DNA of 64,000 nt, from assembly GCA_963422465.1 (NCBI GenBank), contig OY730169.1, positions 620,001-684,000 on the forward strand. Direction: 5' to 3'. A program made the translations under genes and the position numbers. The notes beneath the pieces were generated by a model, which saw only the letters and a program-made list of their open reading frames with translations, searched no databases and had not been told where the DNA came from. The number at the start of each line of letters is the position of its first letter. The stretch's first letter is position 1. Positions 1 to 64,000 of the stretch are shown one piece after another. Source of the stretch: Lichina pygmaea (Eukaryota > Ascomycota > Lichinomycetes > Lichinales > Lichinaceae).

Positions 1-139
1 CAATACCGGTGGAGAAAAGAGAGGGAGTGGTGGGATGACCTATCAAATAACATGACATATATTGCGGTACTTATGTGGTAATGGACAATATCCCTCTTTT
101 TCCCTTCCACATCTTGTGCTCACACTCACCCATGCTCTA

Positions 140-2422
140 CTAAGTAGGTACGGGCGGACCGGAGCTGATAGTTGTCACAGGACCGGCGATGCCGATGCAG
201 ATGTACACATCCAGCCACAGCCCCGAACAGTCGTCGTCGAGGGCCGGATTCCAGGTGTAGAGATCACTGTTTGGGCAGAGAAGATAAAGGTTTAGTGCCT
301 TGCTGTCCTCGGGGCGAAAGAAGTAGAGGAGGGGAGCCAATGGAAGGATGGGAATCGAATGGCTGGGGTGCGTGTGGTCATGTCGACTTACCTCAGATCG
401 ATGCCTGCAGAGTTGGCAATGGCCCAGCACCCATCACCGGACTGAACAAGGTAGAATCTCCGACATCCAGAAACCATTCCGCTCTGGCACCAGCTGCTAT
501 TAGCATTCCATCTTCTTCTATGCTGGAGGGGAAGAAATCACCTGGACTGGTTGCGGCGTCGCTACCGGCCCCGACGTGGTTGAACTTCCCGGGGGGGTCG
601 AACTTCCGGGAGGTGTGCTCGAGCTTCCCGGAGGCGGAGTGGTTGACGAGGTAGATCCCACCCCGACGCAGACGCTGTATTCTGGCAGCAGGTTGTCGCA
701 GCTCGTCGCCCCGACGGCAGGGTTCCAGGCGTAGAAGTTGCTTTCGGAGATGCCGCTGACTTGTATGATCGAGTCGCACGTGTCGGAACTGTTGGCAGGG
801 TCATCGTCAGAACAGACCCTTCTTGGTGGATTTCAAGTGTCTTTCGCCTCCGTGGCAGGGGAGAGGCTGGGACCTACCTCGAAACAAGCCAGTACGCGTT
901 GCAATTGGCCGCGATGCCAGTCTGCGTCTGGTCACCGCCGCTCGAGGTGGAAGTCGGGATGGGTGACGAGCGCGTCGTTGGCGTGCCGGGGACTGCAACA
1001 CAGTAGAACATTCCTTCCTGGAAACAGTTTCATCAATGTCAGCCAGAGAAACAGTACTCGGAAGGCAGCCTCTGGGACTTTCAAGACACCGACAGACCTC
1101 GATGTCGGAGCAATCCGACGACACGCCTGGGTTCCAGGTGATGAAATCGGCGCTAGAGAAAGTACCGAACATGGCCGCGATGGAATCGCACGTGTCCGAA
1201 AGCGTCATCTGATACCACGCGACGCAGTTGCTTGCGATCCCACCTTGTACAGGCGACGGGAGCGTGGTCAACGTCGGCGGCATAGGCAGAGTGCCAGAGC
1301 TGAAATCGGCAACGCAATACCAATAACCAATCCAGAGACCGTCGCAATCACCCTGTAGTGCTGGGTTCCATTCGAAGAACTGGTCGCGGGTGATGTAATT
1401 GAACTGCTGCAAGATGACATTGCAGTTGTCATCCTACCAGACAACATCAGTGTTAGCGTGTTGCGCTCTGTGCTGTTGACCATCCTGGGGTCGGGCATAT
1501 CGGAAGCATAATCCTGAATGAATCAAGTCTCACCGGAACTGCTTGGTAGAAGGCTTGACAATCCGAGGCCAGGCCCGTCTGAGTTGGTGCAGCGGTGAAG
1601 CTTGAGTTGACCGTTGGCAAGGTGGTGGGCGTGAACGGAGTGACGGGTGGAATCGTCACCGGGGTTGATCCGGTCACAAAAGTGAGCGTTAAGGAGGGCT
1701 GCCACTGGATCCCCACACACACCCACCAGCCATAGAACAAGCCCGAGCAGTCGCTGCCCAGGCCTGGATTCCATGCGAGTCTAGTGCCGCGGTGCAACCG
1801 TGAGCATCACAGAGGGGCAAACGAATCTCCTCGGCTGCTCTCTCGCAGGCCGATCTTCCGACACTTACAGGTCCTCCATGGAAACCCAAGTCGCAAATCT
1901 ACGCTGTACCAACTCGCACGTATCTCCTCCCTCGACCAAGTACCACTTGTTGCAATGCGCCGGTTGACCAGCCTGGGTCCGTGCCGGCGGCCATGTCCTG
2001 TCGACGGTCGGCGTGGTGAGATTGTAGGAGGAGATCGGGTTCCTGATGGAGTACGTGCCGTTTCCGGTCGGCGTGGCCGTCGGGGAGGTGCTGTTTCCGG
2101 CGCCGGTGGTGTTCCCATCACTCGTCGTCGTCCCTGTGCCGGCGGAAGACCCGGTGCTGGTGCCCACGCCGACGCAGTACGAATAGGACAGCCAGAAGTT
2201 GGTGATGCAATCCTCCGAGACGTCCGGGTTCCAAGCGATGAACTGTGCATGTGTGATGCTGAAGGTCGTCTCGATGGACGCACACGAGTCCCCGGACACA
2301 ACGGTGTACCACTCGTTACAGTTCGACGCCGTCCCCGGCATCGTAGGGCCTGATGGGGTCGACCCCTGGGCGAAAACGCCAGCGGCGAGAGAGAGAAACA
2401 AAAGCCCAAGGAGAGAAGCCAT
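140..2422 (-). CDS. secreted protein with six LysM domains
   Basis: A chitin- or glycan-binding secreted protein of the fungal LysM effector type. The ATG at 2422-2420 opens a signal peptide (MASLLGLLFLSLAAGVFAQG). Six LysM units follow, each with the fungal Cys-rich pattern C-x3-(W/Y)Y...C...WNP...DC: ASNCNEWYTV, PAHCNKWYLV, SDCQAFYQAV, SNCVAWYQMT, ANCNAYWLVS and SGCRRFYLVQ; each ends in a WNP-x4-5-DC-like block (the fifth is WNPAVGATSC). Linkers are Ser/Thr/Pro-rich. The gene is spliced: several introns fall inside LysM units (for example the second unit crosses from about 1865 to 1780 by a GTAAGT...CTAG intron), and every junction keeps the LysM pattern. The stop is at 142-140. It is divergent to the metalloprotease and near a chitinase, a pairing often seen in fungi. 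Exon limits were worked out by eye, so a few may be off; the family call is firm. Whether it is an effector or binds the fungus's own wall cannot be told here. Confidence 0.9.
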
Positions 2423-3758
2423 CTTCAAGACCTCGGTGCGTCTTGGGGCGTAGCGATGAAAACAGGAACTTGATCAGATAAAGGAGCGTGGATTTTTTTT
2501 ACCTCGAAGGCGGCGTCACAGCTAAGGGGGAGCAGACCAAAGGGAGAGAAGACTCCTATCAACTGAGAACGAAGGACCGACTCCGAAGCAGAGTCCTGGG
2601 AAACAACAGTACGAGAAAAGAAGTGGGCATCATCTCAATCCCCATCCCAGGAGGATCAGAGCAGAGACGGCTCGAGATGGAAGCAGCAGCACAGATGGAT
2701 TGGGTGTTCCCCTCGCTCCACGGATCGCCGGCAATCCGCCGGACTTGGCCCCACGTCAATATCAAGCGTGCAGCCATGAGCTGCAGGGGCACGATCCTAC
2801 GGGTACTTCGAGGTACTTCAGGGGCGTCTGGTCGACGACACGCGCGTCTAGCGCGAACTATCATCAGCCGTCAACAGGCTGTTTCTCTCCACAGGGACCA
2901 CCGCCTAGAGTCCCCGGACGCTCGGCCGGCATCTAGCGAGATGATGAATCCTGCGTTGGCCGAGGCAGGGAGTGTTCAGACGACACTTCCTGCAGGGGTT
3001 CTGTTTCCTCATTGTTTTTTGTCAGCTGCGAACAGCGCCATAACGGCTTGGGCCGTCTGACGCTGCCTGCACTTCGGGCCACCATGCGCCGGAACATTGC
3101 AGCTCGAAGACGCCGAAGCAAGGACGTTCACGGCTCGGCTCCTGTGGCCCGGTCTGGGCGCATCCTTCGCGGAACAGTTGGAACCACCTCGGCGAAGCCG
3201 CTGTGGGACGCTAAGCGGCGTGGGGTCAGGACCCGCGCCGGATCGATCTCGGACGAGTTGAGCTCGGTAACAGGCCTGTCGGTGGCAAGATCACCGGTCT
3301 GTGGGACGTGTGATGATAGCGATGATAAGCGGCAACATGAGTGGGAGCTTGATCGCAGTCCGACGGGCGGCGTCCCAGGATCGGAAAGGCGCGCGGTGGT
3401 GTCAGCGGAGCACCTCCTCGAGAGTCTTCTCGGCCGTAGGAGCTATTCTTGCAACATCCGTGAACACCACGCAGGCCCCGTCCGACCACAGCCTCTGGGA
3501 GCCACGGGGGATTAATCCAGCGTCTCAGCGCGCAAGTCTGTCGTTTCTCCCTCGGGATAATCTGCCACAGGCCCACTACACTCCTTCTCGGCCCCGCCGT
3601 GTCGACCGCATTGTCCTTCCTTTCCAAACGACGCTCGTTCTCTCCAAGCTCCTCACCGCAGTCATTCATTTACGCTCTGATTGTCTACCCTTTGTCTTTC
3701 AACGACACTCGTTTACTCCGTCGTACGGAGAGGATATCCATAGCGCGTGGTTCGAGCG
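2423..3758. other. gene-free spacer, divergent promoter region
   Basis: This 1.3-kb stretch lies between the divergent LysM and metalloprotease genes and should hold both promoters. Open frames of 100-190 codons exist on both strands, but they overlap each other, lack recognisable domains and are Arg/Pro/Ser-rich in the way of chance frames in GC-rich DNA. A CT-rich stretch lies just before the protease start, at about 3600-3720. Confidence 0.5.
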
Positions 3759-4787
3759 ATGGCAACCTACCTGATCTTCGTTCTCTTGGTGTGCTCCTTG
3801 GGCGTTGAGGCCGGTAGTCGAGCGTGGGAAGGCTTCGGCCATGTGCCCGGGACTGGGAAAGCAGCTTCCTCCCTCCGCCGACGCTGGGTCACGATCAACC
3901 CGAGCGCGACCCTTGGCTTGTGGCCGCGCGGCACGATCAAGTATTGCTTCGAGAGCGATGCCACCAAGGCCAAGCTGCTCTATCACCTGCAGGCTGGCCG
4001 AGATCTCTGGTACCAGAATGGGCTCCGGGAAGCGGATTTCAGGCTGACCGAGGTGTCGGAGGCGGCGTGTCAGAACGACCGGGCCAACGTTCTTCTGATC
4101 AAGCACAACGATCGAGGCCAGCTTTCCGCCACGCCGGGACTGCCCCAATTGGACGCAAACAACCCGGACGACGAGGGACCGGTCATGAACCTCTCGGACC
4201 GTGATGACATCGGTATGCTCAACATCGCCGCCAACTTCGCGCACGAGCTCGGCCACGTCTGGGGTCTGTTGCACGAGCATCAGAATCCGGCCTTCTGGGG
4301 TATTCCGTACGGGGCTGGCCAGCAGCTCTTCGACTTCAACTGCGAGAACCTCAAAGACTACGCTGAGAAGTCCGCGGGGCTCAGCGCCGAGGACCGCGTC
4401 AGGCTCTGCCAAGAGAGGGCGTTTGCGGCGGAGAAGAAGTTTTCGGCGGCGGAGTACCTGCCCATCAACAACGTGCGCAAGCCGACCAGAGCCGTCGCGA
4501 AAGACTCCGACATCGACTTGCAGTCCATCATGCTGTACCCGAGCGGGGCCGGAGGCGCCGGGACGGCGACGTCGGCTGACAACGACCAGCGCGCCCCCAT
4601 CCTGCTGCTGGCCAGCGACGGGTCCAGGCTCCCGATCAACACCCGCCCCAGCCTCAAGGATGTCGAGGCCATCCAGCTGCTCTACAGCATCGACTGGCCC
4701 ACGACACGCCCGTCCTTGATCAGCGAGCCATCGAACCCGAAGCGCAGCAAGTTCTCAAAGCTCTTCAAGAGGAGTAAGTGCTTGTGA
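3759..4787 (+). CDS. secreted astacin-like zinc metalloprotease
   Basis: A single-exon gene of 342 residues. The ATG at 3759 begins a signal peptide (MATYLIFVLLVCSLGVEAG). A WPRGTIKYCF stretch near residue 55 resembles the beginning of an astacin catalytic domain. The zinc site is HELGHVWGLLHEHQNP near residues 164-179, matching the metzincin consensus HExxHxxGxxHE, so the three His ligands and catalytic Glu are present. The later SIMLYPSGAGG block near residue 245 fits the Met-turn, with a Tyr two residues after the Met as in astacins. The C-terminus is basic (KRSKFSKLFKRSKCL), which is unusual for a secreted protease. M12A/astacin-like is the best family call; the substrate is unknown. It lies between a LysM protein and a chitinase, so a role in the host or environment interaction is inferred. 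Confidence 0.85.
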   Translation: MATYLIFVLLVCSLGVEAGSRAWEGFGHVPGTGKAASSLRRRWVTINPSATLGLWPRGTIKYCFESDATKAKLLYHLQAGRDLWYQNGLREADFRLTEVSEAACQNDRANVLLIKHNDRGQLSATPGLPQLDANNPDDEGPVMNLSDRDDIGMLNIAANFAHELGHVWGLLHEHQNPAFWGIPYGAGQQLFDFNCENLKDYAEKSAGLSAEDRVRLCQERAFAAEKKFSAAEYLPINNVRKPTRAVAKDSDIDLQSIMLYPSGAGGAGTATSADNDQRAPILLLASDGSRLPINTRPSLKDVEAIQLLYSIDWPTTRPSLISEPSNPKRSKFSKLFKRSKCL

Positions 4788-5585
4788 CGGCCGGCAAGCC
4801 AGAACCCCCTTCCTCCCGTCCAAGCGCCCCAGTCCCGCCGCGTTCGATCCCCGAGCATAGGACGACGACGATCAGGGGAGAATCGGGTTGGGGAGAAGCG
4901 GAAAAGGGCTGCGATGATGCGAGCACTGTTGCAGGAGACACCAATGGCCCCACAGCATATGCTTGAGCCGCTTTGTACGACTACTCTGTTGACGACCTAT
5001 TTCATCAAACCATATGTATCCATACAGCACATGTGCCAATCTACAGTACCGTACCTCCCCCGGCTTTGTCCACCTCTCTTCAGTTTCCTTTCGTAAAAGT
5101 CACCGTCACCGATCAGTCGAAAAATGATCACGATGTTAATGGTGTGGTGGGGTCCAGGCTTATTCTCCCACTACGAAACGCTGGGCAAGTGATCAGGACA
5201 TTCGACACTATGCCTGGTTAGTTGGCTACGGTATCGTACCAACAGAACTTCTATTTTTGGATCGGTGGCGAGTAAAGCTAGAGACTAGCGTTCTGGCCCT
5301 ATAAATTACTCTGTTGGTTTGGCTGAAAAGGGGGGAGGGGGGGGTGGGAAACTTGCACACGGACAAGGGATGTTTAAAGAAAATAGGTAGATAGTACGGT
5401 AGAGAGTACGGCGGGGAAGAATAGAATTGTCTTATCACTTGCATGTTATCCAGTTGATCTTACTGTACAAGGCGGACTTTGCGGGTCTTCTCCTGTCGGG
5501 TGAACGAGCAGCTGCGAGACCTCCAACGGTCACGCATCCCACAGCTGACACCTGGACGTAATACAGTCTGAGGACACAACTTTGC
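4788..5585. other. gene-free convergent spacer
   Basis: An 0.8-kb spacer between the 3' ends of the metalloprotease and the chitinase. No coding region is recognised. It contains a G-rich run at about 5328-5346 and is otherwise featureless. Confidence 0.5.
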
Positions 5586-7640
5586 TCACAGCTCATCCGG
5601 CCAGCCGGTACCCAAGTCCGATCCCCCCAAAGGAGGCTCGGGGGGGATTTCCTTCTTGGGCCGGTCCAAGTTGTCGCCCAGAGCACCGATCAAGGTCCCG
5701 TCGTCCAAGTCGATGGCCCAGACCATGGTACTTTATCGAGACGAGAAGATGTCAGTCGGACGTTCCTCAAGAGGCGGAGGGAAGGAAAAAGCACAAACCC
5801 TCCAAGACATCGTCTGTTCGCATAGTCCACCTTGATCTTGAGCGTCTGGGTGTCGTCCCAGCTGACCCATTGGTTGCCATCCCATGTGACGATCTTGACG
5901 CCCGCTGGCTCGTCAAACGTTACAGTGGCGCCGTCGCTGATGATCTGCTGGATTTCCGCCGCGGACAGCACACCGGGCGTACCAGTACACTCGCCACCGC
6001 GGGCACCGTCGGTGAAGGGGCAGCCGGCCGCCAGGCAACTCGAACTCTCCATGGTGAAGCCTAGGCGGACATGTCAGCGGGACGATGAAACACGAAACAG
6101 ACAGACGGAGCGCGGCGAAGGATGGCCTGACTTCTCCCGTAGAACCCGAGCCCGAGAACGACTCGAGCTGGGTTGATGTTGTTCCTCCAGAGCAGCTCCA
6201 GCCCCAGGTTGATCTCCGTCATGTTGGTGTGCGCGAACGCGTACGGTCCAAGGAACTTGATACCGGCATCCCACACGCCGTCTAGAGAGATGTCAGTCCA
6301 TCTGCCCCCAGCTAGTTTCAGCCTCGGCGGACCCACGGATGTCGTATGTCATGATGTTGAACCAGTCCACGTATGGCTCCAGATTGACGATATCGAACCC
6401 TTTCAGGTACCAATACGATGCCGGCTACCGAAGGGTCAGCCTCTCGCCAGCAGCGATTCCCGAGTTACGGGCGACGTGCCAGTGTGACGGTCAAGCCAAA
6501 GCGCTTCCCAGTTGCGTTGAGACGACTCCTCAGCCGCCGCAAGAAGGTCACAAAGTTTCCAAAGTCCTCTGGAATCCCACCGCGGTCGTCAGCGACCGGA
6601 TATTCCCTGCGAGTATCGTATCAGCCGTCCATCCTTCGTCGGCGATCATCGCGAGAGGCCATCACCAATCGAGATCGACGCCGTCAAAGCCATTCGCGAG
6701 CATGAACGTGATCAGCGACTCGAAAAAGGCGTCTTGGGCCGACTGCGACTTTGCCAGATCCGAAAAGGTTGTCCGGGTCGGGCCTGGATCGTTCATGGCC
6801 CACCCCCCGATCGCGATCCAAACCTCGAGGTTCGGCTGGCGGTCCTTGAGGGCGGTGACGCGCTGATACAGGGATGCCGTACCGGCATCCATCGGGGCCA
6901 CGTGGAAGGTGTTTGGATTGATCAGGGCAAAGGCAAAGTTGATGTGGGTGTAGTAGCCGAGTGGGATTTCCTCGGGCGTCATCGCTACGGCTCGATTTAG
7001 CATGATGGCTCCAGACGCCAGACGAACAGGTCCATCGAGCATACTCCCACAAGGTCTCTGGAGGTTCCATCCCTCGTAGTAGCCAATGGTCTTGGCATCA
7101 GAGCTTCTCCCGCCGCACTCGGGAGAGGTGACGGTTTTGCCGCCGCAGAAGTCGGCAGTCGTCCCTACGCATAGCGACACCGTCAGTCTGAGGGTCGCCG
7201 CCCATGGCGCAGTTGAGGTTTCCGCATGACGAGGCTTACCGCAAAAGCCGAACTCGCTACAGCAAACGTTCAAGGGGCAGGTCGAAGCGTTGGACCACGC
7301 CGCTCCCCAGCCCGGGTCGCACTCGCTCTTGTAGTCGCAGGTCGAGGTGCAGTCGTCGCCACAAAAGTCTGGTCCAAGGCCGCAGTTGCCGTTGCCCTCG
7401 TCGTCTCTTTGTGCCGGAACTCGGTCAGCAGTTGCGTCACGTCCCAAGCATAAAACCGAGAGCGGAGCATGGCTTGACTCACAAGGGTCCACAGCAGCCG
7501 ATCTTGCAGGGTTTGGTGCTGGTGCAGATGAGATCCGGATTGTTCTCGGTGCCCTGAGCGAAGCTTCTCTGCGTCCAACAAACAAGAAGCAGCAAGACGA
7601 GGCTGATCAAGCTTCGCGCCGTCGGGGATGATGGGGCCAT
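5586..7640 (-). CDS. secreted chitin-binding GH18 chitinase
   Basis: A GH18 endochitinase. The ATG at 7640-7638 starts a signal peptide ([20 protein letters not shown] then [10 protein letters not shown]). Next come two Cys-rich hevein-type CBM18-like segments ([27 protein letters not shown], then TTADFCGG). The GH18 barrel starts at [10 protein letters not shown]; it has the substrate strand [12 protein letters not shown] and the catalytic motif DGVDLDW-EYP, where the catalytic Glu begins the next exon. [42 protein letters not shown] and [12 protein letters not shown] follow, and it ends just after the barrel with [13 protein letters not shown]. The architecture matches subgroup C fungal chitinases, but those usually extend much further; this one is the short form of roughly 480 residues. 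At least five introns; the one at 6479-6425 only fits as a GC-AG intron. Its LysM neighbour is in keeping with the subgroup C/LysM association. Confidence 0.9.
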
Positions 7641-7881
7641 GACAGGCGGTAAAGCAGCAAGTGAGCGTCGGAGAAGGAGAGACCGCCTTTGGTTGGGTCT
7701 AACGAGGGACTAAACAACGATAGACTTGACCAGAACAGCGCAACGGAGGTGCAGCCTGAAGGTCAGAACAACAGACGCATTAGTACTCTTTCTTCCAAGA
7801 ACTCAGGCCGGCCGGGGGGGGGGAACCGACCAGAGACCGACTAGGAGAGGCTGGCGCTTGCTCTCCAGCTCGAGGTCCGGT

Positions 7882-7902
7882 GGGGGGGGGGGGGGGGGGG
7901 GG
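7882..7902 (+). repeat. poly(G) tract, 21 G
   Basis: An uninterrupted run of 21 G upstream of the chitinase start. Such runs can form G-quadruplexes and are prone to length change and sequencing error. Confidence 0.9.
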
Positions 7903-8621
7903 TCGGCCAAGACGTCAGCTTCGAGATAGGTCCGAGTGGTAGCCAGGCAAGGACCATCGAGAAGGAAGGGTGTTGGTGGCGAACACAAGGATTCGGCGGC
8001 GAGGAGGCAGCCTCCACGGCACGTCCGAAGCTTCTTCTCAGCTGAACCTGCTCGATGCCGGCGACAGACATCGTGAGGACTGCCACCAGGGGAGAGATTG
8101 AGGGGCGCATCCTCCCGCTAGAACCCATCCAGCGAAGGACGAAGTGGAACCGCCTTTGATCTCGAGGTACATCTGGGTACTCTGCCCGGCACGGCAATTG
8201 CAGTAAAAAGCACCGCGATGCAGGTACGCTCGCCTCAGCCACGGGCTGGCCCGAGCTGGCACCCGTCAGCGACGACGATACGTCATGCGGGGCTCTGCCG
8301 CGTCCAACAGGCCGACGACGATGCTGTCAGAAAAGTAGCGTAACGGGTGCAACCACCACGGCGGCTGCCGCGCACCTGCAGTAGCCCCACGTGCCCCTGG
8401 AACGGCTCCTGGGCCGCCCTGCAGGGCCTCGATTACTGTACGGATATATAAACTACGTTTGATTACCAGAAACGGTAGGAAGATGAGAACCCGCAGGGCA
8501 GGAGCGCGACGAAGCAGGAAAGGCGGCGCGGATCGCGCGTGTGATCAGGCACGATGTGAGAGCCAGGGGCGGCCTGAATCCTTCGCGTGGAAGTACTGTA
8601 GGAACTAGGCCGGTTACGATG

Positions 8622-8740
8622 TACCCGTGCCGAAGGGGGGGGGGGTTATGGTGGAGGGGTGTCCCGGACCTACAGTACAGTACCGAAGGGATCCCCGGGG
8701 GGGGGGGGGGGGGGGGTAAAAACCCCCTACGGCACGGGTA
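8622..8740. repeat. inverted repeat around poly(G), possible foldback element
   Basis: TACCCGTGCCG at 8622-8632 is repeated in inverse as CGGCACGGGTA at 8730-8740, and both arms continue into G/C runs facing inward. The 97-bp loop holds a run of 20 G at 8697-8716. No clear target duplication flanks it, so a MITE is possible but unproven. Confidence 0.5.
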
Positions 8741-9289
8741 GCACGGGCTCTTCGAATCCTTCGAGACGACATGCATCGTCTGATTAGATTGGCCTGCAGA
8801 AAGCTTGGGCTGCAGCCAAAAAAAACTCGTTTCATCCTCGGCAACGGCAGGCCACCGGCGGATCCGAAAGGAGGAGCCAGCACTGTCCCATGGGACAGCC
8901 GGCGGCGCCGCCGTAGGGTCGTGGATCGGAGCTGGGTGCGCGGCCAATCCGCCCGCCGCGGACCCGTGGCCACCTGGTGCAGCTGGATCGAGGACCGACT
9001 CCTTCGGGTCTCGGTCGTTCCCACGGAAGATGAAAAAGGCCCGGATGGCTTGGTTGCTCGTTCTCTTCCTCTTCTCCGAAGCCCCAAGCCTGGAGCACCG
9101 TCGTTCATCTCCATCCCGAAGCGCGGGCATCTGCGTACCGGGAGCAGTCACTCATTCGCAGTGCCCCTGCTCGCTTTCACTCCTTCGAGGTGTTCCAGCT
9201 TTCCAGCAGTGAGGGCGCGCATCGAGTTCGGTATCCTTGTCCCGTTGTTTTGTTTCTGAGGAGAGGCAGAGAGACGGAGACTCGCAGAT

Positions 9290-11296
9290 ATGGCGGTCTC
9301 CTGGGTGCTTGCGCCTCTTCTGACACTGGCGACTTTGACCGCTTCCTATGTTCTCCATGGCAGCCGCCCGTTGGACATGACCCCACAGCTCGGGAGACTC
9401 GGCCGACGAGCAACATCGGATCCGGCCGACTTTTCCTGGGTCAAGAGGTGGGCAGCCATCGGCGACAGCTTCACCTCCGGGGTGGGTTCTGGAAAGCTCT
9501 ATAGCCAGGAGGCCGGCGACTATAAATGCGCTCGGTACGACCATTCGTACGCGGCCTTGGTCAACAACTACCTCGGGCCTTCGGTGCAGAAGTTCCAGTA
9601 CACCGCCTGTGCCGGTGACCGGTCCGCCCAGATCCACAACCAAGTCTCCGACCTGGATGGAAATCTGAACTTGGTCATGATGACGGCCGGAGGGAACGAT
9701 CTCTGCCTGGTAGGATCGGCTCACACACGATAGGAGGAGGTGCTTGAAACGCTGACCGTGCGGAAAACACGTCGATAGGCTGGAATCATCCTGAGGTGCA
9801 TCTTCCTGCCCTTCCAGGGCGAAGCCAAGTGTCAGGAGATCCTCGACAAGGCTCAAGAGAACATCGACACGATCCTGAAGCCGAACCTGAAGCAGATCCT
9901 CGAAGCCTTGAACGACAAGATGGTGACCGACAGCGTCGTGGTGTACAACGGATATGCTCAGTACTTCAACACCGCCAACGAAGCCTGCTCCTCGGACCAA
10001 GATTGGTCCTTTCCCAAGCTGCCCGTCGTGTCGGGCTTGAAGTTGACCGTCAGTCGTCGATCGAAGTTCAATACGTTGGTGAAGAACATCAACAAGGCCA
10101 TCCAGGAGGTCGTGGAAGATGTCACCGAGAACTCCGACCTCAAGTACACGGTTGGCGTCGCCGACTGGGATCCTTGGCCCAGAGACGGTGTCAGCGGCCA
10201 GATGTGCGACCCGTCGTCGACCGGGAGGTATCCTGACCCGAGCCAAGGCGATCTCCAGTTCTTCAAGCCCGACACCTTCGTCAGCCCTCAGTTCCACGAT
10301 GAGTTGAAGAAGAGGGACATCGGGCCGGAGGACGAGCGCGTGATGCGGGAGATGGAGGAACGCTCCTCCAACATCTACGGCTCGCTGCTGTGGAGGTCGG
10401 CCGACCCGCGCGCCGCTGCTCGGCACCGGCTCGACCGCCGCGCTCCTGCCCCGCCAAACTGCCCCGGCGACGAGAACTTCGACTTCACCTTTGGCTTGGG
10501 CGTCCCGGACGCGTTCGGCAAGTTCTTCCACCCGAACGAGCTGGGCCACGAGACCATCACCGCCTTTGCGCTCGAGACCATGATCGACCTGCGCGCCAAG
10601 GTCCTCGGCCTGGATCCGTCGTGCGCGGCGGACGACGAGTTCAAGTGCTGGCAGAAGGATGGCCGCAAGGGGTACGCCAACCCGGACCGGCTCAACAAGA
10701 ACTACAAGAAGTTCTGCGACGACGTGGACCCACCGTCGAACACGAAGAACTGGAAGCGGGAGAAGACGTACCACGACGGTACGCCTGACGGTCACACGTT
10801 CCTGCTCCAGCTTTCGGACGACGCCAGCAGATTCGACAAGGACGAGTGCTTGGAGTCCTTTGACCGCATCATCAACAGCTGCGATGGCAACGACCCGGAC
10901 AACCCCATGAACTGGAAGTTTGGCGGCCGATACGTGAGAGGCGCTTACACGTACGAGGTCAACATCCAACGAGACAACAGGCCGTGGCCGCCGATCAAGA
11001 CGCCGACTGGCGAATGTGAAGGATGGTACAAGGTCTTCTTTGGCGAGTACAAGATGCGCGGCGCCGGCTGGTCCGGCTGGGACTCGGGTCAGAAGACACT
11101 TCTCCCGAAGATCAAGGGATGCCTGGGACTGGGGGTCACGAAATGGAAATTCGAGTACTTTGACGAGCCAGATGATGGGATGGAGTGGAAAGCGTCCTTC
11201 AATACACCCATCTGGGTGCGATCCAGGTGTTTCAAAAACAACAAGGTTGCTTTTGCCGCCGGTGGCTTCACCGACGGATGCAAGGGCAACGATTGA
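9290..11296 (+). CDS. secreted SGNH/GDSL-type hydrolase
   Basis: A predicted secreted esterase/lipase-like SGNH hydrolase of about 645 residues. Two exons, 9290-9709 and 9779-11296, are joined in phase by a 69-nt intron. The N-terminus is hydrophobic (MAVSWVLAPLLTLATLTASY), fitting a signal peptide. The SGNH blocks are visible: block I GDSFTSG near residue 63 (nucleophile Ser), block III GGND near residue 133, and block V HPNELGH with the catalytic His near residue 390. A Cys-rich C-terminal region of about 240 residues (FKCWQKDGRKGY..., WKFGGRYVRGAYTYEV, GAGWSGWDSG) follows and is typical of a larger fungal subgroup whose function is unknown. The substrate cannot be read from sequence. A long open frame lies antisense across this gene but is judged a shadow. 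Confidence 0.88.
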
Positions 11297-11811
11297 GAGG
11301 CGATTGCTGCCATCAGGGAAACACGGTGAGGGGGAAGACCACAGCATGTAAGATAATCCATTGCGGAGAAGTGTGAGAGGAAGAGGAGTACTCAGGCTGC
11401 TTATATCTTGCTACCATGATAGTGGCTTTGTATAGTGTGAAGGGTGTCCAAAACAGGTTCCAGGCAAGAGATGTGGAGTGGTCACGATCAGAGTCACATA
11501 CGTACGTACTTCAGTACGTACGTAGTCAGTACAGCACCTGTAATGGCGTGTCAAAAGTCACAAGCAACCTGCTTCGGTGGATGTGGAAAAATCTCCAAAA
11601 GCGGTGCCAGAAACCTCTATTTCCGCCAGCTATTTTTACAGGAATTCCACTTACAGTACGATGGTCAGACAGAAGTATCGCATCCCTAGCGTACGTTTTA
11701 GCCCTCTCTTAGCGCATCTCGCCGTGCAGAGTCAGTACGTACCGACGTACCCACCCGGGATACTGTATCTGACAACGGCCGCGGTAGCTGCGACAGCCGC
11801 GCGCTTAAGCA
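11297..11811. other. gene-free spacer with GTAC array
   Basis: A 515-bp spacer. It contains a cluster of GTAC/CGTAC words at about 11498-11535, similar to clusters elsewhere in the window, and otherwise no recognisable feature. Confidence 0.5.
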
Positions 11812-12800
11812 ATGACGACATCGTCGGTCCCTTGTGAGGCGCGGAGAGAACCCACGGCGGTTCGCGCCTGCATTTTCGACGTCGACGGTCTGCTCATCGA
11901 CTCGGAAGACATCTACGGCGAAGCGTACAACAACATCTTCCGCGAGCATGGTGTCCCCGATCTACCTTGGACCGTGAAGGCGAAGCAGCAAAGTAGAGGA
12001 CGACAGGTCAGATCACCCCAGATTCGCCTGGATCAGAGCTTTCGCTCTGCTCACTTGGACGTACGGTGCAGGGTACATTGCGTCTGCTGGAATGGGCCCG
12101 ACTACCGCTCTCTCTCGAGGAATGGACGGCAAAAGTCGCCGCTCAGAGGGATCTCTTCCGCAGATCGCAGGCGCTGCCCGGTGTGACGGAGCTCTTGACG
12201 GACCTTTCCCGCCGGACGTCACCGCCGGTACATCTTGCGCTAGCCAGCTCGGCCAGTAAAGGTCTTTTCGAGGTCAAGACCGGCCATCTACCGGCCATCA
12301 CCCGAGCGTTCCCGGAGGAGTATCGCGTGTTTGGTCACGATGCCGCGATGGCGAGCCGGGCCAGCAAGCCCGCACCGGACATCTTTCTGCTAGCATTGGA
12401 CAGAATCAACGAGCGGCTCGGGGAGGAGGAAGCGGCGATCACCCCCCGAGAGTGCCTCGTCTTCGAGGACTCGATATCCGGAGTCGAAGCCGGACGGAGA
12501 GCGGGGATGCGCGTCGTCTGGGTACCACACCCGCAGCTCCTCGAGGTCTGTCGAGGGATGGAGGAGCGCGTGCTCGCTGGCACGACCGAACAGGAAGTAG
12601 ACGACGATGGCGACAAGGCAGAGTCAGAGCTGCATGAGGAATCAACAGGAGGACGAATGCCTGGACGTGAGCCGAGCCATGGACCGCGAAGAGATTTCTC
12701 TGAGAGCGGTCCTTGGATGTCGCAGGACGGTAGGGCAGAGATGTTGAAGAGTCTGCAAGACTTTCCGTACTTGCGCTATGGACTTGCCGTACCCCCGTGA
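11812..12800 (+). CDS. HAD-superfamily hydrolase (GPP/pseudouridine phosphatase-like)
   Basis: A haloacid-dehalogenase phosphatase of about 307 residues. Exons 11812-12006 and 12072-12800 join in phase 0 across a 65-nt intron. Motif I is FDVDGLLIDSE near residue 22 (the two catalytic Asp are present), motif II is LALASSASK near residue 117, motif III lies around SKPAPDIFLLAL, and motif IV is ECLVFEDSISGVEAGRRAGM. This is the subfamily IA layout with an alpha-helical cap, as in yeast glycerol-3-phosphatase and pseudouridine-5'-phosphatase relatives. The real substrate is not evident. The C-terminal 75 residues hold an acidic, low-complexity insert before a conserved-looking ending (MLKSLQDFPYLRYGL). 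It converges on the FAR1-like gene, with only 78 bp between stops. Confidence 0.85.
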
Positions 12801-12878
12801 CCCATTGATACTCTGTAGTTGATGAGAAGGCCATCACCAAGCAAGATCGAATTACATCCCCATCTCTGCCCGTGCTGT

Positions 12879-13736
12879 CTATGCCCCCGTGATGTCTTGG
12901 CCCCTCGCGATTTCTTCCGCCACAAAGTCTCCGCCCATGACGTCTCCGGCGGTGATGTCTCGGCCGGCCGCGTCTCCACCTGCGATACCTCTACCGGCAA
13001 TGTCTCCAGCCGCGACGTCTTCGCCTGCCTCTTCCTTCTCGCTCGAGCGTGACTCCGAGAGCTGTGGTTGCGGTACGGGAGCCTGGGGAGGGATGAGCGG
13101 GCCGGGGTTCTGCCGTCGCAGACGATTGCGAGCATTGTAGACGTCGCGAGCGCAGATGGCCACGTCGGGGGTGGCCAGTCGGATGGACGAGATGATCGTG
13201 CGAGGCTTTGCCCCGGCCTGCGAGAGGTTGGCTATCGCCTGCTGCGTCTCGGTCGAGAGGACTCGGTGACGGGGATGGGCGGCCGGGATCGTGCTGCCGG
13301 CGTGATTGTGTCCGGGGCAGCGTACGTCGAGGTGCCACTGGCCCTCTCTGCACGTGCCGACGAGCGAGAAGGGGCAGCCGGTCAGCCGCGTCGACGTGTC
13401 GCGCGACCTCCCCAGCGGATTGGCCTTGTCGCGGTATTTCCCTCCGCGGTCGCAGCCGAGATAGACCTTGTGCGGCTCTCCCCTCTTGTTCCTCTTGCTG
13501 CGTTGCTTGACGACGGCGTACCCTTGATCTCGCGCATGCAGATTCGTGGCCTGCACGAGCGCTTCGACGTCGGGGTACGCTCCCGTAGGTGGTGGCTCTA
13601 GCATCTTGAGCTGACGCAACTTTTCGTTGGACTTGGCCGTCCGGTCGATCTGGGGTGTCGGTAACAAAGCTGGGGGGCGTGGCGTTATTGAAGGGGGTGT
13701 GATGGTAGAAATCCTATTACTAATCATCGGGTACAT
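12879..13736 (-). CDS. FAR1-type DNA-binding protein, no transposase domain
   Basis: A single-exon protein of 285 residues; the ATG at 13736 is the first in frame. Residues 50-170 carry the FAR1/WRKY-GCM1 type zinc domain found at the N-terminus of Mutator-like transposases: DQGYAVVKQRSKRNKRG, YLGCDRGGKYR, TRLTGCPFSLVG, WHLDVRCPGHNH (Cys, Cys, and His-x-His ligands). A helical segment (PRTIISSIRL...ARDVYNARNRLRR) follows, as in fungal MULE proteins. There is no DDE domain after it, because the HAD gene begins there. It could be a domesticated DNA-binding protein or the front end of a truncated transposase. The last 50 residues are a degenerate pentapeptide array of the kind A-G-x-D-I/V, encoded by a 15-bp minisatellite. 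Confidence 0.7.
   Translation of the reverse strand: MYPMISNRISTITPPSITPRPPALLPTPQIDRTAKSNEKLRQLKMLEPPPTGAYPDVEALVQATNLHARDQGYAVVKQRSKRNKRGEPHKVYLGCDRGGKYRDKANPLGRSRDTSTRLTGCPFSLVGTCREGQWHLDVRCPGHNHAGSTIPAAHPRHRVLSTETQQAIANLSQAGAKPRTIISSIRLATPDVAICARDVYNARNRLRRQNPGPLIPPQAPVPQPQLSESRSSEKEEAGEDVAAGDIAGRGIAGGDAAGRDITAGDVMGGDFVAEEIARGQDITGA
12885..13035. repeat. degenerate 15-bp minisatellite inside the FAR1-like gene
   Basis: About nine to ten imperfect 15-bp units such as GCCCATGACGTCTCC, GGCGGTGATGTCTCG and ACCGGCAATGTCTCC lie in tandem. On the minus strand each encodes one pentapeptide of the AGxDI/V type. All units keep the frame, suggesting selection on reading frame or recent growth. Confidence 0.75.
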
Positions 13737-14064
13737 ACTCAATGTAGCTTTACGAGCACGGTACGTACTTGTACGTACGTACCTTCGTACTCCGTACCGG
13801 TACGTATTTGTAGATGCGACACCCGGCAGCCTTTAGAGCCGTAGCTTGTCCCCCCTCTCAATAAAACACAACATCACCTTTTTTCATCCTTACATTTCCG
13901 TACGGCACCGTGCATCTTAACCAGTACCGTATCCCCAGAAACATTCTCAGATACGGTAGTAACCTATCTACATGCAGGGAGGCAGGTTGTTGTCAAGTTT
14001 GCATTCTACCTTGCCAAGTCAAGCTCTGTTGGAGTTGGATGTACGTACTGTCGCATGCTCTCGC

Positions 14065-14065
<1 letters not shown>
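13737..14065. other. gene-free stretch with GTAC array
   Basis: No coding region is seen. Positions 13752-13805 are packed with GTAC words (CGTACGTAC, GGTACGTAC, CCGTACCGGTACG), forming overlapping palindromes; the same word class recurs in other spacers. Confidence 0.6.

Positions 14066-14101
<36 letters not shown>
14066..14101 (+). repeat. poly(C) tract, 36 C
   Basis: An uninterrupted run of 36 C, the longest homopolymer in the window; on the other strand it is a G run able to form stacked quadruplexes. Its exact length may be an assembly artefact. Confidence 0.85.
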
Positions 14102-14103
<2 letters not shown>

Positions 14104-14194
14104 GGTATGTAGAACAGTCTCTGAAGCCCGAGCTACATCCGTTTTAGCAACGACAACAACATCATCTCCTGCTGCGCACACAATATCTCCAGAT

Positions 14195-15048
14195 CTAGTC
14201 AAGCTCAACTGGCTGTGATTGGAACCATGGTAGTTGAATGCAGATATCAAGCTGGTCACGCTGGTTCCTGTTCCCTTGCATCTTCTGCCTAGGTGCGCCA
14301 GGTGCCCTCACCGCGGTGCCACCCATGTGATAGAGCTTTCTGCACTGACGCCGCATACTTCGATTCTCGATTGACAGCGTGCTGTTCCCGCATAGTAGCT
14401 GTTCGTTGAGACTCGACAACCTCGGTCGGTCAGCTGACACCTCTTCGAAGGAAGCCGAGATCTTTATGAAGGCAGCCAAAGTAGTCTGAAAGGCACCCGA
14501 CAACGCTTGGGAAGAAGTTTCCTACCCGTTGACCATCTCGAGTACTCGGGTGGCGTCGGCTTGCGCTCTTTCGAGCCCGACCAGTCTCTCCTGGAGCTGT
14601 GCTGGCATGTCATTGCTGCGCTGGGCCAGAGGTTTCATCGGTTCAGCCGACAACCGGGTGAGCTCGGCCTCCGTCTTGTCGCACTTGCTCTCCATAGCAC
14701 GCAACGATTCCTCCAGTTTCTCGCAAACCTTGCAACCGAGGGAGAGCCCTGTTGCACGCTGTTGGATTCTTGCCCAGAGGCTTGACGATTGGGAAGCAGG
14801 CATCATCAAGCTAGCCGCAGGGAGCAGAGCCATCTCCAACGAGAGAGTCACTTCAGCTTCAGGAGTAAAAAGAAGAAGTTGTTCGAAAACATCAGAAAAC
14901 TTTCGTGCTTTAGAACCTCGAGAACAGAGCACAAGTGCTCTGCGTACCTGATCCCCCGGCGGTGAAGGTAGAGGATGCATCGCATCCCCACCATACCAAT
15001 CGCAAACCAGACCAAGCCGGCGAGCGTAGCACTCAGATCAGTCTTCAT
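14195..15048 (-). CDS. possible small membrane-anchored coiled-coil protein
   Basis: A tentative gene. A start at 15048 gives MKTDLSATLAGLVWFAIGMV, a plausible N-terminal membrane anchor. A second open frame (14522-14980) holds a charged helical stretch (KVCEKLEESLRAMESKCDKT...) that looks like a coiled coil, and a third (to 14195) continues with a similar helical character (TTLAAFIKISASFEEVSADR). Intron candidates (GTACGC near 14949, GTAGGA near 14524) would connect them, but the junctions I tried do not keep frame cleanly or imply an intron of only about 40 nt. No family is recognised. It may be a real short gene with unclear splicing or three unrelated chance frames. Confidence 0.3.
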
Positions 15049-15438
15049 TCTCAGCGGCGCGGAAAATATGTACTGTAGCTGGTCGAGATTCTCGAGAAGT
15101 CTTGCTGATACACGCAGGTGCAAGACTTTCACCTACGGCAGAGTTACCACTTCCTCATACCACTAGGCGGGGAACAGGGGATGGAAGAAAAAGCTACAAG
15201 CGGGGAAAGGGGTGCTCGGGCACCTTTTATTGTTTGAATGTCAGATGGAGAAGCGAAAGAGAGAGGGAAGGGAAAGGGAAAGGGGCCACGGGGTGAAGGG
15301 CTTGTCGACCACGCCAAGACCAACTCCGAGAAAGCACCATCTCGTCGCGTTTCGTTCGCCCGTCAAGGTCGCCGATGAAGAACAGACCGAAGGGAGCAGC
15401 AAGAATGACCCAGGCACAAACGCCTCATGCAAACCCAT
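15049..15438. other. short gene-free stretch
   Basis: Nothing recognisable lies in these 390 bp downstream of the reductase gene; one part (15240-15300) is purine-rich. Confidence 0.4.
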
Positions 15439-17313
15439 TTAATCGTATGCCCTCCGGGCTCTCCCCAACTCCGTAAACACCACGGCGTCATCTGCATCGA
15501 TGCGGGTTACCTCTTCGAACGTCGCCGCGACGAGTTCGGAAAGACCAGCGTCCACGGCCCGTTCGAGCCACTCGTCCAGCGGCAGCGGCTCGAGCGTGAA
15601 TCCGTTCTCCGTCTCGAGCTTCTCTTTGAGCTCTGCCCACGTGAGCTTCTTGTCGTTGCAGAGGTGTACGAAACTGAGGTGGTTGCCGGCACCGATCAAG
15701 GGAGTGCATCCGTCATCGTTGTTGTCGCCGTGCCGTTCGAACGCGTGCCACACGATCCTCCTTGCGACCTCGTCGACGTGGATGAAGTCAAACTTGGCCT
15801 TCCATCCCTCTTCCTCCACGAGGGGCAGAGACTTCGTGGCGATGCAGGATGCCAAGACGTTCTGCATGACGTCCATGGAGGGCGCGCCTTCGCCCGTGAT
15901 GCTTGTCGGTCGATGGATCCAGACTGGCAGGCCCAGCTGCTTCGATGCGTTCTCCAGGTACCGTTCGCTGGCCCATTTCGAAGCAACATAGCCGTCGGAA
16001 CCATCGGCCGGCGGAGGGAAACCCTCGAGAGATAGCTCGTCGAGCCTCTCGAGGCCGGTCAGATGTGCGATTCCCCCCGTCGATACGAAGTGGAAAGGGA
16101 TGCGGTGGCGCAACGCCATCACGACCAGGTCCTTGGTTGACTGCACGTTCGGCTTGCGCAAGGTTCCGTAAGACTTCAGAAAGGAGACGTCGGCACCGTT
16201 GTGAATGATCACATCAACCTTCTCGGCCAGCGACCGGAAGTCTTCCTCCGAGAGGCCGAGCTGCGGCATCCAGAGGTCGCCATAGTAGATGGAGATCTTC
16301 TCCGACTCGACGGCGAGCTTCCGGTCCGACAGTCCTTTCCGTCTGACGCCGGTGCAATGCACCTTCGTGACCCGATCATCTTCCGCCAGGGCCCGCAGGA
16401 TGGCCCCACCTAGGAAACCAGTTGACCCGGTCAAGAGGACTTCCACTTTCTCGGTGCGTGGCTTCGGGTCGTACTGTACGGCAAGAGCCTGGCGGGAAAG
16501 GGCGACCTCGACGCCCCAATCAATATCGGAGCTGTCGGGGTTCCCAAGAGCAGTCGCGTCGGCGTGATCATCGGGTTGACTGTTCGAGACAACTGGGAGC
16601 TCGATGATAGCGTTTTCACATAGGCCGGCGCAGGAGCCACCCCGACGGACTTTGGCGGCGGGTTTGTCGATTCGAACTTCCTTCAGAAACCACGAGCGAA
16701 TATCGGCCGCCACGGGAGCATCAACTCCGAGATCAATCATCGTTTGGCTAGGGTCAACAGAGGAGGCTGAGGCTTGCATGAGTTGTCCAAGCTTTTGCAG
16801 GAAGCGACGGTAGAGAACGTGAGCGCTCTCGTCATCTTCCTCCGCCGCTGCAAGTTGTTGCTTGACGGGCGCGAGGCCAGTGGGAGCTGTAGAGTCTCCC
16901 AGTTGGGCTACGGCCGAAGGGAGTGCCAGAACGCCCCGACCGCCTTTCCGACCGCCCTCGTCGTCAGACGGTGCTTTCTCCTCCGCTTCCGCTGCGATTG
17001 GGTCCACAGAGGGAGGCCCCGCCCAAGAGGCCAAAGAGAATGGAGAGCGTTTCCAAAGGTCGTCCCAGCCTTGCGCGGCACAGTCGTAGTTCTCCCCAGT
17101 CACTCTCGGGCGGGAGTTGACGGCAGACATGGCTACGGCTTTGGCACCATCATCTCGGTCGACGCAGACTGTCTGGATGCTATGGTTGACCTCGGCGTCT
17201 TTGGTTGAAGCATTTGTCAACCTCCTCGACTCCCAGATGGCAACGTCTTCTCCGCTTTCAGGGGTGGCGCCCTCGATGTCCTGCGCGGACGGTCGCTCGA
17301 TAGTCGACAACAT
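15439..17313 (-). CDS. stand-alone carrier-thioester reductase didomain protein (PKS-NRPS relic)
   Basis: A single exon of 624 residues. Residues 165-240 form a carrier domain of the kind that precedes the reductase in fungal PKS-NRPS enzymes (FLQKLGQLM...MIDLGVDAPVAADIRSWFLKEV). The usual LGVDS-L is LGVDA-P here: residue 199, codon 16719-16717, is Ala instead of the Ser that takes phosphopantetheine. Residues 290-624 are an NAD(P)-dependent thioester reductase: nucleotide-binding GSTGFLGGAI, NGADVSFLKSY, the Ser/Thr-Tyr-Lys set in FVSTGGIAHL and GYVASKWASERY, then WIHRPTSITG. The reductase triad looks intact. The first 160 residues resemble no NRPS domain. So it looks like the last part of a lost megasynthase kept, or captured, as a separate ORF; activity with free or other carrier-bound thioesters is possible. 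It shares a divergent spacer with an Ayg1-like hydrolase. Confidence 0.8.
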   Translation of the reverse strand: MLSTIERPSAQDIEGATPESGEDVAIWESRRLTNASTKDAEVNHSIQTVCVDRDDGAKAVAMSAVNSRPRVTGENYDCAAQGWDDLWKRSPFSLASWAGPPSVDPIAAEAEEKAPSDDEGGRKGGRGVLALPSAVAQLGDSTAPTGLAPVKQQLAAAEEDDESAHVLYRRFLQKLGQLMQASASSVDPSQTMIDLGVDAPVAADIRSWFLKEVRIDKPAAKVRRGGSCAGLCENAIIELPVVSNSQPDDHADATALGNPDSSDIDWGVEVALSRQALAVQYDPKPRTEKVEVLLTGSTGFLGGAILRALAEDDRVTKVHCTGVRRKGLSDRKLAVESEKISIYYGDLWMPQLGLSEEDFRSLAEKVDVIIHNGADVSFLKSYGTLRKPNVQSTKDLVVMALRHRIPFHFVSTGGIAHLTGLERLDELSLEGFPPPADGSDGYVASKWASERYLENASKQLGLPVWIHRPTSITGEGAPSMDVMQNVLASCIATKSLPLVEEEGWKAKFDFIHVDEVARRIVWHAFERHGDNNDDGCTPLIGAGNHLSFVHLCNDKKLTWAELKEKLETENGFTLEPLPLDEWLERAVDAGLSELVAATFEEVTRIDADDAVVFTELGRARRAYD

Positions 17314-18582
17314 GCGGGAATCCTAGGCAGGAACGATGGGTTCTGGTCCCAACATCGAGGTAACTCCGCACACATAGAAGTGCTTGACTGGCCAGAGGGG
17401 TATGCGGGGGTGGTGGTCGTTGGAGGGGACTTCAATTGATGCTTATAAAGGTCTGCGACGAGGGCCTCAAATGGTGGCCTAACATTCCCCGATATCGACT
17501 TTCGTAAGACGCTTGTAACCCCTTTGAACGCCTTCCACGAGCTGTGTTGCGGATCTCACGTTAGCACGATACCATTGGCAGTCCGCTGAGTGACCGACTA
17601 TTTCATAACTGCCGAATCTTCCTGCGTTGCTGTTTGGGCGAATCTGGCTTCATGGGGTTTGATAATGCGGTTCTGCAGCCGATCTTTGCCTGTACTAAAC
17701 GTCGAATTCCCAACACGCCTCGTATGCTTGGTCTATCAGGACGCAAGCCTTGTCGACAGCGCCGACGACCGCGGCCTCGTGAGATAAGCGTCTCGGGGTT
17801 GCGGGGAATAGCGTCGTGCACCTTGGCTGCAATTGAACGGGGATGGTAGTCGAAGATGCTGCGTTGAGTGACCATGTTGACTGTCAAGTAGCGGTCAGCA
17901 TCAGCATGGGCAGAAGCATCAGGCGTTGACCCAGCTTTGAACAGACGGCATGCAAACGTAAGGTCCGCGGACAGTTTCCAATGGATGTTGGCCCCCAAGG
18001 GGACCGCAAGTGCCACGTGTTCCGTCGTATGCACTGCGGAATAGCAAAAGGAAAGAAGACCGATTCTTGCGGCTCGCGACCCGCGGCCCGCGGTCGGCGG
18101 CAGTCTTGTTGCCAGTGACTCCATCCTGGAGATCCCAACGAGCGCGCCGCTGCTTATTCTTACCCGGCCGTAATCTGTATTCGCACCTGAGACGCACGCA
18201 GCATCCGAGGACTGCAACTCGATCTGGTGGAGGATCATTCCCCCGACGGCTCACACGCGAGCCGGCTATCTATCCATCCGCGGAAATGATACCGGAGTTG
18301 GTTGCTTGATGGCGATGGCAATACCATGCCGGAGTCGTTCTTACTTCAAGAATCTCCAGATCCGACTCCGGCCGGACGCGGACCTCGACCATCCCTTGCT
18401 GTCAAGGGAGCATGTCGGCGAACATGAGAACGAGGGAAAGAAGAGGCGTTCGACAACAGTCAAATAGAGCGCTGCAGAACTATGACAAACGAGCACATCC
18501 AACTTTACAGGATTGCTCCTGGACGAGTCGACCGAGCACCCTGCCGCACGAAGGTCGAGCCACTCCATCGACGTCTTGAACC
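17314..18582. other. divergent spacer between reductase and hydrolase genes
   Basis: A 1.27-kb stretch with the promoters of both neighbours. A 211-codon minus-strand frame (17603-18238) starts upstream of the reductase gene but has no recognisable domain; it is not called. Confidence 0.45.
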
Positions 18583-19869
18583 ATGTTCTCGTTCTTCGGC
18601 TCCCCGTTCTTTGACTTCGAGTTCATTCGAATCCTGGGTACTGCTGCGTACGGCGCTGCCGAGGTGGGAGAATGCCTTGAAGCAGCATCTTCAATCAAGA
18701 AGGACGACCCGGAGAGGTGGTACGAAGTGTGGTCCGCCTTGGCCACCAAGACCTTGAATCGCGCGAAAGAGGTCGAATCCCACGCCGATCGAGAAGCGGC
18801 CCGACAAACGTACGTGCGAGCGGCGAACTACTTCCGGGCCAGTGAGTTCTTTCTCCACTGTACGCCGAAGGACGGCCGCCTGCTCGGGTCGATCGAGAAG
18901 AGCATCTCCGCCTTCAGACAGGCCACTCGGTTTTTCGACGGCGAAACACACCTCCTCGAGATTCCGTTCTCGGAAACGCTCCAGCTGCCCGGGTATTTGC
19001 TCCTTCCGCCCCCCTGGAGGCGGGTTGGCGGTAGGATACCGGTGCTCTTGCTCACCAGCGGCTTCGACAACACCCAGGAGGAGTTGTATGGACTCGTGGC
19101 ATCGGGTGCCCTTGCGCGAGGGTATGCTGTCGTGACGTTCGAGGGCCCCGGACAAGGAATCGTGCTCCGGCGAGATCGAGCGAACCTGCGTCCCGACTGG
19201 GAAGCGGTGACGAGCAAGGTCTTAGACCACCTCTCGGCCTTCTCGACCGCGCATCCAGAGCTGGACCTGGACCTCGACCGAATCTGCGTCTGCGGCAATT
19301 CGATGGGCGGGTACTTCGCCCTGCGCGCCGCCAGCGACCCGCGCATCAAAGCCTGCATATCCTGCGATGGTTTCTATGACCTCTTCGAAGTCACCGGGTC
19401 CAGGATGCCGCCGTGGTTCGTCAACTCGTGGTCGACCGGGTATATCAGCGACGGACTATTCAACCTTGTCGTGGGGATGCTCCAGCGTTCCAACTTCCAG
19501 CTGCGATGGGAGATACAGCACGCCATGTGGGCGTTCGGAGCCGATTCCGCCGCCACCGCCATCCGCGAGATGAGGCGATATACGTTGAAGCTCCCAGACG
19601 GCAAGGAATACCTGCACCATATCCGCTGCCCGGTGTTCGTCACAGGAGCCGCCGACACCATCTACTTTCCACCGGACCAGAACGCGAGACAGATATTCGC
19701 AAAGCTCGTGCAGCACGAGGAACCCGACAAAGAATTGTGGATAGCCGAAGGGACGGCCGATGGAGGGTTGCAGGCCAAAGTGGGCGCCCTTGGTGTCCTT
19801 CACCATCGTGCATTCACCTGGCTGGACGCTCGCTTCGGCATCCATCGACATCGGCTGGTAGATGTTTGA
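18583..19869 (+). CDS. Ayg1/FrsA-like alpha/beta hydrolase
   Basis: A single exon of 428 residues. The layout is an N-terminal helical region (WYEVWSALATKTLNRAKEVE, then RASEFFLH) followed by an alpha/beta-hydrolase fold: PVLLLTSGFDNTQEELYG, FEGPGQGIVLRRD, nucleophile elbow CGNSMGGYFALRAA (Ser near residue 244), acid region CPVFVTGAADTIYFPPDQ and a His in LGVLHHRAFTWLDARFG. This matches the DUF1100/FrsA family that includes Aspergillus Ayg1, which shortens polyketides by C-C cleavage, and 2,6-dihydroxypseudooxynicotine hydrolase. Relatives are common in fungal polyketide and PKS-NRPS clusters, which fits the divergent carrier-reductase gene. The substrate is unknown; a polyketide-processing role is inferred from family and neighbour. 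Confidence 0.85.
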   Translation: MFSFFGSPFFDFEFIRILGTAAYGAAEVGECLEAASSIKKDDPERWYEVWSALATKTLNRAKEVESHADREAARQTYVRAANYFRASEFFLHCTPKDGRLLGSIEKSISAFRQATRFFDGETHLLEIPFSETLQLPGYLLLPPPWRRVGGRIPVLLLTSGFDNTQEELYGLVASGALARGYAVVTFEGPGQGIVLRRDRANLRPDWEAVTSKVLDHLSAFSTAHPELDLDLDRICVCGNSMGGYFALRAASDPRIKACISCDGFYDLFEVTGSRMPPWFVNSWSTGYISDGLFNLVVGMLQRSNFQLRWEIQHAMWAFGADSAATAIREMRRYTLKLPDGKEYLHHIRCPVFVTGAADTIYFPPDQNARQIFAKLVQHEEPDKELWIAEGTADGGLQAKVGALGVLHHRAFTWLDARFGIHRHRLVDV

Positions 19870-20931
19870 GAGCACACGGCCGAGTAGGCTGTTGGCGGGT
19901 GGTGGCCCGTCATCTGGTTGGACATGCGACCTGATCCCCATAGACGTCCAGGCTCTGTCTTCGAACATAAATCAATCTGTCTTCGGATGGCCGAAAAGTG
20001 CGCTTGCCATCTCAATTTACAAGTCCCAACAGCCGAGTGTGATGAGCGCTATCCATGGCAGCGTCAGTGGCCGGGGACTTCCGTAGCTTGTACATGTCCC
20101 GTTGTGCAGCATTGCCATAACGCAGCCCTGCTTCGACTCCGGTCGAGCGTGGCTCGCCTCGGTTGGCAGTGGTCGTCCACGCAGTGCCGTTGTTGACGTG
20201 GAACTCATGTGTGCCACTGATCCCTGACGGATGTTCCATCGGCAAAGGAACCATCTGACGGCGGCACTGGGCGGCAATATGCAGATTCAGTCCTGATCCA
20301 AGCGACAGATCCTGCGAGGCTGGCTTGGATACCGTAGGAAATCGTCCCTAGAGCAACAAAAATGCGTGTGAACCAAGATGATACCATTCGTATCTCGACT
20401 TGAAGGCGCGGCTTCAAGCACGGTTGCTCCGACGGAGGTGATTGCCCCTGCCAACGGGGCAAGAACCACTCGTCCGCAGATAACAGCCCAGCATCGTAGG
20501 AACTATGACACTAAGAGCAACAAGTGACGTGATCTGGTTCAATCAGCACGGCAAGCTGTGCCAGGAACATGCAGAAGGATGGAATGCGGGTTGGAACGCT
20601 AAGCGCCGTCCGCCGCCCCGTTCACGATCGGTACAATGTTGGCGGAGTAGCTCTTCCTGGGTAAGTTCAAACTTCAATAGTACAGGAATACTGACAGTCA
20701 CCGGATTGGTTACCTTGTGAGGTTGTTCATCGAACATGCGGTGAAGAGAAGCTGATGTCTGAAATCAAGTATCGGTCAGTCTCGATGCTGATAATGACTA
20801 CCGGTACGTAAGTACATACGCACGTGATACGGTACTGTACCTTACGTGCGTACGGTACTCCGTACAGAGGCACAAAAGTTCTCCGCCGTCTGCTTGTTGG
20901 AGCAGCAAACCAAGAGACCAACAGCAAAAGT
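19870..20931. other. gene-free stretch with GTAC array
   Basis: About 1.06 kb without a convincing gene. The minus strand around 20310-20390 encodes IFVALGTISYGIQASLAGS, which faintly recalls the first membrane helix of an MFS sugar transporter, but nothing around it continues the family. A GTAC-word array covers about 20800-20868. Confidence 0.45.
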
Positions 20932-20945
20932 TACCGGTATAAGCA
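20932..20945. repeat. target site duplication, left copy (LINE at 20946)
   Basis: TACCGGTATAAGCA here is identical to 21811-21824; the two flank the short LINE. Confidence 0.8.
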
Positions 20946-21193
20946 CCACGTTGCAACAGCCTGCCGCGACCAACAATGTTGTGCCCATTGTTCTGGCCAA
21001 CACGACACCCGGCAGTGCAGAGTGGCAGAGGATCCAGCCCGGGCTCGCTGTGGTGCCTGCCATCAGCGAGGGCACAAGGCGTGGGACAAGAGCTGCAGTG
21101 TGCGCGATAGGGAGTTGAACCGCCTCACTGCTGCAAGGATGGCAGCACCTGGGCGATTCCTGGTACCACGTGTGGAGGCATCATCCACACCAT

Positions 21194-21227
<34 letters not shown>

Positions 21228-21573
21228 AACACCAACACCAGCACCAGCACCAGCACCCGCAGCCACCCTGCAACGCTCACAGGACAACAACAATAGCGGC
21301 AGTGACGATGGCACCCCCCCACCTCCTCCAGCACCCACCGCACGGGCCCCGGGTGAGAAGCGTCCACACAGCAGTGACGGCGATGATGGCGAGAACAACC
21401 CCTCCAGCAGCAACGACAACAGCAACAGCAGCAGCACCACCACTCTCTCAAAGAGCCGAAAGCGACGGGGCCGAGTGAGGGCTCAATTGCCTGGCCAACG
21501 TACAATCACCTTGTCACAACTACGCAGCCTGGCGACACCGGCAACCCCACCAACTCTGTCCCTCCCTGAGTAA
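20946..21573 (+). pseudogene. LINE gag-like zinc-knuckle ORF fragment
   Basis: The element-internal part of an open frame of about 209 codons; its own start has been lost by 5' truncation. Two zinc knuckles lie in the first 50 residues. A hexanucleotide repeat (ACACCG-type, about 21186-21260) gives a Thr-Pro and Ala-Pro string, then comes an acidic/Ser-Asn region and a basic end (KSRKRRGRVRAQLPGQRT). Likely nucleic-acid-binding in the parental element; not expected to work here. Confidence 0.65.
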
Positions 21574-21810
21574 GGGATCTCGAGGTTCTGCTGCTACAGA
21601 CCTCTTTCTTTGTTCTATCGTTACCCCAGCAGTTTACCGCCCTATAGGGTGTGTGGGACAATGAGGTTTTTCGCCCTTAGGGCTCTTTTGCTTCCATAAG
21701 TGTTAGAGCCCAGAGGTTTTCCTTGTTATACAGCTACACAGTGTTCCCGGCATAGTCTAGCCACTAGCTAGTTCTGAAGCGGAGAAGGAATACAATACAA
21801 TACAATACAA
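20946..21810 (+). mobile_element. short 5'-truncated LINE with zinc-knuckle ORF
   Basis: An 865-bp non-LTR insertion bounded by perfect 14-bp target duplications (20932-20945 and 21811-21824). Its 3' end is a microsatellite tail of five AATAC units (21789-21813, the last merging with the duplication), a common LINE tail form. Its interior has an open frame ending at 21573 with two CCHC zinc knuckles (CAHCSGQHDTRQC and CGACHQRGHKAWDKSC), then a (TP)n and Ser/Asn-rich stretch and a basic end, followed by a 237-nt untranslated region. There is no endonuclease or reverse transcriptase. In Tad-like LINEs the knuckles usually belong to ORF1, so finding them next to the 3' UTR means either an internal deletion or a family with a knuckle protein at its 3' end. 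The reading frame runs upstream into host DNA by chance. Confidence 0.8.
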
Positions 21811-21824
21811 TACCGGTATAAGCA
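21811..21824. repeat. target site duplication, right copy
   Basis: TACCGGTATAAGCA, the match of 20932-20945. Confidence 0.8.
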
Positions 21825-22016
21825 AAATCTTTGCTGCATCTTTTTGCGCTTTCATTAGCGTGAGATGAACAAAACTTGTGAAGGCCACGCAGTAGACTAC
21901 AGGGACTTTTGTGACCCCACCCAAGGGCGATCAATCCAGCCTGGCTCGGGCGGAGGCTGCTTCTGCCCACACCCCTCCTCGGGCTACTCGTACGAAAAGC
22001 CTCCGGTTGACGCAAT

Positions 22017-23985
22017 ATGATCAAGTCCATCTTCTTCAGTCGCTTTCTCACGAAGGAAGGTCAGTTGTGGCCTCATGACTTTGCCATACCTCAGCTGACG
22101 ATGCAAGCTCTCTAGGCCCCAAGGTGCTCTACCAAGTCCCGGATGGCTCGATAGTGCCGTCGACGACATGCAGCCAGCTGCCGATCATCGACTTTGAGAG
22201 CGTATCATCCTTCGTCATTCCGCGTCAGAGGTTCTGTGACCGGCTGGTTTCGATCAGTACGAACCACTACCGCATCCTCGGTCATCCGGTGTGCATCGAG
22301 TCGCCCAAGTATGACCGCAACGAGTTCATCTTCAACCTGTCCATCGTGCTGGAGGAGGATGAAGACCACAGCAGCTACATCACCGTCGTGCGCAAGCTGG
22401 CGGTGCTGTTCCGGAACCTGGAAGAGCAGGGGGAGTTTCTCAGCAGAGATCTGGAGGAGAGGCAGGCCGGCCGATCGAGGGGAAAGGTGTATGCGCTGTG
22501 TGAAATCATTCTCGAAGATCTAAACAACTACTGCGAGTGCATGATACCGATAGGTAGGCATATCCTCCTTGAGCGATTGGTGCGTGGGCTCGGGGAGCAA
22601 GATAGGCTGGTTCTTATAGGCACACATGTAGATGAATCGAACACTATCAACATCAAGCTCTTTCCTCGATTTCCTCCTCCGCCGCCGGTCAAGGCGTGGC
22701 ACGTTCCCTTGTCGACCGTGCGGCTGGAGTCGTTGATGGATGAGAACTGGGATCTTACCATGCAGAGGGTCAGTGCCACGGCTTAGGTCCCGCCATCCGA
22801 CCCTCTTTGCCTGTGACGCTGAGGTCTTACCCGTCGCCACCACTGCCAGATCATCCCGCACGTTGATGGGATCAAGTCGGTCCGCCAGATCGCCGAACGC
22901 GCGGACGCGGACCTGAACCTCGTGAAGAAGTGCATCGAGCACCTGTTGTGGGACCCGTCCTTCTCGTGGGTTCCGACGGCGTGAGCAGCAAAAAGCTAAC
23001 GGCGCTGGGATCAGGTACTACGGATGTCTCCTGATGCTCGATATCTTCCAATTCGGCGCCATCTACGCTCCTACCGCCGAGATATCGACCCTGATCGAAG
23101 ACAAGACGATGCAGCAAGAGTGCGCCTCGTATATATCTATGCTGGGTCTGTCCATCCCGGTCTCTTTCTGTCTGTCGTCCCGAGATCCGTCTCCAACACC
23201 GTCTCCTAAGAGTAGCTGCTCAGTCAATCTAATCCACCCCATGATGCATCCCTCCAGAGCCGGAGATAACCACGTCAGCTCTCATCTCCCTGTACACCTC
23301 CCTCCACCAAGGTCAGACGCTCAAATCGTGGTGCATCGAGCACCAAGAATCCCTCTATGGGATCGACATTCGACGTTTCATCACCTTCGGCGTCATCAAG
23401 GGCTTCCTGTACCGGATCCATAAATACGCCTTGAAGTTGACCGGCGTCAACGGCACCGACGTAACTTCCAGCGCAGCGCACGGCGGCCCACATACCAGCC
23501 GCGAAGCCTCGTCCTTGAGCAAGAAGTCAAGCCGCAGAGAGCTGGCCGCGAGGATGACGACGAGCGCCGCGGACCGTCGTCCGTCCAAGACAGGCACGGA
23601 GAGTCGACGGATCAGCCACACCGGCTCGATGCTCGTTGAAGAAGAGGACGAGGGGAGGGTGTCTCGAAGGAGCCTCGAAGTCGAGGGAGGAGACCACGGG
23701 CACGGACTCTTGTCGTCGAGCAACGAGGCCAGCCACTCGCAATACCCCTACCAGCGACACATGAGAGACGCCATGGCCGAAGGCGGCGTATCGGACATCG
23801 GTCGTTTCCTCGACGGCATGCACTGCTTCGACGAGATTTGCACCGAGCTGCAAATCACCGAGAAGGAACTCATGTCGCGGATCAAGCATCGTGCTTACGC
23901 CGCTGGCGTTTCTGGCGGTGCTGTAGATGCCGGTGACGGTGCTGCTGGCGGGGCCGGCGGGGATATACAGATTCTTCACAAGTGA
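22017..23985 (+). CDS. NPR2: Npr2-like subunit of the SEACIT/GATOR1 complex
   Basis: Nitrogen permease regulator 2, a subunit of the GTPase-activating SEACIT (GATOR1) complex that restrains TORC1 at the vacuole on amino-acid shortage. The ATG at 22017 begins MIKSIFFSRFLTKEG, which splices to PKVLYQVPDGSIVPS; later exons give IDFESVSSFVIPRQRFCDRL, HPVCIESPKYDRNEFIFN, IDESNTINIKLFP, VPLSTVRLESLMDENWDLTM, IIPHVDGIKSVRQIAERAD, HLLYYGCLLMLDIFQFGAIY and LYTSLHQGQTLKSWCIEH. Five introns are needed, with standard sites and phase kept at the first four; the fifth junction (about 23145-23260) is less certain. The 3' third is a Ser/Arg-rich variable region, and the end has a conserved LDGMHCFDEICTELQITEKE block. 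The tail is Gly/Ala-rich. Only 222 bp separate its stop from that of SWD1. Confidence 0.92.
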
Positions 23986-24207
23986 CCATATAGTAATATG
24001 AAATCGAATAAAATGCATCAATGAATGACTCAGTCGACTCCTGCCGTCTCTCACAGGTGAGAGAAAATCGCGAGAACAGAGACTTTGATGAAGCAGACGC
24101 ATGGAACAAGTGTAGTATGTGCGACGAGCTGTGGGTAGGTGTTGTCAAAGTCTGCAGAATCGGGCGGTGGCTCGGGGTAGGTGAAGGCGGGATCATCCAG
24201 ACTGACA

Positions 24208-26145
24208 TCACCGTCTTCGAGCTCTCTTGTTTGATGTCGACCCCGGCGGTGGTCCTTCCCCGGTACCACCGCCAGGGCCCGAGGCAGCGTGATCTGCGTT
24301 AGCACTGGCGCCCGCGGTGCCGCTTCGGGCGGTGGCGTGTCTTGCTGTCGATGTCGGTCTGCTGCCGTTGTCAGCTGATGAAACCCCGCCACCGGCATCT
24401 GCGTTGCGTTCGGCCAACCGGTTCCTGCCCTCGCCGGGGCTTTTGCGACGCATAGTGCCCGGTCCAACGGCCACGATCTCCTCCTCGCTCTCGCTGTCAC
24501 TTATCTCGAGAAGAACAGGCATGCGAAAGGCTGAATCTGCTTGGAGAGCGGGGGCCCGAGGTTAGCAGTGAGGGGTGCATGGAAATGGGGCCGCGCTTGG
24601 GTCGATGGCTGTGCACTTACCGCCACGGAGCTGCCGATGCTGGCGAGCTTGATTGAGCGCCTGACTAGCGTCGCCATTGCCCCCCTCGTCCATCTTGATG
24701 GGCTCCATCGTCAACACGTCCACGTCCTCGTCTTCGAGATCCAGTCGCCGCTGATGTAAAACCGAGCTGGGATGGATATCGAATTCGTCTTCTTTCTCGA
24801 TGTACTCGACATTCTCCTCTACCTCGACAAAGTCCGGGGCGAGCGCGGACCATCGCTGAGGCGTGTCAACGGTCCATAAGTAGATCTTACCGGTCTCGAG
24901 CCCGCAGGCGGCGACAAATGGACGTTGAGGGTGCCACTGAGAGCCTCCCGTCAGTCCGCAATGAACGAAAGAGAGAACGCGATGCCTGCCATCTTACCTC
25001 TACCACGCCGAGTTCCTCTTTAGGCCCCTCGAGAATCTTGACCAGGCTTCCCTGACTGCGCTCCCACACGTAAATGTCGTGGTTCTTATATGTAGATGCC
25101 ATGACGTATTCCCCATTGGAGCTAAAAGCCACGTGGTTCCACGAAAGCCGATTGACAACGTCTTGAAACTTGTGCTCCACCTCTATGTTGATGCTGTCCG
25201 GGTTGAGATCAGAGCGCGATAGGTCGGGCAGGTGAACGGTCCTTATGATCCGATCACTCGAGTTGACCACCATCTCCCGCCCGGATTGCGTCAAGCGAAG
25301 AAATATAATCACCCCGTTGCAGAGCCGAGTCGAGTGGACCGTCTGACAAGTGGCCGTCTCGATGATGTTCAGCCACCCTTTGCTCGTCCCCGCTAGAATA
25401 TGATCGCCTGATGCTGTGAACACGGTGACGCAAGTCGTCTGCTTGGCGTCCTGCGCGACTTGTCTATCGGTCTTCTTGTCCTCGCCGTCAATCCGCTGGC
25501 GCTTCGGCGCTGAAGGAAGAATGCGTTTGACAGGGGTCGGAGAAGTCATGTCCACCAGCCTCGGTTGATCCTCGAAGAGAGAGGCCACGAAGAGAAGACT
25601 ACGAACACGTCAACCATGATCATCGTCGGACAGTACCACCGACCTTGACGTACTGATCGTACGGATGTAGTTCCGCTATGTAGACCGGAGCTTCAAATCT
25701 GACCACTCGAAGCTTCGAGCCATCCTGCAGGTCCCAAAGAATGCATTTCCAGTCCTGCGAAGAGCTCAGTAGGTATCGTCCATCTCGAGACCAGCTTCCT
25801 ATCTCAGTCAGCTACTTGCAGCCTTGACTATATCGCGCGTCAAGGCGGTCCATACCTTAGAGATTGCATCTGCCTGGTGTGGCCGCGGAGTTTGCGCGCC
25901 ACTCCATTGGTCTCGATATCGAAGATGACGACGGTGCCGTCGACTCGGCCAGAGGCCAGAAAGTCTCCGCGATGGTTGAAACGTAGACATGTGGCATGTC
26001 CACTACCTAGTAGTAAACTCCGAACCTGTCAGCCCACCGCCCCGTTCGCGAAAGAGCATCTAGGGCCCCACTGACGAAGATGCCCCGCATGAACCTCGGG
26101 GTAGTCTTGAGCTAGGATGAAAGGATCGACCAATGACAGATTCAT
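24208..26145 (-). CDS. SWD1: COMPASS histone H3K4 methyltransferase subunit Swd1
   Basis: WD40 protein of the Set1/COMPASS complex (RbBP5 orthologue). The ATG at 26145 gives MNLSLVDPFILAQDYPEV. The splices I followed keep the family sequence: HLRSGHATCLRFNHRGDFLA, GRVDGTVVIFDIETNGVARK, RGHTRQMQSLSWSRDGRYLL, SSSQDWKCILWDLQDG, FEAPVYIAELHPYD, FVASLFEDQPRLVDM, and later GWLNIIETATCQTVHSTRL, WNHVAFSSNGEYVMASTYKN and WHPQRPFVAACGLETGKIYL. One donor is GTACGT inside the codon of His in HPYDH. The acidic C-terminal linker (VEVEENVEYIEKEDEFDIHP) is typical of Swd1. The last exon encodes an acidic then low-complexity basic tail. It is divergent from RPB1 over 741 bp, a pairing of two transcription genes. 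Confidence 0.93.
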
Positions 26146-26886
26146 CTTGAGGCCGTCGCATCTACTACCATAGAGCGGCCGAGCAACTATCAGAGTCGGC
26201 CACAAAGCGCCCAAGCAGATCGTCTAGGAATTGCATCGCTCTCGTCCGTCAATCCCGCAATTACATACGTACATACGGGTAAGCCAACGGGCCAAGTGAC
26301 GCAGAGCCACAATAGGAAACAACTTTTAAGGTTTAGGTGAAAGTGAGGCTCAACACCCTCAAAGAGCCGCAACCGATGTATTACTAAGCGACTGTAGTGA
26401 CTCAGCCGAAGAGATTTTGCGGCTCTTTTTTAGACTACGAGGCTACGGTCGCGGCCCATAGCGAAACCGTTTATCATCTCCTTCCATCTCCAACCTCATT
26501 CATCACCGTCGCCAAGAGTACCGTCCTGCCTTATCTCGGTACGTCTTGAAAGGACTTGCCATCAGAGGGACATCATCTAGAACGGCAGAATCATCCAGAA
26601 CGGGTCGCTGGTGGCCGAGGTGGACGGGGTTGCCCCGGTGCCAGGGCTCTGGCAGAGGCCCATGAACCGGGGCCCCGGGCGAGGCTCACAACATCATCCC
26701 TCGACGGATCGTGAGACCGCAGTTGAACCGAGGCAGCGTTCTCGGGCTCATCAGGCTTCTCAGCTGGCTTGCTTTCGACGCGTCTAGCACGGTCGTCCGT
26801 GCAGCGGGGACTCAGCATCAGTCACTCCCACACCAGCACATCAACAGTGGCCAACTGCTGGTGTCACGGTCCACCATTCAGTCAAG
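26146..26886. promoter_or_regulatory. divergent promoter region of SWD1 and RPB1
   Basis: A 741-bp spacer between the start codons of SWD1 and RPB1. It holds a short ACATACGTACATACGG stretch (26263-26278) and a pyrimidine-rich patch at about 26475-26530 upstream of RPB1. No individual sites can be fixed from sequence alone. Confidence 0.6.
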
Positions 26887-29800
26887 ATGGCGAATCTCAA
26901 CTTCTCGCACTCCAGTGCGCCACTGCGCACGATCCAGGAGATACAGTTTGGTCTCTTGTCTCCGGAAGAGATCAAGGGGATGAGCGTCCAGCATATCGAA
27001 TACCCAGAGACCATGGACGAGCAGACCAGGAAGCCCAGGGAACGAGGGCTCAATGATCCACACCTTGGAACGATTGACCGGACCATGAAGTGTGCCACGT
27101 GCGACGAGAACATGTCCGAGTGTCCAGGACACTTTGGTCACATTGAGCTCGCCACACCGGTCTTTCATATCGGCTTTCTGAGCAAGATCAAGAGGGTGCT
27201 GGAAATGGTCTGCCATAACTGCGGCAAGCTGTTGGTCGACGACAGCAACCCGCAGTTTAAACAAGCTCAGCGCTTTCGGGACCCAAAGAAGCGCTTCGAT
27301 GCCGTCTGGAAAGTGTGCAAGACGAAAAGCTCTTGCGAAAACGACCTTGACGACAATGAGGACCCCGAGCTGTCCGGTGTCAAGAAGTTTCCGCTTAAGG
27401 GTAACCATGGCGGATGTGGGAACCCGCAACCCGAAGTACGGCGAGAAGGTCTGAAGCTGTGGGGGGTGTGGAAGCTAGCGAAGGACGAGTCCGGCGAAGG
27501 GGGCCAGCAAACCGAACGGAGAACGATCACGCCTTTGATGGCGCTGAACATCTTTCGACACATCCCGTCGGACGAGATTCAGAAGATGGGGCTCAGCAAC
27601 GACTATGCTCGGCCCGAGTGGATGATCGTCACCGTCCTTCCGGTGCCTCCTCCGACGGTACGACCCAGCGTTTCGATGGACGGCACCAGCCAGGGGGCAC
27701 GTAGCGAGGACGACTTGACCTACAAACTCAGCGATATCATCCGCGCGAATGGTAACGTTCGGCGCTGCGAGCAAGAAGGCTCGCCGGCTCATGTCGTCGC
27801 TGAGTTCGAAGCGCTGCTTCAATTCCACGTGGCGACCCTGATGGATAACGACATCGCGGGGCAGCCGCAGGCTAAGCATAAGAGCGGAAGAGCTCTCAAG
27901 TCGATACGAGCACGGCTAAAGGGAAAAGAAGGTCGTCTGCGAGGCAACCTGATGGGAAAGCGTGTCGATTTCTCGGCACGTACGGTCATCACAGGCGACC
28001 CGAACCTCTCTCTCGACGAAGTCGGTGTACCGCGGAGTATGGCGCGTGTCTTGACCTATCCCGAAACCGTCACCCCGTACAACATTCACAAGCTACATCA
28101 GCTGGTCAGAAACGGACCGACGAAGCATCCCGGAGCCAACTATGTCATTCGGGACGGTGGCGAGCGAATCGATCTGCGCTATCACAAACGCGCCGGCGAG
28201 ATCTTGTTGCAGTACGGCTGGAAGGTCGAGCGGCACATCGTCGATGGTGACTTTATCGTCTTCAACCGGCAACCGTCGCTTCACAAGGAGTCGATGATGG
28301 GCCATCGTGTGCGCGTCATGCCCTACTCCACATTCCGTCTCAACCTGTCCGTCACCACGCCGTACAACGCCGACTTTGACGGCGACGAGATGAATCTGCA
28401 CGTCCCTCAGAGCGAGGAAGCGCGGGCCGAGGTCAGCCAGCTGTGCATGGTCCCGCTGAACATCGTCTCGCCGCAGCGCAATGCTCCGTTGATGGGCATC
28501 GTGCAGGACACGCTCTGTGGCATCTATATGATCTGCCGAAGGGATGTCTTCTTGACGCGCGAGCAGGTGATGAGTATCCTCCTGTGGGTACCGGAGTGGG
28601 ACGGGGTCATTCCTCAGCCCGCCATTCTCAAGCCGCGTCCAAGATGGACGGGCAAGCAGATGATCAGCATGGCCATCCCGAGAGGCATCAACCTCCATCG
28701 CCCGAGCGACGAAGGTCTATCGCCGCTCAACGACGACGGCCTGCTCGTGCACGGAGGTGATCTGATGTATGGGCTCTTCACGAAGAAGTCGGCTGGAGTC
28801 GCCAAGGGTGGTCTCATCCACGTCATCTTCAACGAGAAAGGCCCAGAGACGGCTTTGAAGTTCTTCAATGGCGCACAGACCGTGGTCAACTATTGGCTGC
28901 TCCACAACGGCTTCAGCATCGGTATCGGGGATCTTGTCCCCGACAAGGGAACGATCGAGCGCATCGAGAACGCGGTCAACAAGCACAAAGTGGCGGTCTC
29001 GGAGATCTCGCGAATCGCCACGGCGAACGAGCTCGAGCCCCTGCCAGGAATGAACCTTCGTGAGACGTTCGAGAGCAAGGTGTCCAAGGAGCTCAACGCC
29101 GCCCGTGACGAAGCCGGTACGGAGACCGAGAAGAGCTTGAAGGACATCAACAACGCCATCCAGATGGCGCGTTCGGGTTCCAAGGGGACGACGATCAACA
29201 TCTCCCAGATGACGGCCATCGTAGGACAGCAGTCCGTCGAAGGCAAACGTATTCCCTTCGGCTTCAAGTACCGTACCTTGCCGCACTTCACGAAGGACGA
29301 TTATTCGCCGGAGGCAAGAGGCTTCGTCGAGAACTCGTATCTCCGAGGGCTCACGCCGGCCGAGTTCTTCTTCCACGCGATGGCCGGTCGCGAGGGTCTC
29401 ATCGACACCGCCGTCAAAACCGCCGAGACTGGCTACCTCCAACGACGGCTTGTCAAGGCGCTCGAAGACGTCGCCGCCGCCTACGACGGCACGGTTCGGA
29501 ATTCGTTGGGTGACATTGTACAGTTCATCTACGGCGAAGACGGCTTAGATGGGGTCTACATCGAGGACCAACGAGTCGACACCCTTACGTGCTCCGATTC
29601 TCAGTTCGAACAGAGGTTCCGCGTCGACGTCATGGATCCCGCCAAAAGCATCCCGGCGTCACTGCTGGAGCGAGCCACCGAGATTGCTGGCGACGTCGAC
29701 GTGCAAGGTTATCTCGACGAAGAGTGGGAACAGCTCAAGGCGGATCGAGAGTTCCTGCGCAAGGACCGAGCGGACGATCGGGAGCAGATGCCGCTCCCGT

Positions 29801-32385
29801 TCAACATCATGCGCATCCTCGAGACTGCAAAGGCGACGTTCCGAATCAGATCCGGCATGCGGAGCGATCTGCATCCAGAGGAAGTCGTTCCTGCCGTCCA
29901 GCACTTCCTGACTCGGCTCGTCGTCGTTCGAGGAAACGACCCCATCTCCAAGGAGGCGCAGGAGAACGCTACAATTCTGTTCAAAATCCACCTTCGATCT
30001 CGTTTGGCGTTCAAGCGACTCGTCACCGAGTACGCGCTCAACAAGCTCGCGCTACAACATGTCCTGGGTGAGATTGAGAGTCGATTCTCACGTGCGGCCG
30101 TGAGCCCAGGCGAGATGGTCGGCGTACTCGCTGCACAGTCCATCGGAGAACCGGCCACGCAGATGACGCTGAACACCTTCCACTTTGCTGGCGTATCTTC
30201 CAAGAACGTGACGCTTGGCGTGCCGCGTCTGAAAGAGATCATGAACGTGGCGACGAACATCAAGACGCCGTCGATGACGGTATATCAGACCGAGGGCAAC
30301 ACGGACGACAAAGAAGGCGCAAAGAGTTTGCGTAGCGCGGTGGAGCACACGACCCTGCGTTCGGTGACAGAGGCATCGGAGATCTATTATGACCCCGTCA
30401 TCCAAAAGACCGTGATCGCGTCCGACAGGGATTTCCTGGAATCGTACTTCATCATCCCAGAAGACAACATTGAAGACCCAGACCTGCAGTCTGCATGGAT
30501 GCTGCGTATCAAGCTCGCCCGGCGGAAGATGCTCGATAAGGGACTGACCGTTTCGGATGTCGCGGCTAAGGTCAAGGAGACTTACCAAGGCGACGTCGCC
30601 ATGGTGTTCAGCGACAACAATGCGGACGAGCAAGTGATCCGCCTCCGCATGATGGGGAACCAGAAAGGTGGAGGGGAGGAAGTCGAAGAGGACATGCTCC
30701 TAAAACGGTTCGAGGGCCATCTCCTCGACACGCTTACCCTCCGGGGCGTTCCTGGGATCGAACGAGCCTTCATCAACGAGAAGCCGCGGCTTCGCGTGAC
30801 CGAGGAAGGTGCGCTCACGATGAGGAAGACGGATCCGCTCTGCACCGAGTGGTTCCTCGATACGAACGGCTCGGCGCTTGGGGAGGTGCTGACCATCCCC
30901 GGCGTGGATGCGAAGCGGACTTACTCGAACGTCTTCGTCGAGGTTTTCCAGGTCTTCGGCATCGAGGCGACGCGGGCTGCCATCTTGCGCGAGCTGACCA
31001 CCGTGCTAGCGTTTGACGGGTCCGAGGTGAACTATCGCCACCTGGCCTTGCTCGTCGACATCATGACGTCTCGGGGGCATCTGATGGCCATCACGAGACA
31101 CGGCATCAACCGCGCCGATACCGGCGCGCTCATGAGGTGTTCGTTCGAAGAGACGGTCGAGATCTTGCTCGAAGCGGCGGCCATGGGAGAGCTCGACGAC
31201 TGTCGAGGCATCTCGGAGAACATCATGCTTGGGCAGCTGGCGCCGCTTGGAACGGGCGACGTCGACGTCTTCCTCGACCAGAAAATGCTTGATACGGTCA
31301 TCTCCGACAACGCTCGGCTCGGTATCATGGCGAACCTGGGTGTCAAATCTGGGCTCGTCGACGGAGCCGCCACGCCGTACGACAATGGGTCGCCGATGCA
31401 AGATGGAGCCTACCTTGGATCTCCAGACATGGGCGCTGCCTTCTCCCCGATCGTCAACTCCGGTGCCGAAAAGCCCGGAGGCTTCACGGAGTACCAGCCG
31501 CCCGGCTTTGGCGGCGGCTCGAGCCCTTACTTGGGCGCGCGCAGTCCTGGAGGAGGAGGCTACTCCCCGAGCAGCCCGTTCAACACCAGCCCGACTTCTC
31601 CGGGCTATTCTCCGACGTCGCCTGGCTACTCGCCCACGTCGCCGGGGATGAGTCTGAGCAGTCCGGGCTTCTCGTCGTCGCCTCGTTTCTCGCCGGCCAG
31701 TCCTGCCTTCACACCTACCTCTCCAACCTACTCGCCTACCTCTCCTGCATACGGCCAGATCGGAGTGTCGCCGACGTCGCCGTCCTACTCACCCACCTCT
31801 CCTAATTACTCGCCGACCTCGCCCAACTACAGCCCCACGTCTCCGAACTACAGCCCCACCTCGCCTAACTACAGCCCAACTTCTCCCGTCTACAGCCCTA
31901 CTAGTCCCCAGTTCGGCGGTGGGGCCGCTGCGAAGCAGTGAGTGATCTTTGTGGATAACGGCAACCGAAGCCCCAAACGACTCACATGGCTGACTGACAT
32001 GCAGACGTTCCCCCACCTCCCCGACCTCGCCTACGAGCTACAGTCCCACGTCACCGCTGTACAGCCCAACCAGTCCCTTGGGTGGCTACTCGCCGACGTC
32101 GCCCAACTTCAGTCAATCTCCGACGTCACCGGGTCCGGCCCCGTACTCGGCCTCGTCTCCGAAGTGGTCTCCGTGAGTTTGTTCTATTCCAATCTCGTTT
32201 CGTATTTCACTCTCGCCGTGGAACTCGGGACTAACTTTTTCGCCGTAGCACTTCGCCGAACTACTCTCCCAGGTATTTTCAATAAATATTTCCTCTCTTC
32301 TTTCTCCATAAAGATGCCACTTCCTCTGGAGAGCATGGTTTACTAACAGATATTTGCTGCACGCAGCTCGCCTCGAGGTAGTTAA
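26887..32385 (+). CDS. RPB1: RNA polymerase II largest subunit Rpb1
   Basis: The catalytic largest subunit of RNA polymerase II. One large exon 26887-31937 is followed by 32005-32172, 32249-32272 and 32367-32385, total 1753 residues, the normal fungal length. Visible: clamp zinc ligands ([25 protein letters not shown]), the switch/rudder region ([20 protein letters not shown]), the active-site metal loop [10 protein letters not shown], the bridge/trigger region ([19 protein letters not shown]) and the C-terminal heptads YSPTSPx. Reading straight on from the first exon meets a stop at 31939-31941 after AAAKQ; splicing out the 67-nt intron instead gives more heptads ([17 protein letters not shown]), and the third and fourth exons add TSPNYSP and SSPRGS. 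The last intron has a perfect TACTAAC branch site at 32341-32347. So the CTD ends in small exons and retention of an intron would shorten it. Confidence 0.95.
31540..32385 (+). repeat. CTD heptad repeats of Rpb1, interrupted by introns
   Basis: Roughly 15 heptad-like units lie in the main exon (31540-31910), ranging from perfect YSPTSPN to degenerate ones ([21 protein letters not shown]). A further seven or so are in the three small exons. The most regular block (YSPTSPN four times in a row) is at about 31785-31885. Confidence 0.9.
32341..32347 (+). other. TACTAAC branch site of the last RPB1 intron
   Basis: The yeast-consensus branch sequence, 20 nt before the CAG acceptor at 32366. It strongly supports the final 19-nt coding exon. 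Confidence 0.85.
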
Positions 32386-33681
32386 ACCGGGGTGTCTATG
32401 GCGTTGGGAGCACCATCCGTCACTCAACTACACCACAACATGAGACGAGGAAGGTTCTGTTTCAAATGACGCTTGTTGCAGCCCGTGTCGGCGGTCGTCT
32501 GGCGATCTTTCGCTCTGAGTAGCTTTTGCTCAAGATCTTTCTACTGGCTTCTACTTCCTGCCCCCCTTTGCCTGCCGCTGTCGACCAACCGTGCAGCATC
32601 TTTCTTTTCGAACCCCCTCTGTCCGATTCTTTCAAAAAAATACCCTGGCAGCTTCTTTTTCTCCTTTATATTTCCTTTCCACAGACTGATCAATCGATTG
32701 ACTGATGACAAGACCTACATGGCATGGGTGGCATGGTGGCATTCTGCTTCGCACTGTAGATTACTCTCTTCTTCGTCGAACCCGGCCTTCCTTTGTCGTC
32801 TCCCTTCCGCTCCTCCTTACTTCTTCGCTACTTCTACCTCCTCCATTCCTCCTTCTCTTTTGCTCTCTCTTTCAGCTTCTCTCTGGTCATTTGCGTGCTG
32901 CATAATGCATTTCAAAAGGCGTGGGAGTGCGTTCCTATGGAAAATCAACGAGGGGTGTGGTGCAGGGCTCAAAGGAGCGACAGACGGAAACCAACAAACC
33001 AACAAAGAAACACAAGCAGACATGAGCAGCTACTAGCTGAAAGGTTCCAGTTAGTCCGAGTATAATGAGAAAATCCTCGAAAAACTCTGTCTTCTGTCCT
33101 GTGACATGCCTCGCTCAGGTGATTTCGGTGGGAGTGCATATATTAGCTATACTGTATCTGCTGTACTGCTCATGACATCTATGTAAATGGCCGCTCTGAT
33201 TGCTCTTCAGTCAACTACCCAGGTAAGCAGTTAGATGATCGTTTGACCAGCTCCATGCCACGCAACCTGGCAACAACATCAGGGCCTAGCAGCGTGAGTC
33301 GATAGGAGAACGGTGATTTGATGTATGTTATCGAAGGTTTGTTGAGGGGCAGAATTTGTCTGGTGAAGGCTGAAAACCTTCGTTGTGCTGTCGACGACGT
33401 TCAAAATTTGCTATTCATCACGAGGTTAAAGGGTGACTCCGAAGCTGTTCACGTTCGCTGTGGTGTTCCTCGATGCAGGTCGTCCGTAGAGCAATGATGA
33501 CTCAGCACCAGTACGTATATACGGTACCGCACCGTAGGGTAGGTGACAAATCCATGACAAAGCATAAAACTTGGGTTTTCGTACCTCTCAACCATCTTGT
33601 TCGAGTCTAGCTGCAACCCCTTCCACTTGAGGTCGCTAGGCCCTGCTGCACTTTGACAGTCGCCCCGTCCGGTACCCAGTC
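32386..33681. other. gene-free spacer between RPB1 and MAS1
   Basis: About 1.3 kb. The first 500 bp are strongly pyrimidine-rich (32560-32880), fitting an RPB1 3' UTR; a 187-codon frame there is a Ser/Phe/Leu-rich shadow of that bias. A short GTAC cluster is at 33510-33540. Confidence 0.5.
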
Positions 33682-35354
33682 ATGGCTTCGCGACACTTGG
33701 CCCAGCACTTTTCCAGAGCCTTGCGGAGTCGCGCAGCCCTCAGGAGTCTTCGAAGAGGCTTCGCTACCCCTGTCGATCATGCGGTCAAGACGGAGAGTAC
33801 CACGTTGTCCAACGGTCTAACGGTATGACCATGATAGATTCTGACTACCGAGATGTTATTCTCAATCTAACAACGCTCAGATCGCAACGGAACACTCTCC
33901 ATGGGCTCAGACTTCGACAGTAGGCGTCTGGATAGACGCCGGAAGCCGGGCAGAGACGGACAAGACCAACGGAACCGCTCATTTCCTAGAGCATCTTGCA
34001 TTCAAGGTATGCGTTCGAAGATCTGTGTCAGCTGGTCTCAGATACTAAGCTGCCTCTCTAGGGCACTCAAAACCGGACACAGCATCAATTGGAGCTTGAG
34101 ATTGAAAATTTGGGAGCGCACCTGAACGCGTACACTTCGGTACGTGCGGACGACAATGGGCAGAGGCGTATGGCTTATTGTTACACAGCGAGAAAATACC
34201 GTCTATTACGCCAAAGCTTTCAACTCGGACGTGCCTGCCACCGTAGGAATTCTCGCGGACATCCTTCAAAACTCCAAGCTAGAGTCGCAAGCGATAGAGC
34301 GTGAAAGGGATGTCATCCTGCGAGAACAGGAAGAGGTGGACAAGCAGCTCGAGGAGGTGGTCTTCGATCATCTGCATGCCACCGCCTTCCAGGGACAGGC
34401 GCTCGGTCGAACGATTCTCGGCCCACGAGAGAATATCTTGAGCATCAAGCGCGACGACCTCGTTGGCTACATCAAGCAGAACTACCTCGCGGAGCGCATG
34501 GTCCTTGTCGGCGCAGGCGGAGTACCACATCACCAGCTTGTCGAGCTGGCCGAGAAGCACTTTGCCAAATTGCCGACAGAGCCCCCCAGCGCAGCGTCCT
34601 CAGCGCTCTCCGCCGAACAGAAACGTCGTCCTGATTTTGTCGGGTCGGAAGTGCGAATACGCGACGACACCATGCCAACCGCACACATCGCAATCGCCGT
34701 CGAGGGTGTCAGTTGGAACGACAACGACTACTTTACAGCCCTTGTCACACAGGCCATCGTTGGCAACTGGGACCGAGCCATGGGCAACGCGCCGCACATG
34801 GGCAGCAAATTGAGCCGATTTGTGCATGAGAACAACCTTGCGAACAGCTTCATGAGTTTCTCGACGAGCTACAGCGACACCGGGTAAGTCTGCATGCATG
34901 TCGGAGCCCAGCGCTGCCTCTTCGTCGGCGTGCATCGCTAATTGCCGGCTCTACCTTGGCAAAAAGCCTGTGGGGAATCTACCTCGTGACAGACCGCCTC
35001 ACACGAATCGACGACCTCACACACTTTGCCCTGCGGGAATGGTCTCGTCTGTCGTTCGACGTCAAGGAAGCCGAAGTCGAGCGGGCCAAAGCGCAGTTGA
35101 AAGCGTCGATCCTACTCTCTCTCGACGGCACCACCGCCGTAGCCGAGGACATTGGGCGCCAGATCGTGACGACGGGGCGCCGCATGAGCCCGGAGGAGGT
35201 GGAGAAGGTCGTAGGGGGCATCACCGAGAAGGACGTCATGCGGTTCGCGCGGGAGAAGCTCTGGGATCGCGACATTGCCATCTCCGCCGTCGGCAGCATC
35301 GAGGGCTTGCTCGACTACAATCGTGTCCGAGGGGATATGAGCCGGAACGCGTAG
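33682..35354 (+). CDS. MAS1: mitochondrial processing peptidase beta subunit
   Basis: The catalytic beta subunit of MPP, which removes presequences from imported proteins in the mitochondrial matrix. Five exons: 33682-33822, 33881-34006, 34062-34139, 34189-34883 and 34967-35354, giving 475 residues, the usual length. The first exon encodes an Arg-rich presequence ([20 protein letters not shown]). The inverted zinc motif [11 protein letters not shown] sits across exons 2 and 3, with the distal Glu region in [20 protein letters not shown] and [20 protein letters not shown]. Later landmarks are [23 protein letters not shown], the [17 protein letters not shown] junction and the ending SRNA. All introns are 49-83 nt with GT-AG ends. 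Yeast MAS1 is the orthologue; in Neurospora the same protein also serves as a complex III core subunit. Confidence 0.95.
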
Positions 35355-37186
35355 AGCCGGGAGAACTTGAACAGGAGCAACGTATGTTTCCGAGGCTCGT
35401 CTTAAGCTTTTTCCTGGCGATTTGCGCTGCAGGAGGCAAGCAGCAGGAGCGCAGTTTGTCCTTCAAGATTGGTTCTGTATCATAGGTGCTGTGCTCTTTC
35501 GATAGAAATCCGGCGACACAACATCACCGGGATGTACGAGGTAATCTCTTCCCTTGGGACGAGAAAGTGGTAGAAGGTGCTTCGATCTGACAAGGAACAT
35601 CTACGGGGTACTGTGACATCTCAGACAGCTTCTCGGAGCAAGCTTCAAGCTATATATTCGGCTGGCTGACTGACCATTCGAGGCGTTCCGTATACTCGGA
35701 AAACTTTGAATTCTAAGGGTCCAAGAAGTAGATACGACGACCGCGTCAGCTTTCTGGGGCGTCCCCGAGCTTGACAGTTGTAGATAGGTAAATGAAGTGC
35801 CTGCCTTGGTGGCCGACAATCTCTTTGCATCCTGCATCCTGCTCGAAAGAGTAGGCGGCATGTACTTGTCTAGAGGCTGGAACTTTCCACGTTCTGCCTC
35901 TGCCAACATGCTATGTAGGTCAGATACCCTCAGCGGACCGAATTGGAGATGTTGGTGTCTGTGGCGGGTTCATAGCGTGTCGGTATGATGATTCGACTGC
36001 TGGGAGCTCACGGTCTCGATTGTTGCAGGTTGCTTGTTGAGCTATCGCGGGGCTGATGAACAAGGCAGATCATGGAGTTCGGTCGTTTGATCCTTGTTGG
36101 ATTGAGGCCAAAGCTGATCTTAACTTATTGCTCGAGTCAAAGCCTCGATGACAGCATGCAGCCTAGGGAGGTCATTTCTGGGAATGTCTTCGTGCCGTAA
36201 GATGACGAAGCGCCTCAAACATTGACACTGTCAGCGTCGGCCGTGTATTTTGTTCGGCAAGTCTGTGGTGAGGGTTTTCTCTCAATGCTGTTGACTCGCT
36301 GTGGACAGTTGATAACAGTACAAAGCCAAGATGGCGAACATGTCAGTAGCCGAATGAGCTCTCGAGTTGAATCCGAACACGGACCAGTTCTGGCCCTACG
36401 GTAATGGCACAAGCCACGGAAACTATTTCACAAAAGGCTTGCTGATACAACGACGGAGAAAGTCCTGTCCAAATACCGTCGGATGTTCCTACGACCTTGA
36501 TATCAGTCCGGGGATTCCACGTGTGGCCTTCAAGCCAAGGGTTTTTGTTGACCGGGGACTCTACGGAGAGTTGCCCGCGGATTTGCAGGGGTGTCGAGAT
36601 CAGCCTCCCCCCGAGCGACGGCTAAACTGTTGTCTGCAGGCACGTGACAGTTTGCAGAGTTTTCCTCTTCTTCTTTGTTGTCGCTCCTAGATTTTAGTTA
36701 GGCCAGAGAGAGACGAATCTACACAGTTGACTGGTTGTCAGCTAAAGCACCTCTCCACATAGTCGACCGACCGTCGGCTTTCAGTTTTGGTGTACGGCCC
36801 CATTAGCACCCAAAACTGAGGTGTGTACACCTACATCTCAGGCTTCTCGACAGGGGTGACCCTTCGTACAGTACGTTACGTACATACAGTACTCATGTAC
36901 GTACGTACCGTACATACATACCATACCCATTCTGGCTTTGGTTAAGCCTGAAGTTGCTTCGTCTCGCCCAAAGATTCCTGCTCGTGCGACTGTGGTCCCC
37001 TACTGTCGCTTAGGAATCTCGGTGCTGGAGCGGGCAGTAAGTCTGGGACGAGCCAATGTCGGGCAGGGCAGAGTCGATGCCAGCGGGCTGTTACACTTCA
37101 TCATGCATCATCGCTCAGCCTCGAGGCTCGGCGCTGGAGAACAATGCGTGCAAGGCTGCAGCCTTGTTCTCAGCCGCACACAATCC
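35355..37186. other. gene-free spacer with GTAC array
   Basis: 1.8 kb with no convincing gene. A dense GTAC-word array covers 36861-36925. The last 250 bp are probably the original upstream region of the STAND-N/ankyrin gene now found at 52416. Confidence 0.5.
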
Positions 37187-37238
37187 TTTTATATAGCCCC
37201 TCATTGACCCCAAATCGAGTCTCGGGCATCTCCACTTC
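37187..37238 (+). promoter_or_regulatory. TATA box and leader left behind by the LINE insertion
   Basis: TTTTATATAG at 37187-37196 is a good TATA element, followed by about 50 nt of leader up to an ATG at 37247 that lies inside the left target duplication. Because the duplication also contains the start codon of the gene at 52416, this is inferred to be that gene's former core promoter. It now faces a LINE fragment. Confidence 0.6.
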
Positions 37239-37252
37239 ATCTCGCGATGGCC
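37239..37252. repeat. target site duplication, left copy (LINE at 37253)
   Basis: ATCTCGCGATGGCC, identical to 52408-52421. It contains the ATGGCC start of the downstream host gene. Confidence 0.88.
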
Positions 37253-38679
37253 AAACCTTGCAAGAGTAGAGTGTGAGAAGCTACACCTGCCCTTCCACTT
37301 CCAAGACAAATATGAAGTGGATGAGTACTTGGAGTATCTTGACAACTTTCTCCAAGAAATAGCAAGCAAATCCACACAGCTCCAGAAGCAATCTGGCCAC
37401 TCAGTTCCCTGGTGGAATCAAGAGATCCAAAACAAGGTTAAAGAGGAAAGAAGAGTAAGAAGAAAAGTGCAAAAAAGGCAAGCAAGTCAAGAGGAACTTG
37501 AGCAAGCAACTAAGCTCAAGAAAAAGGCAGTCAGAGATGGAAAACAGAACACTTTCAGACACCAAATCCATGAGCTGGCCAGCTCTTCAAAGTTCTGGAA
37601 GCTTGCAAAGTGGGGAAAGTCCAAAGCCAACAAGACTCCTGATCTTCCTCTGGTTCCTGACCTGGAAACACAAGAAGGAATAGCCAAAACCTTTGAGGAA
37701 AAGACTAAAGCCTTCTCACAACAGTTCTTTCCAAAAGCTCTAGTTCCAGAACCAGGCTCAGAAAGCTCCCAGACTATCTCTGAGATACAGCTCTCCCAGG
37801 AGGTAACATGTGAAGAAGTGGAGCAAATTCTGGCCAAGAAGAAACCTTTCACAGCAGGAGGGAGAGATAAGCTGCCAAATGGATTTCTGAGAGCTCTGGG
37901 GCCTAGGTTCTGCCAAGCTCTAGCTATTCTGACTTCAACATGCTGGAAACTGGAGTACTTCCCTGAAAGATTTAAGAGTGCAAAAACAGTCTGCTTGAGG
38001 AAACCTGGCAAGGGAACCTACAATCAAGCTAAAGCCTGGCGCCCTATAGCTCTGCTAAACACAACAGGCAAGCTGATGGAAGCTATTGCTGCAGCCAGAC
38101 TAAGCAAGATAGCAGAAGAAGCTGGACTATTGCCAGATATCCAGATGGGCTTTAGGAAAGGAAGATCCACAGAAGCAGCACTTTTCCTTCTAACCTCCCA
38201 AGTGGAAAAAGTCTGGAAGGAAGGCATGGTTGCATCCCTACTCTCACTGGATATCTCAGGAGCCTATGACAGAGTTCTCCCCAAGATACTACAGCAAATT
38301 CTGAAAAGAAAAGGAATACCTGCCTGGCTAGCTTCCTGGATCTACTCCTTCTGTGATAAGCGCTCTACCACTCTTGTCTTTGATGATTCTGAGTCTTATT
38401 CTATTCCTATTCATTGTGGAGTTCCTCAAGGTTCTCCATTATCCCCTATTCTTTTTCTATTCTACATTTCTGAATTGCATGAGACTGTGCATACTCCCTC
38501 TTCTGGTGTATCTGCCCTGGGGTTTGCAGATGATACAAATCTGCTTGCTTTTGGTCACTCCTTGAAAAGTAACCTTCTGAAGTTAAAGAACACACACCAC
38601 AAATGTCTATCCTGGGCTGCAAGACATGGAATAGTCTTCTCACCTGAGAAATATGAAATACTTCATTTTTCCAGAAGAA
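37253..38679 (+). pseudogene. LINE ORF2, piece 1: linker and reverse transcriptase
   Basis: The open frame runs without a break through the reverse transcriptase palm: Asp residues of SLDISGAYD and of FADD are present. It is cut off at HFSRR by the first LTR element. The upstream end begins mid-protein (CEKLHLPFHFQDKYEVDEY), so no start codon of its own is expected. Confidence 0.85.
38675..38679. repeat. 5-bp target duplication of LTR element 1, left
   Basis: AAGAA, matched at 44815-44819 on the right side of the element. Confidence 0.85.
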
Positions 38680-39032
38680 TGTTAAGGCCTAGGCCGGAAC
38701 AGCCCAGGTAAGCGAGGGAGGAGTGTTAGTCATGCGGAACAACATCCGACCGATCCGGTGGACGAGCAGGAGCTAAGCGAGGAGCTCGTCCACGCAAAAG
38801 GATGATACCCCTCGAGGAGACCCCCCCCTTGGGGCATCTGTATAAAGACCCCCCAAAGGGCCCGGAGGGATTAGCTCTCCAGGCTGAACACCAATGCACA
38901 CATCGTACTGAGACAATAGCACAGGAGAGTTACCCCACCTGTCTATTCCTCTACCGAGTCCCTGTCTAGAATCCACCCCGCGAAGCAACAGACCGAGCCG
39001 CCTTCTGTGTGAACCCGGCCCGGCCTTTAACA
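38680..39032 (+). repeat. 5' LTR of element 1
   Basis: 353 bp, starts TGTTAAGGCC and ends CCTTTAACA. It has one 35-bp repeat unit (38757-38791) and a TATA-like GTATAAAG at about 38840. Confidence 0.9.
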
Positions 39033-42000
39033 GTTTCAGCCTCTAACATATAGGACACTGACTTGATACGATGGTGGATCCACGAAGCCCTACCCCTTCT
39101 CAGGCAGCCCAAGCCCAGGCTGCTCAGGCGGCTCAGGCCCAGGCTGTCCAGGCGGCACCTATTGTTAACCTACCCCTGAAGCCCTTGAAGGTAGGTGCCC
39201 CGAAGAGGTACGATGGATCCAGGGGAGGACTGGAGTTGTTCTTCTCACAACTGGAGCTCTACTATGGGTTCAACACAGCCCAGTTCCCGACAGACCAGGA
39301 GAAGGTGCTGTTTGCAGCCTCCTACCTGGAAGGACCAGCCTTCGCTTGGTTCAACATCTACTTAAGGGATTACCTAGACAATCAGGCAGACCCCAAGGAG
39401 CAAGAAGACAATACCCGACGGGTCATGGGAAGCTTGAAAACTTTTAAGACAGCCATGAGGAAGATGTTTGGGATCCTTGACAAGGAAAAGGATGCGGAAC
39501 GAAAGCTCCAAGCACTGCAGCAAACTGGATCAGCATCAGAATTCACAGCGAAGTTCCAACAACTAGCAGTGAGGACCCAGTGGGGGGACAGTGCACTAAC
39601 AGCACTATTCTACCAAGGCCTCAAGGAACGAGTCAAGGATAACATCGCGCGAGGAGACTGACCAACCGAGCTCTACGAAATGATCGAGACTGCAGCTCGC
39701 ATCGACGACTGACAGTTTGAGAGAGAGCTTGAGAAGTGAGGCAAGCAGACGAAACCATGGGTGAAGAAAAAGCCAACACCTGCCAAAGATAACTACGGCT
39801 TGGTACCTATGGAAATTGATGCGGTGGAACCACAAAAGAAGGAGACACAGAAGTGTTACAATTGTCAGAAAGTGGGCCACCTTGCGGTGAACTGCAGGAG
39901 TAAGAAGAAGAACAAGAAGGGCAAAGGGAAGCAGTTGAACGCCACAAGCACCTGGAAAGGCAGGGAGATGGAGGAGCCCCAGAGGGCCTCCCAAGGCACA
40001 CTACCCCACAATCACCCTGAGGCAGCACTCCTCAGAGAGGAGGACAACCTCCGACAACACACCGAAAAACTCAAGAACATGCTCCAAGAAACCTTGGACC
40101 ACCTTGACGAGGTCTGAAGGAAGGTTGACAGAATCCACTGGGAGGACGACCTGATCTCCGAGTTTGACACAACTGGCTATATGGAGGAACAGGTTGACGA
40201 CAAGGAAGCCCAGCCACCACCAGTCCCCGACAAACCTGTCCTTCAACAATAGGACACAACCCTATCAGAAATAGGGGAGACGCAAGTGTCATGATGGGTT
40301 GATGATACCCTCAGCATCACACAGGTCAGAGACATTGCTGATGATTGCAACCAAGACCTGTGGGAACAATGCCTCACCACATGATGCAAACGACACATGG
40401 TAGAGCGTCAGGCCCAGGGCCTAGGCGGCTCAAAAAACTAGCAGCGCTCTTCAAAACCGGGGTCGGAAGAGCAGGCAAGACAACACCCCGGGAGGAAGGA
40501 GTCAAGCTGAGCCTTGACGCAACAGCCTGCAGCCCGCACTTTCACATCAAGATCAGAGTCAATGGGTGGTTGGCTAAGGCCATGATCAACTCTGGTGCGA
40601 CTGGCAACTTCATGTCAGAAAGCTTTGCCAGAAGAAACAAGGTTCCAGTCCAAGGCAAGAAAGACCTCTACCAGTTGACGGTAGTGGACAGAACACCACT
40701 CTCCAAAGACAAGGGACAAGTGACGAAGGAGACCAAGAGTCTGAGACTGAGTGTCCATGGCATGATGATCAGAACAGAGGAATTCGACTTGGTCCGAATA
40801 CCACACAAAGTTATATTGGGACTTCTGTGGTTGGAAAAACAAAACCCAAGGATTGACTGGACAAGAAGGCAACTAGTCTTTCCAGATAAGACACTGGTCA
40901 CGGCAGAACCAGGGGTGACAATCAAAGAAATCTCACTGACACGCTGGAAGAAATACCACTGGCACAGGCAGGCCTGTGTGGCCTGGATGAAACTCTGAAC
41001 ACAACAACTTTGCACCACGCAAGACGCCGTGGGCAAGACTCAGGCACCGCAGTTGCCAAGTGAGTATAAAGAATACCAGGAGATGTTCGAAGAAACAGTG
41101 ATCGTGATGCTACCAGAACATCAGGAGTGGGACCACGAGATTCCGCTGGAAGACAGAAAAAAACCCACACACAGCCCTATCTACGCTCTGTCAGCAAAAG
41201 AGCTTGAGGCCCTGAGAGACTACCTGGACAAGAACCTAGCGAAAGGGTTCATAAGACCTTCAACATCACCAGCTGGATACCCGATATTGTTTGTGCCAAA
41301 GAAAGATAGCAAACTTTGACTGTGTGTTGATTACCGGCGGCTAAATGTGATTACGGTGAAGAACTGCTACCCACTGCCACTGATATCAGAAATCCAAGAC
41401 TGGATCCAAGGAGCCAAATAGTTTACCAAGTTTAACATTTGAGGCGCTTTCAACCTGGTTAGGATGAAAGATGGCGAAGAATGGAAGACAGCCTTTCGTA
41501 CAAGGTACGGGCACTACAAGTATACCGTGATGCTATTTGGCCTTACGAATGCACTGGCAACATTCCAATCACTTATTAACGCTGTCCTCCGACAATACCT
41601 GGATATATTTGTCACCGCTTATATCGACGATGTCTTGGTATACACCAATGGAACCTTGGAGGAGTATAAACAGTATGTCAAAACAATCCTACATGTACTC
41701 CGGAAAGCAGGCATGAGGTTACGCCTTGATAAAAGTGTTTTCCACACGAAAGAAGTGGAATATTTGGGGTTGATCCTGACAACAGAAGGAATCTGAATAG
41801 ACAACACAAAGACAGCAGCAGTACGAGACTGGCCAACACCCAAAAACCTCAAAGAAGTACAATCCTTCCTAGGATTTGCAAACTTCTACTGACGATTCAT
41901 CAAGGACTACTCAAGAACAGCAGCAGCCTTGACAGAGTTAACCAGAAAGAACAAATCTTTCAGGTGGGGGGAGAGCCAACAAGCAGCCTTCCAGGAGTTG

Positions 42001-43792
42001 AAGAATAAATTCATCTCCACACCCATTTTGGCATCATTTGATCCTGAGAAGAGGATCATTCTGGAACCTGATGCCTCAGACCAAGCATTGGGATCCTGCT
42101 TGTGTCAACCAGATGCTGACAACCGCTTACACCCTGTCGTGTACCGATCGAGAAAGTTCTCTGGCCCAGAACTGAGGTACGATGTTCACAACAAAGAGTT
42201 GCTAGCAATCGTCGACGTATTCCAAGAATAGAGGCCTTACTTGGAGGGGGCAAAATACATGGTAGACGTGTACTCAGACCACAAGAACCTAGCTTACTTC
42301 ACAACAACAAAGAAGCTAAACTGACAGCAAGTTTGATGGGCAGAGTTGTTAGCATCATACAACTTCCAAATTCTCTACCGGAAGAGCACTGAAAATACTC
42401 GAGCAGACGCACTCAGCAGGCGACCAGACCTGATGGATGAGAAAACAACAGAGGAACACCCAATCCTAGTGACAAAAGGACAAACCCTGGTCTATGCCCA
42501 ACCCCAACTGGCAACAACAGAAACAAAGAGTCCACTCCTTACCCTTGGCCACAAGACAGCAAACAAAAAGGAAATTGTGCCAGAAAGAGCACAAGAGGAG
42601 GTGATCTGGAGGCACCATGACAGGCCTTTGCACAGACACCCTGGGCAAGATAAAACCTTGGAGAAAATCCAAAGGAACTACCGCTTCAACAGAATGAAGC
42701 GCAAGGTGACAGAGTTCATCCGCAACTGCGAACAGTGCGCGAAGAACAAGCCATCAAGACATAAGCCCTATAGGCAGGCACAGCAAATGGACCTACCCGA
42801 GGCACCATGGGAAACTATCACGATGGATTTTGTGGTCAAGTTGCCAAAGTCAACAGACCCAGCAACAAAGGTGGTATACGATAGTATTTTGGTGGTTGTT
42901 GACAAGCTCACCAAATACACCCACCTGGTCCTGTGGAAAGAGTCAGGAACCACGAACAAACTTGCAAGTGTCCTACTCAGAGAGCTGGTAAGCCACTGAG
43001 GGCTACCAAAGACAATCATCTTGGATCAAGACAAACTCTTCACCTTGAAATTCTGGAACATGTGGACAAGGCAACTTGGCATTGATACAAGGATGTCAAC
43101 AGCCTACCACCCACAAACTGACAGACAAACTGAGCGGACAAACCAGACAATGGAGCAGTATCTATGACACTACGTCAACCACCAGCAGGATAACTGGGTG
43201 GAACTGCTACCAATAGCCCAGTTTGTGTACAATGACCAGCAATACAGCGTGACAGGGACAACACTGTTCTTTGCGAACTACGGAAGAAACCCCTGATGGC
43301 AGGCAACAGCAGGAGGCAATGTTGTTGATGTTAGCAAACTCGCTGCTATGCACGAGATGATGAAAACAACAATCAACTGTGCCCAGAACGCCACCGCCCG
43401 CTGACTACACGACAAAAGGTTGAAGGGACCAACCCTGGAAAGGGGGGATAAGGTCTACCTATCAACAAAAAACCTGCGCTCAAAGTGACCAAGCAAAAAG
43501 CTGGATCACGTACAAATCAGACTATTCGAAATTGAGAAGCGCACTGGGAAGGTCAACTATCGACTGAGACTACCACAAAAAGCAAGGATACACCAAGTAT
43601 TCCATGTCTCGCTGCTCAAACCAGCACCCAGCGACGCAGAGATCAAGACAGAATGGAACTTTGAGGATGACAAAGAAGAGTACAATGTTGAAAGAATCCT
43701 GGATAGTCGAAGAAACAGACAGAAAACTGAGTACCTGGTGAAGTGGTTAGGATTTGACGAAGAGGAAAATTCGTGGGAACCAACCGAGAACT

Positions 43793-44242
43793 TCAGCTCT
43801 GCGATGAACCAGAAGCTGGTGGATTACCACCAAGCAAACCCGCAGCGACCAGGTCTGACAGAGACAACAGCTTGAGAGAAGCCAAAGCCTCTGAAGAGAA
43901 GATGTCCTCAAAGGACAGTGGAGCAGCAGCCTGACTGGCCTCCTGTTTGCGGATAACGCGGAGAGCCTCCTGTTCCTGAGCATCAAGGGATTCCTGATCC
44001 TTGATGGCGGACAGCTCACGACAGATAGCATCAGCCTCCTTCTGTGAGAGATAACCCAGCTGCCGGCGGAGGCAGATCTGCCGGGGAAGCAACTTTGACA
44101 ATTGGTCATCAGTCTCCCGCAACTGAGCCTCAAGCTGCTCACACTCAAGTTCCATCTTCTTCCATTCTGATTCTGAGAGATGAAGGTCGCAGCGATGACT
44201 CTTCTCAACACACCGACAACAAAAAGATGATGCGGAGCTCAC
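43793..44242 (-). other. antisense ORF at the 3' end of LTR element 1
   Basis: A minus-strand open frame of about 149 codons lies opposite the chromodomain end and the stretch before the 3' LTR. It encodes a Cys-containing start and a charged heptad-like helix (SESEWKKMELECEQLEAQL), and is clearly the same protein as in element 2 (50632-51081). It is part of the fossil element. Confidence 0.6.
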
Positions 44243-44426
44243 GACACACTTGGCGTGGTCGCGATGACAAGCACCGCATGCGATTTTTGATTCCTTGCCT
44301 ATTTTGCCAATACAACAAGAAAGAAAACTGCGATGACAAGTTCAAGTTGTCTGGCTTTGGTTCATGACAAAAGAGGAGCAGGAACAAAAAGGATCTGGGG
44401 ACAGAACCCTTGGAGGGAGGGGATAG

Positions 44427-44814
44427 TGTTAAGGCCTAGGCTGGAACAGCCCAGGTAAGCGAGGGAGGAGTGTTAGTCATGCGGAACAACATCCGACCGA
44501 TCCGGTGGACAAGCAGGAGCTAAGCGAGGAGCTCGTCCGGTGGACAAGCAGGAGCTAAGCGAGGAGCTCGTCCACGCAAAAGGATGATACCCCTCGAGGA
44601 GACCCCCCCCTTGGGGCATCTGTATAAAGACCCCCCAAAGGGCCCGGAGGGATTAGCTCTCCAGGCTGAACACCAATGCACACATCGTACTGAGACAATA
44701 GCACAGGAGAGTTACCCCACCTGTCTATTCCTCTACCGAGTCCCTGTCTAGAATCCGCCCCGCGAAGCAACAGACCGAGCCGCCTTCTGTGTGAACCCGG
44801 CCCGGCCTTTAACA
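44427..44814 (+). repeat. 3' LTR of element 1
   Basis: 388 bp, with two 35-bp repeat units (44504-44573); otherwise almost identical to the 5' LTR. Confidence 0.9.
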
Positions 44815-45244
44815 AAGAAGATCAGACAATCTTCAGCTCAAGCTCAGACTGGGGAATGTGATTCTCAAACCAAAAGAAGAAGTGCGAGTACTTGGAGTGT
44901 ACCTAGATGCAAAGCTCCACTGGCACAAACACCAGAGGATTATTCTTCAAAAAGCACAGAAAGCACTCTCTTCTCTTTCTAGAACTTCCTATTCTACTTG
45001 GGGCTTTCCAGTTCACACATCACGTCTGGTGTACACTGCTATACTGAGATCTCTACTGAGCTATGCAGTGGGGATCTGGTTTAACCCTCTAAGAAAATCC
45101 TCCAATATCTCTTCTCTTGTTTCATTTCAAAACAGATGCCTAAGACTTATTGGGGGTGCTTTCAAAGCCACTCCTTCTTTTCTATTAGAGAGTGAGCTTT
45201 TTCTTCTACCTCTAGACCTCTACTTTAAATTTCGCACTGCCTGT
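44815..45244 (+). pseudogene. LINE ORF2, piece 2
   Basis: Middle piece of the LINE reading frame between the two LTR elements: RVLGVYLDAKLHWHKH, SYSTWGFPVHTSRLVYTAIL, YAVGIWFNPL and FQNRCLRLIGGAFKATP. These are typical of the thumb and connection region after a Tad/I-type reverse transcriptase. No internal stop is seen. Confidence 0.85.
45240..45244. repeat. 5-bp target duplication of LTR element 2, left
   Basis: CCTGT, matched at 51599-51603. Confidence 0.85.
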
Positions 45245-45682
45245 TGTTAAGGCCTAGGCCGGAACAGCCCAGGTAAGCGAGGGAGAGGTGTTAGTCATGC
45301 GGAACAACATCCGACCGATCCGGTGGACGAGCAAGAGCTAAGCGAGGAGCTCGTCCGGTGGACGAGCAGGAGCTAAGCGAGGAGCTTGTCCGGTGGACGA
45401 GCAGGAGCTAAGCGAGGAGCTCGTCCGGTGGACGAGCAGGAGCTAAGCGAGGAGCTCGTCCACGCAAAAGGATGATACCCCTTGAGGAGACCCCCCCCTT
45501 GGGGCATCTGTATAAAGACCCCCAAAGAGCCCGGAGAGATTAGCTCTCCAGGCTGAACGCACATTACGAGTGACAATAGCAAGAGAGTTACCCCACTTGC
45601 TATTCATCTATTGAGTCCCTGCCCTCCTCGGTCAAAGACAGGACCACCCACATTCTGTGTGAACGTGGACTGGCCTTTAACA
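45245..45682 (+). repeat. 5' LTR of element 2
   Basis: 438 bp, TG...CA ends; four tandem 35-bp units at 45322-45461, then a TATA-like GTATAAAG at about 45509. Confidence 0.9.
45322..45461 (+). repeat. 35-bp LTR minisatellite, four copies
   Basis: The unit begins GGTGGACGAGCAGGAGC and ends GAGGAGCTCGTCC. It contains the inverted pair GGACGAGC and GCTCGTCC, so each unit can fold into a short hairpin. Other LTRs here have one (38757-38791, 51343-51377) or two copies (44504-44573). Confidence 0.9.
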
Positions 45683-48600
45683 GTTTCAGCCTCTAACACA
45701 TAGGACACCAGCTCAATACGATGGCAGATCCACGCAGCCCTACCCCTTCGCAGGCAGGCCAAGCTTGGGCTGTGCCTCAGGCGCAAGCCCAGGAACCACC
45801 TGTCCCTACCACCCTCACCTTACCTCCAAAGCTGTTGAAGGTAGGTACGCCGAAGAGGTACGATGGATCACGAGGGGGATTAGAATTATTCTTCTCCCAG
45901 CTTGAGCTTTACTACAGATTCAACACCGCACAATTCCCTACGGAACAGGAGAAGGTGCTGTTCACAGCTTCCTACCTGGACAGACCGACATTTGCCTGGT
46001 TCAATGTCTACCTACAAGACTTCCTCAACAACAAGGAAGACCCCTCTAGCATGGAGACCACGACACGGCAGATCATTGGGAGATTCTCTACCTTCAAGAC
46101 CCAGATGAAGAAGACCTTCAGGGTCATTGATGAAGAACGAGATGCGGAACAAAAGCTCCAAGCACTACGGCAGACAGGGTCAGCATCAGACTTTGCGGTG
46201 AAGTTCCAACAGTTGTCAGTGAGGACACAATGGGGAGACAGTGCCTTGACGGCACTATTCTACCAAGCTCTCAAAGAACAAGTCAAGGATGACATCGCAC
46301 GAGGAGACCGACCCACCGACCTCAAGGATATGATTGACACAGCGGTACGCATCGACGACCGACAGTTTGAACAAGAACTCAAGAAGCAAGGCAAGCATGC
46401 AAGGCCATAGGGCAAAAAGACAGCGCCAGCACAAGACAAGTACAGCTTGACACCCATGGAGATTGATACAACAACACCACAGGCAACAAAGAAGAAAGAA
46501 ACACGGAAGTGTTACAATTGCCAGAAGGTAGGACACCTCGCAGCCAACTGCCAAAGCAAGAAGAAGAAAGAAGGCAAGGGTAAGCAGTTGAATGCCACCA
46601 GTGCCTGGAAAGGCAAGGGCATTCAGGAGCCACCGAGGGCTCCCAGAGGCACACTACCCATGAACTGGTCAGAAGCAACACTCCTCAGACAGGAGGACAA
46701 TCTCAGACAGCACATCAAAAGACTGGAGAACAATCTGCAGAGGTCACTGGAGGACCTGCACGCAACCCAAGACCAGATCAATAAGGTTCATTGGGAGGAT
46801 GACCTGATCTCCGAATTTGACACAACGGACTACGAGATTGACATAACCGGCATGCCACCAGTTCCCGAGACACCACTACTCCGACGACAGGATGCGACCT
46901 TGTCGGAGGACAGCGAAGCAAGAGTGACGTGATGGGTGGACGACACCATCAGCATCTCACAGCCCCGAGACATCGCAGCGCAAGTGGACCTTCACCAGGC
47001 TACGACACCAGCCTGCGGACGTCCTTATTGGAAAGGATGTGAGGACCACCACTGCAAGGAACATCTCCTAGAGAAAAGGAGAAGGCACTACTTCCCTGGC
47101 CCAGAATACCACAAGAAAGCCTGGAGCATCAAGCACCAGCTAAGCCAGCAAGGGAAAGAACGCGATGATTGCGGAGAAGACGCATGGGAGCTATGCTTCA
47201 CTGAAAAATGTGAAAGACACACGGCAGAACGCCAGGCTCAGGGCCTTGGTTGTTCAAAAAACTAGCAGTGCTCTTCAAATCCGGAGTTGGAAGAGCAGGC
47301 AAGACAACACTCTGGAGAGAAGGGGTTGAGCAGAGCCTTGACACGACAGCCTGCAGTCCGCATTTTCACATCAGGATGAGAGTCAACGGGCATCTGACAA
47401 ACACCATGATCGACTCTGGAGCTACTGGCAACTTCATGTCAGAAAGTTTCGCCAGGAAGCACAAGATCCCGACTCAGGAAAAGAGGAATCCATACCAACT
47501 AACGGTAGTAGACGGGACACCACTCTCCAACGACCAAGGACAAGTGACGAAGGAGACCAAGAACCTACAACTGTGTGTCGACGGTACGACAATCAGATCA
47601 GAAGAATTCGACTTGGTCCAGATACCACACAAAGTTATATTGGGTTTTCCGTGGTTGGAAAGTCAAAACCTAAGGATCGACTGGAAAAGAAAGCACCTAG
47701 TCTTTCCGAAGAGGAGTCTGGCAACTCGAGCAGAGCCAGAGAAAGTGAGAATCAAAGAGATCTTATATGCAGGGTGGAAGAAGCACCACCGGCGAGGGCG
47801 AGCCTATGTGGCTTGGATGAAGCCCCGAAACCATCAACTTTGCACCACGCATGACGCCGTGGGCGAGACTCAGGCACCGCAGCTGCCAAGTGAGTATAAA
47901 GACTACCAGGAGATGTTTGGTGAGGAAGCGGTCACGATGCTACCAGAACACCAAGAGTGGGATCACGAAATTCTGCTGGAAGACAGAAAGAAACCCACAC
48001 ATGGCCCTATTTACGCTCTATCAGCAAAGGAGCTTGAGGCCTTAAGAGATTACCTGGACAAGAACCTAGCGAAAGGGTTCATAAGACCTTCAACATCACC
48101 GGCTGGATACCCAATATTGTTTGTGCCAAAGAAGGACAGCAAATTACAACTGTGTGTCGACTACCGGCAGCTTAATGCGATCATGATTAAGAATCGCTAC
48201 CCGCTACCATTAATATCGGAAATCCAGGACTGAATCCAAGGAGCCAAGTAGTTTACCAAGTTCGACATCCGAGGCGCTTTCAACCTGGTTAGGATGAAAG
48301 ATGGCGAAGAATGGAAGACAGCCTTTCGTACAAGGTACGGGCATTACGAGTATACCGTTATGCCATTCGGCCTTACGAATGCACCGGCAATGTTCCAATC
48401 ACTCATTAACACTATCCTCCGACAATACCTGGATATATTTGTTACCACTTATATCGATGATGTCTTGGTTTACACCAATGGAACCCTGGAGGAGCACAGA
48501 CAGCATGTCAAGAAGATCCTACATGCGCTCCAAGAAGCAGGAATAAGGTTACGCTTTGATAAGAGTGTCTTCCACGTGAAAGAAGTGGAATATTTGAGAT

Positions 48601-50631
48601 TGATCCTGACGACAGAAGGAATCCGTATGGACGATACAAAAACCACGGCAGTACGAGACTGGCCAACACCCAAAAACCTCAAAGAAGTCCAATCCTTCCT
48701 GGGATTTGCGAACTTCTACCGACAATTCATCAAGGAGTACTCAAGGACAGCAGCACCCTTGACTGAACTAACAAAGAAGGAAGAAACCTTCACATGGGGG
48801 AACAGCCAAGAAAGAGCGTTCCAGGAGCTGAAAGAGAAGTTCACCTCCGCACCCATACTGGCATTATTTGATCCCGGACAGCGGATCATCATGGAGACAG
48901 ATGCCTCAGACCAAGCACTTGGATCTTGCTTGTGTCAACCAGACGCCGAAAACCACCTACACCCTGTCGCATACTGATCAAGAAAGTTCTCTGGCCCAGA
49001 ACTCAGGTATGATGTTCACAACAAGGAGTTGTTAGCGATTGTCGACGCATTCCAGGAGTGGAGACCTTACCTGGAAGAAGCAAAGTACACAGTGGACGTG
49101 TACTCAGACCACAAGAATTTGGCTTACTTCACGACGACGAAGAAGCTAAACAGACGACAAGTCCGATGGGCGGAGCTTTTAGCTTCATACGACTTCCAGA
49201 TCTTCTATCGAAAAGGATCAGAAAACACACGAGCGGACACGCTTAGCAGGCGGCCTGATATGACAACAGACAACACGACAGAAGAGCGCCCAATCCTTGT
49301 GACAAAAGAACAAACTCTGGTCTATGCTCAACCTCAGTTAGCGAAAACTGAAGAAATGGGTGCACTCCTGACCCTAGGCCACAACGTTGCGGCCACAAAC
49401 AAGGAAGAAGTGCCAGAGAGCGCACAAGAGGACGTGATTCGACAACATCACGATGGACCTCTACACAGACATCCTGGGCGAGACAAGACCCTGGAAAAGA
49501 TCTGGAGACATTACCACTTCAACGGAATGAAGCGGAAAGTGACGGAATTTATTCGCAACTGCGAAGAGTGTGCGAAAAACAAACTGTCACGCCACAAACC
49601 CTATGGAGAGAGTCAACAAATAGACCTCCCAGAAGTGGCTTGGGATACCATCACAATGGATTTTGTAGTGAAGCTGCTGAGGTCAGAGGACCCAGTAACA
49701 AAGGTGAAATATGACAGTATCTTGGTGGTTGTTGACAAACTCACCAAATACGCTCACCTGATCCTGTGGCGAGAGACAGGAACAGCAAGTGAACTCGCCA
49801 ATGTCCTGCTCAAAGAATTGGTTAGCCAGCGAGGGCTACCCACGAAGATTATCTCGGATCAAGACAAACTCTTCACCTTGAAATTCTGGAACACGTGGAC
49901 AAGACAGCTAGGGATAGACATGAGGATGTCTACTGCCTACCATCCACAAACAGACAGACAAACTGAGAGAACAAACCAGACGATGGAACAGTACCTACGC
50001 CACTACGTCAACCACCGACAGGACGATTGGGTAGAACTGCTACCAATGGCTCAGTTTGCGTACAACGATCAGCAACACAGCGTGACAGGCACGACACTGT
50101 TCTTTGCGAACTACGGCAGAAACCCCCGCTGGGAAGCGATAGCGGCTGGAAGTGGCACTTCAACGAACATCGAAAAACTCACTGCTATGCATGAGGAAAT
50201 GAAGACTGCAATTGAATCTGCACAAAAGACAACAAGCCACCACCTAAACAGCAAAAGGTTGAAGGGACCAACCCTGGAGAGGGGGGATAAGGTCTATTTG
50301 TCAACAAAAAACCTGCGCTCGAAGCGACCGAGCAAAAAGCTGGATCATGTATGAATCGGACTGTTTGAGATTGAGAAGCGCACTGGAGAAGTCAACTACC
50401 GACTGAGACTGCCAAAAAAGGCACAGATACACCGAGTATTCCATGTCTCGCTGCTTGAGCCAGCACCCAGCGACGCAGCAATCGAAACAGAATGGCACTT
50501 CGAGGACGACGAAGAAGAGTACGATGTCGAAAGGATTCTAGACAGTCGGAGAAACAGACGGAAAACTGAGTACCTGGTGAAGTGGTTAGGATTTGACGAA
50601 GAGGAGAATTCGTGGGAACCAACCAAGAACT

Positions 50632-51081
50632 TCAGCTCTGCGATGAACCAGAAACTGGTGGATTACCACCAAGCAAATCCGCAGCGACCAGGTCCGACGG
50701 AGACAACAGCTCGAGAGAAGCCAAAGCCTCCGAAGAGAAGACGTCCTCAAAGGACGGTGGAGCAGCAGCTTGACAGGCCTCCCGTTCACGGATAACGCGG
50801 AGGGCCTCTTGTTCCTGAGCATCGAGGGACTCTTGATCCTTGATAGCTGACAGCTCACGACGGATGGCATCGGCCTCCTTCTGTGAGAGACGACCCAGCT
50901 GCCGGCGGAGGCAGATCTGCCAGGGAAGCAGTTTTGACAGTTGGTCATCAGTCTCCCGCAGCTGAGCCTCGAGCTGCTCACGCTCAAGCTCCATCTTCTT
51001 CCATTCTGATTCCGAGAGATGAAGGTCGCAGCGATGACCCTTCTCGATGCACTGACAACAAAAAGACGATGCAGAACTCAC
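50632..51081 (-). other. antisense Zn2Cys6-like/coiled-coil ORF in LTR element 2
   Basis: A minus-strand open frame opposite the chromodomain end and the region before the 3' LTR. The frame is also open upstream to about 51165, and there shows ACGACRRDHAKC, then CCQCIEKGHRC, so that six Cys follow C-x2-C-x6-C-x8-C-x2-C-x6-C, the spacing of fungal Zn2Cys6 clusters. A charged heptad-like helix follows (SESEWKKMELEREQLEAQLR, SQKEADAIRRELSAIKDQES). Element 1 has the same ORF. Function unknown; it is part of the fossil element. Confidence 0.6.
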
Positions 51082-51265
51082 GACACACTTGGCGTGGTCG
51101 CGACGACAAGCACCGCATGCGATTTTTGATTCCTTGCCTATTTTGCCAACACGACAAGAGAGAAAACCACGACGACGAGTTCAAGTTGTCTGGCTTTGGT
51201 TCATGGCAAAAGAGGAGCAGGAACAAAAAGGATCTGGGGACAGAACCCTTGGAGGGAGGGGATAG

Positions 51266-51598
51266 TGTTAAGGCCTAGGCCGGAACGGCCCAGGTAAGCG
51301 AGGGAGAGGTGTTAGTCATGCGGAACAACATCCGACCGATCCGGTGGACGAGCAAGAGCTAAGCGAGGAGCTCGTCCACGCAAAAGGATGATACCCCTCG
51401 AGGAGACCCCCCCCTTGGGGCATCTGTATAAAGACCCCCAAAGAGCCCGGAGGGATTAGCTCTCCAGGCTGAACGCACATTACGAGCGACAATAGCAAGA
51501 GAGTTACCCCACTTGCTATTCATCTATTGAGTCCCTGCCCTCCTCGGTCGAAGACAGGACCACCCACATTCTGTGTGAACGTGGACTGGCCTTTAACA
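51266..51598 (+). repeat. 3' LTR of element 2
   Basis: 333 bp with a single 35-bp unit (51343-51377); otherwise a near-exact match to the 5' LTR. Confidence 0.9.
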
Positions 51599-52233
51599 CC
51601 TGTTTTCTTTCTTCTATTCAAAACTCCCCTCTCAAATACTTTCTTGACAGTATCTTTTCCACTATTTCCAGCTATGCCTCTCTCTTGAAGAAACCTTTAA
51701 AGGAATCCCCAACTATCTCTCCTAAGTGGAAATTCACTTGGTTAAGTCAAATAACTACTAACCAGGCTAGTTCAAAGAAAGAACTACAAAAGCTCTTTAC
51801 TAAAGAGTGGGAAGACCAATGGGAAGAGAAGAAAAGAAGAAGCTATCCAGGCTGGCAGACTTTCTGTCAAAAGCCACACAAAAACAATCTGAAGCTCTAC
51901 AAAGAGTTACAGAAAGCTGAGGCAAGTCTACTACTGCAAATCAGGACTGGAAGAATTGGTCTGGCAAGTTTTCTTTTCAGAGCTGGAGTTCCTGACTTCC
52001 CTACCCCACTATGTGTGTGTAGCCAAGCAGAAGAAACTGCAAAACATATCACCTCTTCATGCTCTCTTTATTCAAGACAAAAACAACAAGTCTCTTTTAA
52101 TCCCCAAGACTTCACCACTATTATTTCAAACCCAGAGCTACTACAGAAGTTCTTGTACTGGTTTATGTCTTTGAAAAGACTAAACCAGTTTAATCTAGCT
52201 TTCAAACTCCACTATTCCCAATCCAATACCTAG
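51599..52233 (+). pseudogene. LINE ORF2, piece 3: C-terminal end
   Basis: The last LINE coding piece, open from the right target duplication to the stop at 52231-52233. It includes TGRIGLASFLFRAGVPDFPT and a Cys/His pattern (CVCSQAEETAKHITSSC) like the C-terminal finger of Tad/I elements. The following 174 bp are its 3' UTR and A-rich tail. Confidence 0.85.
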
Positions 52234-52407
52234 ATTCTCTTCTCTTACCAGAAACTTCAAGATTCCTTTTGTTACATTCCCTAGTCACACCCTGCCTTCA
52301 GTTTTTATCTCTTCAAAGGTTTTCTGAAGGAGTTCACTATTAGCTAGAAGATCTGCATGGCTGTAAAGCTACTACCAGTGTAAGAATCAAATAAAATAAT
52401 AAATAAA

Positions 52408-52421
52408 ATCTCGCGATGGCC
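52408..52421. repeat. target site duplication, right copy (LINE)
   Basis: ATCTCGCGATGGCC; the ATG at 52416-52418 is the start codon of the host gene. Confidence 0.88.
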
Positions 52422-55400
52422 GAGATCCTTGCGGTGACTGCAGCAGCTGTGCAGTTTATCGATGTTGGTGGCCGAGCCTTAGTCAAGTTTTCTCGACTTG
52501 TCTCAAACCTACGGCGCGCTCCCAAAGCAGTGAGGACTGCAAAGAGTGACTTGAGTCGTCTAGTCGGTCTCGTCAAGACGATCAAGCAGGACTTCGAAGC
52601 AGCCAAGACTGGACCTGCTACATCGCTCAGTGGGGCCGTCTCTCACGCGCGACTCGATACTGCAGCAAGTTTTCTTAAAGATTGTCTGAATGAGACGAAC
52701 GAGCTCTTACGGATTCTTGATGGGCTTGACTGCGAGCGGTCTGATAACGTTGCAAAAAAAGCGTGGCGCGCCGTCGTCAGCGTCAAGGAGGAAAACAAGA
52801 TTTCTGAAGGGTTGGCGCATCTTGAACAGATCAAGTCAAGCTTGTCTCTCTGGTATCAGCATGAAACGCTGGCCTTGGTGAATAATCAGCTGTAAGAGCT
52901 ACGCAAAACTCTTTGATCGCACCCGCGCTGAGTTGACGCATTCCACCCTTCCGATACAGACAACGTTGGCTGTTGTCGAGGAAACTCATAGCAAGATCTC
53001 GCCCTTCGGAGGGCAGCTGGCTTCGCTAGAGCATAAGGTTAGGAGCAGCACGCAGACTATCCAGAGAGGTCTGCAGCAAAACGAGACTGGCATCGTAGCC
53101 TTGGGCCAGGGCATGACCCAGATAGATGGGACGCTTGTTGACATGTCAAGCCAATTTCAAGCGACTGTTGAAGCTCTCACTCGTAAGGTTATTATACTGT
53201 CATGCTGACTGATACGCCATGTTTGCTGAATGGTTCTCTCAGGTTCAAGTCCATGATGCTACTGTTAGTCGCGTTGAAAGCTGCCTCGAGTCTTTATGTC
53301 GCGGTGGATATGATCGAAGTGCCCAAATTCGGTTTGAGGAGCAAGATGTTGAAAACCTTGTACGCTCACTCAATCCAAGTCTAATCTCAAGTTATACTAA
53401 TCCAGCGATTCATATTCATAACAGGCTGATCAGGTCGTTTTACGTCTCGCAGCCAAACCAGGTTTGGCTCAAACCCTCGAATCCGAGGGCCGTGAATACC
53501 CATCCCGGGTAAATGCGCGCCAACAGGGTCCTAGGCGCTATGAGAAAGCGCGATGTACCTGCGCTGCTACCACCTCAACCTCTCGCATTTCGTGGCCGCC
53601 AATTTAGTTCTATCAAGAGACAGGCAAACGACATCTTCCCACATGCCCGCTCCATCGGCTATCGAGTACCACTTGGACGATTGGGGTCCGCGCAATACTT
53701 CCTAGACTGCTTGCGAAAAGCATAAGTCTGGCTTTCACAGCTACCTCAGGAGCTGGTGGTTTCTCTATCTCACATGGCCTTCAGGCAGTCAGAATCGTCG
53801 ACAGGAGGCGGTCTCCGGCATTCCAGGCGCTTGCTTTGCTCAGGGAAAGATTGAATGAAATCCACCCTCATATCTCGCCACGCGTTCGCGCAGAGTTGAT
53901 CTCGAAAACGTTGGACAAGACTTGCAAGCACCTAGACATGGCCTTTCGCTCTGGGAATGCTTCTGGACTTGACCAAGACATACGGGGCCGGACGCTGTTG
54001 CATGTAAGTCAAGTCCGGCTTGTCACCTGGGATATGCGCGTTGCTGAAGTCACGGCATATAGGGATTGGTTGCTGCTGTGATATATCGAGATGGTCTCAC
54101 TAGGGATGACATCTTTCCAACAATAGAACTAATCGTTAACTTTGGGGGAAACGTCAATGCTGTGTCCGAGAGGTATGTATGGTCACCAATAATTGGTAAT
54201 AAAACTTCGAGGCATAAGGCTCACTTCATGTGGAGCGACGGAACCGTTCTAGCTATGGCAATAAAATCCATGGACCTTACGATTAGCTACCTTCCTAACG
54301 TTCTCTTGGATTTCGAAGCCGTAGCCCAATATCGAGGCGACTTCCTTCGTAACTACAGCCGAAACTCATTCGTTTCTCAATTTCTTGCTAGCAGAGCTGA
54401 ATCTGCTGCAGGTCAGTTCTTCATTACCTATTCTTTAACACCTACTTGACTGGTATATATAGCATCATCTGTACTCACGCCCTAAGTGTCTTAGAATGTG
54501 GCTGTTCTGAACTCAGCATATCGATCATCAACCGGTCTGCCCCAGAACTCGAACGCTTACTTTTGGGAGGTCATGACGCAAACGGCAGCCCAGATGAGCC
54601 TGTGTCCCCTCTCACATTGGCGCTAGGATGGCGTTCTGGCATGGATGCACTTCTTGAAGCAGGCGCAGATCCTTGGATATCAACCTGCGTCGCTATCGAA
54701 CTTGGCCTAGTTTCCGAGGTTGGGGTGCTACTGGAGTTCAACTGCCCGCTGTTCCAACCTGCCATTGATACATTAGGAGCTTCCCAATCTCTTCTGGCTT
54801 TCGCTCTATATACTGGTCATCATCAAGAAATGGACACGTATGACGACATCATCAGCCTTATAATCAAAGCAATTGCAAAGTCCCGGCGCCAACTTATGGA
54901 TCTGGCCACCCAAAAACTTTCCAGCAGCCAGCTGGGACTTCTTTCTCCACAGATAAGGAGAGGGGAGACACTTCTTGACAAAGATGCGTCGTGGGTTGTG
55001 GATGCTCTGGAGGCGGCCAGCGTTGTCATTCCTCCCTTCCTATGGCCGGGCGACCATGCATCAATCTATCATCACCGACTACTTCGGATGGATAAAATTA
55101 CTGAGCTCTTCAATATAGGATTTTGCTCCATTGATGTGGAGGACGCATGTGGTCTTACTCCGGCCATCATCCAGTGCTACTCCCTTCAGCTCGACGAGGT
55201 AGTATGGTTTCTAAGTCATGGAGCTAGATCTACCGGATTTCTTGCATCTCAGCCGTTGAACTTGGTCGACGCTGTCGCTTTGCAAAGGGGGTTCAATGCT
55301 TATTGCCGGCACATCTTGGGCTCTTTCGTGCCTCTTACTTCGTTGCAAAATGTCTCGCTGGGCAAAATCATTGCAGCCTGCAACCCTACGTTGAATGATA

Positions 55401-56062
55401 CTTGTGACTGCCCCTGCTCTTCTCACGGCTGCTCGACCATGACATTTCTATTCAAGAGGTTCTCCGGCTCCTGGCGCGATAAGACAGGCTTGCTATCAGA
55501 TTGGCTGCAAGCAACAGATGGGACCCCTACCAAATTGGAATCAAACTATGCAGAAATCTGCAGACGGGAAGCTTTCGAGAGATTGGGCATGGCTCACGTC
55601 TGCTGCCAATACGTTTATTCTAATAGGCCGAGTTATGGCGACTACTATCATGTGAGAAAGTGGTTGAACGCGGATGAGGAGCAAGAGCTCCGCGACGAAG
55701 ATGAACCCTTGAGGGCTGTCCTGGAGATATACATGCAGCTCTACAAGGACCTGCGAAAGGAGCACTCGGGACCTTTCCTCGTCTTTTGGGATGCATGGTG
55801 GGACGCCCTGACCGCTTTCCCTCCTGAAAGAATCGAAGTCAAGATTCCAGGATACCACTCCCGATGGGAGCCTGTCGAAGTGAAAGCGCCTCAGCGGGCA
55901 TTCGACAGCGGCGGAAGTTCCATTTCCTGGGCGAGCTACGGCCTAGACGGACAGATCAGGGACGCAGTTCGATCTCGTCTGGGACATCGCGATGGAGAGG
56001 ACGACGCGGATATCTTTGCCGATGCGATGGCATGCTTGTTTCAGGGTGGCGATCTGCTCTGA
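52416..56062 (+). pseudogene. STAND N-domain / ankyrin-like gene hit by the LINE
   Basis: A host gene with a fungal STAND N-terminal domain (MAEILAVTAAAVQFIDVGGR, then helices to about residue 155) followed by a linker with Cys/His pattern, an SLAFTATSGAGGFSISHGLQ stretch and a C-terminal half with ankyrin-like units (ELERLLLGGHDANG, MDALLEAGADPWIS). Apparent introns: 52879-52970 (donor GTGAAT), 53188-53243, 53356-53425, 54004-54061 and 54410-54493, each restoring frame. One in-frame TAG at 53605-53607, just before YQETGKRHLPTCP, is not removed by any intron I can find. The last 1.57 kb (to 56062) is a long clean frame ending in FWDAWWDAL and a charged tail. Its promoter lies 15 kb upstream, beyond the transposons. 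I judge it a recent pseudogene; partial expression of the 3' half remains possible. Role in recognition or incompatibility is only a family guess. Confidence 0.65.
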
Positions 56063-56221
56063 GAACCTGTTCCGAATACCGTTTTCCTACCGATCTCTCT
56101 CCATTGCTCTTTGTACTTGGCTGTTCGGATTCGGGGTGGTGATGTGCTCTGAGAACCTGTTCTGAATGCTGTTTTCGTACCGATCTCTCTCGGTTGCTCT
56201 TTGTACTCGGCTGTTCGGATC
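56044..56221. repeat. 90-bp tandem duplication covering the gene's last codons
   Basis: Two diverged copies with a 90-bp period (56044-56133 and 56134-56221). The first copy contains the end of the STAND-N/ankyrin gene (GGDLL and stop); the second repeats these bases in the 3' flank. Confidence 0.8.
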
Positions 56222-57035
56222 CACGGTTTTCCTACAGAGACTCATTTTCCTCGAATTCTGAAGGTGAAGGCTCTATCTTTTCGGTTGAGGGACCAGGAAT
56301 GAGGATTTCAAGTCACTGCTTTGAGGAGCTTTGGGGCTGTGGATCAACTTCCCTCACGACACTCTTTGAGCTCTTCGAAGTTGTTCAACAGTGCAATTGC
56401 GCCTTCTCAAACATCGTTCTCAACTCAACTGGACTAGTATGTCTCATCGTTAGTAGCTCGACAAAGATTCGAAGCCCTAGCAGTACAAAATGAAAGTGGA
56501 AGGCTCAACTAAAGCTATAAGTAGGCAACGAAAGACACAAAGCTAGTGGAGTGAAGCTTAATGCCAACAGATCTCGCGACAAAGAAGTAGCTGTGTTTGT
56601 TTTCTGAGTTAGACGAGATCAACTGTTGATTCTGATCTTTGATCCTTGGACTTCTAATTGTGTGGTGGCTGACTCACACCTACAATACGTGTGGTACGTA
56701 CTGTACCGGTAGCACATACCGCAATCAGCCATGCGTACCCACCCGTGCCACCCCAAGGGGGGCCTGGCGGGGTACGGAGTGGCCCCACCTTGGTGCGGGT
56801 ACGTGTGATCCGGCCAGAACTTCAAGTTTCGAATCCTCCAAGGTAAGATCAGTAGGAAGTTGGGTTGATTCTTCTCGGCACCAACAGCCATGTTATATGT
56901 GAAAGGGTCGATTGGGATTGTGATTGTCGTTATCTGATGCTGCAACATCTACAGCAAGGAGCGACAATACTCCACCAGGGTAGACGTGCCAGCTCGGATA
57001 TCCGTTCATACCGCTGACATCTGTCAGGCGGCAAG
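56222..57035. other. gene-free spacer upstream of LYS1
   Basis: No coding region is recognised. There is a GTAC cluster with an imperfect inverted repeat (CGTACCC...GGGTACG, about 56733-56803) and a Cpc1/Gcn4-type site. Confidence 0.5.
56670..56676 (+). promoter_or_regulatory. TGACTCA, Cpc1/Gcn4-type site upstream of LYS1
   Basis: A perfect cross-pathway control element 360 bp before the LYS1 start. Lysine genes are known targets of Gcn4/Cpc1, so the position is sensible; a 7-bp match can also arise by chance. Confidence 0.5.
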
Positions 57036-58428
<1,393 letters not shown>

Positions 58429-58848
58429 AGGACCTTGGCTAGTGGTTGAAGGTCATCCCATCGCGCTATGAGTCGCCGTGCAGAGTAAAGTTGCCCGCAA
58501 GAGGCAAGCCCATCTCAAGTCGCGTTGTTCCTGACAGCAGCTGTTCGGGTTAGAATTTCAGAGACGCTTGTTCGTCTGGGATATCATAGATGAGCTCTAT
58601 CAATTCCTCTGTAGATAAGCCTCGCAGCACTGTAGAATATAAGTACATCGCCACCATTGGCGCAGAGTTCAGTCGTGCCGTTCCTCCCTGGCATTCCGTC
58701 ACTATTCTAATCGCTTAGTAATTTTACGAGCCTGCAGATCCGACCTTTCGTCCTTGAGCTTGACGTGGCTGGCACACTGACACAAGCCAGGAAGGACCCT
58801 CCTACGGTAATCTGACAATTCCCTTCGTCGGTGAGCTGGGCCGTCAGG
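58429..58848. promoter_or_regulatory. spacer with HIS4 promoter
   Basis: 420 bp between LYS1 and HIS4. It has a TGAGTCG word at 58469-58475, one base off the Cpc1/Gcn4 consensus. Nothing else is recognised. Confidence 0.4.
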
Positions 58849-61715
58849 ATGCCGCTGAACTTTATACCCCGGATTGAGGCGCCGAATACAGACTCGTCCG
58901 AGTCAGGCCTAGACTTCAAACCCATATCGTACCTGGGCGCGGTTTTTCTCAAGGTTCTACCAGAGCGGATCGAAGAGACGATTGGGTTTCTGGCACGGAC
59001 TGTTCAAGAACATGGGACTGGTCTGGCCGTGTATCTGGACGTCACAGATCTGCCCTCGGACGAGACCGTGACGTCGCTCCTCGACGCTGGTGCTTCAAAG
59101 GTCGTCATCTCCCTTGACCAATTCTCATGGCTGCGCAATTCAACCGAGGAGATTGATCATAGCAGATTGATACTGAAGCTGGCTGGTGATCATGATCATC
59201 GGAAGGAAATCGTTGGCCATGCGGCTGAGCACCCACCACTGGGACTTTACTGTGAAGGTGTACAAGATGTGGGGTTCTCGAAGGAGCAGCTCGATAGCCG
59301 TGGAGACGGCCCTAACCCCCATGTCTACGTATCGGAGACTGCTGCGAGTGAGCAAGATCTGGCTGCACATGTGAAAGACATCAATAGCATGTCCGCCATT
59401 CCAATTGTTGCAGCCAGCAGCTTGACTGTGGACGCCAAAGCCAATTCTAAACTTGCTTCCGTCGCGGCGCTCCTGCAGGTCAAATCAGACAGGCAGGACG
59501 GATTGTTTTCCACCGTGGTGACAGATGAACGTGGCGTCGCTCTGGGTTTGGTCTACAGCAGTCATGAGAGCATTTTGGAGAGCTTGAAAACTGGTCGAGG
59601 GGTGTACCATAGCCGCAAACGAGGACTGTGGTACAAGGGCGAGAGCAGCGGAGACGTTCAGGAGCTCGTTAAGATCGACCTGGATTGTGACGGGGACTGT
59701 CTGAATTTTGTCGTCAGACAGAAGGGAAGAGGTAAGCGTGCCACACACGCTCTGCTCGTTGATGCTCTACTGATAACACATAGGCTTCTGTCACCTGGCC
59801 ACAGCGACCTGCTTTGGACCGAGCAATGGTCTCTCACGCTTGCAGAAGACGCTCCAGTCTCGGAAGGAGTCTGCACCAGCGGGGTCCTACACCGCCAGGC
59901 TCTTCTCCTCGCCGCAACTGCTGCGAGCAAAGATACTGGAGGAGGCCGAGGAGCTATGTGAAGCCGAGCGTCCCGAAGGCGTGGCTTTCGAGGCCGCCGA
60001 CCTGATCTACTTTGCTCTGACAAAGTGCATTCAATCAGGAGTCTCGCTGGAAGACGTGGAGAAGAATCTTGATGCCAAGCGCCTCAAGGTGAAGCGCCGA
60101 AAAGGCGACGCCAAAGGCCGTTGGGCTGAAAAGGAGGGATTGGCCGACGGCAACCCAACCCAAACTGAAGCCTCGGAGGTTCAAAGGACGGCAGAAGCAC
60201 CTTCTGTGCAAGAGCCATCCGTGCATGATACGGCCGAGGTCAAGGCGGAGGATATCCGCATGACGCGCTACCAGTCCTCGGCCGAATCCCGTGAGACTAT
60301 TCTCAAGGCTCTACAACGACCATCTCAACGCTCAACGGACGCTATTATGGACATCGTCAAGCCGATCATCACCGCGGTGCGGGAGAAGGGGGATGTTGCG
60401 TTGCTTGAGTACACGCGCAAATTCGAGAAGGCAGTCTCACTCAGCTCCCCGGTTCTACGCGCTCCTTTCCCACCAGAGCTCGCACGGCTGCCACAGGAAA
60501 CCATCGAAGCCATCGACATCAGCTTCGACAACATCTACCGTTTCCACGCGGCACAGAAGGAGCAGCGCCCGCTGCAAGTCGAGACGATGCCCGGCATAGT
60601 CTGTTCCCGGTTTTGCAGATCGATTGAACGAGTGGGTCTCTACGTACCTGGAGGCACCGCGGTGCTGCCTTCGACTGCACTCATGCTGGGGGTGCCTGCT
60701 CTGGTGGCGGGCTGCAAGAAGATCGTCCTGGCGTCACCACCGCGATCCGATGGCTCTGTCACCCCAGAGATTGTGTACATTGCGCGCAAGATCGGAGCCG
60801 AGAGTATCGTGCTCGCGGGCGGCGCACAGGCAGTCGCGGCTCTCGCATACGGCACCGAGAGCGTCAGCAAGGTCGATAAGGTTCTAGGTCCGGGAAATCA
60901 GTTCGTGACGGCAGCGAAGATGATGGTGTCGAATGATACCAGCGCCGGCGTCAGCATCGACATGCCAGCCGGGCCGAGCGAGGTTCTGGTGGTGGCGGAT
61001 GGCGGTGCGAACCCGGCGTTCGTCGCGTCGGATCTCCTCAGCCAAGCCGAGCACGGGCCTGACTCTCAAGTGGTCCTCATCGCCGTCGCTCTGAGCGATG
61101 TGCAGCTCGAGGCCATCGAGAGAGAACTGCATCATCAGGCCACGGCATTGCCCCGCGTGGAGATCGTCCGAGGCGCGATCAATCACTCGGTCACGCTTCG
61201 GGTGAAGGATATCGACGAGGCGATGGAACTTAGCAATCTCTACGCGCCAGAGCATCTCATCCTCCAGGTGGCCGACGCCGTAGACGCCTCAAAGAAGGTC
61301 GAAAATGCGGGCAGCGTCTTCATCGGACCATGGACACCGGAAAGCGTAGGCGACTACTCTGCCGGGGTCAACCACTCTCTGCGTAGGTCCCCTCTTCCGT
61401 CTCTAAAACCGACGCCCCCTTTTCCGCTCGACCTGTGCGTCACTCAACTTCCTTGTCTATCGTCGGGTTCCGTACTTCCTTTTTGTGGCTCTCCGTTCGC
61501 TGACAGATTCTAAAGCAACCTACGGCTACGCGAAACAATATTCCGGCGTGAATCTAGCGTCGTACGTGAAGCACATCACGTCTTCGCATCTCACAGCAGA
61601 GGGTCTCAAGAAGCTTGGCGGAACCGTCATGCGTTTAGCAGAGGTCGAAGGACTCGACGCGCACAAAAGGGCGGTGGAGATCAGGCTCAAGCACATGGAA
61701 GATGAGGGAATTTAG
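58849..61715 (+). CDS. HIS4: trifunctional histidine biosynthesis enzyme
   Basis: Phosphoribosyl-AMP cyclohydrolase, phosphoribosyl-ATP pyrophosphohydrolase and histidinol dehydrogenase in one chain (yeast HIS4, Neurospora his-3). Exons 58849-59731, 59784-61382 and 61516-61715 give 893 residues. The cyclohydrolase part shows [35 protein letters not shown] and [22 protein letters not shown]; the pyrophosphohydrolase part has [20 protein letters not shown] and [13 protein letters not shown]; a variable linker leads to histidinol dehydrogenase with [65 protein letters not shown] and [11 protein letters not shown]. The 133-nt second intron joins NHSL to [19 protein letters not shown]; reading through would end the protein early. 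The start is the first ATG giving [13 protein letters not shown]. Confidence 0.96.
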
Positions 61716-62332
61716 AGGGGCGACAAGTTTACGCTGTTGGTCCGCCGAAGGATCTGCCTTTGCGACAAGTCGATTTCGGTGTTGCGGGCGTTGCATCTTG
61801 TTAGAGATTCTCGAGTCACGATTTGATTTTCCTCAATGATCTACGAGGTGGGCAGTGGTGGGTTGCAGCAAGGAAGACGCTCAACACAATGGCCAGAGAT
61901 ATACGCATCCGACTGTGACAATTACACTCAACTGTAACAGGGCACCCCTACAGAGCATGGCCAGCTTCACGAGGACAGCAAGACAATCAATTGCTATCTG
62001 TAGGCCTCCGTCTCAGAGATGAATCCCGCGATGTTCTAGCTAGGAATCGAAAAGGGTTTTGTGCGAGCACCGGAGCAATGTTTCTCCGCTCCGAGGGCTG
62101 TTTAGTCATTGACCCCTCAACAGGGGGCTTGCACGTGACCGACGATGAATAATCACCTTGTGACGTGCGGAGATAGGGTGGATCCGAGCTTGCCGAAGCA
62201 TGGACGTTAATGTACCTATGACGATGGCTTTCGATACGTCGGTCAGACGACGAGCCACATTCCACCCCTCATCGCAGGACGTAGCTTCCGAACGATCATC
62301 ACCGCCACCCAGCTCTGCCCCCCTTCACTATC
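61716..62332. other. gene-free spacer
   Basis: 617 bp between HIS4 and the reductase gene; no recognisable element. Confidence 0.4.
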
Positions 62333-63477
62333 ATGATGGTGCAGAACAAAGCCGTCATCTTCAAGAAAGTCCCCGAGGGATTGCCCGTTGAGGGCGAGCA
62401 TCTGGCGGTCGAATCGACCGATTTCGACATTGACCAAGCCCCTCCGCCGGGCGGGATTACGGTCAAGATCCACGTCTTCTCACTGGATCCTTACCAACGA
62501 GGCCGATTGAGGGACGCGAGTATCAAGTCGTACGCGCCACCGTACCTCACGGGCAAGCCCATCTCGAACGGGGCCATCGCCAAGGTGTTGAAGAGCGACA
62601 CGGCCAAGTTCGGAGCGGGAGATGTGGTGATCGGTTTCTTCCCCGCGGCGGAGTATGGCGCCATCGCGTCCGAGGCCGTTGATGGTCTCAAGCCACTACA
62701 GAACCCGTTGAACCTGGATCCCAAGCTCTTTCTGGGGCCCCTCGGCATGCCGGGCTTGACGGCGTATTCGTCCTTTTACGAGATCGGCAAGCCAAAGAAG
62801 GGCGAGACCATCCTCGTGTCGTCGGCCAGCGGTGCCGTGGGTCAGATCGTCGGTCAGCTTGCCAAGCACGAAGGCCTGAAGGTGATCGGCAGCGTCGGCG
62901 ACGACGCGAAGCTAGACTTCATCAAGAACGAACTAGCTTTCGACGAGGGGTTCAACTACAAGAAGGAGAGTCCCACGTCGGCCCTGGAGAGGCTGGCCCC
63001 GGACGGCATCGACATCTACTATGAGAACGTCGGTGGTGAGCATCTCGACGCGGCGCTTGCTAGCCTCAACACCTACGGCCGAGTCGGTAGGTCCTGTCCG
63101 GTAGTCTCAACGGAGTCGATGTGGAGCTGCTTGCTGACCGCAGCCCGTGCGTAGTTGCCTGCGGCATGATATCCGAGTACAATCGGAAACCAGAGGATCG
63201 GTACGGCGTTACGAACCTGATCAACGTCATAACCAAGCGCCTCACGATCCGAGGCTTCATTGCGAGCGATCCAGGCATGGGGCCCGACTGGGCCGAGGAG
63301 CACCAGAAGAACATGCAGCGGTGGATTCAGGATGGCACGTTCAAGACGAAGCTCCACGTCACCAAGGGCGTCGACCATGTGATCACTGGGCTCCTCGACC
63401 TCTTCCACGGCCGGAACTTTGGCAAGGCCGTCGTCGAGATTGCCGAGCTTGATCAGGTGGGTCAGGACGGGCCTTGA
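62333..63477 (+). CDS. zinc-independent medium-chain reductase (alkenal/one oxidoreductase-like)
   Basis: An NADPH-dependent MDR-family oxidoreductase resembling leukotriene B4 12-hydroxydehydrogenase and alkenal double-bond reductases. Exons 62333-63086 and 63155-63477 yield 358 residues. Markers: HVFSLDPYQRGRL near residue 50, GPLGMPGLTAYSSFYEIG, the cofactor loop VSSASGAVGQIVGQLAKHEG, DGIDIYYENVGGEHLDAAL, and after the intron VVACGMISEYNR. Zinc ligands of alcohol dehydrogenases are absent, as expected for this branch. Two ATGs open the frame (62333, 62336). Substrate unknown; fungi use such enzymes for reactive enals and for tailoring metabolites. A 68-nt intron GTAGGT...CGTAG joins the two halves in phase. 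Confidence 0.88.
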
Positions 63478-64000
63478 AGCTACGTACGGTAGCAGTGGTC
63501 CATGTGCAATGGCACTGACGACCGGTACTCCGCCGCGAAGGTCTCTCGGCAGTCCCAGCTGTAGATATCGATGACGGCTGTCCGTCAGGGTCGGCGATGC
63601 TGATTAGGCTGTCTCTCGATAGAGAATCGATAGAGAATCGATAGAGAGTCGATGGAGATTCGCTGCAGGAAAAGGAGGTGGCTTTCCAAGTCTGTCAAAA
63701 CACGAGCTCTCGTTCAAGAGTCCAGGCCCTGGAACGATGGAGCACTTTCCACCTAATCACGTGCCTCTATGCGTGGTGTAGGCGCTGATCATCTCTTCGT
63801 CTATCGACCTGCCTAATCCAGTGACATCATCCATCCGAGCCGCGTCTCGAATAGGCTTGACGCCAGATGGGCAATTCCCAATCTGGATTCCGCTAGCCCA
63901 CTTGAGACCAGCGCAGATGGTGGCGTTCCCCTCCCGTCTACCACCATCCTCGATCCGGACCACACTCTGCGCTTGTGTATATCATGTTTCTAGTGGCGCC
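63478..64000. other. gene-free end of the window
   Basis: No gene is supported. A short tandem array with an 11-bp unit (ATCGATAGAGA, about four imperfect copies) lies at 63612-63662. A minus-strand frame of 68 codons (63757-63963) could be the 3' part of a gene beyond the window, but nothing identifies it. Confidence 0.4.
63612..63662. repeat. 11-bp tandem repeat
   Basis: About four imperfect ATCGATAGAGA-type units in tandem, decaying to the right (GTCGATGGAGA). Confidence 0.65.

Follow-up and report, generated by a model that had tools for sequence, protein, structure and literature searches.

The question raised by this locus is whether a retrotransposon inserted at the very start codon of a gene, with the coding start kept and the core promoter left on the far side of the insert. 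The window, that is, the whole stretch of 64,000 nucleotides analysed, spans positions 620,001 to 684,000 of contig OY730169.1 in the Lichina pygmaea assembly GCA_963422465.1, and positions are counted from its first base. A previous sequence-only reading had reported a LINE flanked by a direct repeat, and both copies of this repeat, ATCTCGCGATGGCC, proved to be exact and to form a unique pair genome-wide. The left copy lies at 37239–37252 on the plus strand, contains an ATG at 37247 and adjoins the first LINE base (37253), and the right copy lies at 52408–52421, also on the plus strand, contains an ATG at 52416 and directly follows the end of the A-rich tail of the LINE. The distance between them is 15,155 bp, and 13 or 14 bp were duplicated, the LINE tail itself ending in A. 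The repeat is far above chance expectation. Its sequence occurs exactly in only two places on either strand of the genome (32,469,017 bases in eight contigs), both of them insert ends, and allowing up to two mismatches added three further places in the window, none at the insert. It is extremely improbable that the two 14-mers match by chance or arose through faulty assembly, as each sits precisely at a LINE end and the retrotransposons nested between them carry perfect duplications of their own; no point was found in favour of either.

The insert was inspected by self-comparison, reading frames and Pfam, and was found to consist of three LINE pieces, two Ty3/Gypsy elements and the 5 bp duplicated by each of the latter, all in plus orientation. 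LINE piece 1 (37253–38679) is 5′-truncated inside ORF2, holds a reverse transcriptase domain (RVT_1, 3.8e-32) and ends in the left AAGAA. It is followed by the first Ty3/Gypsy element (38680–44814; 6,135 bp), whose LTRs measure 353 and 388 bp (38680–39032 and 44427–44814) and which has a chromodomain at 43489–43872 (Pfam Chromo), and by the second AAGAA (44815–44819). LINE piece 2 (44820–45244) leads to the second element (45245–51598; 6,354 bp), which has LTRs of 438 and 333 bp (45245–45682 and 51266–51598), Pfam matches to gag, RVT_1, RT_RNaseH, Integrase_H2C2 and rve, and the perfect duplication CCTGT. After its second copy (51599–51603), LINE piece 3 (51604–52407) supplies the 3′ end and the A-rich tail. 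The two Gypsy elements are 82 % alike over 4.5 kb, and both show TG...CA LTR ends and a perfect 5 bp duplication; together with the reverse transcriptase–RNase H–integrase order (scanned in element 2) and the chromodomain (scanned in element 1), these are the features of Ty3/Gypsy chromoviruses. The LINE pieces sum to 1,427+425+804=2,656 bp. A single 15 kb LINE, to which the sequence-only reading had attributed the displacement of the promoter, is thus ruled out: a LINE insertion was confirmed, but it accounts for only ~2.66 kb, the other ~12.5 kb being later Gypsy sequence.

The order of these events was read from related copies elsewhere in the genome. From 1,037 first-look candidates, a search scored the best 40, among them the window's own copy, and 29 sibling loci were fetched. 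Pieces 1, 2 and 3 are joined without Gypsy sequence in 28 of these; in the remaining one (L018), where the truncation falls in piece 2, only the 2–3 join is present. As sibling LINEs are continuous across both Gypsy sites, the LINE is the older element and the two Gypsy elements arrived later. This resembles other nested retrotransposon insertions, with two LTR elements in an older LINE and a 5 bp duplication for each, and there is nothing unusual in it.

The siblings also indicate what kind of LINE this is. In the contig 7 copy, L063 and L020 together carry an uninterrupted frame of 1,083 codons with endonuclease and reverse transcriptase matches, and the endonuclease of L063 was matched as Exo_endo_phos_2 (1.3e-16). 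The window copy starts downstream of the endonuclease domain and, compared with the contig 7 sibling, is truncated inside ORF2, the sibling having LINE bases on either side of the truncation point. A-rich 3′ tails were seen in the window copy and all 29 siblings. The family thus shares with APE-type fungal LINEs an endonuclease and a reverse transcriptase in one long (sibling) frame, an A-rich tail, 5′ truncation and target duplications of variable length. The family may be Tad-like; the part scanned gave no Pfam match to RNase H, in which it differs.

As the sequence-only reading had proposed, our data well support a LINE insertion that proceeded through target-primed reverse transcription and left a 13–14 bp duplication spanning the ATG. 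LINE body, A-rich tail and duplication follow each other in the expected order, and the standard account (PMC2881922) describes target-primed reverse transcription in which a second nick gives rise to the duplication and 5′ truncation is frequent. Among the siblings, target duplications of 6–15 bp were found, at 12 bp in L033, 14 bp in L034, 14–15 bp in the contig 7 copy and 6 bp in L031 (10 bp if four bases common to the LINE are counted); against this interpretation, only 4 of the 13 sibling 5′ ends inspected carry one. No duplication was found at the 5′ ends of L017, L018 and the contig 4 copy, L040 offers just 6 bp of 5′ flank, and for a third extended copy, on contig 3, no 5′ end could be located.

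The other five of the sibling 5′ ends (L023, L024, L025, L029 and L039) adjoin one common foreign sequence. These LINEs are differently truncated and meet the same foreign end (...CTGTGG) in the same orientation, and the foreign sequence was traced for up to ~1 kb in four of the five. This arrangement may reflect nested insertion or template jumping. One of these copies, L024, has 7 bp (TGTGGAT) in common with its own 3′ flank, which we take for chance. Furthermore, in two pairs of LINEs, L017 with L044 and L024 with L036, both members end at almost identical positions of a related target sequence that itself looks like a transposable element, which hints at a target-site preference.

The LINE insertion is recent, since the window copy carries a single private substitution (52021) in 2,320 columns when compared with the 29 siblings, whose own counts range from 0 to 9. 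Only columns in which five or more siblings are represented entered this count, which leaves the first 347 bp of piece 1 uncovered, and the sibling set is biased toward similar copies because its members are the best matches to the query. By contrast, the LTR pairs differ at 3 of 353 sites (0.85 %) and 6 of 333 sites (1.8 %) in a four-LTR alignment, all by transitions, which exceeds our expectation for elements that arrived after this LINE. Dating by LTRs was distrusted: in a 13-row alignment that showed eight of the LTR differences, seven had both alleles among the other LTRs, and the differences were perhaps introduced at reverse transcription. The Gypsy LTRs also differ in the copy number of a 35 bp tandem unit. 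This suggests that an LTR clock would misdate the locus. Indices of RIP were mixed, the composite index being negative in seven of nine stretches, 0.25 in LINE piece 3 and 0.73 in a repeat of the left flank described below. The base make-up of LINE piece 3 is not the result of local decay, as the piece is 98.9–99.3 % like its siblings.

What the LINE separated from the gene depends on the flank to its left. The TATA box near the left repeat copy, reported earlier from the letters alone, was recovered as TATATAG at 37190–37196 on the plus strand, 57 bp upstream of the left ATG. The two strands of the window together contain 16 TATAWAR matches, three of which overlap at this site, compared with 4.65 expected from shuffles, and by our own arithmetic a match in a given 66 bp stretch of one strand is a 0.2–0.8 % event. 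The sequence 36790–37252 has a sole other genome match, of 55 bp at 84 %, and there was no empty site in this genome, in that neither 52408–53800 nor 36790–37252 has a second full copy. Further left is a dispersed repeat of 238 bp (36546–36783, plus strand) with TG...CA ends and a 5 bp duplication (GTTTT). A search of the flank gave at least 40 further matches to it, and 11 copies were fetched; ends were placed by script in eight, six of which have an exact 5 bp duplication, and the repeat resembles either a solo LTR or a small LTR-type element. Beyond it lie RPB1 and a gene for an M16 peptidase that looks like a mitochondrial processing peptidase.

This arrangement supports the view that the insertion parted the gene from an upstream flank bearing a TATA motif, and it is plausible that this flank was the gene's former core promoter, which we consider probable. 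The ATG is linked by the duplication to precisely this flank, and 37197–37246, between the TATA motif and the start codon, is free of any ATG. It is unlikely that 37187–37252 never served this gene, with the TATA motif being fortuitous or directed leftward and the gene having another promoter or no expression. TATATAG is nearly symmetrical, and at the same site the minus strand reads TATATAAAAGG, which is at least equally good; the solo-LTR-like repeat also ends only ~400 bp upstream. However, a leftward promoter would face 35,910–37,187, where no ATG-initiated minus-strand frame reaches 60 codons.

The right copy of the repeat provides the ATG of a SesA-like gene (52416–56062, plus strand). 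This gene had been described as STAND-N/ankyrin-like, and the match behind the STAND label is marginal: exon 1 matches SesA in Pfam at 27.3 bits against a cut-off of 26.3, whereas the spliced model scores 21.3 bits and falls under it. Neither ankyrin nor NACHT nor NB-ARC was matched in the spliced model at E values up to 1, a range in which the HMMER filters drop most matches above ~0.1. What the gene has in common with fungal SesA/STAND (NLR-like) genes is its marginal N-terminal match, and it differs from them in these missing matches; it is a possible immune-receptor-like gene. A second SesA match in the genome was under the cut-off. The only paralog found is distant (L062, G000:C1:1018000-1023600; 6.9e-5 in a genome search with a composite protein), and no single frame could be followed in it outside the aligned frame of 166 residues. 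A search of a large protein database with the composite protein gave no relatives at E≤0.001 among 7,995 candidates scored. These negatives are weakened by the fact that the composites were built on a frameshift reading that was later dropped.

That the start was intact, as the sequence-only reading had it, is correct for the coding start, while the rest of the frame depends on a putative intron. Six GT-AG introns (52878–52959, 53183–53249, 53360–53424, 53509–53607, 54004–54062 and 54412–54494) would give a frame of 1,063 residues, or one of 1,057 residues if the first intron is 52892–52991; otherwise an in-frame TAG stands at 53605–53607. The search for intron sets, scored with splice motifs, returned another set of six that likewise reaches 56062. 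Codon scores are weak and count against the model, as they favour frame 0 over 53196–53376, where the intron model is in frame 2. A clear pseudogene with several frameshifts was considered and dropped, given the distant paralog and frame-consistent introns, although the one in-frame stop remains. The coding frame is either whole or interrupted by this one stop.

The stop also bears on whether there was anything left to silence. A gene that was dead before the LINE arrived, so that the insertion silenced nothing, is a rather unlikely alternative. The TAG lies within sequence alignable to an open frame in the distant paralog (37 of 118 residues identical), and intron 53509–53607 (GTAAAT...TTTAG) would remove this segment although it matches coding sequence; moreover, given the youth of the LINE, such a lesion is more likely to predate it. 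On the other hand, the same intron would take out the stop and restore the frame of 1,063 residues, and the last exon is open for ~520 codons. The potential break at 53605 is nevertheless a point against our preferred explanation, in which the start codon was cut off from its probable promoter.

Under that explanation, the native transcript is likely to have been lost, because the former TATA flank now reads into LINE sequence. The gene itself is most likely silent, or weakly read from transposable element sequence, and its silence is less certain than the loss of the native transcript. The nearest TATAWAR upstream of the gene on its own strand is a TATAAAG (51427–51433, plus strand) inside the 3′ LTR of the second Gypsy element (51266–51598), which has the same orientation as the gene and places the motif 989 bp from the ATG. 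A promoter borne by a transposable element, above all this LTR, could thus drive an active gene, but we regard this as unlikely, as six ATGs in 51456–52415 would hinder translation unless spliced out. There is a slight chance that this is a very young, perhaps segregating allele of an immune-receptor-like gene: its start codon would have lost the core promoter but no coding base, and the Gypsy LTR would have become the new promoter. If true, LINE-free and LINE-bearing strains would differ only in what drives the gene.

Taken together, the sequence shows a LINE inserted at the start codon and Gypsy elements nested in it later, and we consider it probable that the core promoter was thereby cut off. 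In the proposed course of events, a 5′-truncated member of an APE-type LINE family that is abundant and recently active entered the start codon of a SesA-like gene without a close paralog in this genome, by target-primed reverse transcription. A second nick ~14 bp from the first caused eight leader bases and ATGGCC to be duplicated, with the left duplicate kept by the upstream flank and the right one by the gene. Two Ty3/Gypsy elements then entered the LINE and widened the gap to its present length. The TATA-bearing flank at 37190 now reads into the LINE, and the gene has most likely lost its native transcript. A LINE-free allele would accordingly read TATATAG...ATCTCGCGATGGCCGAGATCC uninterrupted, with the sequence ending at 37252 preceding ATGGCCGAGATCC. 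The insertion and nesting steps are read from the sequence, and we infer the identity of the promoter and the loss of the transcript.

The insertion is genuine but of a familiar kind. The present case was not found in the literature searched, which took in few subscription papers. According to PMC4905642, about half of the genes with a transposable element within 1 kb upstream or downstream are repressed in Pleurotus, and Gypsy elements predominated at 21 genes that were inactive only in the allele bearing the element; in Botrytis and yeast, nearby elements left gene expression unchanged. Our locus resembles the repressed Pleurotus ostreatus genes described there in having an element within 1 kb upstream and Gypsy sequence present, and differs in that the insertion lies at the start codon itself, which it duplicated. 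Its attraction is an accident of position, in that the duplication spans the ATG, leaving the coding start intact and the probable core promoter cut off. The locus therefore offers a clean, young natural experiment, in which strains with and without the LINE would show the fate of a fungal gene of which only the promoter has been displaced.
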